A stretch of 64,000 nt of DNA. Origin: Comamonadaceae bacterium. Lineage in GTDB: Bacteria > Pseudomonadota > Gammaproteobacteria > Burkholderiales > Burkholderiaceae_C. Positions 1 to 64,000 of this stretch are shown here, in pieces. The stretch covers positions 1 to 64,000 of the forward strand of contig CANEXF010000012.1 in assembly GCA_947443645.1 (NCBI GenBank), in the 5' to 3' direction. The position numbers and the translations under genes are program-made. Under the pieces are notes generated by a model. It ran no database searches. It saw nothing but the letters and a program-made list of their open reading frames with translations, and had not been told where the DNA came from. Numbering within the stretch: the first letter of the stretch is position 1; every line of letters starts with the position of its first letter.

Positions 1-111
1 CACGTACCTGTCTACATCACCGATCAAATGGTTGGCCATAAGTTGGGCGAGTTTGCACTCACCCGTACTTTCAAAGGTCATCCGGCTCACAAAAAAGTTG
101 TGAGAAAGTAA
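1..111 (+). CDS. rpsS: 30S ribosomal protein S19 (3' part)
   Basis: The window opens inside this gene; 36 codons and a TAA stop are present. The peptide starts [18 protein letters not shown] and ends with the basic tail typical of S19 ([11 protein letters not shown]). S19 binds 16S rRNA in the head of the small subunit together with S13. It lies 9 bases upstream of rplV, the usual order in the S10 operon. The 5' end is outside the window. Confidence 0.97.
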
Positions 112-120
112 GGAAAGACC

Positions 121-450
121 ATGGAAACACGTGCAACCCTCCGGGGCGTTCGTCTGTCGGTCGACAAAGGCCGTCTGGTCGCTGATTTGATCCGCGGTAA
201 AAAAGTGGATCAAGCGCTCAACATCCTGACCTTCACGCAGAAAAAAGCTGCTGGAATCATCAAGAAGGTGGTTGAGTCCGCTATCGCCAACGCTGAACAT
301 AACGACGGTGCTGACATCGACGAGTTGAAGGTGAAAACCATCTACGTTGAACAAGGCGCCACGCTCAAGCGTTTTTCTGCGCGCGCTAAAGGCCGCGGTA
401 ACAGCATCAGCAAGCCCACGTGCCATGTGTACGTGGTGGTTGGCAACTAA
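121..450 (+). CDS. rplV: 50S ribosomal protein L22
   Basis: The 109-residue product is of normal length for L22. It begins [18 protein letters not shown] and ends in the conserved basic hairpin ([21 protein letters not shown]), which in the known structure lines the peptide exit tunnel. L22 binds 23S rRNA and helps assemble the large subunit. The ATG at 121 has an AGGAAAG ribosome binding site just upstream. It is co-oriented with rpsS and rpsC at 9 and 12 base gaps, so it belongs to the S10 operon. Confidence 0.98.
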
Positions 451-462
451 AGGCAGCGCGAT

Positions 463-1377
463 ATGGGACAAAAAATCAACCCAACCGGGTTCCGCCTTTC
501 GATCAGCCGCAACTGGTCCAGCCGCTGGTACGCAAGCAACCGTGATTTCGCCGGCATGCTGGCAGAAGACATCAAGGTTCGCGAGTACCTCAAGGCCAAG
601 CTGAAGAATGCTGCAGTTTCGCGCGTTCTGATCGAGCGCCCTGCCAAAAATGCACGCATCACGATTTTCTCGGCACGTCCGGGCGTTGTGATCGGCAAAA
701 AAGGCGAGGACATCGAGAACCTCAAGAAAGAACTGAGCCGCCAGCTGGGTGTGCCAGTCGCCGTGAACATCGAAGAAGTTCGCAAGCCGGAAATTGATGC
801 CAAGCTCATCGCTGACAGCATCACCCAACAGCTTGAAAAACGCATCATGTTCCGCCGTGCGATGAAGCGCGCCATGCAAAACGCCATGCGTCTGGGTGCC
901 CTGGGCATCAAGATCATGTCGTCTGGCCGTCTCAACGGTATCGAGATCGCTCGTTGCGAATGGTACCGCGAAGGTCGCGTGCCACTTCACACACTGCGTG
1001 CCGATATTGACTACGGTACCTCTGAAGCCAAGACCACATACGGTGTGATCGGCGTCAAGGTCTGGGTCTATAAAGGTGACACGCTCGGCCGCAGCGATGC
1101 ACCCGGCGCACGTATGGTCGAAGTTGCTGATGAAGAACGCAAGCCCCGCGGACCTCGTCGTGACGCACGTCCTGGTGACCGGCCTGGTTCCGACCGTCCT
1201 GCTCCGCGTGGTGCCCGTGCACCGCGTGCAGTAGCTGGTGGCGCCAACACTGCACCCGCTGATGGCAGCGACAAGCCGGCTGAAGCTACCCCTGGTAGCG
1301 ACGCCCCGAAAACCACCGTTAAGCGCGTCCGTAAAGCCGCGCCAGCTGCAGCAGCTGACGGTGCCAAGATCGAGTAA
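463..1377 (+). CDS. rpsC: 30S ribosomal protein S3 with long C-terminal extension
   Basis: S3 sits at the mRNA entry of the small subunit. The product has 304 residues, against about 230 in E. coli. The N-terminal part ([14 protein letters not shown]) and the KH domain with the [10 protein letters not shown] motif near residues 75-84 are standard. From about residue 215 an Ala/Pro/Arg/Gly-rich tail follows, of the low-complexity kind seen in many Burkholderiales S3 proteins. The tail is probably disordered. It lies between rplV and rplP in the normal order. Confidence 0.97.
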
Positions 1378-1402
1378 TCGGTCAGAATAACGGAGAAAAA
1401 CA

Positions 1403-1819
1403 ATGCTGCAACCCGCTCGCAGAAAATACCGCAAAGAGCAAAAAGGCCGCAACACCGGCGTCGCTACACGAGGCAACTCAGTAGCGTTCGGTGATTTTGG
1501 TCTCAAATGCACTGATCGTGGTCGTTTGACTGCTCGTCAAATTGAAGCCGCACGTCGTGCGATTTCCCGTCACGTCAAACGTGGTGGCCGTATCTGGATC
1601 CGTGTCTTCCCGGACAAGCCGATTTCCCAAAAGCCTGCTGAAGTGCGTATGGGTAACGGTAAAGGTAATCCAGAGTATTACGTGGCTGAAATTCAGCCCG
1701 GTAAAATCGTCTTTGAAATAGTCGGTGTGCCTGAAGAACTTGCACGCGAAGCGTTCCGCCTGGCATCTGCCAAGCTGCCGCTGCGCACCACGTTCGTCAG
1801 CCGCATGATCGGCCAGTAA
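1403..1819 (+). CDS. rplP: 50S ribosomal protein L16
   Basis: The 138-residue product starts [17 protein letters not shown], the L16 signature start, and carries the conserved [15 protein letters not shown] segment and a [12 protein letters not shown] motif. L16 contacts the A-site tRNA region and the 5S rRNA side of the large subunit. A CGGAGAAAAACA ribosome binding site precedes the ATG. Position between rpsC and rpmC is canonical. Confidence 0.98.
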
Positions 1820-1835
1820 TCAGGAGAATGAAGCA

Positions 1836-2039
1836 ATGAACACTACTGAACTGCGCCAAAAAGATGTTGCCGGTCTCAAAGCTGAGGTCAAAGAGCTGCA
1901 AAAAGCCCACTTTGGCCTGCGCATGCAAAAAGCCACGCAACAACTGAACAATACCGCCACGCTGCGCTCCACGCGCCGTGCTATCGCTCGCGCCAAAACC
2001 ATTTTGGTCGAAACCATCGTCAAGCAAGGAGCCAAATAA
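1836..2039 (+). CDS. rpmC: 50S ribosomal protein L29
   Basis: The 67-residue helical protein starts [14 protein letters not shown] and shows the L29 pattern of Leu/Lys-rich helices. L29 lies next to L23 at the exit-tunnel rim, where signal recognition particle and trigger factor dock. Its TAA stop overlaps the rpsQ ATG by one base, so the two are probably translationally coupled. Confidence 0.97.
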
Positions 2040-2308
2040 TGACGGAAGCTAAAAAATCCCTCAAGCGCACCTTGATTGGCAAGGTGGTGAGCGACAAGCG
2101 CGCCAAGACCGTTACCGTGCTCGTCGAGCGTCGCGTCAAGCACGCGCTCTACGGCAAGATCGTGTCTTTGTCGAGCAAGTACCACGCCCATGACGAAAAG
2201 GGCGAGTACAAGACGGGCGACGTGATCGAGATCACCGAAAGTCGTCCGATCTCCAAAACCAAGAACTGGGTGGTTACCCGTTTGGTTGAAAAGGCTGCGC
2301 TGGTTTAA
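2039..2308 (+). CDS. rpsQ: 30S ribosomal protein S17
   Basis: The 89-residue product has the S17 OB-fold pattern ([19 protein letters not shown], then [15 protein letters not shown]). S17 is a primary 16S rRNA binding protein. It is the last gene of the S10 operon, as in E. coli. Here it is followed by a hairpin terminator and unrelated genes rather than by rplN of the spc operon. Confidence 0.97.
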
Positions 2309-2344
2309 GTCTGTATTTCAGACTCTGACCTCAAGTCATCAAAA

Positions 2345-2374
2345 AAGGCTCACTATGTGGGCCTTGTTTGTTTT
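2345..2374 (+). terminator. Rho-independent terminator after rpsQ
   Basis: AAGGCTCAC, loop TAT, GTGGGCCTT forms a nine-pair stem with one G-T pair. A T-rich tail (GTTTGTTTT) follows. It lies 37 bases after the rpsQ stop and closes the ribosomal operon. Confidence 0.75.
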
Positions 2375-2490
2375 CGGGCGGACCTTCCCGCGCAGCTGGC
2401 GGTCTATGCCCACAAGCTTTCCACAGTCTCTCAGCATGGTTAAAAATACGCGCTGTCAGTTCTTCACGCACAACCATATCGGAGCATCTC

Positions 2491-2997
2491 ATGATCAAAA
2501 TCGGTGACAACCTTCCAGCAACCACGTTGATGGAGTATTCAGAAGTTGAAGGCAACGGCTGCAGCCTGGGCCCCAATGCGGTTGAAGTGGCAAAGGCCAG
2601 CGCTGGCAAGACCATTGCCTTGTTTGCGTTGCCGGGTGCGTTCACGCCAACCTGCTCCGCCAAACATGTGCCTGGCTATGTCGAGCACATGGCTGACTTC
2701 AAGGCTGCTGGCGTGGATGAAATCTGGTGCGTGAGCGTCAATGATGCATTCGTCATGGGCGCCTGGGCACGTGAACAAAAAACCGAGGGCAAGGTTCGTA
2801 TGCTGGCCGATGGCAGCGCCGATTTCGCCAAGGCCTGTGGCTTGACGCTCGATTTGACGACGCGTGGCATGGGGGTGCGGAGCAATCGCTACTCCATGCT
2901 GGTCAAAGACGGCAAGGTCGTGAGCCTCAACGTCGAAGGTCCCGGAAAATTTGAAGTCAGCGACGCCGCCACGCTGCTCGCACAAGCCAAAGCCTAA
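2491..2997 (+). CDS. Peroxiredoxin, Prx5 family
   Basis: This 168-residue protein reduces hydrogen peroxide and organic peroxides through a reactive cysteine. The family motif PGAFTPTC places the peroxidatic Cys at residue 55. An Arg typical of the active site lies in the GVRSNRYSML segment. A second cysteine at residue 73 or 110 might act as resolving Cys, but I cannot assign it. I chose the ATG at 2491, preceded by GGAG; an upstream extension lacks homology. It is a single gene between the ribosomal terminator and the convergent GNAT gene. The electron donor is unknown. Confidence 0.9.
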   Translation: MIKIGDNLPATTLMEYSEVEGNGCSLGPNAVEVAKASAGKTIALFALPGAFTPTCSAKHVPGYVEHMADFKAAGVDEIWCVSVNDAFVMGAWAREQKTEGKVRMLADGSADFAKACGLTLDLTTRGMGVRSNRYSMLVKDGKVVSLNVEGPGKFEVSDAATLLAQAKA

Positions 2998-3053
2998 ACC
3001 AAGGTATTGGTTAATTTGAGTCCCCGTCAGCTGTGCAGCGGCGCGGGCGACTC

Positions 3054-3542
3054 CTAGAGATCCACTTTGAGGTAATGCGCGCCCGCTATCGGGTTATGGT
3101 AGTAGGGCGGGATTTCCTCGAAGCCCAGGTCCTGGTAGAGCGACCTGGCCGACTCCATATCGCTCAGGGTGTCTAGTAGAAGGTGATGGTAGCCAGCCAT
3201 GCGTGCGGCATCGAGCATCGCCTCAGCCAGTTGCCGTCCCAGTCCGTGTCGACGAAAAGACTCGCGTACATAAAGCCGCTTCATTTCGCAGGCGTTGGAA
3301 TAGTCGACCGAGTCGAGCGGACGCATGGCGCAGCAGCCAGCGAGCTTGCCGTCGACCAGCGCGAGCAGCAACGCACCCTTGGGGTCTGCGTACTCGCCTG
3401 GCAATCCCGCGAGTTCAGCGTCAAAGTTCTGAAAGCACAGGTCTATGCCCAGCTGCGCCGCGTACTCCGTGAAGATTTGTCGGGTCGCCGCCAGTTGTTC
3501 GGCTGTTTCCGGCCTGATGAAGGCGATATTTGAAAAGTGCAC
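3054..3542 (-). CDS. GNAT-family N-acetyltransferase
   Basis: The 162-residue product has a GNAT fold: the acetyl-CoA pyrophosphate loop appears as RRHGLGRQL near residues 98-106, preceded by the MKRLYVR beta-4 strand and followed by a YQDLGFEE strand-turn typical of the family's C-terminus. The substrate cannot be told from sequence; it could be a small molecule or a protein N-terminus. The apparent start is GTG, with a run of nine C on the coding strand 9-17 bases upstream and no clear ribosome binding site, which is unusual. Confidence 0.85.
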   Translation of the reverse strand: MHFSNIAFIRPETAEQLAATRQIFTEYAAQLGIDLCFQNFDAELAGLPGEYADPKGALLLALVDGKLAGCCAMRPLDSVDYSNACEMKRLYVRESFRRHGLGRQLAEAMLDAARMAGYHHLLLDTLSDMESARSLYQDLGFEEIPPYYHNPIAGAHYLKVDL

Positions 3543-3626
3543 TGTGAGCTGGGGGGGGGCGGTAGGAGTCGATGTGGGCTGATAACGGATCAGCTATCAC
3601 TATACAGACGCCAGGCCGTTGCGCGC

Positions 3627-4304
3627 TTACACCGCCAGGCTGGCGATCCAGGCGACAAATGCGGCGCAGACGCCGAACACCAGCGCCGCACCGGTGCGTG
3701 ACAGGGCATCGTCGCGCGAACCCGGTACCGCCACCACCAATTCCTTGTCGCCGTGCAGCATGGCATGGATCAGATTGTGTTTGCGCCATTGGTAAAACAC
3801 GATGGCCGCGATATGCAGCAGTACCAATGCCAGCAGCAGCCATTTGCCGATGTCAGCGTGGTAGTGGCTGGCCAGGCTCACGGTGCTATTGGAGACAAAG
3901 CGCGTCAGTGGACCTGATGCGGCGATCTCATCATCGCTGATCAGACCGGTGCAAATCTGGGCGAGCAGGAGCGCCAGCATCGCAAACACCGACCCAGCGC
4001 CAACCGGACTGTGGCCGACAGAATGCTCGGGCTTGCCCTTGCCCTTGAGGTAATTGAGCAGGCTTTGCGGCGCGTAAATAAACGCCCCAAAACGTGACCA
4101 GCGTCCGCCCACCAGCCCCCAGATGATGCGAAACAGCAGTAGAGAAGCGGCGGTATAGCCCAGACGGAAATGCCAGACCATGGCATCGCCGCCCACGACG
4201 CCCGATACGGCCAAGCCCACGACGACAAGCACCAGCGTCCAGTGAAATAGCCGCGTTGGCAAATCCCAGACTCGGACCTTGGTCAGGTTTTTGTTGCTAT
4301 ACAT
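3627..4304 (-). CDS. Cytochrome b561-type membrane protein (COG3658-like)
   Basis: The 225-residue protein has four or more hydrophobic segments and the VWDLPTRLFHW motif near residue 12, which carries a heme-ligating His in the bacterial cytochrome b561 / Ni,Fe-hydrogenase b-subunit family. Further candidate heme ligands lie in WHFRLGY, SLASHYHADIGK and LLHIAA. It probably carries electrons between the quinone pool and a periplasmic partner. The divergent neighbour encodes a cytochrome c', a pairing common in proteobacteria, so that protein is the likely partner. No hydrogenase genes are near. Confidence 0.85.
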   Translation of the reverse strand: MYSNKNLTKVRVWDLPTRLFHWTLVLVVVGLAVSGVVGGDAMVWHFRLGYTAASLLLFRIIWGLVGGRWSRFGAFIYAPQSLLNYLKGKGKPEHSVGHSPVGAGSVFAMLALLLAQICTGLISDDEIAASGPLTRFVSNSTVSLASHYHADIGKWLLLALVLLHIAAIVFYQWRKHNLIHAMLHGDKELVVAVPGSRDDALSRTGAALVFGVCAAFVAWIASLAV

Positions 4305-4539
4305 TCATGTTCCTTCATTGTTGTGGCTTTTGCATCGTCAAAGCATTGCACAGTTGTCGAGTGCATCAAGCGTGCGGGACCAACAGGTGCTTTGAGACTT
4401 TTGCTAGCTTGATTTCTTGGTGCTTTCCCGTAAACAGCAAAGGAGTCTGGAACTTAGCGTAGTTCGTTAAACTCCAGCAGTCTGGAACCAGGCAAGGCCT
4501 GGCCAGTTCGCGAGCTCACTAAATTATCAAGGAAAAAAC

Positions 4540-4998
4540 ATGAAAGCTTTTGCCCTCATCGCTGTAGCTGCCACTTTGGTGGCCATGGCTGCTCCGGCTT
4601 CCGCCCAGTTTGCCAAACCCGAAGATGCCATCAAATACCGCCAGAGTGCGCTGTTTGTAATGGGTCAGCATTTTGGCCGCATAGGTGCGATGGTCAATGG
4701 CCGGGTGCCATTTGATGCCAAAGCCGCCGCAGACAATGCCGAGATCGTCGCTGAGATGGCCAAACTTCCGTGGGCCGCTTTCGCAGCCGGTACCGACAAG
4801 GGCGCCATACCTACGCGGGCCAAGCCTGAGATCTGGACCGATTCTGCCAAGTTCAAGGACAGCAGTGACAAGCTGGTGGCAGAAAGCGCCAAACTGGCTG
4901 CAGCCGCCAAGACCGGTAACCTGGACAGCTTGAAGACAGCGTTTACCGCGACGGCTGGCAGCTGCAAAGCTTGTCACGACGCGTTCCGGAAAGAATAA
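4540..4998 (+). CDS. Cytochrome c' (class II), periplasmic
   Basis: The 152-residue precursor starts with a signal peptide (MKAFALIAVAATLVAMAAPASAQ). The mature protein follows the four-helix cytochrome c' pattern, with a C-terminal heme attachment motif CKACH (Cys142, Cys145, His146). Cytochromes c' bind NO or act as soluble electron carriers. AAGGAAAAAAC precedes the ATG. It is divergent from the cytochrome b561 gene with 235 bases between starts. A dispersed repeat begins two bases after its stop codon. Confidence 0.92.
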   Translation: MKAFALIAVAATLVAMAAPASAQFAKPEDAIKYRQSALFVMGQHFGRIGAMVNGRVPFDAKAAADNAEIVAEMAKLPWAAFAAGTDKGAIPTRAKPEIWTDSAKFKDSSDKLVAESAKLAAAAKTGNLDSLKTAFTATAGSCKACHDAFRKE

Positions 4999-5000
4999 TA

Positions 5001-5219
5001 GCCCCCACGGTTGCTCACTGCGTGCAGCTCCCTGCCCCCCGAGGGGGCCGCCCGCCTGCAGTCCGGCAAAGCCGGTCCTGCGGCTCGAGCTTGTAAAGGC
5101 AATAGCGCAAATAAAAAGGCCGGCCCCTTTCGGGAGCCGGCCTTTTTTTCAATGGACTACAACCGCAGCGGCTGTCTCTGTTGCCCCTGTATTTTCAAGC
5201 AGTGAGCGACCGTGGGGGC
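5001..5219. repeat. Repeat family A copy with inverted arms filling a convergent intergenic gap
   Basis: A GC-rich element begins at 5001 (GCCCCCACGGTTGCTCACTG) and runs to about 5095. It matches the copy at 21438-21530. Its first 21 bases recur inverted at 5199-5219 with one mismatch. The two arms therefore bracket the whole space between the convergent cytochrome c' and TlpA-like stop codons, with a terminator between them. Confidence 0.8.
5113..5149. terminator. Bidirectional Rho-independent terminator
   Basis: A strong hairpin AAAAAGGCCGGC ... GCCGGCCTTTTTTT sits between convergent genes. The A-run on one side and the T-run on the other let it act in both directions. Confidence 0.9.
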
Positions 5220-5750
5220 CTAACTCTCAGCCAGCAGCTTTTCAATCAGCTGGTGCAGTGCCGTAAAGTCCGGCTCGCCGACATACTGCTTGACGATCTC
5301 GCCGCGCTTGTTGAGCAGATAGGTCGTGGGCGTGAGCTGCACATCGCCCCAGGCCTTGGCCACTGCGCCGGTGTTGTCTATCGCCACCTTGAAGGGCAGC
5401 TGGCGTGTCTGGCTGTAGTTGACGACGTAGCTGGGCGGGTCATAGCTCATGGCAACCGCCAGCGTGTCGTAGCCTTGGGTCTTGTATTTGTTGTGTGTGG
5501 CGATAAGCTTGGGCATTTCTGCCACGCAGGTCACGCAGCTGGTCGCCCAGAAGTTCACCAGCGTGACCTTGCCTTTGAGGTCGGCCGTGCTCTGTTTGCT
5601 GCCATCGAGCAGCACAAAGCTTGACTCAGGCGCGGCCTGGGCGCCGCCGCAAGCGGACAAACCGGCCAGTGAAGCCAGTGCCAGAGCCGCGGCCAGCGCG
5701 ACGCGCAGGCCGGCGAGTGAAACGGAATTCATAGTGGAAGATTTCATCAT
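5220..5750 (-). CDS. TlpA/ResA-like thioredoxin lipoprotein
   Basis: The 176-residue product has a hydrophobic leader ending in a lipobox (LSAC, Cys34) and a thioredoxin-like redoxin domain with the active site WATSCVTC (Cys72, Cys75) and a cis-Pro segment (QLTPTTYLL). It is probably a membrane-anchored periplasmic thiol reductase, of the type that keeps apocytochrome c cysteines reduced. The first ATG at 5750 overlaps the divergent DUF4197 ATG. A later ATG at 5732 would still keep the whole signal peptide. Confidence 0.88.
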   Translation of the reverse strand: MMKSSTMNSVSLAGLRVALAAALALASLAGLSACGGAQAAPESSFVLLDGSKQSTADLKGKVTLVNFWATSCVTCVAEMPKLIATHNKYKTQGYDTLAVAMSYDPPSYVVNYSQTRQLPFKVAIDNTGAVAKAWGDVQLTPTTYLLNKRGEIVKQYVGEPDFTALHQLIEKLLAES

Positions 5751-6462
5751 GCGACGCCGACAGTTTAACCAGTTGGGCGCCAGCGCTCTTGGCGCCTTGC
5801 TATGCGCAACTTACCTGCAGGCCCAAGCGCTGGCCTTGGGCGACCTCGCCGGCATCAGCAATCTGGAAGCCGGCAGCGCCTTGAAAACAGCGCTCGAAAA
5901 AGGCGCGCTGGCTGCCGTAGCCTTGCTGGGCAAGACTGATGGATTCCTGGGCAACCCAAAAGTTCGCATTCCCTTGCCGGGCTATCTTGAAAATGCCTCG
6001 CAGTTGCTCAGAAGCCTGGGTTAAGGCGCGCACATTGATGAATTGCTGACGGCGATCAACCGCGCTGCCGAAGCGGCCGTGCCCATGGGCCGCGATTTAC
6101 TGGTCAGCAGCGTGCGGTCCATGAGCGTCAGCGATGCCAAGGCTATTTTGACGGGCGGCGACACCTCCGTCACCCGGTTTTTCGCCGAGAAAACCCGCAC
6201 GCCGCTGGGCCTGAAGTTTTTGCCGGTGGTGACCAAAGCCACCGAGAAAGTCGGCCTGGCCAACAAGTACAACGAATTTGCCGGCAAGGCTGCGGGCTTT
6301 GGCCTCGTCAAAAAGGAAGACGCCAACATCCAGCAGTACGTGACCGGCAAGACGCTGGACGGTCTCTACCTGGTGATTGGCGAGGAAGAAAAAAAGATAC
6401 GCCAGGATCCGATTGGAAGTGGTTCCGCGATTCTGCAAAAGGTGTTTGGCGCGGGAAAATAG
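5749..6462 (+). pseudogene. DUF4197 protein gene interrupted by an in-frame TAA
   Basis: Reading frame 1 from ATG 5749 (GGAAG ribosome binding site) gives a signal-bearing protein that matches the DUF4197 family as I remember it: NPKVRIPLPGYLENASQLLR, then after the stop ELLTAINRAAEAAVPMGRDL, KAILTGGDTSVTRFF and EEEKKIRQDPIGSG. A TAA at 6022-6024 cuts the frame after residue 91, in the middle of a conserved helix, with no frameshift; the same frame stays open to 6462. A single CAA-to-TAA change would explain it. A TTG at 6043 could restart translation, but the second part would lack a signal peptide. Function of the family is unknown. Confidence 0.85.
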
Positions 6463-6491
6463 CTCAAAACAGTTATTTTTAGGAATGGAAT

Positions 6492-6545
6492 TGGCCGCTG
6501 ATGACCGCTAGCCGGGCGCTAGCAGCTATAAATAATATAGCGATT
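6492..6545 (-). repeat. Repeat family B copy (ATAGCTGC-type palindromic element)
   Basis: On the minus strand the element reads GCTATATTATTTATAGCTGC, then TAGCGC...GCTAGCGG and ends in a GCCA. The same pattern occurs at 10118-10173, 40891-40943 and 54609-54665. Confidence 0.7.
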
Positions 6546-6553
6546 CGGCCTGT

Positions 6554-7060
6554 TCAAAGCGCCTTGCGTGCCCTTGCAAGCCGCTCCTGCAGGTAAGCGT
6601 CATAAAAATCCGGCACGGCTATACCCACGAGGCGCTCCGCCAGTTCCTGGCCTTGCGGGCCGAAAAAAAGCACGCTGGGCGTGAACCCGGCTTTCCAGGC
6701 GCTGATCTGCGCCGCTGCCGTGGTGACCTGGCCGTCAAAGCCTATGAGTGGCGTGCGCTTGTCCTGGCTATTGAGCTGCCAGGCCTGCAGACCCGCGTCC
6801 CGGCGTGCCGGCAGCAGATAGCTGCGTCTGACCAGTTCGCAGAAAGGGCAGCCGGGAAGGCTGATCAGCAGCACCAGCGGCTCGCCCCTGGCCGCTGCCC
6901 GCGCGGCAGCCAGCGGCAGGGAGGTGGGCACGGGCAGTGCACTGTCCCTGGCCCAGGCGAGCCTGGGCAGCATGGTGGGCAACAGCAGTCCGCCCAACAG
7001 TGTGGCTGCGAAGCTGCGCCTGCCGGTGCTGGCCGATGGCTGCAAACGGGTCAGGCTCAA
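6554..7060 (-). CDS. Exported thioredoxin-fold protein (SoxW-like)
   Basis: The 168-residue product has a twin-arginine-like leader (GRRSFAATLLGGLLLP, residues 13-28) and a thioredoxin-fold domain with CPFC (Cys71, Cys74) followed by a conserved FTPSVLFF cis-Pro strand. It is likely a periplasmic thiol-disulfide protein. The apparent start is TTG at 7060, 9 bases after the CoA-transferase stop and preceded by AGGA, so it may be translated from the same transcript. A functional link to the CoA-transferase is not obvious. Confidence 0.75.
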   Translation of the reverse strand: MSLTRLQPSASTGRRSFAATLLGGLLLPTMLPRLAWARDSALPVPTSLPLAAARAAARGEPLVLLISLPGCPFCELVRRSYLLPARRDAGLQAWQLNSQDKRTPLIGFDGQVTTAAAQISAWKAGFTPSVLFFGPQGQELAERLVGIAVPDFYDAYLQERLARARKAL

Positions 7061-7069
7061 AATGGATTC

Positions 7070-8305
7070 CTAGATGGTCTTGCTGCTTTGCAATTCAGAC
7101 AACTTCTCCTCGGAGTAGTTCAGCACGCTGCGCAAGACCTCTGCGGTGTGCTGGCCCAGCAGCGGCGGCGGCAGGTCGGTGCGCACGGGCGTGGCGCTGA
7201 GCTTGATCGGGCTGGAGACCAGGCGCAGATCGCCTTTGACCGGATGCGCCCATTGTGTGACCATGTGACGGGCCTCGACCTGTGGATCACTGAACACCTC
7301 GGCCAGACTGTTGATCGCGCCGCAGGGCACCTTGGCAGCCTCCAGCGCGGCCAGCCATTGGGCCTTGGGCCGGGTCTTCATGACGACCTCCAGCAGCGGC
7401 ACGAGCTGGGCGCGGTGAAGCACCCGGTCGCGGTTTTTGGCATACAGGGGGTTGTTGCCAAGCTCAGGCACGTCGGCGACCTTGCAGAACTTCACAAATT
7501 GGGCGTCGTTGCCCACCGCCAGAATCAGATGGTCCTTGCTGCCGTCGGCGGCCGGTGCCACTTCAAACACCTGGTAGGGCACGATGTTCTGGTGTGCGTT
7601 GCCAGCTCGGCCCGGGGTTTTTCCGCTGACCAGAAAGTTGGCGCCCAGATTGGCCAGCATGGCGACCTGGGTGTCGAGCAGCGCCATGTCGACCTGCTGG
7701 CCAACACCTGTTTTCTCAGCGTGGCGCAGCGCGGCGAGTATGGCCACGGTGGCGTACATCCCGGTCATGAGGTCGGCCACTGCGACGCCGACTTTTTGCG
7801 GTCCGCCGCCCAGATCATCACGCTCGCCCGTCACGCTCATCAACCCGCCCATGCCCTGAATGGCGTAGTCATAGCCGGCACGGTCCGCATAAGGGCCGTT
7901 CTGACCAAAGCCCGTGACCGAGCAATAAACCAGGCGTGGGTTGATGGCCTGCAGGGAGGCGAAGTCCAGGCCGTAGCGCGCCATGTCGCCGACCTTGAAG
8001 TTCTCGACGAACACGTCGCAGTGGGCCACGAGGTCACGAATCAGGGCCTGGCCAGCCGGCTGGGAAATGTCGCAGGTGACAGAGCGCTTGTTGCGGTTGG
8101 TGCCGAGGTAGTAGGCGGCCTCCTGCGTTTCCACACCCTGATCGTCTTTCAAAAAGGGTGGCCCCCAGGTGCGGGTGTCGTCGCCCGTGCCTGGGCGTTC
8201 AATCTTGATGACGTCAGCACCCAGATCGGCCAGGGTCTGGGTACACCAGGGGCCCGCGAGGACGCGGGACAAATCGAGGATGCGTATGCCTTGAAGAGAG
8301 TTCAT
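7070..8305 (-). CDS. CaiB/BaiF (family III) CoA-transferase
   Basis: The 411-residue product moves CoA between carboxylic acids. It shows the family start (GIRILDLSRVLAGPW), the DVIKIERPGTGD motif near residues 31-42, the NRNKRSV motif, and the ADLMTG segment whose Asp178 aligns with the catalytic Asp of formyl-CoA transferase. I chose the ATG at 8305; the longer frame adds nine unconserved residues. It is divergent from tetR and adjacent to an ABC transporter and hydrolases, so it may activate or exchange CoA on an imported acid. The substrate is unknown. Confidence 0.9.
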   Translation of the reverse strand: MNSLQGIRILDLSRVLAGPWCTQTLADLGADVIKIERPGTGDDTRTWGPPFLKDDQGVETQEAAYYLGTNRNKRSVTCDISQPAGQALIRDLVAHCDVFVENFKVGDMARYGLDFASLQAINPRLVYCSVTGFGQNGPYADRAGYDYAIQGMGGLMSVTGERDDLGGGPQKVGVAVADLMTGMYATVAILAALRHAEKTGVGQQVDMALLDTQVAMLANLGANFLVSGKTPGRAGNAHQNIVPYQVFEVAPAADGSKDHLILAVGNDAQFVKFCKVADVPELGNNPLYAKNRDRVLHRAQLVPLLEVVMKTRPKAQWLAALEAAKVPCGAINSLAEVFSDPQVEARHMVTQWAHPVKGDLRLVSSPIKLSATPVRTDLPPPLLGQHTAEVLRSVLNYSEEKLSELQSSKTI

Positions 8306-8349
8306 GCCGCTATTTTCGCCGCATGTGGGCAAACCTTAAATAAGACAGC

Positions 8350-8416
8350 TTGTAGCTGGCGAATACTCAGGGTTTATACGCCTGTACAGTAATTTGTACG
8401 CTCGTACAGTGTACGT
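8350..8416 (+). promoter_or_regulatory. tetR promoter and GTAC-rich operator array
   Basis: TTGTAG and TTTATA separated by 17 bases make a plausible sigma-70 promoter. Just downstream, up to the tetR ATG, are four GTAC half-sites: TGTACA 8383, TGTACG 8395, CGTACA 8403 and TGTACG 8410. This is a likely autoregulatory operator for the TetR-family protein that starts at 8417. Confidence 0.6.
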
Positions 8417-9133
8417 ATGTCGCGCAGCGCCCAAACTCCAGTTACAACCACACGGGCTGCGCGCGCGCAGGTGGCGGCTCGGCCAGACCGCAAGGCCGAC
8501 ATCCTGCTGGCTGCGGAAAAGTTGTTTGCCAAGCATGGTTACCACGCCGTCAGCATTCGCCAGATTGCCGACGAGGCCGGCGTACCGCTGGCGCTGGTGG
8601 GCTACCACTACGGGCTCAAGCATGAGTTGTTCCATGCGATTTTTGAGCACTGGAACGTGACGATAGAAGAGCGCCTGCAGGCCTTGCGCAGGGTCACCGG
8701 TGAAGCGCTGGATGCGCAAACCCTGCCGCGCATCATCGAGGCCTTTGTGGCGCCAGTGTTGCGCATGCGGGCCAGTCCCGAGGGGGAGTATTACGCGCTG
8801 CTGGTGGCGCGCGAGCTGTATATCTTTCAACCAGAAACCGACCGTGTCTTGCGCGACTATTTCGACCCGCTGGCGCGCGCATTTATTGACGCGTTGCAAC
8901 TGGCCTTTCCGCATGCAAGCCGCGGGCAGCTGGCCTGGGGCTACCAGTTCGCGCTGGGTGCATTGCTGCACCACATCAGCGACTACCGCGTCGAACGGCT
9001 TTCGGACGGTGAGAGCCTTCAGGGTGACCCCGCCGCGGCCAGCTTGTTAAGCAATTTCATTGTGGGCGGCCTGCGTGCGGCCCTTGCTGTTCCTGCCAGT
9101 TCCCCTCGTTCCGGCAAACCTGCCATCGCCTAA
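8417..9133 (+). CDS. TetR/AcrR-family transcriptional regulator
   Basis: The 238-residue product has an N-terminal TetR helix-turn-helix (residues about 25-70: ILLAAEKLFAKHGYHAVSIR, then DEAGVPLALVGYHYGLKHEL) and a larger C-terminal ligand domain. It probably represses the divergent CoA-transferase gene and/or the downstream ABC transporter operon until a substrate or CoA ester binds. Palindromic GTAC half-sites lie directly in front of its start codon. The ABC receptor gene follows 17 bases downstream, so it may head that operon. Confidence 0.92.
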   Translation: MSRSAQTPVTTTRAARAQVAARPDRKADILLAAEKLFAKHGYHAVSIRQIADEAGVPLALVGYHYGLKHELFHAIFEHWNVTIEERLQALRRVTGEALDAQTLPRIIEAFVAPVLRMRASPEGEYYALLVARELYIFQPETDRVLRDYFDPLARAFIDALQLAFPHASRGQLAWGYQFALGALLHHISDYRVERLSDGESLQGDPAAASLLSNFIVGGLRAALAVPASSPRSGKPAIA

Positions 9134-9150
9134 ACAGAAAGAGACAACAA

Positions 9151-10104
9151 ATGAAAAACATCACCATGAACCGCCGCGCCGTCATCTCCGCACTGGGTGC
9201 GGCTTCTGCTGCTGCGGCTTTCCCGGCCTGGAGCCAGAGCGAAAAAATCGTCTTCGGCTACACGGCCGTGACAGACTTTGCCTCGGTGTTTGTAGCGGCG
9301 GAGCAGGGCTACTTCACCAAGCGAAAACTGGACGTCGAGCTGAAATTCATTCCGCTGAATTCGACCATCCCCGCTGCCATCCAGGCCGACTCGCTGCAGA
9401 TTGGTGGCCCGACGCCATCGGTCTATCTCCAGTCGGTCGATGGTGGTCTTGACCATGTCGTGGTTGCCGGCGGCGGCGTGACGTCCAAGACCAACACCGG
9501 CTTTGGTTTTGTCGCCAGGGCGGGCTCCGGCATACGAACGCCGCAGGACTGCATCGGCAAGAAGATCGGCGTGCCCGGCCTGGGCGCCTTCCTTCATGTG
9601 ACCTTTCGTGCCTGGCTCAAGCAGAACGGCGTGGATTACAAAAAGGTCAACTTTGTCGAGGCGTCTTTCCCCCAGCACGGCGACCTGCTGCGCGGCGGCT
9701 CGATTGATGCAGTGGTCACCGCAGACCCGTTCATGAGCCGCATCGTCGACAGCGGTGCGGGTTATGTGGCCTCGTATTACTCGACCTTTCTTGAGCAGGG
9801 CAATCCGACCATCATCTACACGGCCAAGCGTGAGTGGGCACAAAAGAACGCAGCCACGGTGAAGTCATTCAAGGAGGCCGTGCAGGAAGCCGCGGCCTTC
9901 ATGACCCAGGCCAAAAACGATGCCGCCGTGCGTACAGCCATTGGCAAGTACATCAAGCTGCCGCCCGAGATACTGGCCAAAGCGCAGATATCGCCTCCAG
10001 GCCCCGTGGTGACCGAGAAGCAGCTGAACTACTGGGTCGGCCTGATGAAAGAGCAGGGCATGCTACAGACCGTACCCAAGGTCACAACGCTGATCGTGAA
10101 ATAG
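9151..10104 (+). CDS. ABC transporter substrate-binding protein (NMT1/SsuA/TauA type)
   Basis: The 317-residue precursor has a Tat-like or Sec leader (MNRRAVISALGAASAAAAF) and the periplasmic binding protein pattern of the NMT1/SsuA superfamily (VAAEQGYFTKRKLDVELKF near residues 48-66, then the GKKIGVPGLG hinge). It would capture a small organic solute in the periplasm for the ATPase and two permeases that follow. Family members bind sulfonates, nitrate, pyrimidine precursors or aromatic acids, so the ligand cannot be named. The neighbouring hydrolases suggest a carbon or nitrogen compound. Confidence 0.9.
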   Translation: MKNITMNRRAVISALGAASAAAAFPAWSQSEKIVFGYTAVTDFASVFVAAEQGYFTKRKLDVELKFIPLNSTIPAAIQADSLQIGGPTPSVYLQSVDGGLDHVVVAGGGVTSKTNTGFGFVARAGSGIRTPQDCIGKKIGVPGLGAFLHVTFRAWLKQNGVDYKKVNFVEASFPQHGDLLRGGSIDAVVTADPFMSRIVDSGAGYVASYYSTFLEQGNPTIIYTAKREWAQKNAATVKSFKEAVQEAAAFMTQAKNDAAVRTAIGKYIKLPPEILAKAQISPPGPVVTEKQLNYWVGLMKEQGMLQTVPKVTTLIVK

Positions 10105-10117
10105 ACCTGCCTCCTCG

Positions 10118-10173
10118 TGCTATGAATTAAATAGCTGCTTGCGCACGTGAACAGGGCGCTAGCGGCCATTTTT
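10118..10173 (+). repeat. Repeat family B copy
   Basis: The element starts GTGCTATGAATTAAATAGC and continues CTGCTTGCGCACGTG, GGCGCTAGCGGCCA and a T-run. It lies between the ABC receptor and ATPase genes and could fold into a hairpin that modulates operon mRNA levels. Confidence 0.7.
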
Positions 10174-10185
10174 TACCCGAAATAA

Positions 10186-10965
10186 ATGGCTACTACCCCG
10201 ATATTGACCTTCAGCCAGGTGGCCATTCACCTGGGTGGGCGGGAAATTCTCTCGCCTACTTCGTTCGATGTGGCGCGGGGTGAATTCGTTTGCATTGTCG
10301 GGCCCAGCGGTTGCGGCAAGACGACGCTGTTGCGCGCCGCCACGGGCCTGTTGTCGGCCAGTGCCGGCGAAGTGCGTCGTCATGGCCAGCTGGTGACGCA
10401 GCCCTCGCGTGAAGTGGCTTTTGTGTTCCAGGACTACGGCCGTGCGCTGCTGCCCTGGCGCACCGTGCAGGGCAATGTCAGCCTGGCGCTTGAGGCCGCG
10501 GCCGTACCTGCGGTGGAACGGCCGGCGCGCATCAGCGATGTGCTGGCGAAAGTGGGGCTGTCAAAACACGCGTACAAATTCCCGGCGCAGCTTTCGGGCG
10601 GCATGCAGCAGCGCGCGCAGATTGCCCGCTGCCTGGCGCAAAAGCCCGAAGTGCTGATGATGGACGAGCCCTTCGGCGCCCTCGATGCGTTGACGCGGCA
10701 AACCCTGCAGGACGAGCTGGCGCGTCTGGTGCGCGAGGAAGGCCTGACAGTGCTGTTTGTCACGCACGACCTGGAAGAAGCGATATATCTTGGTGACCGG
10801 GTGATTGCGCTGCAGGCCAACCCGGGCCCAGGGCGGCCCAGCCTGGCGCGCATGATTGATGTGCAGATTCCGCGCCCGCGTGATCAGCTCAGTACCAAGG
10901 AGCATCCGGAGTTCCTGAAGCTGCGCCGCGAGCTGTTTGCCTTTATCGAGCAAAGCCATGACTGA
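10186..10965 (+). CDS. ABC transporter ATP-binding protein (SsuB/TauB type)
   Basis: The 259-residue ATPase has Walker A GPSGCGKTT (39-47), signature LSGGMQQ (136-142), Walker B LMMDEP (157-162) with the D-loop ALDALT, and a switch His in FVTHDLEEA. It powers the importer formed with the receptor and the two permeases. The ATG at 10186 lies just after a family B repeat and has a weak ribosome binding site. Its end overlaps the first permease gene by 8 bases. Confidence 0.93.
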   Translation: MATTPILTFSQVAIHLGGREILSPTSFDVARGEFVCIVGPSGCGKTTLLRAATGLLSASAGEVRRHGQLVTQPSREVAFVFQDYGRALLPWRTVQGNVSLALEAAAVPAVERPARISDVLAKVGLSKHAYKFPAQLSGGMQQRAQIARCLAQKPEVLMMDEPFGALDALTRQTLQDELARLVREEGLTVLFVTHDLEEAIYLGDRVIALQANPGPGRPSLARMIDVQIPRPRDQLSTKEHPEFLKLRRELFAFIEQSHD

Positions 10966-11812
10966 GCAGGCAGAGAAAAGCGCTAGAACGGCCGCCAGCA
11001 CCAAGCCGCCCCAGGCCAGGCCAGCCCCCTCGGGGGGCAGCGCATTAGACGCTGTGAAAAGCGTGGGGGCCAAATTACGGCCCTGGTGTTTCCCTGCCAT
11101 TGCGCTGGGTAGCTACGAATGGTATGCGCGCACTCTGGGCAAACTCAGCGATGCGATTGCGCCGCCAACGGCAGCAGTCCATGCGTTCATGGCCGCGGTA
11201 GCCGATGGCTCGCTTCTGGAGGCCACCGCATTCACGCTGGGCGCCGCTGCGCTCGGGCTGCTGCTGGCAGCAGTGCTGGGTATTGCCGCAGGCATCACGC
11301 TCGGGCTGTCAAAGCGCACGGCCCGCATGGCATTTTTGTCGATCGAGGTGTTCCGGCCGGTGCCTTCGGTGGCGCTGATTCCGCTGGCCATGCTGGTGTT
11401 TGGTTTCGGTCTGCGCATGGAGTTTTCTATAGTCGCGTTCGCATCGTTCTGGCCGCTGATGATTCTTACGCAGGCCGCCGTTCAGCAGGTGGAGCCTCGG
11501 CTGCTCGAGGTCAGCCATGTGCTGGGCCTGAGCGCGACGCAGCGCGCCATCAAGATTATCCTGCCGGCCATTGCTCCGCGCCTGTTTGTGGCCCTGCGCC
11601 TGGGCGTGTCAGTGGCGCTGGTGGTGGCTGTCACGGTTGAAGTTGCGGCCAATCCAAACGGCATGGGTTACGCGATGATGATTGCGCAGCAGAGCATGGA
11701 CCCGTCGCTGATGCTGGCCTGGCTGCTTTGGATAGGCGTGGTGGGTTACATCATCAATGTCGCAGCGCTGAAGCTTGAGCGCTATGTCGGCCGCAGGATG
11801 GGCGTCGCATGA
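10958..11812 (+). CDS. ABC transporter permease, first of two, with repeat-derived N-terminus
   Basis: The 284-residue inner-membrane protein has the SsuC/TauC-type permease core: about six hydrophobic segments and the ATPase-docking EVSHVLGLSATQRAIKIILP loop. I chose the ATG at 10958, which overlaps the ATPase stop by 8 bases. Residues about 17-38 (PPQAR...APSGGSA...VGAK) are encoded by a family A dispersed repeat inserted in frame, so this permease has an unusually long hydrophilic N-terminal tail. Confidence 0.9.
   Translation: MTEQAEKSARTAASTKPPQARPAPSGGSALDAVKSVGAKLRPWCFPAIALGSYEWYARTLGKLSDAIAPPTAAVHAFMAAVADGSLLEATAFTLGAAALGLLLAAVLGIAAGITLGLSKRTARMAFLSIEVFRPVPSVALIPLAMLVFGFGLRMEFSIVAFASFWPLMILTQAAVQQVEPRLLEVSHVLGLSATQRAIKIILPAIAPRLFVALRLGVSVALVVAVTVEVAANPNGMGYAMMIAQQSMDPSLMLAWLLWIGVVGYIINVAALKLERYVGRRMGVA
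11004..11070 (-). repeat. Repeat family A copy inside the permease coding sequence
   Basis: GCCGCCCC, CCCCCTCGGGGGGCAGCGC and GCGTGGGGGC occur in the same order as in the intergenic family A copies read in the opposite direction. Here the element is in frame and encodes part of the N-terminal tail of a permease. Confidence 0.8.
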
Positions 11813-12630
11813 GTCCCCCGCTTGCAAGCATCAAAGCCATTGCACCCGCAAGCGGCAAATCCATGCAGGCGCCGGGCGCTGGTCTGCTGTCATGGTTTGA
11901 ATCTGTTGCCATCTTCCTGGCCATCATGGGCTTGTGGTGGATCGCCAGCCATGCAGGCTGGATCAGCCGGGTGTTTTTACCCACACCCGAGGCAAGCTGG
12001 CTAAGTCTGCGCGATGGACTCGGTGAGGGTGAATCGCTGGCCTATAGCTGGGCAACATTGACGCGCATGTTTGAGGGTTGGCTGCTGGCCTCGCTGGTCG
12101 GCATCGCGCTCGGTGCGCTGATAGGCATCTCGGCCACCGCGCGTGCCTGGCTGCAGCCGACGCTTGAATTCATGCGGCCTCTGCCGGCGTCTGCCTTGCT
12201 GCCACTGGCGATTTCGATTTTTGGTCTGAGCCCAAGCATGGTGCTGTCTGTCGTGGCCTTCGGCGCCATGTGGCCGGTGCTTCTGGCCACCGTGCACGGC
12301 TTTGCTGCGGTCGAGCCGCGCCTGCAGGAGGTGGCGCGTTGCCTGCAGTTGTCGCGCGCCGCTTTTGTCTGCAAGATCGGCCTGCCCAATGCCCTGCCTG
12401 ACATTCTCGCCGGCATGCGCCTGTCGCTTACGGTGTCGCTGATCGTGTCGGTTGTCGGCGAAATGATTGCCTCGCAGCCCGGCTTGGGCCAGGCGATCTT
12501 GCTGGCCGCACGATCGTTTCGCGCCAATGAACTGTTTGCTGGCATAGCACTGCTGGGCCTGATCGGTTTTGCCAGCAGTGCCTTGCTGGCGGCGTTTGAA
12601 AAACGGTTTTTGAAATGGCAACAGCCCTGA
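11809..12630 (+). CDS. ABC transporter permease, second of two
   Basis: The 273-residue product is a second SsuC/TauC-type permease, with hydrophobic segments from about residue 30 and the docking loop EVARCLQLSRAAFVCKIGLP. Its ATG overlaps the previous stop by 4 bases (ATGA). Two different permeases suggest a heterodimeric membrane channel, as opposed to the single permease common in this family. Confidence 0.92.
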   Translation: MSPPLASIKAIAPASGKSMQAPGAGLLSWFESVAIFLAIMGLWWIASHAGWISRVFLPTPEASWLSLRDGLGEGESLAYSWATLTRMFEGWLLASLVGIALGALIGISATARAWLQPTLEFMRPLPASALLPLAISIFGLSPSMVLSVVAFGAMWPVLLATVHGFAAVEPRLQEVARCLQLSRAAFVCKIGLPNALPDILAGMRLSLTVSLIVSVVGEMIASQPGLGQAILLAARSFRANELFAGIALLGLIGFASSALLAAFEKRFLKWQQP

Positions 12631-12657
12631 TCCCACTGAGTAAAAAAGGAAAGCACC

Positions 12658-13458
12658 ATGACCCGAAAAATCATTGACCTGTCTATCTATCTTGAAAACG
12701 ATGTGATCAGCGATCCACCGGCTTTTGCGCCCAAGATCGAATACTTCACGCATGAAAACACCTTTGCGCAGATCGAGCCTTTTTTCCCGGGGCTGAAAAA
12801 AGAAGACCTTCCCGACGGCGAAGGCTGGGCGGTCGAATTGATCACACTGTCTACGCACAACGGCACGCATCTGGACGCGCCCTACCATTTCCACAGCACC
12901 ATGAACAAGGCGTTGGGCAAGCAGGAGCGCGCCATCGCGATTGATGAAGTGCCGCTGGACTGGTGCTTCCAGCCCGGCGTCAAACTGGACTTCACTGCAT
13001 TCGCCGATGGTTATGTGGTCACGGCGGCTGATGTAGAAGCGGAGCTCAAGCGCATCAACCATACGCTGTCGCCGCTGGAGATTGTGGTGATCAACACCGC
13101 CGCCGGCAAACGCTACGGTAGTTCCAACTATGTGTCGTCAGGTTGCGGCATGGGCTACGAGGCCACCATGTATCTGCTGGAGCGCGGCATCCGCCTGACC
13201 GGCACCGACGCCTGGAGCTGGGACGCACCCTTTGTGCATACCGCGAAAAAATACGACGAGACGCACGATGCCTCGCTGATCTGGGAAGGCCACAAGGCCG
13301 GCCGCGACATCGGCTACTGCCACCTTGAAAAACTGCACAACCTTGAAGTGCTGCCACCCACCGGTTTTTACATCTCGTGCTTTCCGCACAAGATCCGTGG
13401 CGCCTCGGCCGGCTGGACCCGCGCCGTCGCTATTTTTGATGACCGCCTGACGGCTTAG
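12658..13458 (+). CDS. Cyclase-family metal-dependent hydrolase (kynurenine formamidase-like fold)
   Basis: The 266-residue product carries the metal-binding motif of the cyclase family, STHNGTHLDAPYHF at about residues 64-77 (pattern HxGTHxDxPxH). Family members include kynurenine formamidase and isatin hydrolase; they open amide or lactam bonds, usually with zinc or manganese. It differs from typical KynB by its longer length (about 210 is usual) and the WEGHKAG segment. It lies between the ABC transporter and fumarylacetoacetase genes in one orientation, so it likely acts on the imported compound. The substrate is unknown. Confidence 0.85.
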   Translation: MTRKIIDLSIYLENDVISDPPAFAPKIEYFTHENTFAQIEPFFPGLKKEDLPDGEGWAVELITLSTHNGTHLDAPYHFHSTMNKALGKQERAIAIDEVPLDWCFQPGVKLDFTAFADGYVVTAADVEAELKRINHTLSPLEIVVINTAAGKRYGSSNYVSSGCGMGYEATMYLLERGIRLTGTDAWSWDAPFVHTAKKYDETHDASLIWEGHKAGRDIGYCHLEKLHNLEVLPPTGFYISCFPHKIRGASAGWTRAVAIFDDRLTA

Positions 13459-13470
13459 GCCTGAATACTC

Positions 13471-14808
13471 ATGACACAAGAATTCGACACTTCCAACCCT
13501 ACCCACAGTGCTTTTGCGAAAAGTTGGGTGGCATCTGCCAACGTAGCTGGCTGCGATTTCCCGATACAAAACCTGCCGTTCGCGGTGTTTCGCCGCGCCG
13601 GCAGCAGCGAAGCCTTCCGGGGTGGCGTGGCGATTGGCGACCAGGTGATTGACATGGCGCAGGTGGCGCGCACCACCTGCCTTGACGGCCTGGCGCAGGC
13701 CGCTGCGACCAGCTGCGCTCAAACCACGCTCAATGACTTTTTTGCCATGGGCCCTGCTGCATGGAAGGCGCTGCGGCACGGCTTGTTCGAACTGCTCGAA
13801 AAGGCTTTTTATGGCCCAAAGGTCGATGCGCTGCGGGGCTGCCTGGTTCCCCAGAGCGAGGTCGAGTTCACTTTGCCCACGAGCATAGGTGACTACACCG
13901 ATTTTTATACATCGATAGACCACGCGCGCAACATCGGCAAGATGATCCGCCCCGATGATCCCGTCTCTGCCAACTTCCAGTGGATGCCGATTGCCTACCA
14001 TGGCCGTGTTTCCAGCATAGGCGTGAGCGGCCAGACCTTTCATCGGCCCATGGGCCAGGCCATGCCGCCGGGTGCCAAGGCGCCGGTTTACGGGCCGTGT
14101 GCGCGGCTCGACTATGAGCTCGAGCTGGGCATCTATATCGGCCAGGGCAATGCGCAGGGCGAGCCGATAACGCTGGCCGATGCCGAGCCGCACATCTTTG
14201 GCATCTGCCTGCTCAACGACTGGTCTGCGCGCGACATCCAGTTCTGGGAGATGGTGCCGCTGGGCCCTTTTCTGAGTAAGAATTTCTGCACCACGGTCTC
14301 GCCATGGATTGTGACTATGGAAGCGCTGGAGCCCTACCGCCAGGCCTGGACACGCCATGCGGACGAGCCTCAGCCGCTGGCTTACCTAGATGCGCCTAGC
14401 AACCGAGAAAAGGGCGCGCTGGATATTTCGCTGGAGGTTCTGCTGGAGTCCGACAAGCTGCGCACCGAAGGCAAAGGCCCTTCGCGCCTGAGCGGCACCA
14501 GCTTCAAACACCAGTACTGGACTGTCGCGCAAATGGTCACGCACCACACCATGGGTGGCTGCAACCTGCGCAGCGGCGACCTGCTGGGCAGCGGCACCAT
14601 CTCGGGACCGGGTGAAGGCGAAGCCGGCGCGATGATAGAGCTGACCTTCGGCGGCAGCAAGCCGGTGAGCCTGGGCAACGGCGAAGACCGCGCTTTCCTG
14701 CAAGACGGCGACGCCGTCATCCTGCGCGGCTGGTGTGAAAAGCCGGGCTATGTCCGTATCGGCTTCGGCGAAAGCCGCGGGCAGGTATTGCCCGCGATGC
14801 TTCGCTGA
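13471..14808 (+). CDS. Fumarylacetoacetase-type hydrolase
   Basis: The 445-residue product matches full-length fumarylacetoacetase rather than the shorter FAH-domain hydrolases. It has an N-terminal SH3-like part (about 1-130), then the catalytic domain with DYTDFYTSIDHARNIGKM, YHGRVSSIGVSG, the metal-binding DYELELGIYIG and LLNDWSARDIQ. In tyrosine breakdown this enzyme splits fumarylacetoacetate to fumarate and acetoacetate. No homogentisate dioxygenase gene is adjacent, so it may serve another ring-cleavage product here. It lies 12 bases after the cyclase gene and probably shares its mRNA. Confidence 0.88.
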   Translation: MTQEFDTSNPTHSAFAKSWVASANVAGCDFPIQNLPFAVFRRAGSSEAFRGGVAIGDQVIDMAQVARTTCLDGLAQAAATSCAQTTLNDFFAMGPAAWKALRHGLFELLEKAFYGPKVDALRGCLVPQSEVEFTLPTSIGDYTDFYTSIDHARNIGKMIRPDDPVSANFQWMPIAYHGRVSSIGVSGQTFHRPMGQAMPPGAKAPVYGPCARLDYELELGIYIGQGNAQGEPITLADAEPHIFGICLLNDWSARDIQFWEMVPLGPFLSKNFCTTVSPWIVTMEALEPYRQAWTRHADEPQPLAYLDAPSNREKGALDISLEVLLESDKLRTEGKGPSRLSGTSFKHQYWTVAQMVTHHTMGGCNLRSGDLLGSGTISGPGEGEAGAMIELTFGGSKPVSLGNGEDRAFLQDGDAVILRGWCEKPGYVRIGFGESRGQVLPAMLR

Positions 14809-14819
14809 GGACGGGCGTA

Positions 14820-15263
14820 TCAGTACTGCTTGTAGGGCAGGAATTTGCCCGACAACACCACATTGACGCGGTCACCTTTGGGGTCGGGCGTGCGCACGAT
14901 GTCCATGGAGAAATCAATCGCGCTCATGATGCCGTCGCCGAACTCTTCATGGATCAGTTCCTTGATGGTGGTGCCGTAGACGCTGACGATTTCATACCAG
15001 CGGTAGATCAGCGGGTCAGTTGGCACCGGCGTTGGCAAGGAGCCCTTGTAAGGCACGACCTGCAGCCACTTCTGCTGTTCTGCCGTGAGGCCAAAAATCT
15101 TGCCCAGGATTTTGGCCTGCTTGTCGTCAAAAGTCATCTGGCCCAGGCAGCCGGCCGTGACCCATTCCTTGCTGAGGCCAACTTTCTTGGCGACCGATTC
15201 CCAGGTGATGCCCTTGGCGACCTTGACAGTGATGATTTTTTCGGTGATGTCGTTGCGGTTCAT
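14820..15263 (-). CDS. cynS: Cyanate hydratase (cyanase)
   Basis: The 147-residue enzyme converts cyanate and bicarbonate to ammonia and carbon dioxide. The catalytic residues of E. coli CynS (Arg96, Glu99, Ser122) have exact counterparts at Arg88, Glu91 and Ser114 (YRWYEIVSVYG ... IMSAIDFSMD). Length is near the usual 156. It is the last gene of the operon cynA-cynB-cynD-cynS, the order known from cyanobacteria, which supports cyanate uptake and use as a nitrogen source. Confidence 0.96.
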   Translation of the reverse strand: MNRNDITEKIITVKVAKGITWESVAKKVGLSKEWVTAGCLGQMTFDDKQAKILGKIFGLTAEQQKWLQVVPYKGSLPTPVPTDPLIYRWYEIVSVYGTTIKELIHEEFGDGIMSAIDFSMDIVRTPDPKGDRVNVVLSGKFLPYKQY

Positions 15264-15314
15264 GGTGTGCTCCTGTTGGTGCGTTGGTTGTTGCTTGAAT
15301 TGAATTAAAACGCT

Positions 15315-16109
15315 TCAGTGCGCTTTGGCCCGAGAGACCAGAAAATCGACAATGTGGTTGCGTAGCTCGTAGTAGCCGGGCAGGTGGTGCAGGCCGGCAC
15401 GTGTGCGTTCGCGCGGCAGCGGGTTGACGACTTCTTCGGCAATGTTGCCGGGCGCATAGCCGCCTGCGTTTTCCGTGCCGTTGCTCATGAGCAGAATGCG
15501 GTCGGCCAGCAAGATGGCTTCATCCACATCGTGCGTGATCATGAACACCGTCTGCTGCGTTTCGCGCACTATCGTCATGAGCTCGTCCTGAATCGTGCCG
15601 CGCGTGAGCGCATCAAGTGCGCCAAAGGGCTCGTCGAGCAGCAGCATCTTGGGCTGTATGGCAAACGCTCGTGCGATACCCACGCGCTGCTTCATGCCGC
15701 CTGAAAGTTGCGAGGGCTTCTTGTCAATGGCGGCCGACAGCCCGACCAGCGCAACGAACTTTTCCACATGCACCTTGACCTGGGCCGCAGACCATTCTGG
15801 CCAGCGCGAGATGACGGCAAACGCAATGTTTTTGCGCACCGTGAGCCAGGGCATCAATGCATGGCTTTGAAACACCACACCGCGCTCCAGGCTGGGTCCG
15901 GCGATCTCGCGCTCGTCCATGAACACATGGCCGGATGTTGCAGTGTCCAGCCCAGCCAGCACGTTGAGCACCGTGGTTTTGCCGCAACCCGAATGGCCGA
16001 TGATGCAGACGAATTCGCCCCGGTCTATGGTGAAGCTCACTTCGGCAAACACCGGCTTGGTCGGCACATAGGCCTTGCTCAAGCGCTCGATTTTTAGAAA
16101 TCCTTGCAT
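15315..16109 (-). CDS. cynD: Cyanate/nitrate-type ABC transporter ATP-binding protein
   Basis: The 264-residue ATPase has Walker A GHSGCGKTT, signature LSGGMKQR, Walker B LLLDEP with FGALDAL, and MITHDVDEA. It is of the NrtD/CynD/TauB type. I chose the ATG at 16109 (MQGFLKIERL); the longer frame overlaps the permease gene. It is followed by cynS at a 51 base gap. The presence of cynS argues for cyanate over nitrate as cargo. Confidence 0.9.
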   Translation of the reverse strand: MQGFLKIERLSKAYVPTKPVFAEVSFTIDRGEFVCIIGHSGCGKTTVLNVLAGLDTATSGHVFMDEREIAGPSLERGVVFQSHALMPWLTVRKNIAFAVISRWPEWSAAQVKVHVEKFVALVGLSAAIDKKPSQLSGGMKQRVGIARAFAIQPKMLLLDEPFGALDALTRGTIQDELMTIVRETQQTVFMITHDVDEAILLADRILLMSNGTENAGGYAPGNIAEEVVNPLPRERTRAGLHHLPGYYELRNHIVDFLVSRAKAH

Positions 16110-16152
16110 GGCGTGTTCTTTCTTGCTGCTGCTTGCGCTGCGTGTGTCAGGC

Positions 16153-17031
16153 TCACTCCACATAGGTCACCGCCTTCTGGAGTTTGGCAAAACTCAGGTC
16201 CAGCAGCATGCCCACAATGCCGATGACAAAGATCGCAAAGATCACATTGGTCAGCGACAGGTTGTTCCACTCGTTCCAGACAAAGTAGCCAATGCCGGTT
16301 CCGCCCACCAGCATTTCAGCCGCAACAATGACAAGCCAGGCGATGCCCATCGAAATGCGCATGCCGGTCAGTATGGTCGGTGCAGCTGCCGGCAGTATCA
16401 CCAGAAAGGCCTTGCGCAGCGGGCTGACCTGCAGCGTGCTGGCCACGTTAAGCCATTCGCGTTTGACAGCAGATACGCCAAAGGCGGTGTTGATCAGCAT
16501 GGGCCAGACCGAGCAGATGAAAATCACGAAGATGCCAGAGGCCGACGAGTCCTTGATGGTGTAGAGCGCCAGCGGCATCCAGGCCAACGGCGAGATCGGT
16601 TTGAGCACCTGGATAAAGGGGTCCAGCGCCCGGCGCAGCAGCGGCGACATGCCAATGACAAAACCCAGAGGAATGGCCACCAGACAAGCCAGCAAAAATC
16701 CCAGGCCGACACGCCCCAGCGAGTGCGCAAGCTGAATTGCAATGCCTTTGTCGTTGGGGCCGCGGTCGTAAAACGGATCACTGAGCTGCTTGACAACGGT
16801 ATGGCCCATTTGCAGCGGTGTTGGAAAGCCCGAGGCTTTGACCAAACCCGCGCTGGCCGGATCCTTGCCCATCATTTTCTGGTACTCGATCTGCTCGGCC
16901 GTCATGCCAGTGACGTTGCCACCAGTGCTGGCAGGCGTTGCGGTTGCGGTGTACCAGATCGCGATGAACAGCACAAATATGACAGCGGAGACTATGCCTG
17001 CGCGAAAGCCTAGGGTTTTGAAAAGCTTCAT
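16153..17031 (-). CDS. cynB: Cyanate/nitrate-type ABC transporter permease
   Basis: The 292-residue membrane protein resembles NrtB/CynB, with a leading transmembrane segment (GIVSAVIFVLFIAIWY), a long periplasmic loop (about residues 30-90), and a permease core carrying NVASTLQVSPLRKAFLVILP as the ATPase-docking loop. The ATG at 17031 lies 4 bases after the cynA stop. It completes the importer with cynA and cynD. Confidence 0.9.
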   Translation of the reverse strand: MKLFKTLGFRAGIVSAVIFVLFIAIWYTATATPASTGGNVTGMTAEQIEYQKMMGKDPASAGLVKASGFPTPLQMGHTVVKQLSDPFYDRGPNDKGIAIQLAHSLGRVGLGFLLACLVAIPLGFVIGMSPLLRRALDPFIQVLKPISPLAWMPLALYTIKDSSASGIFVIFICSVWPMLINTAFGVSAVKREWLNVASTLQVSPLRKAFLVILPAAAPTILTGMRISMGIAWLVIVAAEMLVGGTGIGYFVWNEWNNLSLTNVIFAIFVIGIVGMLLDLSFAKLQKAVTYVE

Positions 17032-17035
17032 ATCT

Positions 17036-18451
17036 TCAAGACATCTTGCTGATAGCAAAGCCCTTGGCGTACTGGTCTGCTTTTGCCGCGTCGAATTCCT
17101 TGCCCATGATGGTGAACTTTGGGTAGGCGCCTTCTGGCGTTTTCTGACCCAGCTCTTTCATGTACTTTTTCGCATCGGTGATCAAAAAGACTTTTTCGGC
17201 GATCTGCTTGTAGTTGACCTCGCCCTTGACGTAACCCCAGCGCTTCATCTGTGTGAGCATCCATACCGCCATCGATTGCCAAGGCATGGGGTCAAAGTCG
17301 GCGCGGTCCGGCACGGTCTTGATGTTGCCCAGGCCGTCGGCGAACTTTCCGGTCAGCACCTGGGTCAGCACGGCTTCGGGCTGGTTCAGGTATTGCGCTG
17401 GGGCGATGACCTTGGCGATCAGTTCGCGGTTTTTCGGGTCGCGCGCCATGGCTGCGGCCGTGAGTACCGAGCGGTAGAGCGCGGCGAAGGTGTTGGGGTT
17501 CTTCTGTATGAACTCGGTCGACGTACCAAAGGCGCAGCAGGGGTGACCGTTCCAGATGTCCTTGGTCAGCAGGTGGATGAAACCGACTTCTTCATAGACC
17601 GCGCGCTGGTTGAAAGGATCGGGGCCGAGGAAGCCATCGATATTGCCGGCACGCAGGTTGGCCACCATTTCAGCGGGCGGCACCACGCGCAATTGCACAT
17701 CGGTATCCGGGTTCAGACCGGCTTCAGCGAGGTAGTAGCGCAGCAGGAAGTTGTGCATCGAGTATTCGAACGGAATCGCGAACTTGAAGCCCTTCCAGTT
17801 TTTCGGGTCGCGGTTGTCCTTGTGCTTGAGCGCCAGCGTGATCGCCTGGCCGTTGATGTTTTGTATGGTCGCCACATTCATGGGCGTGGCGTTCGAGCCC
17901 AGGCCCATGGAAATCGCCAGCGGCATGGGCGACAGGAAATGCGTGGCGTCGTATTCCTTGTTGATCATCTTGTCGCGAATCAGCGCCCAGCCGGCGGTCT
18001 TGGTGACTTCGACATTCAGGCCTTGCTGCTTATAAAAGCCCAGCGGCTGCGCCATGATCAAGGGCGTGGCGCAGGTGATGGGAATAAAACCGATTTTCAG
18101 ATTCGTCTTCTCGAGTGAGCCAGCTTTTTTGCCAGCCTCCTGGGCCATGGCCTGCATGCTGGCTACCGGCAGCAGGCTTGAAATAGCCGCCATGGCCGTG
18201 CCCTTGCCGACTGCGCGCAGAAAGCGGCGGCGCACCTCGTCTTGTGGAAAGATGGCCTTGACCAGCGTGGCCTCAATGAACTCGTTGGAATAGGCTTCGA
18301 ATTCGCTGGTCAGGCTACGGCGGCGCAGCTCGACTGCTGCGGCGTCTGCCGATACGGCCGCGTGATGATCGGCGGGGCTGTGGTCCTGGCCGCAACTGCA
18401 TTTGAGCATCAGCGGGCGGTCGGCATCGTAGGGGGAAAAGAACTCTGACAT
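17036..18451 (-). CDS. cynA: Cyanate/nitrate-type ABC transporter substrate-binding protein
   Basis: The 471-residue protein is of the NrtA/CynA class (IGFIPITCATPLIMAQPLGF, then GFLGPDPFNQRAVYEEVGF). It has an unusual N-terminal extension of about 60 residues with a CSCG motif (Cys18, Cys20) before a twin-arginine-type leader (RRRFLRAVG). I recall similar extensions in betaproteobacterial NrtA proteins; the role is unknown. The ATG at 18451 has a good AAAGGTGA ribosome binding site. It is the first gene of the cyn operon, and a sigma-54-like promoter lies 36 bases upstream. Confidence 0.9.
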   Translation of the reverse strand: MSEFFSPYDADRPLMLKCSCGQDHSPADHHAAVSADAAAVELRRRSLTSEFEAYSNEFIEATLVKAIFPQDEVRRRFLRAVGKGTAMAAISSLLPVASMQAMAQEAGKKAGSLEKTNLKIGFIPITCATPLIMAQPLGFYKQQGLNVEVTKTAGWALIRDKMINKEYDATHFLSPMPLAISMGLGSNATPMNVATIQNINGQAITLALKHKDNRDPKNWKGFKFAIPFEYSMHNFLLRYYLAEAGLNPDTDVQLRVVPPAEMVANLRAGNIDGFLGPDPFNQRAVYEEVGFIHLLTKDIWNGHPCCAFGTSTEFIQKNPNTFAALYRSVLTAAAMARDPKNRELIAKVIAPAQYLNQPEAVLTQVLTGKFADGLGNIKTVPDRADFDPMPWQSMAVWMLTQMKRWGYVKGEVNYKQIAEKVFLITDAKKYMKELGQKTPEGAYPKFTIMGKEFDAAKADQYAKGFAISKMS

Positions 18452-18486
18452 GGCGATCACCTTTCAAGGGGAAGATGTTGGTGTAT

Positions 18487-18502
18487 TGCAAGCTATGGGC
18501 CA
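18487..18502 (-). promoter_or_regulatory. Sigma-54-type promoter for the cyn operon
   Basis: On the minus strand the site reads TGGCCCATAGCTTGCA, one mismatch from the consensus TGGCAC-N5-TTGCA, with the essential GG and GC in the right places. The start codon of cynA is 36 bases downstream. Three direct TGGTGC repeats lie further upstream at 18550, 18593 and 18611 and resemble halves of NtrC sites. Confidence 0.6.
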
Positions 18503-18767
18503 ATTTGAACCAGCGCTCTTGCGTCATATTCGGGCTGACAACCCCAAGTTGGTGCATTTGGGCCAGAGCATGGCTGCAGAAGCTATCCAGACTGGTGCGT
18601 TCACTGTATCTGGTGCATATATCGGGAGTGCGCGTTCCGCGCTGGCCCCAAGTCGGCGCACGAATGCCTGTAAAGTGCCATGTGTACTTAATACTTTGCC
18701 GATATCCGAGCCCTTGATGCCCTGTTCAATCTGTTTTTTCTTTTCAGCCAGACCTTTTTCTGTGCGC
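18503..18767. other. Upstream region between cynA and the lipoprotein gene
   Basis: Together with the sigma-54-like site, the gap between the divergent cynA and lipoprotein starts is 316 bases. It holds three direct TGGTGC repeats that may bind an activator. I see no RNA gene or convincing coding region in it; the frame open on the plus strand has no family match until the lipoprotein leader. Confidence 0.5.
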
Positions 18768-19340
18768 ATGGCCATGTTTTTTCGCAGCCTGGTTCTTGGC
18801 ATTGCCGGCTTTGCACTTGCGGCCTGCAGCCCGACCTTCAATTGGCGTGAGGTCAGGCCTGAGAACACCAGGCTCAGCCTGCTCTTGCCCTGCAAGCCTG
18901 ACAAGCTGCAAAAAACCGTGCCGCTGGGCGGGCGGCCTACCGAGCTGACGATGCTCGGTTGCGAGACAGGCGGTGCGATTTTTGCCCTGGCGGTGGCCGA
19001 TGTTGGCGATGCCGCCAAAGTCTCGGATGTGCTTGCGCAATGGCAGCGCCTGACGCTGCTCAATATGAAGGCCGAAGCTGTCGCCAGTACGCCGCAAGCT
19101 GAGGCCGGCGGCGCCCCTCAAGCCACCCAGGTGCTGGCGCTCAAGTTGACGGGGGCCGCCTCGAGTGACCCGGCGCCGGTGCTGGTGAAGGCGCGCGGCA
19201 AACGCGCTGACGGCAGTGCGGTGATCGGACAGGCGGCTTACTTTGCCCAGGGCGCGCAAATTTTTCAGGTTCTGGTGTATGCCGACAAGCTGAAGCCAGA
19301 ACTGAGCGAGACATATTTTTCCAGCCTCAAACTCGAATGA
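18768..19340 (+). CDS. Hypothetical lipoprotein
   Basis: I do not recognise a family. The 190-residue product has a lipoprotein leader (FFRSLVLGIAGFALAACS, lipobox LAAC) and a mature domain of mixed strands and helices ending YFSSLKLE. Conserved-looking features are a CKPDKLQKTV strand and a LGCETGGAIF segment. It could start at 18768 or at ATG 18774; the long upstream frame lacks sense. It is probably attached to the inner face of the outer membrane. The MFS gene follows 45 bases downstream. Confidence 0.75.
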   Translation: MAMFFRSLVLGIAGFALAACSPTFNWREVRPENTRLSLLLPCKPDKLQKTVPLGGRPTELTMLGCETGGAIFALAVADVGDAAKVSDVLAQWQRLTLLNMKAEAVASTPQAEAGGAPQATQVLALKLTGAASSDPAPVLVKARGKRADGSAVIGQAAYFAQGAQIFQVLVYADKLKPELSETYFSSLKLE

Positions 19341-19385
19341 GTTCATACCCGTTATGAAATCCAGCTTCAACAGGCCGGCTGTCCG

Positions 19386-20663
19386 ATGACCGCTGTGCAT
19401 AACGGATTGCCTCACATCGCTGGTGCCACGCTGCTGGACAGGAAAACCGGCGTTATTGTTTTTCTGGCATTTGCCGCCGCCTATTTTTGCTCCGCCCTGG
19501 TGCGCGCGATCACCGCCACGCTGTCGCCGGTGTTGACGCAGGAGTTTTCCCTTCATGCGCGCGATTTGGGTTTGCTAGGCGGCGGCTATTTCCTGGGTTT
19601 TGCCGCGATCCAGCTGCCTCTGGGCAAATGGCTGGACCGTTACGGTCCCAAGCGCGTCATTGTGTGTTTCCTGAGTCTGGCGGTGCTGGGGTGCCTGGCC
19701 TTTTCGCTTGCCAGCAGTTTTGGTGGGCTGCTGGCCGCCCGTGTGCTGGTGGGCATGGGTGTGGGCGCCTGTCTGATGGCGCCGCTGACCGGCTTCCGGC
19801 GCTGGTATGACGCTGTCACTCAGTTGCGCGCCAACTCCTGGATGCTGATGACCGGCTCACTCGGCATGCTCTCGTCCACTTTGCCGGTGCAATGGCTTTT
19901 GCCGCTGACGGGCTGGCGCCCGCTGTTCTGGATTCTCGCGGGGCTGATTCTCCTGTCCATGGCTGGGATTGCCTGGGTCACGCCGGCATGGAAGCTGGCC
20001 GACAAAACAAAAGTCGGAGCTTCACATGAAGCGCTGAACACGGGGACAGTTGCCAGCAGTTATGCAGAAGTTTGGCAAAGCCGCTATTTCCGCAAGATGC
20101 TGCCGCTGGCCGTCTTTAACTACGGCGGCATGGTGGCCATGCAAACCCTGTGGGCGGCGCCGTGGATGATCAAGGTGGCAGGCTACACCCCGCTGGAGGC
20201 GGCCACGGGTCTTTTTTATCTCAATGCCACCATGCTGCTGACCTTCTGGAGCTGGGGCATGGTCAACCCCTGGCTGGCCAGAAATGGCTGGAATGCCCAC
20301 CGCCTTATCAGCTGGGGCGTGCCCCTGAGCTTGCTGGTGCTGGCCTTCAATGTCTGGGGTGGCGCTGCTACCGGCTGGCTGGGCTGGGCCCTGTTTTGCA
20401 TGAGTTCAAGCGCCATGGGGCTGGCGCAGCCCGCGATTGCCATGGCTTTCCCGCCTTCGCTGGCCGGGCGCGCCCTGTCGGCTTACAACCTTGGAATATT
20501 CGGCGGTGTGTTTATCGTCCAATGGGGCATAGGTTTGCTGATCGATGCTTTTTCGGGCATGGGTTGGGGCCAGCTTGCGAGCTTTCAGGCCGCCATGGGG
20601 GTATTTTTGTGTTGTTGTATTGCCTCATACGTCTACTTTCTAAGTACGAAAGTTGATAATTGA
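19386..20663 (+). CDS. Major facilitator superfamily transporter
   Basis: The 425-residue protein shows about twelve hydrophobic segments and the MFS loop 2-3 motif as GKWLDRYGPKRVI near residues 79-91. A long central loop (about residues 207-230) separates the two halves. The substrate is unknown; nothing in the sequence restricts it. The gene ends 5 bases before the EIIA gene, so it may be read together with the pts genes. Confidence 0.9.
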   Translation: MTAVHNGLPHIAGATLLDRKTGVIVFLAFAAAYFCSALVRAITATLSPVLTQEFSLHARDLGLLGGGYFLGFAAIQLPLGKWLDRYGPKRVIVCFLSLAVLGCLAFSLASSFGGLLAARVLVGMGVGACLMAPLTGFRRWYDAVTQLRANSWMLMTGSLGMLSSTLPVQWLLPLTGWRPLFWILAGLILLSMAGIAWVTPAWKLADKTKVGASHEALNTGTVASSYAEVWQSRYFRKMLPLAVFNYGGMVAMQTLWAAPWMIKVAGYTPLEAATGLFYLNATMLLTFWSWGMVNPWLARNGWNAHRLISWGVPLSLLVLAFNVWGGAATGWLGWALFCMSSSAMGLAQPAIAMAFPPSLAGRALSAYNLGIFGGVFIVQWGIGLLIDAFSGMGWGQLASFQAAMGVFLCCCIASYVYFLSTKVDN

Positions 20664-20668
20664 TAACA

Positions 20669-21112
20669 ATGAATGGCATTTTTATCATCGCTCACGCGCC
20701 ATTGGCCTCCGCTTTGCGCCAATGCGTCCTGCATGTCTACCCGGACAACCCGGCTGGCGTGGTCGCCCTGGATGTGCAGCCCAATATGCCCCCAGAAGAA
20801 ACCCTGGCCCAGGCACGCATCATGTTTGAGCAGCTTGGCACCTCGCATGCGCTGGTCATGGTCGACGTATTTGGTGCTACTCCCTGCAATGTGGCGCAAA
20901 AGCTGGTTGATGGCGTCAACTCCAAACTCATTACCGGCATCAACTTGCCCATGCTGCTGCGCGCCATATCCTATCGGCATGAGCCGCTCGATACGCTGGT
21001 TGCGCGCGCGCTGGCTGGTGCAACGCAAGGTGTGATGCAGGTGGCGATTACCGCACCGCAAAATCAAGCAAAAAGAAAACATGATCAAGACCAGCACCAA
21101 CATCAGCAATAA
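20669..21112 (+). CDS. PTS EIIA component, mannose/fructose family
   Basis: The 147-residue protein has the EIIA-Man fold signature GIFIIAHAPLASAL with phosphorylatable His9 and the MVDVFGATPCNVAQKL segment. It accepts phosphate from HPr. No EIIB or EIIC gene is near, so it is likely a regulatory protein, as in the incomplete PTS of many betaproteobacteria. I chose ATG 20669 over the TTG at 20660. Its last 32 bases overlap the HPr gene, giving a Lys/His/Gln-rich tail. Confidence 0.9.
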   Translation: MNGIFIIAHAPLASALRQCVLHVYPDNPAGVVALDVQPNMPPEETLAQARIMFEQLGTSHALVMVDVFGATPCNVAQKLVDGVNSKLITGINLPMLLRAISYRHEPLDTLVARALAGATQGVMQVAITAPQNQAKRKHDQDQHQHQQ

Positions 21113-21350
21113 ACTCGGCCTGCATGCCCGGGCTTCCGCAAAACTCACCAAACTTGCCGGCAGTTTTCCCTGCGAGGTCTGGATGCGCAAGGGCGAGCGC
21201 CGCGTGAACGCCAAAAGCATCATGGGCGTGATGATGCTGGCTGCCGGACTGGGCAGTTCCGTTGAGCTGGAAACCAACGGCGAGCAGGAGCAGGCCGCGA
21301 TGGACGCCCTGCTGGCGCTGATTGCGGACAAATTCGGTGAGGGTGAGTGA
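21081..21350 (+). CDS. ptsH: PTS phosphocarrier protein HPr
   Basis: The 89-residue HPr has the active His15 in LGLHARAS and the regulatory Ser46 in NAKSIMGVMML, which HPr kinase can phosphorylate. It passes phosphate from enzyme I to EIIA. It starts 32 bases inside the EIIA gene, a long overlap, and is followed by a 318-base gap filled with repeats before ptsI. Confidence 0.96.
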   Translation: MIKTSTNISNKLGLHARASAKLTKLAGSFPCEVWMRKGERRVNAKSIMGVMMLAAGLGSSVELETNGEQEQAAMDALLALIADKFGEGE

Positions 21351-21354
21351 TTTG

Positions 21355-21530
21355 ACCCCCACGCTTGTCACTGCGTGTACTGCGCCGCCCCCCGGGGGGG
21401 CTAATTTCCCTTGGGGCGGCCCGGCGGGAAATTGTTTGCCCCCACGGTCGCTCACTGCGTGTAGCTTCCTGCCCCCCTGGGGGGCCGCTGCGCCTGCGGC
21501 CCGGCAAAGCCGGTTCCGCGGCCCCTGCTT
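21355..21530 (+). repeat. Two tandem family A repeat copies between ptsH and ptsI
   Basis: One copy runs from about 21355 (CCCCCACGCTTGTCACTGCG) through a CCCCCCGGGGGG palindrome to TTGGGGCGGCCCGGCGGG near 21427. A second begins at 21438 and closely follows the element at 5001-5095. They fill most of the 318-base gap between ptsH and ptsI. Confidence 0.8.
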
Positions 21531-21568
21531 GAACTGGAACGCACATTCAAGCGCGCGGCGCCTCGATT

Positions 21569-21594
21569 CCGTTCGTCCTGAGCTTGTCGAAGGA
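21569..21594 (+). repeat. Palindromic short repeat (GAGCTTGTCGAAGG type)
   Basis: The sequence CCGTTCGTCCTGAGC-TTGTCGAAGGA is a short dispersed repeat that I remember from many proteobacterial genomes. Only one copy is in this window. It sits in the ptsH-ptsI gap. Confidence 0.55.
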
Positions 21595-21668
21595 TTCCGC
21601 CAAGATGGGCTTGCGCTTGTGTGCGGTTCGCTTGAAAAGCGATCTGACTTTCTGTTCGGAACCGCCGC

Positions 21669-23453
21669 ATGACATTTTCTGTCCACGGTCTGGCGGTGTC
21701 GCGGGGTATTGCGATTGGCCGCGCCGTGCTGGTGGCCTCCAGCCGCGCCGATGTGGCGCATTATTTTGTCGACGCCTCCAAAACCGATGACGAGATCATG
21801 CGTGTGCGGGTCGCCCGCAATGCGGTGATCGACGAGATCACGCGTATCAAACTGGATTTACCCAAAGACGCGCCGCATGAGCTGGCAGCGTTGCTTGATG
21901 TTCACCTGATGCTGCTGCAGGACGAGCAGTTGATCACTGGCGTTAAGCACTGGATCAGCGACCGGCATTACAACGCTGAGTGGGCGCTCACCACCCAGTA
22001 CGAGCTGATTGCGCGGCAGTTCGACGACATGGAAGACGAATATCTGCGCGAGCGCAAGGCCGATCTGGAACAGGTGGTCGAGCGTATTTTGCGGCGCATG
22101 CGTGGCGTTGCCTCGCCCATGCAGCCGCTGCGCCAGGCGGGTGCGAGCCGCAAGGAGTCGCGCCAGGGTTTGCTGCTCGATGACATTGAGGATGTGCCGC
22201 TGGTATTGGTCGCGCACGACATTTCTCCAGCGGACATGCTGCAGTTCAAGCAAAGTCTGTTTGCCGGCTTCGTCACCGATGTGGGCGGCAAGACTTCGCA
22301 CACCGCGATCGTGGCGCGCAGTCTGGACATTCCGGCAGTGGTTGGCGCGCGCAGCGCCAGCCAGCTGATCAAGCAGGACGACTGGGTCATCATTGATGGC
22401 GACGCCGGCGTGCTGATCGTTGACCCCTCTTCCATCATCCTTGCAGAATACGGTTTCAAGCAGCGCCAGGGCGAGCTCGAACGCGAGCGGCTGAACCGCC
22501 TCAGGCACACGCCTGCCATGACGATAGACGGCCAACGCGTCGAGCTGCTTGCCAACATTGAAATGCCTGGCGATACGCCCGGTGCCTTGGCCGCCGGCGC
22601 GGTCGGTGTCGGGCTGTTCCGTAGTGAATTCCTCTTCATGGGGCGCGAGTCTCAGGGTCTGGGCAAACTGCCGGACGAAGAAGAGCAATACCTGGCCTAC
22701 TGCAAGGCCATTGATGGCATGCAGGGTTTGCCGGTGACGATTCGAACCGTTGATATTGGCTCGGACAAGCCGCTGGACAAGCTGGCCGGCAAGGCGCAGG
22801 ACGGCCACCTCAATCCGGCCCTGGGCCTGCGCGCGATTCGCTGGAGCCTTGCCGATCCACCCATGTTCCTGACCCAGTTGCGCGCCATTTTGCGGGCCGC
22901 AGCGCATGGCAGGGTCAACCTGCTGGTGCCCATGCTGGTTCACGCCAGTGAAATCCGCCAGACCTTGTCGCTGCTCGATCACGCGCGCGCTGAACTCGAC
23001 AACCGGGGTGTCCCGTACGGTCCGGTGCAGCTGGGGGCGATGATTGAGATTCCGGCTGCGGCGCTGACGCTCAAGCTCTTTTTGCGCTACTTTGACTTTT
23101 TGTCCATAGGCACCAACGATCTGATCCAGTACACGCTGGCGATTGATCGCGCCGACGAGTCGGTCGCGCATTTGTATGACCCCTGCCATCCGGCGGTGCT
23201 GCGCCTGATCGCCGACACGATTGCCGAATGCAACGCACAGGGCAAGGGCGTGAGCGTGTGCGGGGAGATGGCCGGTGACGTGACCATGACGCGCTTACTG
23301 CTGGGGCTGGGGCTGCGCAGCTTTTCCATGCACCCATCGCAAATTCTGGCGGTCAAGCAGCAGATACTGCGCGCCGATGCGGGCAAGCTCAAAAGCTGGG
23401 CAGCGCGTGTGCTGGCCAGCGACGATCCCGCCGCCCTGCTTCAGTCGGCCTGA
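21669..23453 (+). CDS. ptsI: PTS enzyme I (phosphoenolpyruvate-protein phosphotransferase)
   Basis: The 594-residue enzyme transfers phosphate from phosphoenolpyruvate to HPr. It has the N-terminal HPr-binding part, the phospho-His loop [12 protein letters not shown] (His211), and the C-terminal PEP-binding barrel with [12 protein letters not shown] and [14 protein letters not shown] plus a catalytic Cys in [10 protein letters not shown]. Length is close to the usual 575. Its end overlaps the convergent lipA end by 13 bases. Confidence 0.96.
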
Positions 23454-24469
23454 TCGGCTTTTTCGGCCACACCTGCGGCATGGGCCTGCTGGTCTGCGTG
23501 GTAACTGCTGCGCACCATGGCACCCACCGCGGCGTGCGTGAAACCCATCTCGTAGGCTTGCTGCTCAAACATCTTGAACGTGTCCGGGTGCACATAGCGG
23601 CGCACCGGCAAATGCGAGGTCGACGGCGCCAGGTACTGGCCAATCGTCAGCATGTCGATGTCGTGCGCGCGCATGTCGCGCATGACCTGTAAAATTTCTT
23701 CGTCGGTTTCGCCCAGGCCCACCATGATGCCGCTCTTGGTCGGCACGTCGGGGTGCAGCGCCTTGAACTTTTTCAGCAGATTGAGTGAGAACTGGTAGTC
23801 GCTGCCGGGGCGGGCTTCCTTGTACAGGCGCGCCGTGGTTTCCAGATTGTGGTTCATCACATCGGGCGGAGCGGCTTTGAGTATCTCCAGCGCGCGGTCA
23901 TCGCGGCCCCTGAAGTCGGGCACCAGAATTTCAATCGTGGTGCCGGGCGAGAGTTCGCGGATCTTCTGTATGCATTCGACAAAGTGGCCGCTGCCGCCGT
24001 CGCGCAAATCGTCGCGGTCCACGCTGGTGATGACCACGTATTTCAACTTCAGAGCCGCTATGGTTTTGGCCAGGTTCAGGGGTTCGTTGCTATCCAGTGG
24101 GTCGGGCCTTCCATGGCCAACGTCGCAAAACGGGCAACGCCGCGTGCACTTGTCGCCCATGATCATGAAGGTCGCCGTGCCCTTGCCAAAGCATTCGCCG
24201 ATGTTGGGGCAGCTGGCCTCCTCGCAGACCGTGTTGAGCTTGTTTTCGCGCAGGATCTGCTTGATCTCGTAAAAGCGCGTGCTCGGGCTGCCGGCCTTGA
24301 CGCGAATCCACTCCGGCTTTTTCAGGACCTCGGCGCGCTCGACCTTGACTGGGATACGCGACAGCTTGGCCGCGGCCTTTTGTTTGGCCAGCGGGTTGTA
24401 GTCCTCCACGGTCTGGATGTCGCGGACAACAGGATTTATAGCGGGATTGACAGGGACTGTAATGCTCAT
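23441..24469 (-). CDS. lipA: Lipoyl synthase
   Basis: This radical SAM enzyme inserts two sulfurs into protein-bound octanoate. The 342-residue product has the auxiliary cluster cysteines Cys82, Cys87 and Cys93 ([12 protein letters not shown]) and the radical SAM triad Cys108, Cys112 and Cys115 (CTRRCPFC), plus the C-terminal RSSYHA motif whose Ser ligates the auxiliary cluster. It lies downstream of lipB with a 26-base gap and overlaps ptsI at its 3' end. Confidence 0.97.
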
Positions 24470-24495
24470 GATGTTTGCTTTTTAGGGTCCCGGCT

Positions 24496-25206
24496 TCAGG
24501 GCGTGAGATAGGTGACGAGCTTTTGGCCCAGCACGTCTGCGGCCTCCTGCCAGCTTGCCGATACCCCGATTGTAGAAAGGTCTGTGGTTCTCAGTCCCGC
24601 GTAGCCGCAAGGGTTGATGCGCGAGAAGGGTTCCAGGTCCATGGCCACATTCAGCGCCACACCGTGGTAGGTGCAATGGCGACTGATCTTGATGCCCAGC
24701 GCGGCGATTTTGCCCAGCCCGCTGAAAGGGTCCAGCGGATTGACGGGGCCGGTCAGCGCGGCATGCGAGGCGGGGGCGTCCATACGGACATAGATGCCGG
24801 GTGAGCCGGCGACGCGGTGGCCGGTCACGCCAAAATGCGCCAATGTCCGGATCACGGCCTCTTCAATCCGGTAGACGTATTCCTTGACGTAGTAGCCCGC
24901 GCGCTTGAGGTCCATCAAAGGGTAGGCCACCACCTGTCCAGGACCATGGAAGGTGACTTGCCCGCCCCGGTCGGTTTGCACCACGGGTATGTTGCCCGGA
25001 TTCAGTACGTGGTCGACTTTGCCGGCCAGCCCCTGCGTGTAAACCGGCGAATGCTCACAAATCCATAGCTGGTCACGCCCGTCACCATTGTGCTGCAGGC
25101 CGATCTGGCTTGAATTTTCGGTGTTTCTGGCCGCTGTGAAGACTTTCATGGCTTCAAAGGTCGGCAAATAGTCGACCCGGCCCAAGTAAAGAACATCGAA
25201 CGGCAT
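24496..25206 (-). CDS. lipB: Octanoyl-ACP:protein N-octanoyltransferase
   Basis: LipB moves octanoate from acyl carrier protein to lipoyl domains. The 236-residue product carries the conserved [13 protein letters not shown] segment, Lys173 in [12 protein letters not shown] and the catalytic Cys200 in NPCGYAGL. A stretch at about residues 141-163, rich in Pro and Ala, looks like an insertion relative to E. coli LipB. It sits between the YbeD-type gene and lipA, the classical lip order. Confidence 0.95.
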
Positions 25207-25225
25207 CAGTTGGTCGGCCAGTGCC

Positions 25226-25537
25226 TCAAAGCACCACTTTGACCATGGGGTGTGTGCTCAATGTGCGGTAAAGCTCGTCAAGCTGCTCTCTGGAAGTTGC
25301 CATCACGGTGATGGTCACGCCCAGGTATTTGCCGCCCTTGCTTTCGCGCAGCTCAATGGTGGTGGCGTCAAATGCCGGGTCAAACTGGTGCGCGACATGG
25401 GTGATGGCGGTGACCAGGCCATCGACCTTCACGCCCATGACCTTGATGGGAAACAGCGACGGGTAGTCAATCAGTGACTCCTGGCGTTCAGGCGACTTTG
25501 CCTCGGGTTCCTGGGGGATGTCTGGTGTCTGGCTCAT
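25226..25537 (-). CDS. DUF493 / YbeD-family protein
   Basis: The 103-residue product matches the YbeD (UPF0250) family: [12 protein letters not shown] near residues 24-35, a Phe-Asp-Pro segment, and [22 protein letters not shown], an ACT-like fold. The gene is regularly found upstream of lipB, as here (19-base gap), but its function is not settled. It may sense or regulate lipoate metabolism. Confidence 0.9.
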
Positions 25538-25617
25538 ATCAATGGTTCCTGCTTGGCTTGCTGGTAGGCGGCATACGGCCTTGCATAGGTGGGGATGGGT
25601 GACTCGAATGCGAGAAA

Positions 25618-26064
25618 TCAGATCAGAAAGATAACCGCGGCTATGGCGATGAGGCCCAAAGCCAGGTTGATCGTTGCCAAGGTGGCGATTTGCCCCATGC
25701 GCCGGCCGCCCTCAGCCCAGTCGGCGACTTGCACCGCCTGCTTGAGGCGCCTGAACGGTCCAAAAAAGAGGTGGCCGAAAAGCGCAAACATCAGCAAGCC
25801 AAGGCCCAGCATCAGGTGCCATCCGATGGGCGCGTTCTTCATGCCGACGCCGAGCAGCATCACCAGACCGGAGATCAGCAAAATCCCGATCGACGGCCAG
25901 ACCAACAAAAAGAAGCGCCGCAGCACTTGCGCAATCAGCGGCAGACGCTGCGGCGGCGCGAGCAGTTCGGTCGCCGACGGGCGAAGCGCGAAAAGCATAA
26001 AGCTCACACCGCCGAGCCAGGCAATGGCTGCGGCGACATGCAAAAATTTCATCAGAGCGTTCAT
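25618..26064 (-). CDS. Small four-helix membrane protein (CopD-like)
   Basis: The 148-residue protein has four hydrophobic segments. The first holds a conserved His (KFLHVAAAIAWLGGV), as in CopD-type or UPF0093-like heme and copper membrane proteins. I chose the ATG at 26064, which has AAGGAA upstream; the longer frame adds 45 hydrophilic residues. The function is uncertain. It is divergent from the atp operon. Confidence 0.75.
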   Translation of the reverse strand: MNALMKFLHVAAAIAWLGGVSFMLFALRPSATELLAPPQRLPLIAQVLRRFFLLVWPSIGILLISGLVMLLGVGMKNAPIGWHLMLGLGLLMFALFGHLFFGPFRRLKQAVQVADWAEGGRRMGQIATLATINLALGLIAIAAVIFLI

Positions 26065-26401
26065 GGGTGTTCCTTGTGGTGTCGGGGGGGCGGTGATTGA
26101 AGCTGCTCTTTTGTCTGTCAGATCAATCACGGCGACGCTTATTGTGTACGACGCATGACCTGCTGTGCCTGGTGCGGCGCAAGGCCCCGAAGGACGCAAG
26201 CCTTATTTGACTAAGACCTGCAAGAATTTGCTAATTCGAGGGGGGTTTCTACGTATAATCAGGGGCTTTGCTAAATATCGCCTATGGGCGCGTTGGCAAT
26301 CGACGAACAGACTGGCGTGGCCCCCAAGCCGCCAAATGGTAGATGAGGTTAAGGTCAGGTCAACAAGCTCGCTGTTAAGGTGGGCTGCTCTTGAGGTTGC
26401 T
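26065..26401. other. Region upstream of the atp operon
   Basis: This 337-base gap holds candidate promoters for the atp operon (see 26207-26259) and the divergent start of the membrane protein gene. I see no RNA gene or further convincing coding region in it. Confidence 0.5.
26207..26259 (+). promoter_or_regulatory. Candidate atp operon promoters
   Basis: TTGACT at 26207 and GCTAAT at 26230 are separated by 17 bases, a good sigma-70 pair. A perfect TATAAT lies at 26254-26259, but its -35 partner is weak. Either could drive atpIBEFHAGDC. Confidence 0.55.
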
Positions 26402-26851
26402 GTGGAAGACGATGTGAAGGATGAGGGGTTCAGGCCCCTGACGCGTGAAGAGGCGCAAAAGCTCCGCGAAGAGAATCCTTCAATGTCTGTCTGGGCGGTG
26501 CTGTTGGGGCAGCTGCTGGCGGGTTGCCTGGTAGCGTGTGCTGGCTGGGCTTTGACTGCCAGCCGTGATGTTGCTTGGTCGGCTTTGTATGGGGCGTTGG
26601 CGGTGGTGGTTCCGGGCGCTTTGTTTGCGCGTGGCTTGATGAGCCGGGTGTCATCCGCTAATCCGGGTTCTGCTGTCGCAGGGTTTTTTCTGTGGGAAAT
26701 GGTCAAGATAGGCTTGACGGTGGCCATGCTGTTTGCCGCTCCACGTGTAATAGCTAATTTGAGCTGGCCAGCGATGCTGGTTGGTCTGGTGGTGACAATG
26801 AAGGTGGTTTGGCTGGTCCTTTTGCTGGCTGCCAAATCTAAGAGTAAGTGA
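26402..26851 (+). CDS. atpI: ATP synthase protein I
   Basis: AtpI helps assemble the c-ring. The 149-residue product has a hydrophilic N-terminus (DEGFRPLTREEAQKLREENP) and four hydrophobic segments. I prefer the GTG at 26402, which has GAGG five bases upstream, to the ATG at 26336, which has no ribosome binding site. It is the first gene of the atp operon; atpB follows after 32 bases. Confidence 0.85.
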   Translation: MEDDVKDEGFRPLTREEAQKLREENPSMSVWAVLLGQLLAGCLVACAGWALTASRDVAWSALYGALAVVVPGALFARGLMSRVSSANPGSAVAGFFLWEMVKIGLTVAMLFAAPRVIANLSWPAMLVGLVVTMKVVWLVLLLAAKSKSK

Positions 26852-26883
26852 AGACGTTAAGCGTAAACATAAAGAGTTGAGAG

Positions 26884-27735
26884 ATGAGTGAATCTTCCGG
26901 AAACGCTTTGACCGCTGGTGAATACATTGGCCACCATCTGGTGCACCTGCAAAATCACAAGCAGGTCGGTATTGTTGACTTTTCTGTCTTCAATATTGAC
27001 ACCATCTTCTGGGCCATCACGCTGGGTGTGGTCGGTCTGTTTGCCATGTGGCGCGTTGCCAAAAACGTGCATTCGGGCGTGCCCGGACGCATGCAGGCAG
27101 CTGTCGAGATCCTGCTTGAGATGGTCGACAGCCAGGCCAAGGGCATTGTCAAGAATGCAGAGTCCCGCAAGGTCGTTGGGCCTTTGGCTTTGACGGTGTT
27201 TGTCTGGATTTTCCTGATGAACTCGATGGACTTCTTGCCTGTCGATCTGTTCCACAGTCTTTTTGCAGTGACCGGACTGGATCACAGCATTCATAATTTC
27301 CGTGTTGTTCCAACGGCCGATCTCTCGGCAACTCTGGGCATGTCTTGCGGTGTGTTGTTGGTTTGTCTGTTCTACAACGTCAAGATCAAGGGTTTTGGCG
27401 GTTGGGTGCATGAGCTGTTTTCTGCTCCGTTCGGTGACAAGTGGTTTTTGTACCCCATCAACTTCCTGATGCAGCTGATCGAGTTTGCAGCCAAGACCGT
27501 CTCACATGGTTTGCGACTGTTCGGCAACATGTATGCAGGTGAGCTCTTGTTCATGCTGATCGCCCTCATGGGTGCAGTTGGATTCGGCTCTGCCACCGGC
27601 ATTTTTCTATTCATAGGCCACGTGCTTGCGGGCACCGGTTGGGCTATTTTCCACATTCTGATTGTTGCGCTTCAGGCGTTTATTTTCATGATGCTGACAC
27701 TGGTTTATGTGGGGCAGGCCCACGACCATCACTGA
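26884..27735 (+). CDS. atpB: ATP synthase F0 subunit a
   Basis: Subunit a forms the two proton half-channels next to the c-ring. The 283-residue membrane protein carries the essential Arg within FAAKTVSHGLRLFGNMYAGE near residue 218 and the C-terminal helix with LQAFIFMMLTLVY. Length is close to E. coli AtpB (271). It starts with an in-frame ATG preceded by GAGAG and precedes atpE. Confidence 0.96.
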   Translation: MSESSGNALTAGEYIGHHLVHLQNHKQVGIVDFSVFNIDTIFWAITLGVVGLFAMWRVAKNVHSGVPGRMQAAVEILLEMVDSQAKGIVKNAESRKVVGPLALTVFVWIFLMNSMDFLPVDLFHSLFAVTGLDHSIHNFRVVPTADLSATLGMSCGVLLVCLFYNVKIKGFGGWVHELFSAPFGDKWFLYPINFLMQLIEFAAKTVSHGLRLFGNMYAGELLFMLIALMGAVGFGSATGIFLFIGHVLAGTGWAIFHILIVALQAFIFMMLTLVYVGQAHDHH

Positions 27736-27819
27736 TCTTCGGGTCGGGCGTCAGGTTTTTCGTTTCCCCTCGCTATCGTTTTTTTTTGTTGTTAGTTAGT
27801 TAATCCATAGGAGCATTAA

Positions 27820-28068
<249 letters not shown>

Positions 28069-28111
28069 TTGCCCGCTTTTCTAGACGCCAACCTTAAGAA
28101 GAGGTGCTGTT

Positions 28112-28582
28112 GTGAGCATTAACTCCACATTCTTTGCGCAGCTCGTCGTGTTTGCGATCCTGGTGCTTTTCACGATGAAATTCGTGTGGCCACCAATCGC
28201 AGCCGCGCTTGACGAACGCGCCCGGAAGATTGCTGACGGCCTGGCCGCTGCCGATAAGGCCAAATCTGAACTCACCGTTGCTAACAAGCGCGTTGAAGAA
28301 GAGCTGGCCAAGTCGCGTAACGAGTCTGCCGTGCGTCTTGCCGAGGCCGAGCGCCGCGCGCAAGCCATGATTGAAGAAGCCAAATCCAAGGCGACCGAAG
28401 AGGGTGGCAAGATCATTGCCGCCGCCAAGGTTGAAGCTGAACAGCAAACCGTCAAGGCCCGTGAAACTCTGCGTGAGCAGGTTGCCGCGCTGGCTGTCAA
28501 GGGTGCTGAGCAGATTCTGCGCAAGGAAGTCAATGCCACTGTGCATGCTGACTTGCTGAGCCGCCTGAAGACTGAACTTTGA
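28112..28582 (+). CDS. atpF: ATP synthase F0 subunit b
   Basis: The 156-residue stator subunit has one N-terminal membrane helix ([20 protein letters not shown]) and a long charged coiled coil that reaches F1. It starts with GTG at 28112, behind AAGAAGAGG. Length equals that of E. coli AtpF. It lies between atpE and atpH. Confidence 0.96.
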
Positions 28583-28604
28583 CTGAACCCAAGCGAGCAT
28601 CACT

Positions 28605-29135
28605 ATGGCCGAACTAGCCACCATTGCCCGTCCTTACGCTGAAGCGTTGTTTAAAACTGCTGGAGCTGATCTCGGCGGCACAGCTGCATGGCTCGATGAG
28701 CTGGCAGCGATTGCCTCGAACACGCAACTGCAGCAGTTTGCCGGCAACCCTGGCGTATCGTCGGGTCAGGCGTTTGATGTGATCTCCGGCGTGGCCAAGG
28801 CCAAGTTGTCGGAAGCTGCAAAGAACTTTCTTCGCGCGGTTATCGACAACGGTCGGATCAGCGTGCTGCCAGAAATTGCCAGCCAGTTTCGTGCGCTTAA
28901 AAACGCACACAGCGGCTCTTCTGACGCCACTGTCTACAGTGCTTTTGCACTTGACGGTGCCGCGCTGGCCGATCTGGCTGTAACGCTGGAAAAGCGTTTT
29001 GCGCGCAAACTCAACCTCAAGGTTGAGCTGCAGCCTGAATTGATAGGCGGCGTTCGCGTCGTGGTGGGTGACGAAGTGCTGGACACTTCTGTCAAAGCCC
29101 GTTTAGAGCAAATGAAAGTGGCGCTGATTGCCTGA
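28605..29135 (+). CDS. atpH: ATP synthase F1 subunit delta
   Basis: The 176-residue subunit connects the stator stalk to the top of F1. It has the family N-terminus ([15 protein letters not shown]) and the C-terminal signature [20 protein letters not shown]. It lies between atpF and atpA as usual. Confidence 0.96.
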
Positions 29136-29194
29136 CCTTGCGCCTATCGCGCAGTCCCAATTTTCGCCAACAACCTAGAAAGAAGGAAAGAGTC

Positions 29195-30748
29195 ATGCAA
29201 CTCAATCCCGCAGAAATTTCTGAACTGATCAAGAGCCGGATCGAAGGCCTGACAGCCAGCAGCGACATTCGTAATCAGGGCACCGTGGTGTCCGTGACCG
29301 ACGGTATCGTGCGTATTCACGGCCTGAGCGACGTGATGCAGGGCGAGATGCTGGAATTCCCAGCTACCGCCGACGGCACGCCAACCTATGGCCTGGCGCT
29401 GAACCTCGAGCGCGACTCGGTCGGCTCCGTGATTCTGGGCGAATACGAGCATCTGGCTGAAGGCGATATCGTCAAATGCACCGGCCGTATTCTGGAAGTG
29501 CCTGTCGGTCCTGAGTTGCTTGGCCGCGTGGTCAATGCACTGGGTCAGCCGATTGACGGCAAAGGCCCGATCAACGCCAAAATGACCGACGTGATCGAGA
29601 AGGTCGCGCCTGGCGTGATCGCTCGTAAATCGGTTGACCAGCCGCTGCAAACCGGCCTGAAGTCAATTGATTCCATGGTTCCAGTCGGCCGCGGCCAGCG
29701 CGAACTGATCATTGGTGACCGCCAGACCGGTAAAACGGCTGTGGCTATTGACGCCATCATCAACCAAAAGGGCAAGGGCGTTTACTGCGTCTACGTCGCT
29801 ATTGGTCAAAAAGCTTCTTCCATCAAGAACGTTGTGCGCTCACTCGAGCAAGCCGGCGCCATGGAATACACCATCGTGGTGGCGGCTTCGGCTTCTGAAT
29901 CGGCTGCCATGCAGTACGTCAGCGCCTACTCCGGCTGCACCATGGGCGAATACTTCCGCGATCGCGGTGAAGATGCGCTGATCGTGTATGACGATCTGTC
30001 CAAGCAGGCCGTGGCCTACCGCCAGGTCTCCTTGCTGCTGCGCCGTCCACCAGGTCGGGAAGCCTATCCTGGCGACGTGTTCTATCTCCACAGCCGTCTG
30101 CTTGAGCGCGCAGCACGTGTGAACGAAAAATACGTTGAAGACTTCACCAAAGGTGCTGTCAAAGGCAAAACCGGTTCTTTGACGGCTCTGCCCATCATTG
30201 AAACGCAAGCCGGCGACGTATCTGCCTTCGTGCCAACCAACGTGATCTCGATCACCGACGGCCAGATTTTCCTGGAAACCAGCTTGTTCAACGCCGGCAT
30301 TCGCCCTGCTATCAACGCCGGTATCTCGGTGTCCCGCGTTGGTGGTGCCGCCCAGACCAAGCTGATCAAGAACCTGTCTGGCGGTATCCGTACCGACTTG
30401 GCCCAGTACCGTGAGCTGGCTGCGTTTGCGCAGTTTGCCTCCGACCTGGACGAAGCAACCCGCAAGCAGCTGGACCGCGGTGCCCGCGTGACCGAATTGC
30501 TCAAGCAGGCGCAGTACTCGCCGCTGGCAATCTCCGACATGGCCGCCACGCTGTTCGCAGTGAACAAGGGCTACATGGACGATGTGGAAGTTAAGAAAGT
30601 ACTGGCTTTTGAAGCCGGTCTGCATAGCTTCCTCAAGGACAAGAACTCGGCTTTGATGGCCAAGCTCGAAGCCAACAAGGCCATGGACAAGGATGCCGAG
30701 GCTGAACTGAATACGGCCGTGGCTGCGTTCAAGAAGTCGTTTGCCTGA
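29195..30748 (+). CDS. atpA: ATP synthase F1 subunit alpha
   Basis: The 517-residue non-catalytic subunit has Walker [10 protein letters not shown] near residues 169-177, the ATP synthase alpha/beta signature near [13 protein letters not shown], and the N-terminal [17 protein letters not shown] chose ATG 29195, which has AGAAGGAAAGAG upstream, over the longer frame that starts at 29138. Confidence 0.97.
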
Positions 30749-30802
30749 TCCTGCCGCAAGGCAGTTCAACGGCAAACGCTCTAGAAACCATTAGGAAGCG
30801 AT

Positions 30803-31669
30803 ATGGCAGCAGGCAAGGAAATACGCGGCAAGATCAAGTCGGTGGAAAACACCAAGAAGATCACCAAAGCCATGGAAATGGTGGCGGCTTCCAAAATGCG
30901 CAAGGCGCAGGAGCGCATGCGCGCTTCGCGTCCTTACAGCGACAAGATCCGCAACATCACGGCCAACCTGAGTCAGGCCAACCCCGAATACACCCACGCG
31001 TTCATGGCACCCAACGATGCCAAGACCACCGGTTTTATCGTGGTGACGACCGACAAGGGCCTGTGCGGCGGTTTGAATACCAATGTGCTGCGCGCCGTGA
31101 CTGTCAAGCTCAAGGAGTTACAGGCTGCCGGCCAGGACGCACAAGCCGTTGCCATCGGCAACAAGGGTTTGGGTTTTCTGAACCGCGTGGGTGCCAAAGT
31201 GGTCGCGCATGCAACGCAGTTGGGTGATCAGCCGCATCTGGACAAGTTGATTGGTCCGGTCAAGGTGCTGCTCGACGCTTACAGCGAAGGCAAGGTGAAG
31301 GCGGTGTACCTGTGCTACACCAAATTCATCAACACCATGCGCCAGGAACCGGTGATTGAGCAGCTGTTGCCGCTGACCGCGGATCGCTTGCAGGCCGACA
31401 AGGGCCAGCATGGTTGGGACTACATCTATGAGCCCGATGCGCAGAGCGTGATTGACGACCTGATGGTTCGCTACGTTGAAGCGCTGGTCTATCAGGCCGT
31501 GGCTGAGAACATGGCGTCAGAGCAGTCGGCCCGCATGGTGGCCATGAAGGCTGCGACCGACAACGCCGGCAGTGTTATTGGCGAGCTCAAGTTGATTTAC
31601 AACAAAACGCGTCAAGCGGCGATCACGAAAGAACTTTCGGAAATCGTTGCCGGTGCTGCAGCGGTTTAA
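30803..31669 (+). CDS. atpG: ATP synthase F1 subunit gamma
   Basis: The 288-residue rotor shaft starts [20 protein letters not shown] and ends in the conserved helix [15 protein letters not shown]. The DKGLCGGLN motif is present. Length matches E. coli AtpG (287). It lies between atpA and atpD. Confidence 0.97.
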
Positions 31670-31696
31670 GCCGCCTCACCCGACTCACAGACTTAA

Positions 31697-33133
<1,437 letters not shown>

Positions 33134-33261
33134 TAAAGCGTCCTAGTGGGCTGATCTGCGTTGTCGCTTTGTTCAATGTGCAATTGCACCTTGGCCTTCA
33201 GCGTCTGGCGGTTCATCCCAACGGCTTGCTTTATCTAAACTGTTTTCATTAAGGAACGTTT

Positions 33262-33681
33262 ATGCCAACAACCATTCACGTCGACGTTGTCAGCGCAGAA
33301 GAGTCCATCTTCTCCGGTGAAGCGAAATTTGTGGCCTTGCCTGGCGAAGCCGGCGAGCTGGGTATCTACCCGCGTCACACCCCGCTGATCACCCGCATCA
33401 AGCCGGGCGCCGTGCGCATTGAAAAAGCCGACGGCACGGAAGAGTTTGTATTCGTGGCCGGTGGCCTGCTTGAAGTGCAACCGCATCGCGTGACGGTGTT
33501 GAGTGATACCGCCATTCGTGGCAAGGATCTTGACGAAGCCAAGGCGACGGCAGCAAGAGCGGCGGCTGAAGAAGCGCTGAAAAACGCCAAAAGCGATATA
33601 GATATCGCGATGGCCCAGTCCGAGCTGGCTGTGATGGCCGCTCAGATTGCAGCGCTGCGCAAATACCGCCACAGCAAATAA
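33262..33681 (+). CDS. atpC: ATP synthase F1 subunit epsilon
   Basis: The 139-residue subunit has the N-terminal beta-sandwich ([20 protein letters not shown], then [14 protein letters not shown]) and a C-terminal two-helix part that can inhibit ATP hydrolysis. It is the last gene of the operon and is followed by a strong terminator. Confidence 0.96.
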
Positions 33682-33715
33682 GACTGAGCAGCCCGTTTAT
33701 ACGGGCCGCGTCTAC

Positions 33716-33749
33716 AAAAAGCCTCTGCGTGCGAACCCAGAGGCTTTTT
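33716..33749. terminator. Bidirectional terminator after atpC
   Basis: AAAAAGCCTCTG, a loop of about 10 bases, and CAGAGGCTTTTT form a strong hairpin. It lies between atpC and the convergent erythromycin-esterase-like gene and can serve both. Confidence 0.9.
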
Positions 33750-33760
33750 ATTTGTCTGGC

Positions 33761-35122
33761 TCAGACGCCGCTGGGATATGTCTCGGGCGCTTCTGGCGAG
33801 GACCAGTGCAAGCCTATGTCCAAGGGTTCCAGCGCGCGCGTTTCATCGATATGGATCATGGCGTCGAATTGCTGGTCAAGCCGGGTATGAAAGTAGTGAC
33901 TCTGCCTCTCGCTGCCCGGCATGTAAATCACGCCAATCGCGCGTTGCAGCCGGGGCTCACGCAGTGCGTTGAGCAAAGCCCGGTTGTTTTCAAGAAGGAG
34001 CATGAAGCGCTTGATTCCAACCTGGTGAAAGAGCGCCTCGTAACTTCCATGCAAGCCGGGTCTGACCCTGCGATGCAAAGCCGGGCCATCCCACTCTGTG
34101 GCCGCAGTCACCATGCCGTGATAGGTGCTGAAGCCTATAAGGACGGCGTCGCCGCTGTAGCGTTCGCGCATCAGCTGGCCAACGTTCCATTCACCCCGCT
34201 CACCCATTTCGGTAGCGCCTGCGTCACCGAGATGTGAGTTGTGAGCCCATACAGCCATGCGAGCCGCCACGCCGTGACGGGACAGGTGTCGCTCAAGCTC
34301 TTGTAGTGTTTCGACCATGTGGCTGTCTCGCAAATTCCATGAGGACACGCGCGAGTGAAACATCTCGCGGTAATACTCCTCCGCGTTCATCACCAGGCGG
34401 GCGTTTTGCTGCGCATAAAACAGCTCGTCCGAATCGCCATTTGCGAACAGCGACGCGCTACTCCGCCGCATCTCCGCCAATTGGGCGACCACCTCGTCTT
34501 CGCAGCTCTTGCCAATACCCCAGGCCGCCGCATAGCCGTAGGCCTGCGAGCTGCCTCCGACATGGTCAAAGCAGGCGTAACGCTGACGAGCGCGCAGCGC
34601 TGCTGCTGGATCTTTCTGGTCCAGATAGGAAAGGACGGCCTGCATAGACGAGAACAGGCTGTAAAGATCCATTCCGTAAAAGCCGACCTGTCGCTGTGCA
34701 ACTTGTGAGCGGTTGTGATCGCGCAGCCACTCGACAAAATCACGCACGACGGTGTTACGCCACATCCAGCCTGGGAAGCGTTGAAAGCCGGCCAGCGCGG
34801 CGTCAGCATTCGCGTCATCGCCCACGCCGCGCACATAGCGGTTCACGCGCCAGGCATCTGGCCAGTCGGCTTCGACGGCGACGGCCGTAAACCCCTTTTC
34901 GACAATCAGCCGTTTGGTGATTTCGGCGCGTTCCTGGTAAAACTCATGCGTGCCGTGCGAGGCCTCGCCAAGCAACGCAAAGCGCGCATCACCAATCAGC
35001 TCAAGCAAGGGCGAATAGTCCGAAGCATGACCCGACAAGGGTCCGGCGTTGGCGCGCAGCGCATTGAGCACTTCGCTGTCTGCCTGGATTGGCTGATGAG
35101 GACGGGGCGTGCCTAGCTTCAC
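33761..35122 (-). CDS. Erythromycin-esterase-family protein
   Basis: The 453-residue product matches the erythromycin esterase superfamily (EreA/EreB, Bcr135-136 type): LGEASHGTHEFYQERAE near residues 51-67 and VEADWPDA near 83-90 hold the active-site acids and histidines. Most family members outside resistance plasmids have no known substrate, and nothing here shows macrolide esterase activity. Its ATG overlaps the phosphoribosyltransferase stop by 4 bases, so it is the third gene of a coupled trio with a FNR-type box upstream. Confidence 0.9.
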   Translation of the reverse strand: MKLGTPRPHQPIQADSEVLNALRANAGPLSGHASDYSPLLELIGDARFALLGEASHGTHEFYQERAEITKRLIVEKGFTAVAVEADWPDAWRVNRYVRGVGDDANADAALAGFQRFPGWMWRNTVVRDFVEWLRDHNRSQVAQRQVGFYGMDLYSLFSSMQAVLSYLDQKDPAAALRARQRYACFDHVGGSSQAYGYAAAWGIGKSCEDEVVAQLAEMRRSSASLFANGDSDELFYAQQNARLVMNAEEYYREMFHSRVSSWNLRDSHMVETLQELERHLSRHGVAARMAVWAHNSHLGDAGATEMGERGEWNVGQLMRERYSGDAVLIGFSTYHGMVTAATEWDGPALHRRVRPGLHGSYEALFHQVGIKRFMLLLENNRALLNALREPRLQRAIGVIYMPGSERQSHYFHTRLDQQFDAMIHIDETRALEPLDIGLHWSSPEAPETYPSGV

Positions 35123-35766
35123 GGTAGCTCCTTCTTACTGGCCAAGGCCAGCAAAGTGCCGACCTCGCCATCGCTGACTTGCTCGAAATCGTCATACCAA
35201 AGACCGACCGCATGAAAGGGCGAGGGCGTTGTCACACACACCAGCTCGTCGACTTCTGCTCGCAGGCTGGCCGCGGTTTCTGGCGCAGCGACAGGCACCG
35301 CCACCACAATGCGTGCCGCACCCTGCTGGTGGGCCGCAAGCGCTGCCGCCCGCATGGTGGAGCCCGTTGCCAGGCCGTCATCGACCAGAATCACAGTACG
35401 GCCGTGCAGATCCAGTGGTGGTCTGCTGCCTCTATACAGGCGCTCGCGGCGCTCGATTTCCAGCAGCTCACGGGCCACCACAGCCTCCACCTCGGCCGGA
35501 TCAAGATGCAGCAAGGCTGCGTCAGGGTTCATCACGCGCACACCGCCGGTGGCAATCGCGCCCATGGCGTACTCGGGGTGGTGCGGTGCGCCGAGCTTGC
35601 GCACCAGAAATACGTCAAGCGGCGCGTTCAATGCGCCGGCCACCTCAAAGCCCACCGGAACACCGCCGCGCGGCAGTGCCAGCACCAGCAGGCCAGATTG
35701 ATGACGGTAGGCGCTCAGCAAGCCGGCCAGCCTTTTGCCGGCTTCGCGCCGGTTGTGGAATTTCAT
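35119..35766 (-). CDS. Phosphoribosyltransferase-family protein (COG1926-like)
   Basis: The 215-residue product has a type I phosphoribosyltransferase fold: LALPRGGVPVGFEVA near residues 28-42 and the PRPP loop VILVDDGLATGST (125-137). The hood region is long and does not match purine or pyrimidine enzymes, so the base or other acceptor is unknown. It overlaps both neighbours by 4 bases. In M. tuberculosis, similar domains are fused to a hydrolase or to an erythromycin-esterase domain, as I recall for Rv0571c and Rv2030c. Confidence 0.88.
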   Translation of the reverse strand: MKFHNRREAGKRLAGLLSAYRHQSGLLVLALPRGGVPVGFEVAGALNAPLDVFLVRKLGAPHHPEYAMGAIATGGVRVMNPDAALLHLDPAEVEAVVARELLEIERRERLYRGSRPPLDLHGRTVILVDDGLATGSTMRAAALAAHQQGAARIVVAVPVAAPETAASLRAEVDELVCVTTPSPFHAVGLWYDDFEQVSDGEVGTLLALASKKELP

Positions 35767-36455
35767 GGTCGCTCCAGTGACAATGGCTGCGCTGCCGGCC
35801 TCAGCAGGTATTTGGTAAACCAGTCCGCTGCCAGTCGTGCGACTTCCTCCATCGCGCCTGGCTCCTCAAACAAATGGCTTGCCCCAGGCACAATGCAAAG
35901 CTGCTTTTCAGCCGGGAAGTCTTCAAACGCGACGCGGTTGAGCGCAAGCACATCCTCATCGTTGCCGCCGACAATCAGCAACACCGCGGCACTTACCGTG
36001 TCACGTTGCGCCGATGGCACAAGGTCAGGTCGCCCGCCGCGCGACACCACGGCCGCAACCCGGCGACCCAAATGTGCGGCTGCGGCCAATGCGGCCGCAC
36101 TGCCGGTGCTGGCTCCGAAGTAGCCCAAGCTGAGTTTGCCCAGCGCTGCGTGCTGATTAACCCACTGGGTTGCGCCCTCAAGCCGCTGTGTCAGCAAGCC
36201 GATGTCAAAGCGGTATTCAAGCGTGTGCGCGTCGCGGCGCTCTTCCTGTGGCGTGAGCAGGTCGAACAACAGTGTTGCCAATCCTGCATGGTGGAGTTTG
36301 CTGGCAACAAAGCTATTGCGCGGGCTCAGGCGAGTGCTCCCGCTACCATGCGCAAACAGCACCAGGCCGGCGGGATTGTCGGGCAGGCTCAGCAAGCCGG
36401 GAAGGCCCATCGTTCCTGCGGTTATTTGAACTTCTTGTTGATGGAAAGGGCTCAT
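35763..36455 (-). CDS. Alpha/beta hydrolase (dienelactone-hydrolase-like)
   Basis: The 230-residue cytoplasmic protein has an alpha/beta-hydrolase fold with the nucleophile elbow GASTGS (Ser116), an acid in VGGNDEDV (about Asp166) and the catalytic His in PGASHLF (His194). The oxyanion segment is FAHGSGS. I chose the ATG at 36455 (MSPFHQQEV); the frame extends 15 residues further. It is the first gene of the trio, and its substrate is unknown. Confidence 0.87.
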   Translation of the reverse strand: MSPFHQQEVQITAGTMGLPGLLSLPDNPAGLVLFAHGSGSTRLSPRNSFVASKLHHAGLATLLFDLLTPQEERRDAHTLEYRFDIGLLTQRLEGATQWVNQHAALGKLSLGYFGASTGSAAALAAAAHLGRRVAAVVSRGGRPDLVPSAQRDTVSAAVLLIVGGNDEDVLALNRVAFEDFPAEKQLCIVPGASHLFEEPGAMEEVARLAADWFTKYLLRPAAQPLSLERP

Positions 36456-36547
36456 TTTGTTAGTCCATAGTGCAGACAACATTGAGAAGGCAGAGCGCAA
36501 GTCTAGGATGAAGTCGTGGGGCCGTGCATGCGCAATGGGCGCAGCGC

Positions 36548-36561
36548 TTGATCTGAATCAA
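36548..36561 (-). promoter_or_regulatory. Perfect FNR/Anr-type box upstream of the trio
   Basis: TTGATCTGAATCAA matches the FNR consensus TTGAT-N4-ATCAA exactly. Its centre is about 99 bases upstream of the hydrolase ATG. If it acts as an activator site at -41.5, transcription would start near 36513. The only genes downstream on that strand are the hydrolase, phosphoribosyltransferase and esterase-like genes; the gene on the other side ends there. Confidence 0.7.
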
Positions 36562-36656
36562 TCGGGACCAGTGAAATCCGCTGGACGCACCGGGCGCATC
36601 AATGAAGCACTAACGGCGCTCTAGTACGGGCGCCTCAGGCCTGGCCCGCGCTTTGC

Positions 36657-37190
36657 TCAGCCGATGAAGGGCTCGTCAGGCAGCTCGTTTTTTTGCCGGG
36701 CATTACCGCTTGAAGGGAAATGCGCGACCAGCAGCTCAGTCACTTCGTCAACGGCCTGCATCAGGCCATGGTCAAACTGACCGTCACGAAAAGTCGCGCC
36801 CATGCGCTGCGTCAGGGCATGCCACTGCAGCGGCGCGACATGCCTGGCCAAACCGCGGTCCGCGACGATTTCTATGGCGCGCTCGGCGAGTTGCAGGTAA
36901 ATCAGCACGCCATTGTTGAGCTCGGTGTCCCAGACGCGCAGCTTGCCAAACAGCGCCACGGCACGCTCGCGCACCAGCTGGTCAAGGCTGCCGCTGCTGT
37001 CCAGCCGAATCAGGTAACTCATGGGCAGCGCGGCCTCCACGCAAATTCTTATTTGACCGCTATGGCGGTGTTCGCTGGCAGCGACCCGCTGGCTCAGCTG
37101 CTCCAGCAGGTCTGGCCCCAAGGCGCGACGCGCATCGGACGCGTCCAGCCACAGGTGCTTGAGCATGCGTTGGGCCTTGTAAAACATCAT
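36657..37190 (-). CDS. TPM-domain protein, short form
   Basis: The 177-residue protein has a TPM domain (the TLP18.3/Psb32/MOLO-1 fold) from about residue 25 to 150: SGQIRICVEAALPM, then VALFGKLRVWDTELNNGVLI and ERAIEIVADRGLARHV. It has no signal peptide and no membrane segment. The ATG at 37190 lies 20 bases after the larger TPM gene. The function is unknown; such pairs often follow lemA. Confidence 0.82.
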   Translation of the reverse strand: MMFYKAQRMLKHLWLDASDARRALGPDLLEQLSQRVAASEHRHSGQIRICVEAALPMSYLIRLDSSGSLDQLVRERAVALFGKLRVWDTELNNGVLIYLQLAERAIEIVADRGLARHVAPLQWHALTQRMGATFRDGQFDHGLMQAVDEVTELLVAHFPSSGNARQKNELPDEPFIG

Positions 37191-37209
37191 GAGGTCATGG
37201 CTCCCATGC

Positions 37210-38127
37210 TTACCACTTGCCCGAGGCGCCGCCGCCGCCAAAGTCACCACCGCCGCCACTGCTGAAGCCACCACCACCACCCCAGCCGCTGTTGCTGCCG
37301 CGCCCACCCCAGGAACTGCCGCCACGACCCATGCTTGCCAGGGACGTCAGACTGCTAAAGAGGCCAACCACCAGTGCAAGCGCCGCCGCCGCAATCGCCA
37401 GCAACAGACTGCTCGTGAACAGCCATGCCAGCAGGCCTGCCGCTGCGCCTGTGGCCAGAGCGCCGGTCTTGCGCCCGAGCAGGCCTGTCAGCAGGCGCGC
37501 AGCAAACGGCACCACAAAAAATACAAACACCGCCAGGTCAGTCCACCTGAAACCGGCCACGACGGACGGCGAGTTATCGGATGCCGGCTCGCCGGCCGGC
37601 AAGGGAAGGTTCTCACCGCTGATGCGCGCCATGATCTGATCCGCCGCGGCGTTCAGACCACCGGCAAAGTCGCCCTGCCTGAAGCGCGGCACCATGGCGT
37701 TGTCAATGATCTGTCTGGCCGCCAGATCTGGGATGGCGCCTTCCAGCGTCTTGGTCGTGGCAATGCGCATTTGGCGGTCGCTTTTGGCAACCAGCAGCAG
37801 CAAGCCGTCGCCTATGTCTTTTCGCCCAATCTTCCAGCTGTCGCCCACACGCTGCGCGTAAGAGGCGATGTCTTCAGGCTGGGTGCTGGCCACCATCAAC
37901 ACCACGATCTGCGCCCCGCGACGCTTCTCGAAAGCCGTGAGCTTGGCGTCCAGCGCCGCGCGCTGTGTGCTGTCCAGGGTTGCGGTGGTGTCAATCACAT
38001 GGGCGTTCAGTGCCGGTATGGCCTGCAGCGTCTGCGTCTGCGCCAGCACAGGAGCGAACGCGGAAAAAATTGCAGCCGCTATAAAAAACAGAGCTGCTCG
38101 CGCCCGTTGAATGGGGGCTGGGTGCAC
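37210..38127 (-). CDS. TPM-domain membrane protein (YgcG-like)
   Basis: The 305-residue protein has a signal peptide, a periplasmic TPM domain (about residues 35-165: KRRGAQIVVLMVAST, DGLLLLVAKSDRQMRIATTK), two or more membrane segments and a Gly/Ser-rich C-terminal tail ending GGGASGKW. I prefer the GTG at 38127, 7 bases after the lemA stop, because the longer frame runs well into lemA. The lemA-TPM-TPM order is common in proteobacteria. The role is unknown, possibly envelope protein quality. Confidence 0.85.
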   Translation of the reverse strand: MHPAPIQRARAALFFIAAAIFSAFAPVLAQTQTLQAIPALNAHVIDTTATLDSTQRAALDAKLTAFEKRRGAQIVVLMVASTQPEDIASYAQRVGDSWKIGRKDIGDGLLLLVAKSDRQMRIATTKTLEGAIPDLAARQIIDNAMVPRFRQGDFAGGLNAAADQIMARISGENLPLPAGEPASDNSPSVVAGFRWTDLAVFVFFVVPFAARLLTGLLGRKTGALATGAAAGLLAWLFTSSLLLAIAAAALALVVGLFSSLTSLASMGRGGSSWGGRGSNSGWGGGGGFSSGGGGDFGGGGASGKW

Positions 38128-38134
38128 TTTTTGC

Positions 38135-38734
38135 CTATTTCTTGTCGAAGTTGACGACCGGTGGCGTGGCAATCTGCGCTTCGTTCTGCACCGTGAAATT
38201 GGGCTTGACGCTGTAGCCAAAGAGCATGGCCGTCAGGTTGCTTGGAAAGCTGCGTGCCAGCACGTTGTAGGCCTGCACGGCCTGTATGTAGCGGTTGCGC
38301 GCCACCGTGATGCGGTTCTCTGTGCCTTCGAGTTGCACGCGCAGATCCTGAAAGCCCTGGTTGGCCTTCAGATTGGGATAGTTTTCGGTCACGACCAGCA
38401 GGCGTGACAGAGCAGAACTCAACTCGCCTTGCGCGGCTTGAAATTTGCTGAAAGCCACCGGATCATTAAGCGTTTCGGGCGTGACCTGGACAGAAGTCGC
38501 CTTGGCCCTGGCTTCAACCACCCGCGCGAGCGTCTCTTGCTCGAAAGCCGCTTCGCCTTTGACGGTCGCCACGATGTTGGGCACCAGGTCAGCGCGCCGC
38601 TGGTACTGGTTAAGCACTTCGGACTTGGCTGAATTGGTCTGTTCGTCCAGGCGCTGGAAGTCGTTGTAACCGCAGCCTGTCAGCAGCGCACTGACGAAGC
38701 CGATGAGCAGCAAAGCGAAAAACCGGTATTTCAT
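38135..38734 (-). CDS. lemA: LemA-family lipoprotein
   Basis: The 199-residue product has a lipobox leader (LLTGCGYNDFQ, Cys21) and the LemA helical pattern: QTNSAKSEVLNQYQRRADLV, then VTENYPNLKANQGFQDLRVQ and a NRYIQAVQAYN helix. LemA proteins are membrane-bound helical bundles of unclear role. It is the first gene of the set with the two TPM genes. Confidence 0.92.
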   Translation of the reverse strand: MKYRFFALLLIGFVSALLTGCGYNDFQRLDEQTNSAKSEVLNQYQRRADLVPNIVATVKGEAAFEQETLARVVEARAKATSVQVTPETLNDPVAFSKFQAAQGELSSALSRLLVVTENYPNLKANQGFQDLRVQLEGTENRITVARNRYIQAVQAYNVLARSFPSNLTAMLFGYSVKPNFTVQNEAQIATPPVVNFDKK

Positions 38735-38837
38735 GTGAATGCCTCCTAAACTCAGAGGTCAACACTAACATAGTCCAAAATCATGCTGTCTGACAAACAT
38801 CAAGCCAGCAAGCTGCTCCCATTTTCTGGACGCTCCC

Positions 38838-39284
38838 ATGCGAAAACCCAAAGTTCCACCTCTGAGTAACGGCAGCGCCGACGACACCGAAGCCGCCTTT
38901 TACGAGGCGCTGCAAAGCGGTGACATCGAAAAACTCATGGCCTGCTGGGCCGACGAGGACGATATTGTGTGCGTGCATCCAGGCGGCGCGCGCCTGTTGG
39001 GCGCGGGCAGCATACGCGCCGCGTTTGACGCCATGTTCGCCAATGGCAGCATTCAGGCCAAAGCAGAAAAAGTCCGTACGGTAGACGCCATGGGCGCAAG
39101 CGTGCACAGCGTGCTCGAGCGCATAGAGGTGCTGACCGAGGAGGGGCCGCGCCACGCTTACGTCATTGCCACCAATGTTTACCAAAAGACCGCCCAGGGC
39201 TGGCGCATGGTCGCGCACCATGCCAGCCCCGGCACGCCGCGTGAGATGCTGGAAGTCTCCGACAGCCCGCCCATGCTGCATTAA
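38838..39284 (+). CDS. NTF2-like / SnoaL-type protein
   Basis: The 148-residue product has the NTF2-like fold: helix DDTEAAFYEALQSGDIEKLM, ACWADEDDIVCVHPGGARL and a C-terminal sheet ending NVYQKTAQGWRMVAHHASPG, as in the DUF4440/SnoaL-like group. No catalytic residues can be assigned. It is followed 15 bases later by the YheT-type hydrolase and is probably read with it. Confidence 0.85.
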   Translation: MRKPKVPPLSNGSADDTEAAFYEALQSGDIEKLMACWADEDDIVCVHPGGARLLGAGSIRAAFDAMFANGSIQAKAEKVRTVDAMGASVHSVLERIEVLTEEGPRHAYVIATNVYQKTAQGWRMVAHHASPGTPREMLEVSDSPPMLH

Positions 39285-39299
39285 AGGGATGGCGCTGTG

Positions 39300-40280
39300 A
39301 TGAACTATTCCGCGCCCTGGTGGTTGCCTGGCGGCAATCTTCAAACCATCTGGGCAGCGCTGAGCGCCCGGCGCTTTGCCGGACCCGCACCGGTTTTTCG
39401 GCGCGAGCGCTGGACAACGCCTGACCTGGATTTCGTCGATGTCGACTTTGCCGAAAATGCAAGCCGCCCGGACGCCCCCTTGCTGGTTATTTTTCATGGC
39501 CTCGAAGGCTCGTCGTCCAGCCATTACGCCGAGGCGCTCGCCGCCGTCGCACGTGCGCATGGCTGGGCCTGCGCGGTGCCGCATTTTCGAGGCTGCTCGG
39601 GTGAGTTGAACTACGCGCCACGCGCCTACCATTCAGGCGACTTTGAAGAAATCGACTGGCTGCTGCGGCGCTTCAAGGCCGAGCACGCTGGCCCGGTGCT
39701 TGCGGTCGGTGTGTCGCTGGGCGGCAATGCGCTGATGCGCTGGGCCGGTGAGTTCGGTGCTGACGCTGCCAGCGTGGTCAGCGCTGTCGCGTCAGTCTGC
39801 TCGCCACTTGATCTGGCGGCCAGCGGTTGGGCGATTGGCCGGGGTTTTAACCGACAGGTCTACACCCGCATGTTTCTCAAGACCATGGTGCCCAAGGCGC
39901 TGGCCAAGCTGGCACAACACCCAGGCTTGTGCAGCCGTGACACCGTGCTGGCCGCGCATGATCTGTACGCGTTCGACAATGTGTTCACGGCGCCCATTCA
40001 TGGCTTTAAAGACACCGACGACTACTGGACGCGGGCATCAGCCAAGCCGCATCTGCGCAAGATCGCCGTGCCGGCCCTGGTGCTCAATGCCTTGAACGAC
40101 CCTTTTGTGCCGGCCTGGAGTCTGCCCCAGGCGGGCGACGTGAGCCGCAGTGTCAGCCTTTGGCAGCCGGCCCAGGGCGGTCATGTGGGTTTTCCGTCGG
40201 CACCGCCCGAGGCACCTTTCCCTGGTGATGTGCGGGCCATGCCGGAGGCCGTCGCAGCGTTTTTCGAGGCCCACCTTTGA
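39300..40280 (+). CDS. Alpha/beta hydrolase, YheT family
   Basis: The 326-residue protein belongs to the YheT/COG0429 hydrolases: it starts with the typical APWWLPGGNLQTIW, has the GLEGSS oxyanion loop, a FRGCSGE motif, the nucleophile elbow GVSLGG (Ser139) and a C-terminal GGHVGF with the catalytic His. The substrate is unknown, though esters are likely. Either the ATG at 39300 or the GTG at 39297 may be used. Confidence 0.9.
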   Translation: MNYSAPWWLPGGNLQTIWAALSARRFAGPAPVFRRERWTTPDLDFVDVDFAENASRPDAPLLVIFHGLEGSSSSHYAEALAAVARAHGWACAVPHFRGCSGELNYAPRAYHSGDFEEIDWLLRRFKAEHAGPVLAVGVSLGGNALMRWAGEFGADAASVVSAVASVCSPLDLAASGWAIGRGFNRQVYTRMFLKTMVPKALAKLAQHPGLCSRDTVLAAHDLYAFDNVFTAPIHGFKDTDDYWTRASAKPHLRKIAVPALVLNALNDPFVPAWSLPQAGDVSRSVSLWQPAQGGHVGFPSAPPEAPFPGDVRAMPEAVAAFFEAHL

Positions 40281-40298
40281 ATGCAGGAATGAACAAAC

Positions 40299-40889
40299 AT
40301 GGATGACATCGTCAAAGCCGCCCTGGCCAAATGGCCCAACGTGCCGCACTGCTACGGCTGGCTGGGCCTGAGCGCGCGCGGCAACTGGTATATGCGCGAT
40401 GACCAGGCGCAGGCGGCCGGACCCTTTTGCGGCGCGCCCGGCACCGACCCGGCCCGGCAGGCCGCCAGCAAAGGCTCACTGCTAAAGCACGACAAGCTGA
40501 TCGACTTTATCCAGCGCAACTACGAGAGCGACGAAGCGCCCGGCAGCAGCACAAAGGGTCAGTGGTATTTTCAGAATGGTCCACAGCGCGTTTACGTCGA
40601 ACTCGAAGCCACACCATTGATCTGGCGGGTTGATGCGGCCCCCGGCTTTGCCATCACAGCGCACACCGGCCAGCCGGCCCGCGTCCAGCGCTGCGTGGTC
40701 GACGAGCATGGCCGTCTTTATCTGGAAACCGAGTTGGGCTTTGGCCTGGTCCACACGCTGGACATGTTGCAAGCGGCGGATGCGGTTGAACTTGGGCTGT
40801 GGGTGCCGCAGCAAGTCATGGCCAGCGACTTGCCGGCCCGATTTGCTTATGTACGCAGCCCGCAGCAACACCATGCGGAACATAGTTAA
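40299..40889 (+). CDS. Conserved hypothetical protein (DUF2946-like)
   Basis: The 196-residue soluble protein starts MDDIVKAALAKWPNVPHCYG and contains GWLGLSARGNWYMRDD and TKGQWYFQNGPQRVYVELE. I recall such proteins in Burkholderiales, often labelled DUF2946, but I am not sure of the number. No known catalytic motif is visible. It lies 19 bases after the YheT-type gene and ends just before a family B repeat and a terminator. Confidence 0.75.
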   Translation: MDDIVKAALAKWPNVPHCYGWLGLSARGNWYMRDDQAQAAGPFCGAPGTDPARQAASKGSLLKHDKLIDFIQRNYESDEAPGSSTKGQWYFQNGPQRVYVELEATPLIWRVDAAPGFAITAHTGQPARVQRCVVDEHGRLYLETELGFGLVHTLDMLQAADAVELGLWVPQQVMASDLPARFAYVRSPQQHHAEHS

Positions 40890-40890
40890 C

Positions 40891-40943
40891 TTCAAAAATC
40901 ATAGCTGCTTGCACGCGCCATCAATGGGCTGCAAGCCTTTTCG
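40891..40943 (+). repeat. Repeat family B copy
   Basis: The element reads TTCAAAAATCATAGCTGC, TTGCACGCGCC and GGGCTGCAAGCC, the same arrangement as at 10118-10173. It directly follows a stop codon. Confidence 0.65.
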
Positions 40944-40958
40944 GTAGTAAATAGACGC

Positions 40959-40985
40959 AAAAAAGCCGGTCGAAACCGGCTTTTT
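40959..40985. terminator. Bidirectional Rho-independent terminator
   Basis: AAAAAAGCCGGT, loop CGAA, ACCGGCTTTTT forms a stable hairpin between two convergent genes. Confidence 0.88.
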
Positions 40986-41007
40986 AATAATCCTGCGGGG
41001 TGCTGGA

Positions 41008-41550
41008 TTATTTGGCTGGGGCTGCGGCCGAAGCATCTGCAGCAGGCGCTGCAGGTTCTGCAAACTTGCCACCTGCGGCGCTGGTCATGTAGACCACGGC
41101 GCGACCGATTTCCACATTTTCAAAGTCGCCACCGCCTTGCGCACCCATGGCGCCCTTGCCTTTGAGTGCGGAGTTCCAGAGCGCATCAAAGCCCGTCTTG
41201 ATGCGCGGCGCCCAAGCCGAGGTATCGCCAAACTTCGGTGAACCAGCAACGCCCGCGCCGTGGCAAGTCACGCACTGCGCCTTGTAGACTTCTTCGCCGG
41301 TTTTGAGTGTGCGGTTGGCGTCACGGATTTCAACCGTACCAATTTTTTGGATGCGCTGAGCCAGCGCTTTTTCGGTGTCCACTGCGCCCGGCGCCGTTTT
41401 ATTGGCGGAGGTGACGTAATAGACCAGGCCGATGATGGCGAAAATGGGAACTACAAAAGAGAAAAAGACCGCAGCCAGCAGCTGTTTAGGAGTCTTGATG
41501 GGCCCGGTGTGGGCTTCTTCGTGGGCCGTGGTGTGATCGTTAGCGCTCAT
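41008..41550 (-). CDS. Membrane-anchored cytochrome c (c5 type)
   Basis: The 180-residue protein has one N-terminal membrane helix (about residues 24-46) and a monoheme cytochrome c domain with CVTCH (Cys93, Cys96, His97) and a distal Met in GKGAMGAQGG or VVYMTSA. The C-terminus is Ala/Pro-rich. I chose ATG 41550, with GAGG upstream; the longer frame is not conserved. It probably carries electrons to a terminal oxidase. Confidence 0.9.
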   Translation of the reverse strand: MSANDHTTAHEEAHTGPIKTPKQLLAAVFFSFVVPIFAIIGLVYYVTSANKTAPGAVDTEKALAQRIQKIGTVEIRDANRTLKTGEEVYKAQCVTCHGAGVAGSPKFGDTSAWAPRIKTGFDALWNSALKGKGAMGAQGGGDFENVEIGRAVVYMTSAAGGKFAEPAAPAADASAAAPAK

Positions 41551-41733
41551 GGCGTCCTCAAAAAACAAAAAATCGGGGGCGAATCTCGCGAGTGTTGTGT
41601 GCTGAAGCAGGGACTGCTCAGCCACGGCGCATTATAGCGGTGGCCCTTCAGTCCACGAGCAGCTCGTCCCAGCCGCCCGCGCCCGGCTGTTAGAATTGCG
41701 CCTTGCTCTCGTAGCAAGTCACCTCACAGCATT

Positions 41734-41809
41734 GCGGCTGTAGCTCAGTGGATAGAGTATTGGCCTCCGAAGCCAAGGGTCGTGGGTTCGATCCCCGCCA
41801 GCCGCACCA
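41734..41809 (+). tRNA. tRNA-Arg (anticodon CCG)
   Basis: A 76-base cloverleaf: acceptor GCGGCTG pairs with CAGCCGC, the anticodon stem is TTGGC/GCCAA with loop CTCCGAA giving anticodon CCG (reads CGG), the T loop is GTTCGATC, and the CCA end is encoded. Confidence 0.96.
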
Positions 41810-41833
41810 GATCTAATTGAAGTCCTTGTCAGG

Positions 41834-41852
41834 CAAAGCTTTTCAGCTTTTT
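41834..41852 (+). terminator. Weak terminator-like hairpin after tRNA-Arg
   Basis: AAAGC, loop TTTTCA, GCTTT and a short T-run lie 25 bases after the tRNA. The stem has only five pairs, so this is tentative. Confidence 0.35.
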
Positions 41853-42013
41853 GGGGTCTGCTGTTGCGTCGCTCCACTAAAGCCTGCGTCATGCATATCG
41901 AGGCGTCGCGGATGGGCGTCTAACGTGAACAGCCATGCCTCTTGTGGCTGTACCTTTCAACAACGTGATCTACGCACTTCATTTGAGGATATTGCGTCAA
42001 CGCGGTCCGAATA

Positions 42014-42979
42014 TTAAGCCGTTGCCTCGGGACCAGCTGGCGGTAGAACACTCAAAAACAGCTCCGCTATCGTTCTCCTGAGCCATCTATTGGCGACATC
42101 GTGGTGGTTGCGCTGATGCCAGAACTGTTTGATCTCAAAGCGCGGCGTCGCGATGGGTAATTGCAGCATCTTTACCTTGGGCATGGGCCGGATATAGGCC
42201 ATGACTGAACCTGGAACGGTCGCCAGCAGATCGGTTTTCTGCACGATCTCGGGCACCACCATGAAGTGTGGCACCCGCAGTGCGATACGTCGGCTCAAAC
42301 CCTGATCAGCCAGATGGCGCTCGATAAAAGTAGTGGTTGAGGATTGCAGGGAAACGGTGCTGTAGCGGGACCCTGCCGGCTCGATGAGGACATGGGACTC
42401 CTGGGTAAATTGTTCAAGAGACAAGTCACCTCGAATCCGTGGATGCCCTTTTCGGGCAATGCAAACATAGGAGTCTTCAAAGAGGCGTTGCTGGTAAAAG
42501 CCGGCCTTCAATGCGGGCAAAAACCCTATGGCCAAGTCTGCTTCCCCTGAAGCGAAAGCATTTTGGTACGACTCGCGCGGCAATTGCAATACACGCAGAT
42601 TGACATTGGGCGCAGCGGTCTTCAATTTGTTAATCAGACGCGGCAGATACACCAGCTCCCCGATGTCACTCATGAGAATCTGGAATGTTCGGTTGTAAGT
42701 ACTCGCATCGAACACTGCTGCGCCATCCAGTGCATTTTGAAGCAAGGCCAGCCCATCCCTGACAGCGCCTGAAATCTGCAGAGCAAAAGGCGTTGGCTCC
42801 ATGCCGGTGGGCACCCTGACAAACAGGGGATCGCCAGAAATTATTCGCAGGCGACCCAGTGCATGGCTCATGGAGGGTTGGGAAAGCCCCAGTCTGACGC
42901 CTGCCCGGGTGAGGTTGCCGTCCTGCATCAAGGCATCAAATGCTAGCAAAAGGTTTAAATCAACTTTTCTGATATCCAT
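42014..42979 (-). CDS. LysR-family transcriptional regulator
   Basis: The 321-residue product has an N-terminal winged helix (MDIRKVDLNLLLAFDALMQD, then LGLSQPSMSHALGRLR) and a substrate-binding domain. It matches the NodD/LinR-like group. I chose ATG 42979, with AGGAGA upstream. It is divergent from the acyl-CoA catabolic operon at 43148 and is the likely activator; the ligand should be a pathway intermediate. Confidence 0.92.
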   Translation of the reverse strand: MDIRKVDLNLLLAFDALMQDGNLTRAGVRLGLSQPSMSHALGRLRIISGDPLFVRVPTGMEPTPFALQISGAVRDGLALLQNALDGAAVFDASTYNRTFQILMSDIGELVYLPRLINKLKTAAPNVNLRVLQLPRESYQNAFASGEADLAIGFLPALKAGFYQQRLFEDSYVCIARKGHPRIRGDLSLEQFTQESHVLIEPAGSRYSTVSLQSSTTTFIERHLADQGLSRRIALRVPHFMVVPEIVQKTDLLATVPGSVMAYIRPMPKVKMLQLPIATPRFEIKQFWHQRNHHDVANRWLRRTIAELFLSVLPPAGPEATA

Positions 42980-43147
42980 CGAGTGTTGTCTCCTGGAAGG
43001 GTGGCTGTCCCCATCTCTTTCTGTCTGCCATTTGCCGCAATCGAGATGCTTATCTATTTTCCTAATACACCTCATGCAGCTCATTGATTGCGCTGATCGA
43101 GTGCCGATGTTACCTTCGCGGCAATTACAAAGAGGAGACCGCGACCA

Positions 43148-43933
43148 ATGGCACGTGCACGCAAAAAAATCCAGTCCAGCATGGGCTGGAGCAACGTAAG
43201 CAGCATCACCGTTCAGGGACTCGACCTATCGATGGATATCCTTGGGAAGTTAAACCTTGGCGACTTTGCCTTTCTTGAGATCAAGGGCAGAACGCCGACC
43301 CCTGAGGAGTCACTGGTCTTCAACGCTGTCTTGGGGACATTGGTTGAGCATGGCATGACGCCAATGGTGATCGCCGCGCGGCTGACCTATCTGGGCGCTC
43401 CTGAATCCCTGCAAGGCGCGGTGGCTGCGGGCATTCTGGGCATGGGCACCACATTTGCCGGAACCGCGGAAGGCTCAGCCCGCCTGTTGCAGGAGGCGAT
43501 TAAGCCAGACACGATGCTGTCCGATCTACCCCTTCTGGCGGACGAAATTGTTGCCCGGCACATCGCATCCAAAACGTCGATTCCCGGAATCGGCCATAAC
43601 TTGCACAAGCCGATCGATCCGCGCACCCCTCGCCTGTTTCAGCTTGCACAAGAAAACGGCTTGAGTGGCCGCTACGTAGAACTCATGAAGCTGGTCGCGT
43701 CGGCCGCCGAGCGGGCGCTGAACAAGCCCGGTCTTTTGCCTGTGAATGCAACCGGCGCCATCGGTGCGCTGTCATCCGAACTGGAGATTCCCTGGAAGCT
43801 CTGCCGCGGTCTTGCCGTGATCGGCCGGACCATCGGCATCGTCGGCCATCTTGCCGAAGAACTGCGTAATCCGATTGCGCGCGAGGTGTGGGAACGCACC
43901 GAGGAAGAAGCCAGTGAACACAACAGGTCTTAA
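43148..43933 (+). CDS. Citrate-synthase-fold protein (citryl-CoA lyase-like)
   Basis: The 261-residue product covers only the core of the citrate synthase fold, against about 430 for real citrate synthase. VEHGM (His68) and GIGHNLHKPIDPR (His150) align by eye with the catalytic or CoA-site histidines, but the usual LHGG segment reads FAGT. I recall homologues labelled citryl-CoA lyase. It may split or form a C-C bond of an acyl-CoA. AGAGGAGA precedes the ATG, and it is the first gene of the operon controlled by the divergent LysR. Confidence 0.75.
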   Translation: MARARKKIQSSMGWSNVSSITVQGLDLSMDILGKLNLGDFAFLEIKGRTPTPEESLVFNAVLGTLVEHGMTPMVIAARLTYLGAPESLQGAVAAGILGMGTTFAGTAEGSARLLQEAIKPDTMLSDLPLLADEIVARHIASKTSIPGIGHNLHKPIDPRTPRLFQLAQENGLSGRYVELMKLVASAAERALNKPGLLPVNATGAIGALSSELEIPWKLCRGLAVIGRTIGIVGHLAEELRNPIAREVWERTEEEASEHNRS

Positions 43934-43945
43934 CGGAACATCCAG

Positions 43946-45103
43946 ATGCAAGACCTCGGACTAAGCGAAGAGCAGCGCCTCATCAGGGACAACGTGCGTG
44001 CCTTGGCGCGAGAACAGTTTGCACCCGGCGCTGCCGCCGCAGACAAGCAATACAAGCCGCCCATTGAGAATGTCAAAGTTCTGTCTAAACATGGCTACAC
44101 CGGCATGTTCATGCCCGCCGAATATGGCGGTTCGGAGCTCGGTCTGCTGGAAAACGTGCTGGTTGTAGAGCAGATTGCACGCTACTGCGCCAATACTGCC
44201 ATGCTGTTTTCATGCACTGACGGAGCAACACCACGTGCGATTCTTGGGGTCGGCTCCGAAGAACAGAAGCTCAAATACTTGCCGCGCATCGTCAAGGGGG
44301 AACTACTTACCGCGTGGAGCATGTCGGAGTCCAATGCTGGCTCTGACGTGGGCAACGTCCAAACCAGGGCTGTCCGTACAGGCGATGAATTCGTCATCAA
44401 CGGCAGCAAGCTTTGGTGCACGGCAGCTCAGGTGTCGGACCTGTTTCTTGTACTGGTACGGCTGGATCCCACGCCGGGGATGCGTGGCGTCGGCGCCGTT
44501 CTGGTCGAGCGTGGAACGCCGGGCTTCACCATTGGCAACCATCTTGACTTGCTCGGCTTGCGAGGTACAGGGATGGCCGAGCTGGTGTTTGACAATTGCA
44601 AAATTCCTGCGGCCAACCTTTTTCTTCCGGCCGGCCGCATGCGTGAGCTTCTTGGCGTGCTTGACGCTGACCGCATCAGTGGCAACCCTCCGGTATGTCT
44701 GGGTATCGCTCAGGCGGCGTTTGAAAATATTGTCATGCATGTGAAAGAGCGCCATCAGTTTGGCAAGCCCCTGGCTGATAACCAGGGACTTCAATGGAAG
44801 CTGGCCGAGATGGCGATGGATATAGAAGCCGCAAGGGCACTTCTGTACCGGGCTGCAGCGCGTGTAGATGAGGGGCACCCCAGCATTGTGGATACCTCCA
44901 TCACCAAGGCGTATGTCAACCAGATGGCCGTACGCGTAACCAATGAGGCAATGCAGCTTGCGGGTGCATATGGGCTGTCTGAAGAATACCCGTACGAGCG
45001 ATATTTCCGCGACGCGCGAGGTATGTCGATTGGTTACGGAACGGTAGAAATTCATCGTTCATCGATTGCACGCGAAATCATTTCGGGTCGCTACTCCGTC
45101 TGA
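43946..45103 (+). CDS. Acyl-CoA dehydrogenase, first
   Basis: The 385-residue flavoprotein has the family order: N-terminal helices, the FAD-binding SMSESNAGSDVGNVQT segment, and the C-terminal YERYFRDARGMSIGYGTVEI. The position of the usual catalytic Glu is occupied by Glu in AGAYGLSEEYPYERYF or nearby; I cannot fix it. It likely makes an alpha,beta-unsaturated acyl-CoA. It lies 12 bases after the lyase-like gene. Confidence 0.92.
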   Translation: MQDLGLSEEQRLIRDNVRALAREQFAPGAAAADKQYKPPIENVKVLSKHGYTGMFMPAEYGGSELGLLENVLVVEQIARYCANTAMLFSCTDGATPRAILGVGSEEQKLKYLPRIVKGELLTAWSMSESNAGSDVGNVQTRAVRTGDEFVINGSKLWCTAAQVSDLFLVLVRLDPTPGMRGVGAVLVERGTPGFTIGNHLDLLGLRGTGMAELVFDNCKIPAANLFLPAGRMRELLGVLDADRISGNPPVCLGIAQAAFENIVMHVKERHQFGKPLADNQGLQWKLAEMAMDIEAARALLYRAAARVDEGHPSIVDTSITKAYVNQMAVRVTNEAMQLAGAYGLSEEYPYERYFRDARGMSIGYGTVEIHRSSIAREIISGRYSV

Positions 45104-45130
45104 CAGTTCGTCACTTACTACAGAGACAAG

Positions 45131-45835
45131 ATGCAAACAAGATACGACCAGATCAACGCCGGAAACAACCAGTATTTCAGCGCCTACGTCAGCATTCCCG
45201 ATGTACCCAATGGGCATGCAGTGATTGTGCTGCAGGAAATATTTGGTGTTACGCCGCATATTCGCGAGGTGGCGGACCGATATGCGCAGGAAGGCTATCT
45301 GGCTATCGCACCTGACCTGTTTTGGCGGGCGGAGCCCGGGCTATCACTGAGCCATTCGAAGGACGACATGAAACGCGCATTTTCGGTCCTAGAGCAGTTC
45401 AGCGAAGAGCTTGGCGTACAGGATATAGGCTGCACCATCACCCATGCAAAAGCGCAACCCGGTATTGACGGCGGAGTGGCCATTGTCGGCATGTGCCTGG
45501 GTGGCAAGCTGGCCTATCTCTCGGCGTCTCGGCTACCCGTGGACGCAAGTTTGGCGTTCTACGGCGTGGGCATTGAAAAGAGCCTCGACGAAGCTGCGGG
45601 CATCAAGGTACCGATGCTGATGTTCTTTGGTGGAAAGGACAAATACGCAGCGCCACCTGTACGCGAGCAGATAGCGACAGCTACGAGAGGGAACCACAAC
45701 GTCCGCATACAGGTTTATGAGGATGCGGATCACGGTTTTTACACCCGTGGTGATCCCGAAGTCATCAGGTGGGCACACGCTGAAGCAAGGGCATTCCTGA
45801 ACCAGCATTTGCCTCTGCGGGGCGTACCGGCATGA
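45131..45835 (+). CDS. Dienelactone hydrolase family protein
   Basis: The 234-residue protein has the dienelactone hydrolase pattern with nucleophile Cys122 in GMCLGGK, Glu36 in LQEIFGV and the His in DADHGFY. Authentic members cleave dienelactone to maleylacetate; many homologues act on other lactones or thioesters. Here the operon suggests a cyclic or CoA-bound intermediate. Its stop overlaps the next ATG by 4 bases. Confidence 0.9.
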   Translation: MQTRYDQINAGNNQYFSAYVSIPDVPNGHAVIVLQEIFGVTPHIREVADRYAQEGYLAIAPDLFWRAEPGLSLSHSKDDMKRAFSVLEQFSEELGVQDIGCTITHAKAQPGIDGGVAIVGMCLGGKLAYLSASRLPVDASLAFYGVGIEKSLDEAAGIKVPMLMFFGGKDKYAAPPVREQIATATRGNHNVRIQVYEDADHGFYTRGDPEVIRWAHAEARAFLNQHLPLRGVPA

Positions 45836-46070
45836 GCATTTCGTTCGAAAAACTTCAGGTCGGGCAGCGATGGCAGAGCACTGGCCGCACTCTGATCGAT
45901 GCCGACCTCACCATCGTGTGCATGACCAGTGGCGACGGGCATCACATCCATGTCGCTGAAGATAAAGGATGGCGCCATACAGTTGTCGACCATTGCGTGA
46001 AATGCCGCGCTCATCTACTGGGAAGATTTTAGGCGGCTATCTCGAGGAACAACAACTAAAGGAGGCATGA
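45832..46070 (+). pseudogene. Deletion scar: maoC 5' part joined to acyl-CoA ligase 3' tail
   Basis: From ATG 45832 the frame reads like the start of a MaoC hot-dog dehydratase (FEKLQVGQRWQSTGRTL, then MTSGDGHHIHVAED) but stops at 46032 after 66 residues; MaoC proteins have about 150. In another frame, from about 45990 to the TGA at 46068-46070, the sequence reads EMPRSSTGKILGGYLEEQQ, the C-terminal motif of AMP-forming acyl-CoA ligases (PRxxTGKIL). The simplest reading is a deletion that removed the end of maoC and most of a ligase gene. The 66-residue frame may still be translated but should not fold as a hydratase. Confidence 0.7.
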
Positions 46071-46071
46071 C

Positions 46072-47064
46072 ATGAACAGGACCAAAGCAAGGTGGCAATT
46101 TCATTTTCGACGTTTGCTGCTTGCCGGTGTGGCTGCAATCATCACCGCTTCAGCGGTGGTTGCGCAAACCTATCCCGCCAAACCGATTCGCTTTATCGTG
46201 CCTTACCCTCCGGGTGGCGGCACCGACATTGTGGCGCGCCTGGTTGCTGCCAAGATGACGGTAAGCATGGGGCAACCAGTGCTTGTCGACAACAAGCCAG
46301 GCGCAAGCACCATCATTGGAACCGACATGCTGGCCAAGGCACCGCCTGATGGTTATACCGTTGGTTTGATCACCGACTCCCACGCTATCAACCAGATATT
46401 CTTCCCCAAGCTCCCCTACGATTCGATCAAGGATTTTGAGCCCGTTACCCAGCTGGTTTTTGTGCCGCTCGTGTTGGTAGCGCATCCTTCTCTGAATGTT
46501 AAAACCGTCCTCGAGCTGATTGCTGCGGCTAAGGCCAAACCGGGCAGGATCAATTACGCTTCGATTGGCAACGGCACGCCGCATCAAATATCGATGGAGT
46601 GGCTTAAGTCGATGGCCGGCATCAGCATGACCCATATTCCATACAAAGGCGTAGCGCCGGCGTTAAGCGACCTCGTTGCAGGCCAGGTTGACCTCATGTT
46701 TACCGGAACGTCGTCGGCGGTTCCCTACGTCAAGGCGGGCAAACTCAACGCCCTGGCCGTTTCAAGCGCTAAACGCCAGCCTTCGTTTCCCGACACCCCC
46801 TCTGTCGCTGAGTCGGGTTTGCCGGAATTTGATTTCATGACCTGGTATGGGGTTGCCCTGCCTGGGGGTACCCCTTCGAATATCGTACTGCGCATGAATC
46901 AGGAAGTTACGGCTGCACTTAATCAGCCGGACGTCAAGGAAAGGCTTGCCGCCCTGGGTGTCGTTGGCGCGCCCTCGTCTCCATCGGAGTTCGGCGCATT
47001 TATCAAGAGTGAATCGCAAAAGCTTGGCCGTATCGTCAAGGTTACCGGCGTGAAAGCAGAATGA
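46072..47064 (+). CDS. Bug/TTT-family periplasmic solute receptor
   Basis: The 330-residue precursor has a signal peptide ending near residue 32 and the Bug signature YPAKPIRFIVPYPPGGGTD, with the two aspartate-loop regions PPDGYTVGLI and ANGTP-like GNGTPHQIS. Bug proteins bind carboxylates and often feed tripartite tricarboxylate transporters; no TctA/TctB genes are nearby. GGAGGCATGAC precedes the ATG, which lies one base after the ligase remnant's stop. Confidence 0.93.
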   Translation: MNRTKARWQFHFRRLLLAGVAAIITASAVVAQTYPAKPIRFIVPYPPGGGTDIVARLVAAKMTVSMGQPVLVDNKPGASTIIGTDMLAKAPPDGYTVGLITDSHAINQIFFPKLPYDSIKDFEPVTQLVFVPLVLVAHPSLNVKTVLELIAAAKAKPGRINYASIGNGTPHQISMEWLKSMAGISMTHIPYKGVAPALSDLVAGQVDLMFTGTSSAVPYVKAGKLNALAVSSAKRQPSFPDTPSVAESGLPEFDFMTWYGVALPGGTPSNIVLRMNQEVTAALNQPDVKERLAALGVVGAPSSPSEFGAFIKSESQKLGRIVKVTGVKAE

Positions 47065-48251
47065 TGAAAAATGCGACCACGCAAGGGCAGGTTCTTTCCG
47101 GTTTCAGGGTGCTTGACCTTGGCAGTTTCATCACTGCACCTTATGCTGCCATGCTGCTTGCAGAGATGGGCGCCGACGTCATCAAGATTGAAAAACCGGG
47201 TACCGGCGATCCGTTTCGTGCGTTTGGCGATGGTCTTTACAGCTCGCATTTCCAGGCGCACAACCGCAACAAGCGTAGCGTCGCGCTGGACTTTACTAAG
47301 CCATCCGGGCGCGCGGCGCTGGATACGCTCGTATCTAGCGCGGATGTGCTGTTGATCAACGTGCGCCCTGGGGTTGAAGAAAAACTTGGTATTGGTGCGC
47401 AACGGCTTCAGGCGCTTAATCCACGCCTGGTCTACTGCGCGATCACTGGTTACGGGGCTGATGGTCCTTATGCCGAGCGCCCTGCTTATGACAATGTGGG
47501 GCAAGCTTTGTCAGGCTGGCTTTCAATGTTTCATGAGGGCCGTGATGCACGGGTTGCGGGCCCCGCCGTATCTGATGCGCTGACGGGTCTGTTTGCAAGT
47601 ATGGGAATACTCGGTGCACTTCTGGAACGCGAAAAAACCGGGCGTGGGCGCAAGGTTGAAGTGAGTATGCTGGAGGCTACGCTCGCATTTGCAACCGAGC
47701 CTTTGGGTAAGCTGTTTGCCAGCGGAAAGCCGGTTCCATTTTATTCACGCGCGGCCGCATCGCAGTCGTTTTTGGTGACCTGCGAGGATGGCCACCGGAT
47801 TGCGCTACATCTGTCGTCCCCTGACAAGTTCTGGAAAGGCCTGCTCAAGGCCATTTCCCGCGAAGAGCTATCGCAGAAATATTCTGATCGTTCTGCTCGT
47901 GTGGCCCGCTACGATGAGTTGGCCTTGGATCTGGCCGAAGCCTTCGCTCAAAAAAAACGCGACTACTGGCTGCCCCTGCTCGAGCAGAACGATGTCCCGT
48001 TCGCGCCGGAGCGTCGGCTCGAGGAACTTGCTGATGACCCCCAGGTGCAACATCTGGATGTCTTCTACGACATGATGCATTCGCACTACGGTAGCGTACG
48101 CGCTGCGCACCGCCCTGTTCGCTACGACGGTGACAACCATAGCAATTTCTTGCCACCCCCAGCGCTGGGCGAGCACACACAGGAGGTACTGGTGGAAGCC
48201 GGGTTGGACACGGATGATTTGGAAAAACTTGCAAATGAGGGCGCTATCTGA
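47061..48251 (+). CDS. CaiB/BaiF CoA-transferase, second
   Basis: The 396-residue product has the family III pattern: FRVLDLGSFITAPYAAMLL, DVIKIEKPGTGDPF, NRNKRSVALD, and GPAVSDALTGLFA, in which Asp172 aligns with the catalytic Asp. It would give CoA to the acid taken up through the Bug receptor. This could make up for the lost ligase. The ATG overlaps the Bug stop by 4 bases and its stop overlaps the next ATG by 1. Confidence 0.93.
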   Translation: MMKNATTQGQVLSGFRVLDLGSFITAPYAAMLLAEMGADVIKIEKPGTGDPFRAFGDGLYSSHFQAHNRNKRSVALDFTKPSGRAALDTLVSSADVLLINVRPGVEEKLGIGAQRLQALNPRLVYCAITGYGADGPYAERPAYDNVGQALSGWLSMFHEGRDARVAGPAVSDALTGLFASMGILGALLEREKTGRGRKVEVSMLEATLAFATEPLGKLFASGKPVPFYSRAAASQSFLVTCEDGHRIALHLSSPDKFWKGLLKAISREELSQKYSDRSARVARYDELALDLAEAFAQKKRDYWLPLLEQNDVPFAPERRLEELADDPQVQHLDVFYDMMHSHYGSVRAAHRPVRYDGDNHSNFLPPPALGEHTQEVLVEAGLDTDDLEKLANEGAI

Positions 48252-49423
48252 TGGACTTCTCTATCCCTGAAGAGTTACGCATGTTGCGCGATTCCGCGCG
48301 CCGTTTTGTGCAGCAGGAACTGCTGCCGCTTGAGCCGCTGTATGCAAACGAAGCCGACATACCTGATGACGTACGCGCGGCGCTGCAGGCCAAAGCTAAA
48401 GCGCTGGGCTTCTGGATTTTCGACCTTCCCGAAGAGTTCGGTGGTGGCGGGGTCGGCTACCTTGGCATGTGCCTCGTCTTTGAAGAGCTGGCGCGCTGCA
48501 ATGTGCCATCTTTTCGCGCGCCTACGGTGTTCACGCCTTACCTCGGCTCGGTGCTTTTCAATTGCACGCCGGAGCAGCAGAAAAAATACCTGCATCCCGT
48601 GATCAGCGGCGAAAAGCGCACTTGTTTCGCCCTGACAGAGCCCAACGGCGGATCGGATCCTTCACAGATGCGGACCACCGCGGTGCGCGAGGGTGACCAT
48701 TACCGTATCAATGGCAACAAGATATACATCACCGGTGCAGACAAGGCCGATTTCGTACAGCTGTTTGCACGCACTGGTGATACCGTCGACGGAGCAGGGG
48801 TGTCTTGCTTTCTGATCGATCGCGACACGCCGGGCATGCGGCTGGGCCAGAACTTTCAGCTCATGTCACCTGACCGGCCGTGGGAGCTGGTGTTTGAAGA
48901 TGTGCTGGTACCGGCTTCGCAGATGGTGGGTGAACCCGGTAAGGGGTGGGCGCTGGCGCGCGGGTTTCTGGATGTGGGGCGACTAATTCATGGCCCCAAA
49001 GCCATTGGCCGTGCAGAGCGGGCGCTCGAAATGGCTATTGCTTACGCGAAACAGCGAACCACGTTTGGTGAACCGCTGGCCAACCGGCAGGCTATTCAGT
49101 GGATGATTGCCGATTCCGCAGTGGAGCTCAATGCCGCACGGCTGATGACCTACCACGCCGCATGGCGGGCTGACCAAGGCATGAATTTTCATGTGGAGGC
49201 ATCTCAGGTCAAGCTCTATGCCGATGACATGTACATGCGTGTGGTTGATCGTGCCATCCAGATTCACGGTGGCATTGGTTTGTCCCGTGAACTGCCGCTG
49301 GAGCTGATGTTTCGCGATGCACGTAGCCGCACCATCACTGAAGGGTCTTCAGAAATGCAGCGCACCATCATCGCAAAAGAAATGCTTTCAGGAAGGTCTT
49401 CGGTCAACAGGGTCAGCGCTTAG
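48251..49423 (+). CDS. Acyl-CoA dehydrogenase, second
   Basis: The 390-residue flavoprotein has the FAD segment CFALTEPNGGSDPSQMRTTA and the C-terminal DRAIQIHGGIGLSRELPLEL, followed by ITEGSSEMQRTIIAKEML, with a Glu (TEGSSE) in the usual place of the catalytic base. It is a paralogue of the first dehydrogenase in the operon but diverged. It is the last gene before a convergent operon. Confidence 0.92.
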   Translation: MDFSIPEELRMLRDSARRFVQQELLPLEPLYANEADIPDDVRAALQAKAKALGFWIFDLPEEFGGGGVGYLGMCLVFEELARCNVPSFRAPTVFTPYLGSVLFNCTPEQQKKYLHPVISGEKRTCFALTEPNGGSDPSQMRTTAVREGDHYRINGNKIYITGADKADFVQLFARTGDTVDGAGVSCFLIDRDTPGMRLGQNFQLMSPDRPWELVFEDVLVPASQMVGEPGKGWALARGFLDVGRLIHGPKAIGRAERALEMAIAYAKQRTTFGEPLANRQAIQWMIADSAVELNAARLMTYHAAWRADQGMNFHVEASQVKLYADDMYMRVVDRAIQIHGGIGLSRELPLELMFRDARSRTITEGSSEMQRTIIAKEMLSGRSSVNRVSA

Positions 49424-49607
49424 CGTTTGGTTCCAGCTGAAGCAGTCTGATAGACAGGGAAGTGTTGCAGACAATAACTGCTGCGCACAACACTATCGAC
49501 AGCGTCACCACTTGCCCGAAAGACACCATGGCGCAAGTTTTGGTGGCGTCATTGACTTAGCGTCAAACAGTGCCGCCATGCAGTTGGCTGGCGCCCGCTG
49601 GCTTAAG

Positions 49608-50000
49608 TCAATCCGGCAGTACTGCCGTCACTTCAATTTCCACCCGCGCACGTTCTTCTACCAGGCCGGACACCTCGACGCAGGTCATGGCCGGGAAGTT
49701 TTTTCCCATAACTTCGCGGTAGGCGCCGCCCAGCTCCTTGAGCCTGGCGACATATTCCACGCGGTCGACTACGTACCAGGTCATGCGCACCATGTGCTCG
49801 GGGCCTGCGCCGGCGGCTTTGAGCACGGCGGCGATATTGAGCAGGGCCTGGCGCGTCTGGACAATGAAGTCGTCACTTTCAAATTCCTGTTTCGCGTTCC
49901 AGCCGATCTGGCCACCCACAAAGATCAGCGAGCCGCGTGCCATCACGCCGTTGGCATAGCCCTTAGGCTCGGCCCAGTCAGGGGGTTGGAGTTTATTCAT
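49608..50000 (-). CDS. RidA-family enamine/imine deaminase
   Basis: The 130-residue product has the RidA fold: YANGVMARGSLIFVGGQIG, QALLNIAAVLKAAGAGPEHM and the C-terminal CVEVSGLVEERARVEIE with the Arg that binds the carboxylate. RidA proteins hydrolyse reactive enamines and imines. I chose the ATG at 50000, 4 bases overlapping the thioesterase. In this operon an enamine is expected, so a real catabolic role is possible. Confidence 0.88.
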   Translation of the reverse strand: MNKLQPPDWAEPKGYANGVMARGSLIFVGGQIGWNAKQEFESDDFIVQTRQALLNIAAVLKAAGAGPEHMVRMTWYVVDRVEYVARLKELGGAYREVMGKNFPAMTCVEVSGLVEERARVEIEVTAVLPD

Positions 50001-50419
50001 GCGACCTTTGGCGTGTCGGTTTGAAGATAAGGAAGCAGGGCCTGACGCATGGCGTCTGGTATGCGAACCGGCTTGCCGTCGGGCACTTTTGAATATACGA
50101 CGACGGCTTGGGCGCTCAGCTTGAGCTCTTGCCCACGCGTGATTTCGTAATCCATGCCTATGCTGGAGTTGCCTACTTTTGTCAGGCCCAATGTGATCGT
50201 CACCTCGTCGCCGTGACGGCACATGCCCCTGAACTGCGTTTTCATGTCGACGATGGGTACGCCGATGCCAGTCGGGATCATGGTGTGTTCGGGGAACCCG
50301 ATATGCGCGAGAAAGTCTTCCTGGATTTCATGCAGAAGATAAAAAAACTGCGGATAAAAAACGATGCCAGCCGGATCGCAATGGTGAAAGCGTATGAGTT
50401 TGGAGCTTGTGAAGTTCAT
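49997..50419 (-). CDS. 4HBT-type acyl-CoA thioesterase
   Basis: The 140-residue hot-dog protein has the family start RFHHCDPAGIVFYPQFFYLL with the active-site Asp in CDPAGIVFYP, as in 4-hydroxybenzoyl-CoA thioesterase. It would release CoA from aromatic or ring-derived thioesters, perhaps as a safety valve. It overlaps RidA and the ligase by 4 bases on each side. Confidence 0.9.
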   Translation of the reverse strand: MNFTSSKLIRFHHCDPAGIVFYPQFFYLLHEIQEDFLAHIGFPEHTMIPTGIGVPIVDMKTQFRGMCRHGDEVTITLGLTKVGNSSIGMDYEITRGQELKLSAQAVVVYSKVPDGKPVRIPDAMRQALLPYLQTDTPKVA

Positions 50420-52053
50420 GGTGTTCGCAGCTTGAACCGCTGCAGCTTTCCGGTTTCAGTGCGCGGCAGTTTATCGACAAACTCGATTTGGCGCGGGTAC
50501 TTGAAGGGTGCCAGCGTCGCCTTGACGTGGTCTTGCAGAGCCTTGGCGTTGGCCGGGCTTGCCAGCTGGCCGGGCTTGAGCACGACCACCGCCTTGACGA
50601 TCATCCCGCGTTCTTCATCCGGCACCCCGATGACCGCGCACTCTGCAACGGCAGGATGCGTGAGCAGCGCGTCCTCGACCTCCGGCCCGCCAACGTTGTA
50701 GCCGGCGGTGATGATCATGTCGTCTGCGCGCGCCTGGTAAAAGAAGTAGCCATCGGCATCCTGCACGAAGGCGTCGCCGGGGAAGTTCCAGCCGTTTTTT
50801 ACATAGCTGGCCTGGCGCGCGTCATCAAGGTAACGGCAACCGGTGGGGCCGATGATCGCCAGCTTGCCTATGCTGCCGCGCGGCACTTCCAGACCCTCAT
50901 CATCGACGACTTTGCCGGTGTAGCCCGGCACAAGCTTGCCTATCGCGCCGCGCCTGACATCGCCTGGAACGGTTGAAATAAAGATGTGAAACATCTCGGT
51001 CGCGCCTATGCCGTCCAGCATGTCAATGCCGGTGGCGTCTTTCCAGAGCTGGCGCGTCGCGTCGGGCAGGGCTTCTCCTGCACTGACGCAGATCCGCAGG
51101 CTGGGCATGCGGTGTTGCTTCGCAAAAACCGCCATTTGCCGGTAAAAGGTGGGCGCGGTGTAGCAGATGGTCGCACCAGTTTGCTCGATCAGTTTGACCA
51201 TCAGCTCAGGCGTGTAGGGCGCCGACGGAAAATATACCGACGCACCGGCCCACATCGGAAACAGCAGCAAGCCGCCCAGTCCGAAGGTAAAGGCCAGCGG
51301 GGGCGAGCCGATCACGATGTCTTCGGGTCTGGCCTGCAGTATATGGCGCGGCCAGGTCTGACAGGCGGCCAGTACATCGCGGTGCGAGTGCACGGCGGCC
51401 TTGGGCTTGCCGGTGGTGCCCGAAGTAAAGGCCAGCATTGCGATATCGTCGGCCGCGCTCAGGCTGCGTTCGAACATACCGCTTTTTTGGGCCGCCAGAG
51501 TTTCCAGCGAACCTGCGGCATCGGGCTGGTTGAAAGCCACTATGGTCGCCAGCGTGGCCACCAGACTCTTTGCCGACTGCAGTTCATGCAACAGGGTCGC
51601 GTCGCACAGCGCCAGCGAGGGTTTCGACTTGTCCATGATTTCGGCCAGCTCCTTGGCGCGCAGCAGCGGCATGGTGGCGACCGCAACCAGTCCGGCCCTG
51701 ACAACGCCTAGCCAGGCCAGCGCCATGCCAATGGAGTTGCCGCCGCGCAGCAGCACCCGGTTTCCCGGCAGCAGTTCGAAATCTTCTGTCAGCACCTGCG
51801 CAATCCGGTCGATTTGCCGTGCCGCCTCGGCATAACTCAGCGTGCGCTTGTCGCTGCGCAAAAAAGGTCGATCTGAAAGGCCTCGTTCCGCGACGCGGGC
51901 CAGCAACACCTCGACCAGGTTGGACTGGTCAGGGATCAGAAGCTCGGGCAGGTCGTAGCGCATGATCGGGCATTGCTCTGGTCGCGGCAGGCGCTCATGA
52001 ACAAAACGGTCTGCCTGGCTAACCGGTCGTTTGCTTGGTGGGCGGCTTGTCAT
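50416..52053 (-). CDS. abmG: Aromatic acid-CoA ligase (2-aminobenzoate-CoA ligase-like)
   Basis: The 545-residue AMP-forming ligase has the P-loop AFTSGTTGKPKAAVHSH near residues 208-224, the YFFYQARADDMIITAGYNV hinge and the C-terminal LPRTETGKLQRF with the catalytic Lys. Its kind and the neighbouring bifunctional monooxygenase match the anthranilate (2-aminobenzoate) pathway described in Azoarcus/Thauera. Benzoate-, salicylate- or hydroxybenzoate-CoA ligase are alternatives. Confidence 0.85.
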   Translation of the reverse strand: MTSRPPSKRPVSQADRFVHERLPRPEQCPIMRYDLPELLIPDQSNLVEVLLARVAERGLSDRPFLRSDKRTLSYAEAARQIDRIAQVLTEDFELLPGNRVLLRGGNSIGMALAWLGVVRAGLVAVATMPLLRAKELAEIMDKSKPSLALCDATLLHELQSAKSLVATLATIVAFNQPDAAGSLETLAAQKSGMFERSLSAADDIAMLAFTSGTTGKPKAAVHSHRDVLAACQTWPRHILQARPEDIVIGSPPLAFTFGLGGLLLFPMWAGASVYFPSAPYTPELMVKLIEQTGATICYTAPTFYRQMAVFAKQHRMPSLRICVSAGEALPDATRQLWKDATGIDMLDGIGATEMFHIFISTVPGDVRRGAIGKLVPGYTGKVVDDEGLEVPRGSIGKLAIIGPTGCRYLDDARQASYVKNGWNFPGDAFVQDADGYFFYQARADDMIITAGYNVGGPEVEDALLTHPAVAECAVIGVPDEERGMIVKAVVVLKPGQLASPANAKALQDHVKATLAPFKYPRQIEFVDKLPRTETGKLQRFKLRTP

Positions 52054-53231
52054 GACTGAAGAACTGCCTTTCCAATGATGAGTTGCTGCACCTCTGTCGC
52101 CCCTTCGTAAATGCGCAGCGACCGGATGTCGCGGTACAGGCTTTCGACCTTGGTGCCGACCTTGACACCCAGTCCGCCGTGCATTTGCAGTGCCATGTCG
52201 ATCACGCGCTGCGCATTTTCGGTGGCGGTCATTTTGGCCATGGCCGCCTCGGCCGTCACCCGCACGCTGCTGCCCAGCCGCTCGCCCTCATCGCGCAGCC
52301 AGGCGGCGCGGTAGGTCAGAAGCGCCGCCGCATCGACCAGCGCGGCCATTTCGCCAAGCTTGGCCTGGGTGAGCTGGAAGTCGGCCAGCACACCACCGAA
52401 CATCCGGCGTTGCTTCGAATGGCTGACCGCCTCGGCAAGCGCGCGCCGCGCCATGCCCAGCGCCGCACCCGCCACCGATGCCCGGAAGATGTCCAGTGTC
52501 TGCATGGCCAGTTTGAAGCCGCCATGCAGCATGCCGAGTTGTTGATCTGCGCCAACGGCACATTGCTTGAATTTCAGCGTGGCCAGCGGGTGCGGCGCGA
52601 TGACGGTGATGTGTTCTGTGCTGTCCAGTCCGGCCGTGTCCGCATCGACGATAAATGCGGTGATGCCGCGCGTGCCGGCTGCGGGGTCAGTTTTTACAAA
52701 AGTGACATAGAAGTCTGCGATGCCGCCGTTGCTGATCCAGGTTTTGCTGCCGTTCAGCGTCCAGGCATCGCCAGCGCGCGTGGCTGAGGTGGTCATCGCG
52801 CCTGCGTCGGAGCCTGCGTTGGCCTCGCTCAGCGCGAATGCGGCGATTTTCTCGCCGCTCGCAACCAGCGGCAAATAGGCCGCCTGTTGCGCCGGTGTAC
52901 CGGCCAGTGTGATGGCGCCGCTGCCCAGGCCCTGCATTGCCAATGCGAAGTCTGCCAGCGGTGAATGAAAAGCCAGCGTTTCGCGCAGGATCACCAGTGC
53001 CCGTGAATCAAGCCTGGGCAGCGTGCCGCCCAGGGTGCCGTCGGGGCCGGCGGGCACGCAGTAGCGCAACCATCCGCTGGCGCCAAGCCGCCGCACCCAT
53101 TCCCTGCAAGCTTGGCGGTCATCGGTCTCGTCGACTGTTTGCTGCCCGACCCAGTCGCGCAGGCTGGCGCCCAGATCGCGGTGAACGGTGTCGAAAAAAG
53201 GCAAATTCAAATGCGTAATCGTTGGCGTCAT
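52050..53231 (-). CDS. Acyl-CoA dehydrogenase, third (2-aminobenzoate-type operon)
   Basis: The 393-residue flavoprotein has [19 protein letters not shown] and the C-terminal [19 protein letters not shown], then [18 protein letters not shown]. In the 2-aminobenzoyl-CoA route it would act on the reduced, dearomatised ring. It overlaps the ligase gene by 4 bases and lies 33 bases after the hydratase gene. Confidence 0.92.
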
Positions 53232-53264
53232 GGTTGAAATCTTTCTGTGCTGGCGCGCGCGATA

Positions 53265-54119
53265 TCAGTCGCCTTTGAATTGTGGTGTTTGCCTGGCGGA
53301 AAAAGCTTCGTAGGCGCGCGTGAAGTCCCGCGTCTGCATGCAGATCGCCTGCGCCTGCGCCTCGGCTTCAATGGCCTGGTCCAGCGTCATGGCCCATTCC
53401 TGATGCAGCATGGTCTTGGTCATGCCGTGGGCGAAGGTCGGGCCGCTGGCCAGTTCCTGGGCAAGTTTTTGCGACTGAGCCAGTAGCGCTGTTGGTTCAT
53501 GAAGCGCGTTGAAAAATCCCCACTGCAAGCCTTCTTGCGCGCTCATCGTTCGACCGGTGAACAGCAATTCTGACGCGCGCCCCTGGCCTATCAATCGCGG
53601 CAACAGCGCGCACGCGCCCATGTCCGCGCCCGCCAGTCCGACACGTGTGAAAAGAAAGGCGGTTTTTGCGCGCGCTGTGCCCAGTCGCATGTCGGCTGCA
53701 AGAGCCATCATGGCGCCGGCGCCCGCGCAAATACCGTCGATCGCCGCGATGATGGGTTGCGGACAAAGCCGCATGGACTTGACCAGATCGCCAGTCATGC
53801 GGGTGAACTCCAGCAGTTCCGGCATGCTCATCTTGGTCAACGGCCCGATGATCTCGTGCACATCTCCGCCCGAACAGAAATTGTCGCCGGCACCGGTCAG
53901 CACCACCGCCTTGACATCGGTTGCGGTGTTGAGCGCGCGAAACAGGTCGCGCAGCTCGGCGTAGGACTCGAAGGTCAGCGGATTCTTGCGTTCCGGGCGG
54001 TTCAGCGTGAGGGTTGCAACGCCTGAGTCGAACGCGTAGGCGAAGTGCCTGGCCTGATGGCCGGCCATGGCGTCAAACTGCGCGTGCATGGGGTTGCTGG
54101 GGCTGATGTAGTGCTTCAT
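53265..54119 (-). CDS. Enoyl-CoA hydratase/isomerase family protein
   Basis: The 284-residue protein is of the crotonase family, with the CoA/oxyanion segments [12 protein letters not shown] and [19 protein letters not shown]. The second catalytic Glu of hydratases is not in its usual place (LAGADMGA), so it might be an isomerase, hydrolase or ring-opening enzyme. Its ATG overlaps the marR stop by 4 bases. Confidence 0.9.
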
Positions 54120-54595
54120 GCGGTTTCCATCTTGAGGTTGGCGTTGTGGTGTTGCTTGACCTTGCCGAGCAGCTTGTGCAGTGATTCGACTTCGCGTGGC
54201 GACAGGGCCTCGAAGGCCGTGACTATCCAGGCTTCGTGTTGGCGTGCCATCTCATCAAAGGCCTTGCGCCCGCGTGCGGTCAGGCGCACGCGGTAGGCGC
54301 GGCGGTCGCCGGCCACATCCATGCGTTCGACCAGATTTTCGGCCACCAGCTGGTCGGTGATGCCGGTGACATTGCCGCCCGTGACCATCATGCGGCGCGA
54401 CAGCTCGTTCATCTTCAGGCCGTCGGGATTGCGTTCGAGCTGGGCCATCAGGTCAAAGCGCGGCAGTGTGGTGTCGAACTGCTCGCGCAGCTGGGTACGC
54501 AGCTGTTTTTCTACCAGCTGGGTGCAGGTCAGCATGCGCAGCCAGAGCCGCAGGGCTTCCGGGTGTTCGCTATGGCCTCTTTCTTCCATGTCCAT
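54116..54595 (-). CDS. MarR-family transcriptional regulator
   Basis: The 159-residue protein has a winged helix domain: [37 protein letters not shown] and the wing with [16 protein letters not shown]. MarR regulators of aromatic CoA pathways usually sense the CoA thioester. It lies within the operon and likely represses it. The first Met or Met3 may be used. Confidence 0.92.
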
Positions 54596-54608
54596 GGCAA
54601 GCTTTCTG

Positions 54609-54665
54609 TGCTATTTTATTGATAGCTGCCGGCGCTCATTTCCAGTGCGCTGGCAGCTAGTTTTT
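54609..54665 (-). repeat. Repeat family B copy overlapping a stop codon
   Basis: TGCTATTTTATTGATAGCTG, then GCGCTCATTTCCAGTGCGC and GGCAGCTAGTTTTT form the family B palindrome. The minus-strand TAG stop of the monooxygenase gene (54657-54659) lies inside it. Confidence 0.65.
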
Positions 54666-57017
54666 CTTTGAAAGTTCACGGTAGAGCTGATCGCGCCCGC
54701 TCAAATAGGGCTGGGGCCAACTGACGTGGCGGCTTTGCAGTTTGGCCGCCTCGTGCAAGGTCCAGGCCGGATCTGCCAAGTGCGGCCGTGCAATCGCGCA
54801 CAGGTCGGCGCGGCCCGCAGCGATGATGCTGTTGACCTGGTCCGCCTCGGAGATGGCGCCCACTGCAATCGTCTGTATGCCCACCTCGTTGCGTATGCGG
54901 TCGGAAAAAGGTGTCTGGTACATGCGCCCGTACACCGGCTTGGCCGCTCGCGTGGTCTGGCCGGAGGACACGTCAATGACGTCGCAGCCTGCGGCCTTGA
55001 ACAGTCTGGCAATGGCAACCGCGTCGTCCGCAGTGTTGCCGCCTGGCGCCCAGTCGTGCGCCGAGATGCGTACGCTCATAGGCAAATGTGCGGGCCAGAC
55101 GGCGCGCATTGCGGCAAAAACTTCCAGCGGATAACGGCAGCGCTTTTCCAGGCTGCCGCCATAGTCATCGCTGCGCTGATTGGTGAGCGGCGTGATAAAG
55201 CTTGACAGGAGATAGCCGTGCGCGCAGTGCAGTTCCAGCCAGTCAAAACCGGCATCAATTGCGTAGCGGGTTGATGTCACGAAATCAGCCGTGACCCGGT
55301 TCATGTCTTGCCGCGTCATCGCATGCGCTATCTGGTTTGTCGGCCCGTAAGCCACAGCGCTGGCCGCCAACAAGGGCCAGTTGCCCTCTGCGAGCGGCTC
55401 GTCTGGGGCTTCCCAGCCGAGCTGCGTGGATCCCTTGGGCCCGCTGTGGCCCAGCTGCAGGCCGATCTTGGCACCGGCGCCGCTTGTATGGACAAAATCG
55501 GTAATGCGCTTGAAAGCTTTAGCCTGCTCTTTATTCCACAGTCCAGGGCAACCCGGCGTGATGCGACCTTCAGGCGAAGGCGAAGTCATCTCGACAAAAA
55601 CCAAGCCTGCCCCGCCAAGGGCGCGCGCGCCTAGATGCACAAGATGAAAGTCCTGCGCTACGCCTTCTATCGCGCTGTAGGTCGCCATGGGAGAGACGAC
55701 GATCCGGTTTTTGAGTGTCAGTTCGCGAACCGTCAAAGGCAGCAACATGGGCGGCGGGGCAGATGCAACCCCCATGCTTGCTGCGCTACCCCCCGAGGGC
55801 GCCGTCGCTTGCTCGGGGCGGCCCTTCGCGGCGCGGTCCGGATTGGCCAGCCATTGCTCGTAGCCCTGCAACCAGCTCGCATCGCGCACGCGCAGGTTTT
55901 CATGGCTGATGCGCTGCGAACGCGTCATCATGGAATAAAAGAACTGCTCGGCTTGCAGTCCGCTGTAACGGTCCACGTTTTCAAACCATTCGGTCGAGTT
56001 GCGCGCGGCATTTTGTATCTTCAGCACTTCGACCGACCTGACGGCTTCGTAAGCCTGAAGCGCCTGATCGTTCCCCTGCTGTGCGGCCAAGCAGTTGCTC
56101 AGCTCTATCGCATCTTCAAGCGCCAGCTTGGTGCCGCTGCCAATCGAGAAGTGCGCCGTGTGGGCGGCATCGCCCATGAGCACGATGGGCACGCTCCGGC
56201 CGTCAATGTTTTCGCGGTGTACCCAGTGCTCGCACACCACGCGCGGAAAGCGTATCCAGATGGCCGAACCACGCACATGCGTGGCGTTGTTCATCAACGC
56301 GTTGCCATCGAGGTATTTGGCGAAGAGGCGCTCGCAAAATGCGATGCCATCTTCCTGGCTCATCTGGTCCAGCCCATGGGCTTTCCAGACGGCTTCGGGT
56401 GTCTCGACAATAAACGTCGAGGTGCTGTCATCAAACTTGTAGGCGTGCGCGGCAAACCAGCCGTACTCTGTCTGCTCGAATGCAAAGGTAAAGGCGTCAA
56501 AGGTCTTGTGCGTTCCAAGCCAGACAAAGCGGCAGGCCCGCAGTTCAACATCAGGCTGGTATGTCGCCGCGTAACGGGTGCGGATTCGGCTGTTCAGTCC
56601 ATCGCTGGCAATGACGAGGTCTGCCTGGTACCGGCGCGCCATGTCCTGGTCGTCCTGGACATCGTTTTCAAAGACCAGGTCCACGCCCAACTCAATGCAG
56701 CGCTCTTGCAGGATATTGAGCAGACGCTTTCGGCCTATGCCGCAAAAGCCGTGGCCGCCCGAGCGGACGCTGCGGCCCTTGAAGAACATCTCGACATCAT
56801 CCCAGTGGTTGAAGGCGTTGCCTATCAACTGGGCGCTGACCGGGTCGGCAGTACGCAGATTACCGAGGGTCTGGTCAGACAGCACAACGCCCCAACCAAA
56901 GGTGTCAAACGGACGGTTGCGCTCCACCACCGTGACCACATGCTCCGGGTCTTGCAGTTTCATCAGCAAGGCGAAATACAAACCTGCGGGACCGCCGCCC
57001 AGACAAAGAATGCGCAT
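54657..57017 (-). CDS. abmA: Bifunctional 2-aminobenzoyl-CoA (salicylyl-CoA type) monooxygenase/reductase
   Basis: The 786-residue protein fuses an FAD monooxygenase (about 1-390: [52 protein letters not shown]) with an old-yellow-enzyme reductase (about 425-786: [32 protein letters not shown]). In Azoarcus the same fusion hydroxylates 2-aminobenzoyl-CoA and reduces the ring. Related proteins are labelled salicylyl-CoA 5-hydroxylase. Residues about 398-416, the linker, are encoded by a family A repeat. I chose the ATG at 57017 over the TTG at 57023. Confidence 0.9.
55769..55823 (+). repeat. Repeat family A copy inside the monooxygenase/reductase linker
   Basis: CCCCCATGCTTGCTGCGCT, CCCCCCGAGGGCGCC and GCTCGGGGCGGCCC are in the same order and orientation as in the 5001 and 21355 copies. 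The minus-strand reading encodes [15 protein letters not shown] in the interdomain linker. Confidence 0.78.
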
Positions 57018-57162
57018 GATCAATAGGCCCCATAGATTAATCGAGCTTTAATTGTTTAGGCTTAAAGTAAGTTCGTCAAGCGGGGTTTTTACGGAGTCCT
57101 TCGCGTCAGGCAAAGGCAGGCGCAGGCCGCAGTGATAGTCCCCTTTGAGACAGACACGAGGT

Positions 57163-58098
57163 TTATCTGGCGGGCGCTGTGCGCACTGGGCGTTTGAACA
57201 AGTCACAAACCAGTGCGCGCATCCATTGGTGCGCGGGGTCCTTGTCGGTGCTGCTATGCCAGACCAGTCGGACCTCATAAGTCGGTGCGCCAGGAATGCC
57301 CCAGACCCTGAAGTCATGGCGCTCGTGCAAATTCTGCGCGTACATTTCGGGCACTATGCACAACAGGTTCGATGTAAGCGCCAGCTCGGGCATGGCGCCG
57401 AAGTGACGCGCCCGCAGCACAATGCGGTCTTCGAGTTTCATGCGCAGCAGCATCTGCTCCACGCTGCCGTGAAAGGTCGCCGTCGGTGACGCCACCACAA
57501 AAGAGGCTTGTGCCATTTGTTGTGCGCTCAGGTTGCGGCCGCTGCGGCCTGATGCTGGTCGCCAATGCGGCGCCGCGACGGCGACGTAGTTTTCGCGAAA
57601 CAGCAGCTCGGTCCGTATGCCTCTTTGCCGCGGCTGCAAGATTCCGATCGCCAGGTCAATCTCGCGCGCCTCCAGCGCTGCAGCAACATCGACCGCCGCC
57701 ACCGAGATATTTGACAATCGCGCACTTGGCGCCTGACGCCGCAATTCGCCCGCCAGCGCCGGCAAAAAAAGCATTTCACCAAGGTCGGACAGCGACAGTT
57801 GCCAATGCCTGTCGCTATGCATGGGCTCAAAATCTTCATGCCCAGAAAGCAGAGCTTCCAACGCCAGCAGTTGCGCAAACACGGCGGGCGCCAGGCGCTC
57901 GCACAAGCGCGTGGGCTTGAGGCCAGACGGTGCGCGCACAAAAAGTTCGTCTTCAAAATAATCGCGCAGGCGCGCCAGCGCATTGCTGGTGGCTGGCTGC
58001 GAGAGCGACAGGGTCTTGCCTGCCTTGGTGACTGAACCGGTCCTGTGGACGGCGGCCAACACGCGCAACAAGTTCAGGTCAAGCTGCCGAAAGTTCAT
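57163..58098 (-). CDS. LysR-family transcriptional regulator
   Basis: The 311-residue product has the LysR winged helix (LDLNLLRVLAAVHRTGSVTK, LSLSQPATSNALARLR) and a NodD-like ligand domain. It is divergent from iorA with 114 bases between starts and probably controls iorAB and perhaps the TRAP genes. A GGATG-TGCTT-CATCC inverted repeat at 58151-58165 in the gap could be its binding site. Confidence 0.92.
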   Translation of the reverse strand: MNFRQLDLNLLRVLAAVHRTGSVTKAGKTLSLSQPATSNALARLRDYFEDELFVRAPSGLKPTRLCERLAPAVFAQLLALEALLSGHEDFEPMHSDRHWQLSLSDLGEMLFLPALAGELRRQAPSARLSNISVAAVDVAAALEAREIDLAIGILQPRQRGIRTELLFRENYVAVAAPHWRPASGRSGRNLSAQQMAQASFVVASPTATFHGSVEQMLLRMKLEDRIVLRARHFGAMPELALTSNLLCIVPEMYAQNLHERHDFRVWGIPGAPTYEVRLVWHSSTDKDPAHQWMRALVCDLFKRPVRTAPAR

Positions 58099-58212
58099 CG
58101 CGACCTCTCCTTGGATAGTGATCAGGGTTGTCCCCTATTATTCACCAAACGGATGTGCTTCATCCGCAAAATCCATTAGACGTATGCGGTTCAGCTGCGT
58201 AAATTGCGCTTC

Positions 58213-60417
58213 ATGGCAGAAAGATCATTTACTCACGAAGTCGAAAAACTCCGCCTTGGCGCAGGCGAAGAATTTCGCGGCGAAGGGATTTTGGCGGTCA
58301 CCAAAGCCCTCTTGCAATCGGGTGTGTCCTATGTCGCAGGCTACCAGGGTGCGCCGATTTCACATCTGATGGATGTGCTGACCGACGCCAACGACATACT
58401 CGAGGAACTTGGCGTTCACTTCGAGCACAGCGCGTCTGAAGCGACGGCGACTGCAACCTTGGCCGCGTCGGTCAACTATCCGCTGCGCGGCGCGGTCACA
58501 TTCAAGTCCACGGTGGGCACCAACGTGGCTTCTGACGCGCTGGCCAACCTGGCCTCCGGCGGCGTGATTGGTGGCGCCATGCTGATCGTCGGGGAGGACT
58601 ACGGCGAGGGCTCCAGCATCATGCAGGAGCGTTCGCATGCTTTTGCAATGAAGTCTCAGGTGTGGCTGATAGACCCGCGCCCGAATCTGCCAAGCATAGT
58701 ACGCGCCGTGGAGATGGGTTTTGAACTGTCCGAAGCGAGCAACACGCCGGTGATGCTGGAGCTGCGCATACGTGCCTGCCATGTGCATGGGCGCTTTCCG
58801 ACCAAGGACAACAAGAGGCCGTCGTTCACGCTTAAAGATGCGATTGAAAATCCCGTGCGCGACGTCAGCCGCATTGTGCTGCCGCCGTCGAGCTATCTGC
58901 ATGAGCATGAAAAAATAGCACTGCGCTGGCCGGCCGCCGTCAAATTCATTCAGGAGCAGCAACTCAACGAATTTTTTGCTGAAGGTCTGCAAGACTTCGG
59001 CATCGTCTTGCAAGGCGGCTTGTACAACAGCGTGCTGCGCGCGCTCGAACTACTGGGGCTGGCCGATGCTTTTGGCGAGTCGCAGATTCCGCTGTATGTG
59101 CTGAACATCACTTATCCACTGGTGGACGATGAGTTCAAGCGTTTCTGCGCCGGTAAGCGTGGCATTTTGCTGGTCGAAGAAGGCCAGCCTGACTTCATTG
59201 AGCAGAATGTGCACAGCATACTGCGCAAGGCTGACTTTCAAACCCGCGTGCATGGCAAAGACATGCTGCCCATGGCGGGTGAATACACCGGTGGTGTGGT
59301 GCTCAAGGGCATAGCCCGATTCCTGGAAGTCTATGCCCCCGAACTTCTCAAGGCGCAGGAACTTCCGCCGGCGGCTCGGCCCGCTTCCAGCGGCTTGGCG
59401 ACCCTCAATGGCGACCCCAAGGTCTTCGCGATCCAGGCCGCATCCGATGAAGTGCAGCCACGGCCACCCTCGTTTTGCACCGGCTGCCCTGAGCGACCGA
59501 TTTTCACCGCGATGAAGCTTATCGAGCGCGAACTTGGCCCGCACCATGTGAGCTGCGACATTGGCTGCCACCTTTTTTCAATCCTGCCGCCGTTCAATAT
59601 TGGCGCGACCACTATGGGTTATGGCTTGGGCTGGGCGGGTGCATCGGCCTTCAACACCACGCAAAGCTCCAAACGCACGATCTCCATGATGGGTGATGGC
59701 GGCTTCTGGCACAACGGCCTGACCAGTGGCGTGGGCAACGCTGTGTTCAATCAGACCGACAACTTGCTGCTGGTGGTGGATAACGGCTATTCGGCTGCCA
59801 CGGGCGGTCAGGACGTGCTGTCATCCAAAGCCCTCAACCCGATTCGCAGCACCAACAACCCGATTGAAAAGGCCGTGCGCGGTGTCGGTGTGAAATGGGC
59901 CAAAACGGTTACCAATACCTATAGCCTGAGCCAGATGCGCGACGTGTTGCGCGAAGCCCTGACCACCAAGGAAAAAGGGCCCAAGGTCATCATCGCCCAA
60001 AGTGAGTGCATGCTGAACCGGCAGCGCCGCGTCAAGCCTCAGATACGAAAACGAATCGAAGGTGGCGAGCGCGTTGTACGTGAGCGTTTCGGCATTGATC
60101 CGGACACGTGTACCGGTGACCACTCCTGCATACGGCTGTCGGGCTGTCCATCCCTGACCATCAAGCCCAATCCCGATCCGCTGCGGCGTGACCCGATTGC
60201 CACCGTCATAGACAGCTGCGTGGGCTGTGGCCTGTGCGGCGAAGTCGCCCACGCGGCCGTGCTGTGCCCTTCGTTTTACCGCGCAGAAATCATCAACAAT
60301 CCGAACCGCTGGGACCGCTTCAAAGGCGGTCTGCGCACCCGGGTGATTGGCTGGCTGCAACACCGCATCGAGCGTCGGCTTGAAGGCCTTTCAGGTCTTG
60401 TGGAGACCGGCGCATGA
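58213..60417 (+). CDS. iorA: Indolepyruvate oxidoreductase-like alpha subunit with ferredoxin domain
   Basis: The 734-residue protein has a pyruvate-oxidoreductase-type domain (AVTKALLQSGVSYVAGYQGA), a thiamine diphosphate domain (FCTGCPERPIF; GDGGFWHNGL; VVDNGYSAATGGQ) and a C-terminal ferredoxin-like part with CTGDHSC and SCVGCGLCGEVA. It would decarboxylate aryl-2-oxo acids to aryl-acetyl-CoA. Phenylpyruvate or other aryl oxo acids are alternatives to indolepyruvate. I chose ATG 58213 over TTG 58204; neither has a strong ribosome binding site. Confidence 0.9.
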   Translation: MAERSFTHEVEKLRLGAGEEFRGEGILAVTKALLQSGVSYVAGYQGAPISHLMDVLTDANDILEELGVHFEHSASEATATATLAASVNYPLRGAVTFKSTVGTNVASDALANLASGGVIGGAMLIVGEDYGEGSSIMQERSHAFAMKSQVWLIDPRPNLPSIVRAVEMGFELSEASNTPVMLELRIRACHVHGRFPTKDNKRPSFTLKDAIENPVRDVSRIVLPPSSYLHEHEKIALRWPAAVKFIQEQQLNEFFAEGLQDFGIVLQGGLYNSVLRALELLGLADAFGESQIPLYVLNITYPLVDDEFKRFCAGKRGILLVEEGQPDFIEQNVHSILRKADFQTRVHGKDMLPMAGEYTGGVVLKGIARFLEVYAPELLKAQELPPAARPASSGLATLNGDPKVFAIQAASDEVQPRPPSFCTGCPERPIFTAMKLIERELGPHHVSCDIGCHLFSILPPFNIGATTMGYGLGWAGASAFNTTQSSKRTISMMGDGGFWHNGLTSGVGNAVFNQTDNLLLVVDNGYSAATGGQDVLSSKALNPIRSTNNPIEKAVRGVGVKWAKTVTNTYSLSQMRDVLREALTTKEKGPKVIIAQSECMLNRQRRVKPQIRKRIEGGERVVRERFGIDPDTCTGDHSCIRLSGCPSLTIKPNPDPLRRDPIATVIDSCVGCGLCGEVAHAAVLCPSFYRAEIINNPNRWDRFKGGLRTRVIGWLQHRIERRLEGLSGLVETGA

Positions 60418-62006
60418 ACGCCTCGGCAACCCGCATGAGCAGCAGCAAAAACGCAGCGGCCAACAGTCCGCATGCCATCACCATCGCCATTCTCGCAATG
60501 GGTGGCGAAGGTGGTGGCGTGCTGGCCGACTGGCTGGTCGATCTGGCAGAGCAAAACGGTTATCTTGCCCAAACCACATCAGTGCCCGGCGTGGCGCAGC
60601 GCACGGGCGCCACGGTGTACTACCTGGAGATGTTTCCTGAAGACCGCATTCCTCTGGGATGCCAGCCGGTAATGGCGCTCAGCCCAGTGCCGGGTGAAGT
60701 CGACATTGTCATTGCATCCGAGCTGATGGAGGCTGGCCGGGCACTGCAGCGTGGGTTGGTCACAGGCGACCGCACCACCTTCGTTGCGTCCACACACCGG
60801 GTCTACTCAATGACCGAGCGAACCGCGATGGGTGATGGCCGCGTTGATTCCGACAAGCTGGTCAAGGGTGGGCTTGCCGCAGCGAAGCAGTTCATCAGCG
60901 CCGACTTTGCGCAGATTGCTGACGTCACTGGCAGCCTGATTGGTCCGGCCCTGTATGGCGCGCTCGCGGCGAGCGGCCGGCTGCCGTTTACCCGTGCCCA
61001 GTTTGAAGACACCATCTCGCGCGGCGGGGTCGGCGTCAAGTCCAGCCTGAAGGCCTTCGCAGCAGGTTTTGATGCCGCTGCGATAAGCCTGGCGCAAGCG
61101 GTCATCGAAGCCGCCGGGAGCGCCGCAACTGCCGCGCCCATCACCGCCTCAGCCACCACGTCTGCGGCATCGTCTCCTCTGGTTGGCCCAAGACTCAGCG
61201 CGCTAAGCGCCCGCATTCAGTCAGATTTCGAGCCTGTCAACCACGCCACGCTCACCGCCGGCATCCTGCGCGCGGCTGACTACCAGGATGTCAATTACGC
61301 GTCGCTATACCTCGACCTGCTCAAGCCACTCGTCGCAGTCTTGCCTAAAGACACAGCGCTGGCGACCGAGCTGATGGACGAAACCGCGCGCCACCTCGCG
61401 CTGTGGATGTCCTACGAGGACACGGTGCGTGTTGCCGACCTGAAAACTCGGCGCTCGCGCTTCAAGCGCGTCGGCGGTGAAGTGAAACTGAGCCAGACGC
61501 AGCATCTGGGCATCAATGAATTCCTGCATCCACGGCTGGAGGAAATTGCCGATACGCTGCCCGCAGGCCTGGGCCGGTGGCTGCTCGCAACCCGCTGGGC
61601 GCGCGCCTGCGTCGAATCATTCACCCGCAAGGGCCGTGTGGTGCAGACCAGTTCCATTCGCGGTTACTTGCTGTTGTACGCGATTGCAGCGATGCGGCCG
61701 CTCCGGCCCAAGTCGCTGCGTTTTGGCATCGAACATCAGCGCATCAGGGGCTGGCTGGCCAGCATCGCGGAGCTGGCGCCGACCCAAGCAGCGCTGGCGC
61801 TCGAGGTCGCCCGTGCGCAGCGCCTGGTCAAGGGTTATGGCGACACGCATGCGCGTGGATGGGGCAATTTCCAGAAGGTGATGGCCAAACTCCCGCTGCT
61901 GCAAGCCATGCCTAATGGCCAGGCCCAGCTCAAGGCACTGGTGACGGCCGCACTGGCCGATGACACGGGCAAGGCGCTTGAGCAGATGTTGGCCACCGCG
62001 CGTTAG
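60414..62006 (+). CDS. iorB: Indolepyruvate oxidoreductase-like beta subunit with long C-terminal domain
   Basis: The 530-residue protein has the gamma-type oxidoreductase domain (ITIAILAMGGEGGGVLADWL; TSVPGVAQRTGATVYYLEM) and a C-terminal domain from about residue 260 that I associate with the DUF6537 part of large fused indolepyruvate oxidoreductases. Archaeal IorB has only about 200 residues. An Ala/Thr/Ser-rich linker lies at about 231-260. It overlaps iorA by 4 bases. Confidence 0.88.
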   Translation: MNASATRMSSSKNAAANSPHAITIAILAMGGEGGGVLADWLVDLAEQNGYLAQTTSVPGVAQRTGATVYYLEMFPEDRIPLGCQPVMALSPVPGEVDIVIASELMEAGRALQRGLVTGDRTTFVASTHRVYSMTERTAMGDGRVDSDKLVKGGLAAAKQFISADFAQIADVTGSLIGPALYGALAASGRLPFTRAQFEDTISRGGVGVKSSLKAFAAGFDAAAISLAQAVIEAAGSAATAAPITASATTSAASSPLVGPRLSALSARIQSDFEPVNHATLTAGILRAADYQDVNYASLYLDLLKPLVAVLPKDTALATELMDETARHLALWMSYEDTVRVADLKTRRSRFKRVGGEVKLSQTQHLGINEFLHPRLEEIADTLPAGLGRWLLATRWARACVESFTRKGRVVQTSSIRGYLLLYAIAAMRPLRPKSLRFGIEHQRIRGWLASIAELAPTQAALALEVARAQRLVKGYGDTHARGWGNFQKVMAKLPLLQAMPNGQAQLKALVTAALADDTGKALEQMLATAR

Positions 62007-62016
62007 TCCGCATTGA

Positions 62017-63042
<1,026 letters not shown>

Positions 63043-63059
63043 CCGTCGGCCATATCCAG

Positions 63060-63590
63060 GTGATTGACCAAATCTCGGCCATTTACGGCCGCTTCCTTGC
63101 CTGGCTGGCCATGCTGGGCTGCGCCATCCTGATGGCCATGATGCTGATCATCGTGGTCGATGTCGCCCTGCGCAATCTGGCTATTGATGGCCTGCCTGGC
63201 GGCTTGGCCTGGAGCACCGAAATCTCCGAGCTGATGCTTTACCTGATCACCATGTGTGTGGCGCCCTGGCTGTTGCGCCAGGGCCAGCACATACGTGTGG
63301 ACATCGTGCTGCAGAGTATTCCGGCCCGGCTGGCCTGGTACTTTGAATGGCTGGGCGATCTGATTGGAATGGGTTGCTGCTTGGTGGTCGCGTGCTATGG
63401 CGCGCAAGCGGCATGGTCTAGCTACCTTTCGGGCGCCGTCAACATCAAGACCCTGGTGACGCCGGAGTGGTGGGCGCTGGCGCCCTTGCCGCTGGTATTT
63501 GTCTTACTTGGAATCGAAATGATCTTTCGTATGATCCGGCTGCAGCGCGGCGTGCGCGGCCCTCGCCATGACGCAGTGGGCGCAGCATGA
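63060..63590 (+). CDS. TRAP transporter small permease (DctQ)
   Basis: The 176-residue membrane protein has four hydrophobic segments, the first being CAILMAMMLIIVVDVALRN, and a WSTEISELMLYLITMCVAPW segment typical of DctQ. It starts with GTG at 63060. It overlaps the large permease by 4 bases. Confidence 0.92.
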   Translation: MIDQISAIYGRFLAWLAMLGCAILMAMMLIIVVDVALRNLAIDGLPGGLAWSTEISELMLYLITMCVAPWLLRQGQHIRVDIVLQSIPARLAWYFEWLGDLIGMGCCLVVACYGAQAAWSSYLSGAVNIKTLVTPEWWALAPLPLVFVLLGIEMIFRMIRLQRGVRGPRHDAVGAA

Positions 63591-64000
63591 GCAGCTGGAG
63601 CATTGCCGCGTGGCTGATGCTGGGCGGCTCCACCGTACTGCTGTTTATCGGCATGCCGGTGGCTTTGACCTTCATTGCCATCAATATTGTTGGCGCCTGG
63701 CTATACATGGGCGGCGAACCCGGACTGGTACAGCTGGCACGCAGCAGCGTGAGCTCGGTCACGGCCTTTTCACTGACACCCATTCCGCTGTTTGTCCTCA
63801 TGGGCGAGATCCTGTTTCACACCGGCCTGGCACTCAAGGTTATTGAAGGTGTCGAGCGCCTGATTGACCGCATACCGGGTCGGCTGGCGGTGGTCGCCGT
63901 TGTCGCGGGAACCGTGTTTTCTGCCATTTCGGGCTCGACCATTGCGACCACTGCCATGCTGGGCTCGCTGATGCTGCCTGTCATGCTGTCACGCGGCTAT
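63587..64000 (+). CDS. TRAP transporter large permease (DctM), 5' part
   Basis: The first 138 codons of DctM are present. The sequence has hydrophobic segments (AAWLMLGGSTVLLFIGMPVA; PIPLFVLMGEILFHTGLAL) and the family motif FSAISGSTIATTAMLG. The gene continues past the right edge of the window. Confidence 0.93.
   Translation, partial: MSSWSIAAWLMLGGSTVLLFIGMPVALTFIAINIVGAWLYMGGEPGLVQLARSSVSSVTAFSLTPIPLFVLMGEILFHTGLALKVIEGVERLIDRIPGRLAVVAVVAGTVFSAISGSTIATTAMLGSLMLPVMLSRGY

What the first reader, a model, noticed from the sequence alone, without database searches (positions are those of the whole stretch)
33761..36561. FNR-box operon of alpha/beta hydrolase, phosphoribosyltransferase and erythromycin-esterase-like protein: a likely hypoxia module of unknown chemistry
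Seen: three genes with 4-base overlaps on both joints, and a perfect FNR-type palindrome (TTGATCTGAATCAA, 36548-36561) about 99 bases upstream of the first ATG. No other gene lies downstream of that box. Known, from memory: in Mycobacterium tuberculosis Rv2030c joins a phosphoribosyltransferase and an erythromycin-esterase-type domain, Rv0571c joins a phosphoribosyltransferase to a hydrolase domain, and both belong to the hypoxia-induced DosR set. Inference: the same three domains form one functional unit, switched on at low oxygen by unrelated regulators in two phyla. The unit may make and break a ribosylated or ester compound.
Basis: partly seen in the sequence, partly recalled or inferred. 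Interest (0 to 1): 0.75.

Follow-up and report, generated by a model that had tools for sequence, protein, structure and literature searches.

The report
Low-oxygen-boxed three-enzyme stress module
Three enzymes of unknown joint task sit in one operon behind a low-oxygen switch; distant bacteria keep the same three together, sometimes fused into one protein, which points to an undescribed step of how cells ride out oxygen shortage.

Summary
Three overlapping genes (alpha/beta hydrolase, phosphoribosyltransferase [PRT], erythromycin-esterase-like protein [ERE]) form a closed operon: a perfect FNR palindrome in front, a strong terminator-like hairpin behind. The genome has two FNR-type regulators and 12 perfect boxes (about 1-2 expected); one precedes a COX1 oxidase gene beside an E1-E2 ATPase gene.

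The functional-unit inference is strongly supported. The trio recurs in five gene orders in many phyla. All three pairwise fusions exist. One 883-residue polypeptide carries all three domains (Salipiger; four Rhizobium records match its whole length). Catalytic residues are kept.

The low-oxygen inference is supported but not universal: a box precedes 5 of 15 operonic trios of the window's family (4 perfect, 1 with one mismatch). A box (1 perfect, 3 with one mismatch) lies at the same place before all four Rhizobium fusions, which are two lineages. Cupriavidus and Paraburkholderia hold the genes in clusters with boxes. In mycobacteria, published DosR targets include such PRT proteins.

No chemistry is shown. 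I favour a PRPP-using quiescence pathway: the hydrolases open an ester or lactone, the PRT adds or removes ribose-5-phosphate. A PCMT-ERE fusion suggests damage repair as a rival. No paper found describes the trio.

The parts
36548..36561 (.). FNR-type palindrome TTGATCTGAATCAA
   Evidence: exact match; one of 12 perfect sites in the genome; present with one mismatch and the same spacing to a TAGACT block in the nearest relative L046
36501..36506 (-). possible -10 element TAGACT, which would put the box centre about 61 nt upstream of the start of transcription (class I position; inference)
   Evidence: block around TCCTAGACT kept between window and L046 while the DNA upstream of the box has diverged; not found by the promoter scan
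35763..36455 (-). alpha/beta hydrolase, dienelactone-hydrolase-like; putative triad Ser116, Asp166, His194
   Evidence: Pfam DLH, PDB 2o2g 1.4e-66, 96-98% kept in 55 sequences
35119..35766 (-). type I phosphoribosyltransferase with intact PRPP loop (Asp129-Asp130, Ala133-Thr134-Gly135)
   Evidence: Pfam Pribosyltran, PDB 1wd5 2e-43, kept in all 85 sequences
33761..35122 (-). erythromycin-esterase-family protein; conserved Glu53, His56, Arg65, Glu84, His294
   Evidence: Pfam PF05139 3.8e-132, PDB 2qgm/2rad, 98-100% kept in 122 sequences
33714..33751 (-). terminator-like hairpin behind the operon, before the convergent gene ending at 33681
   Evidence: fold -25.9 kcal/mol, z -4.4, 0 of 200 shuffles as good; not listed by the terminator scan, which allows loops of 3-8

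Best explanation
An FNR-controlled operon for a three-enzyme module that bacteria switch on when oxygen runs short and growth stops. Shown: the three genes form one closed unit with a perfect FNR box; the same three families stay together across phyla as operons, as every kind of pair fusion and as one triple-domain protein; their catalytic residues are intact. Inferred: FNR activates the operon from a site near -61. Inferred, weaker: the module is one pathway centred on PRPP or ribose-5-phosphate, in which the two hydrolases open an ester or lactone and the phosphoribosyltransferase adds (or removes) a 5-phosphoribosyl group on the freed compound, as salvage, storage or repair of something that builds up in non-growing cells. 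The substrate is unknown.
For: Unit: in 299 family genomes ERE occurs in 30, hydrolase in 58, PRT in 89; 26 of the 30 ERE genomes have a PRT and 21 a hydrolase; 17 of 34 ERE places have a PRT within 4 kb, 12 a hydrolase, 11 both (tally 108). 28 complete trios were compared, in five linear orders plus divergent forms, with distance correlations of 0.82, 0.55 and 0.59, each above 1000 permutations (shared species history is not removed). Fusions: PRT-ERE, ERE-hydrolase, PRT-hydrolase; triple PRT-hydrolase-ERE of 883 aa in Salipiger, with 5 of 183 plasmid records, itself included, covering at least 80% of it. Regulation: 12 perfect boxes in the genome, one of them before a COX1 gene next to an E1-E2 ATPase gene; two CRP/FNR proteins with C-x2-C-x5-C; perfect box before 4 of the 7 same-strand trios of the 299-genome sample; 3 perfect boxes in 153 upstream regions against at most 1 for any of 19 permuted half-sites, window not counted; 5 against 0 in 493 kb of family loci; box 47-49 nt before the match start of all 4 Rhizobium fusions; Cupriavidus oxalaticus cluster with perfect boxes, FtsH, GroEL, NAPRTase, Usp. 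Published: Rv2030c and Rv0571c in the DosR set (PMC4410610, PMC5309233, PMC2275270, passages).
Against: 10 of 15 operonic trios of the family have no box within one mismatch, nor do the 10 trios outside it in the same call. 16 of 34 ERE places in the family have neither partner within 4 kb; in the class sample 10 of the 15 fetched ERE loci show neither (some contigs are short). A PRPP synthetase lies beside the module in only 1 of 169 loci and NAPRTase in 3. The four Rhizobium loci are two lineages, three of the four boxes have one mismatch, and the Salipiger fusion has its nearest one-mismatch box 379 nt upstream. The Fisher tests are not corrected for kinship. In mycobacterial loci a GGGAC-N4-GTCCC site stands before 2 of 6 PRT-ERE fusions, but one permuted control occurs 3 times in the same DNA. 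At least two of the 12 genome boxes lie inside genes (L006, L011). No expression or enzyme data for this operon.
Confidence: 0.65

Rival explanations
1. Damage-repair module of quiescent cells, not tied to oxygen as such: the esterase and hydrolase remove adducts from proteins or metabolites, the PRT handles the ribose part; the FNR box is one of several ways to time it.
For: ERE is also fused to a protein-L-isoaspartate methyltransferase domain (PCMT) in 10 loci here (five verified by Pfam; five read from their N-termini). All 10 and the three triple-fusion EREs fall into one clade of 16, support 1.0 under midpoint rooting. PfkB, Usp, BON and HSP20 head one neighbour tally, with only 3-4 of 110 neighbours each. 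Rv0571c appears in carbon starvation too (PMC12090744, passages).
Against: FNR and FixK-type boxes and DosR membership point to oxygen in separate lineages.
Confidence: 0.3
2. Detoxification or antibiotic resistance: ERE opens macrolide-like lactones and the PRT inactivates a compound by ribosylation.
For: ERE belongs to PF05139 and keeps the catalytic Glu and His residues.
Against: Scores 44, 19 and 18 bits against the EreB, EreD and EreA models with cut-offs of 750, 800 and 750; no plain resistance family among the 25 commonest neighbour families shown in either tally.
Confidence: 0.07
3. The box is bound by another CRP/FNR-type protein or serves nitric oxide sensing, or is a relic.
For: Box is missing in most relatives of the family; three CRP-type proteins in the genome.
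Against: Two of the three have the FNR cysteine pattern; the site and its spacing to a possible -10 are kept in the nearest relative.
Confidence: 0.15

Closest known systems
Rv2030c and Rv0571c of Mycobacterium tuberculosis (DosR regulon)
   Same: Rv2030c joins PRT and erythromycin-esterase domains (PMC4410610, passages); Rv0571c is listed as a putative PRT with a DosR motif (PMC5309233, PMC2275270, passages). Related mycobacteria have PRT-ERE fusions (6 of 6 loci), and one of the 6 genomes a PRT-hydrolase fusion.
   Different: There, two separate proteins under DosR; here three genes in one operon behind an FNR box. Both are called not yet characterised in PMC5309233.
Low-oxygen-activated (lxa) locus of Burkholderia
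   Same: Low-oxygen cluster with universal stress proteins, phosphofructokinase, a cell-division-related metallopeptidase and, in its extended form, nicotinate phosphoribosyltransferase, PpsA and an esterase (PMC4981469, passages). The Cupriavidus cluster L212 has FtsH, GroEL, NAPRTase, a PPDK-type enzyme, Usp, PRT, ERE and hydrolase.
   Different: The passages seen name no erythromycin esterase; whether lxa holds the trio was not tested. In the window the trio stands alone beside the ATP synthase genes (my reading).
Erythromycin esterases EreA/EreB/EreD
   Same: Pfam PF05139 and catalytic Glu/His pattern.
   Different: Far below the resistance-enzyme cut-offs.
Ter-type stress systems with a PRT thought to make a nucleoside-like compound (recalled, not looked up)
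   Same: A PRT in a stress gene cluster.
   Different: PRTase_2 matches only at 17 bits, under its cut-off of 28.8; the operon holds no other gene.

Membership tests
FNR regulon | TTGAT-N4-ATCAA site in front of the first gene | tested here: met
   perfect site, centre about 99 nt before ATG 36455
FNR regulon | an oxygen-sensing FNR protein in the genome | tested here: met
   two CRP/FNR proteins with C-x2-C-x5-C and a later Cys, and ExxSR in the recognition helix (motifs recalled; oxygen sensing itself not tested)
FNR regulon | box conserved before orthologous operons | tested here: inconclusive
   5 of 15 family trios within one mismatch
FNR regulon | induction at low oxygen that depends on fnr | not testable with these tools
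   no expression data
Type I phosphoribosyltransferases | PRPP loop with two acidic residues | tested here: met
   Asp129-Asp130 in all 85 sequences, Pfam over cut-off
Macrolide-resistance erythromycin esterases | score over the EreA/EreB/EreD cut-off | tested here: not met
   18-44 bits against 750-800
Erythro_esteras domain family PF05139 | full-length profile match with catalytic Glu/His | tested here: met
   441.8 bits over profile 1-358; Glu53, His56, His294 at 98-100% (roles recalled from EreB)
DosR-type PRT-ERE proteins | PRT and ERE in one protein | tested here: not met
   separate overlapping genes in the window; fused in Polaromonas KJH.2, same genus by the kinship column

The most novel reading that the evidence does not exclude
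An undescribed three-enzyme, PRPP-centred pathway is a recurrent part of bacterial quiescence at low oxygen. It has been put together several times, as operons, pair fusions and a single triple-domain protein, and wired separately to FNR, FixK-type and DosR regulators in Proteobacteria and Actinobacteria. It makes, frees or repairs a ribose-phosphate or ester compound that matters only when growth stops.
Probability: 0.45. Interest if true: 0.85.

Novelty: new variant of a known kind. Interest (0 to 1): 0.66.

Why it matters
The PRT/ERE proteins of the tubercle bacillus dormancy regulon are listed as not yet characterised in the review seen here. A three-gene operon and a natural triple fusion in harmless soil and root bacteria give a tractable set in which one substrate would explain three families at once, and test whether unrelated oxygen sensors in separate lineages drive the same quiescence chemistry.

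Tried and rejected
Resistance enzyme: rejected as a member. Stress-gene neighbourhood as proof of hypoxia: weak. 110 neighbours, nearly all outside the window's family (one locus, L094, is Comamonadaceae by name), gave 4 PfkB, 4 Usp, 3 BON, 3 HSP20; 118 neighbours in the family gave mostly unrelated genes (DsbB 7). The first alignment used 110 of 157 listed references, the second 118 of 143; both lists come from a crude gene caller. DosR boxes near the mycobacterial fusions: only weak full-length matches, core palindrome in 2 of 6, control not clean. PRPP synthetase next to the trio looked like a clue (L211) but is 1 of 169 loci. A box in Cupriavidus sp. KK10 (L217:12442) cannot be placed: FtsH there matches only from residue 137 on, in two frames, so the box may lie inside or before that gene. 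A one-mismatch site 72 nt before a Legionella trio (L123) lies in AT-rich DNA and is not counted. Structure of a natural PRT-ERE fusion: mean pLDDT 71.8, pTM 0.58 from 9 sequences, too poor to read domain contacts; no fold search was run. The promoter scan found no site on the operon's strand. L052 is counted among the 15 trios although its PRT match is a fragment.

Full report
Observation. The three genes, the 4-base overlaps and the perfect palindrome are present as described. The operon is closed: the upstream TPM-domain gene (36657-37325, same strand; Pfam) ends 95 nt before the box, and a hairpin (33714-33751; -25.9 kcal/mol, z -4.4) stands between the ERE stop and the convergent gene 33262-33681. 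The perfect box is the only one in the window. A first-order model expects 1.3e-4 in about 200 nt and 2.2 in the genome; the genome has 12. One precedes a COX1 gene beside an E1-E2 ATPase gene; others lie near a COX2 gene, a hemerythrin-domain gene, a PHB regulator and a BON/Hsp20/PhaC/FNR region; at least two lie inside genes (L006, L011) and look like chance. Two CRP/FNR proteins carry C-x2-C-x5-C.

What the proteins are. ERE: PF05139, 441.8 bits; nearest structures 2qgm and 2rad, EreC only at 9e-4. PRT: PF00156; nearest 1wd5. Hydrolase: DLH-like; nearest 2o2g. In alignments of 122 ERE, 85 PRT and 55 hydrolase sequences the presumed catalytic residues are kept in 96-100%; their roles are recalled from EreB, PRTs and alpha/beta hydrolases.

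One unit. In 299 genomes of the family, ERE genomes are enriched for PRT (26 of 30 against 63 of 269) and hydrolase (21 of 30 against 37 of 269), and PRT genomes for hydrolase (50 of 89 against 8 of 210) (not corrected for kinship). Of 34 ERE places, 11 have both partners within 4 kb, 6 PRT only, 1 hydrolase only, 16 neither. In a class sample of 369 genomes 17 have ERE at E 1e-60; of the 16 besides the window 15 were fetched (G376 was not), and 4 of these have both partners, 1 the hydrolase only, 10 neither. Among the 80 named loci kept of 156 found, the trio occurs in Polaromonas, Ramlibacter, Ktedonosporobacter, Gemmatimonadetes, Acidobacteria, Armatimonadetes, Thermomicrobiales, Planctomycetota, Chthoniobacter and others; many loci have PRT-ERE only or ERE alone. 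Orders seen: HYD-PRT-ERE, PRT-ERE-HYD, ERE-HYD-PRT, ERE-PRT-HYD and PRT-HYD-ERE. Fusions by frame: PRT-ERE in 6 of 6 mycobacterial loci, Sphaerisporangium, an acidobacterium, a Thermomicrobiales bacterium and Polaromonas KJH.2; ERE-hydrolase in a Bryobacterales bacterium; PRT-hydrolase in two family genomes and Mycolicibacterium stellerae (Pfam for some). The 883-aa Salipiger protein is PRT-hydrolase-ERE; four Rhizobium records cover all of it at 67-68% identity, one of them in two pieces. In the ERE tree the triple fusions and the mycobacterial-rhodococcal fusions form separate supported clades, so the parts were joined more than once.

Regulation. Of 15 operonic trios in the family (window included) 4 have a perfect box (window, G070, G254, G032) and 1 has one mismatch (L046); G070 and G254 share a genus. 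The other 10 have at best two mismatches. Of the 7 same-strand trios of the 299-genome sample alone, 4 have a perfect box (G000, G070, G254, G032; not G027, G274, G198). Across 153 upstream regions without the window (a few empty or short), TTGAT gives 3 perfect and 7 within one mismatch; the best of 19 permuted half-sites gives 1 and 3. In 493 kb of family loci TTGAT gives 5, all controls 0, 3 of the 5 before trios; in 880 kb of the other loci the excess is small (5 against at most 3). Window and L046 keep the box, its spacing and a TAGACT block while the DNA upstream of the box has diverged. All four Rhizobium triple fusions have TTGAT-N4-(A/G)TCAA 47-49 nt before the match start, one perfect and three with one mismatch, from two lineages. 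R. lentis has two BON genes, GroEL, FtsH and a CRP/FNR-type gene around the fusion. Cupriavidus oxalaticus has ERE behind FtsH and before GroEL and NAPRTase, with a perfect box 275 nt upstream of FtsH, and PRT, hydrolase, BON and Usp within about 15 kb; Cupriavidus sp. KK10 has the same genes within about 17 kb and a perfect box that cannot be placed with certainty. Paraburkholderia phymatum has HYD-PRT-ERE with two one-mismatch boxes between a divergent PRPP synthetase gene and the trio; the boxes are over 800 nt from the hydrolase match and a further short frame may lie between.

Literature. PMC4410610, PMC5309233, PMC2275270, PMC12090744, PMC4981469, PMC9104464, PMC6127331, PMC3759415, PMC9733578 and PMC3966863 were seen as passages only. 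Rv2030c is described as PRT plus erythromycin-esterase and hypoxia-induced; Rv0571c as a putative PRT with a DosR motif. Extended lxa in B. contaminans holds PncB, an esterase, PpsA, a metallopeptidase and phosphofructokinase. A search for the three families together gave 0 papers, as did ERE, PRT, low oxygen and FNR; the listings of wider searches showed none on the trio by title or abstract start. The library lacks most subscription papers, so this is not proof that the module is undescribed.

Mechanism. Shown: operon, box, conserved catalytic residues, co-inheritance and fusion. Inferred: FNR activation; joint pathway. The pathway proposal (ester or lactone opening by two hydrolases, phosphoribosyl transfer by the PRT) rests on family chemistry and is worth about 0.35 by itself. 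The PCMT-ERE fusions make repair of damaged molecules the main rival.

Noticed in passing
L150, L153, L154, L155, L192-L196, L207: Erythromycin-esterase domain fused behind a protein-L-isoaspartate O-methyltransferase (PCMT) domain; several rhizobial plasmid records under the match are annotated so. The second ERE of G254 is of this kind, with a perfect FNR box just behind it (L150:4677).
   Followed up: partly
L126 (own genome, C10:1-15000): PhaC, BON, Hsp20, AAA/APH and an FNR-type regulator around a perfect FNR box: resembles a small low-oxygen stress cluster away from the trio.
   Followed up: partly
L212, L217: Cupriavidus plasmid clusters with FtsH-ERE-GroEL-NAPRTase, PRT-BON, PhaC, Usp and perfect FNR boxes, alike to the Burkholderia lxa locus; the records carry almost no annotation.
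   Followed up: partly
window 36657-38734: LemA gene (Pfam) and two TPM-domain genes directly upstream on the same strand; all three also lie upstream of the trio in the nearest relative L046.
   Followed up: partly
L163-L185 and others: 27 of 67 hydrolase places in the family lie within 4 kb of a PRT without an ERE near: the pair is commoner than the trio.
   Followed up: partly
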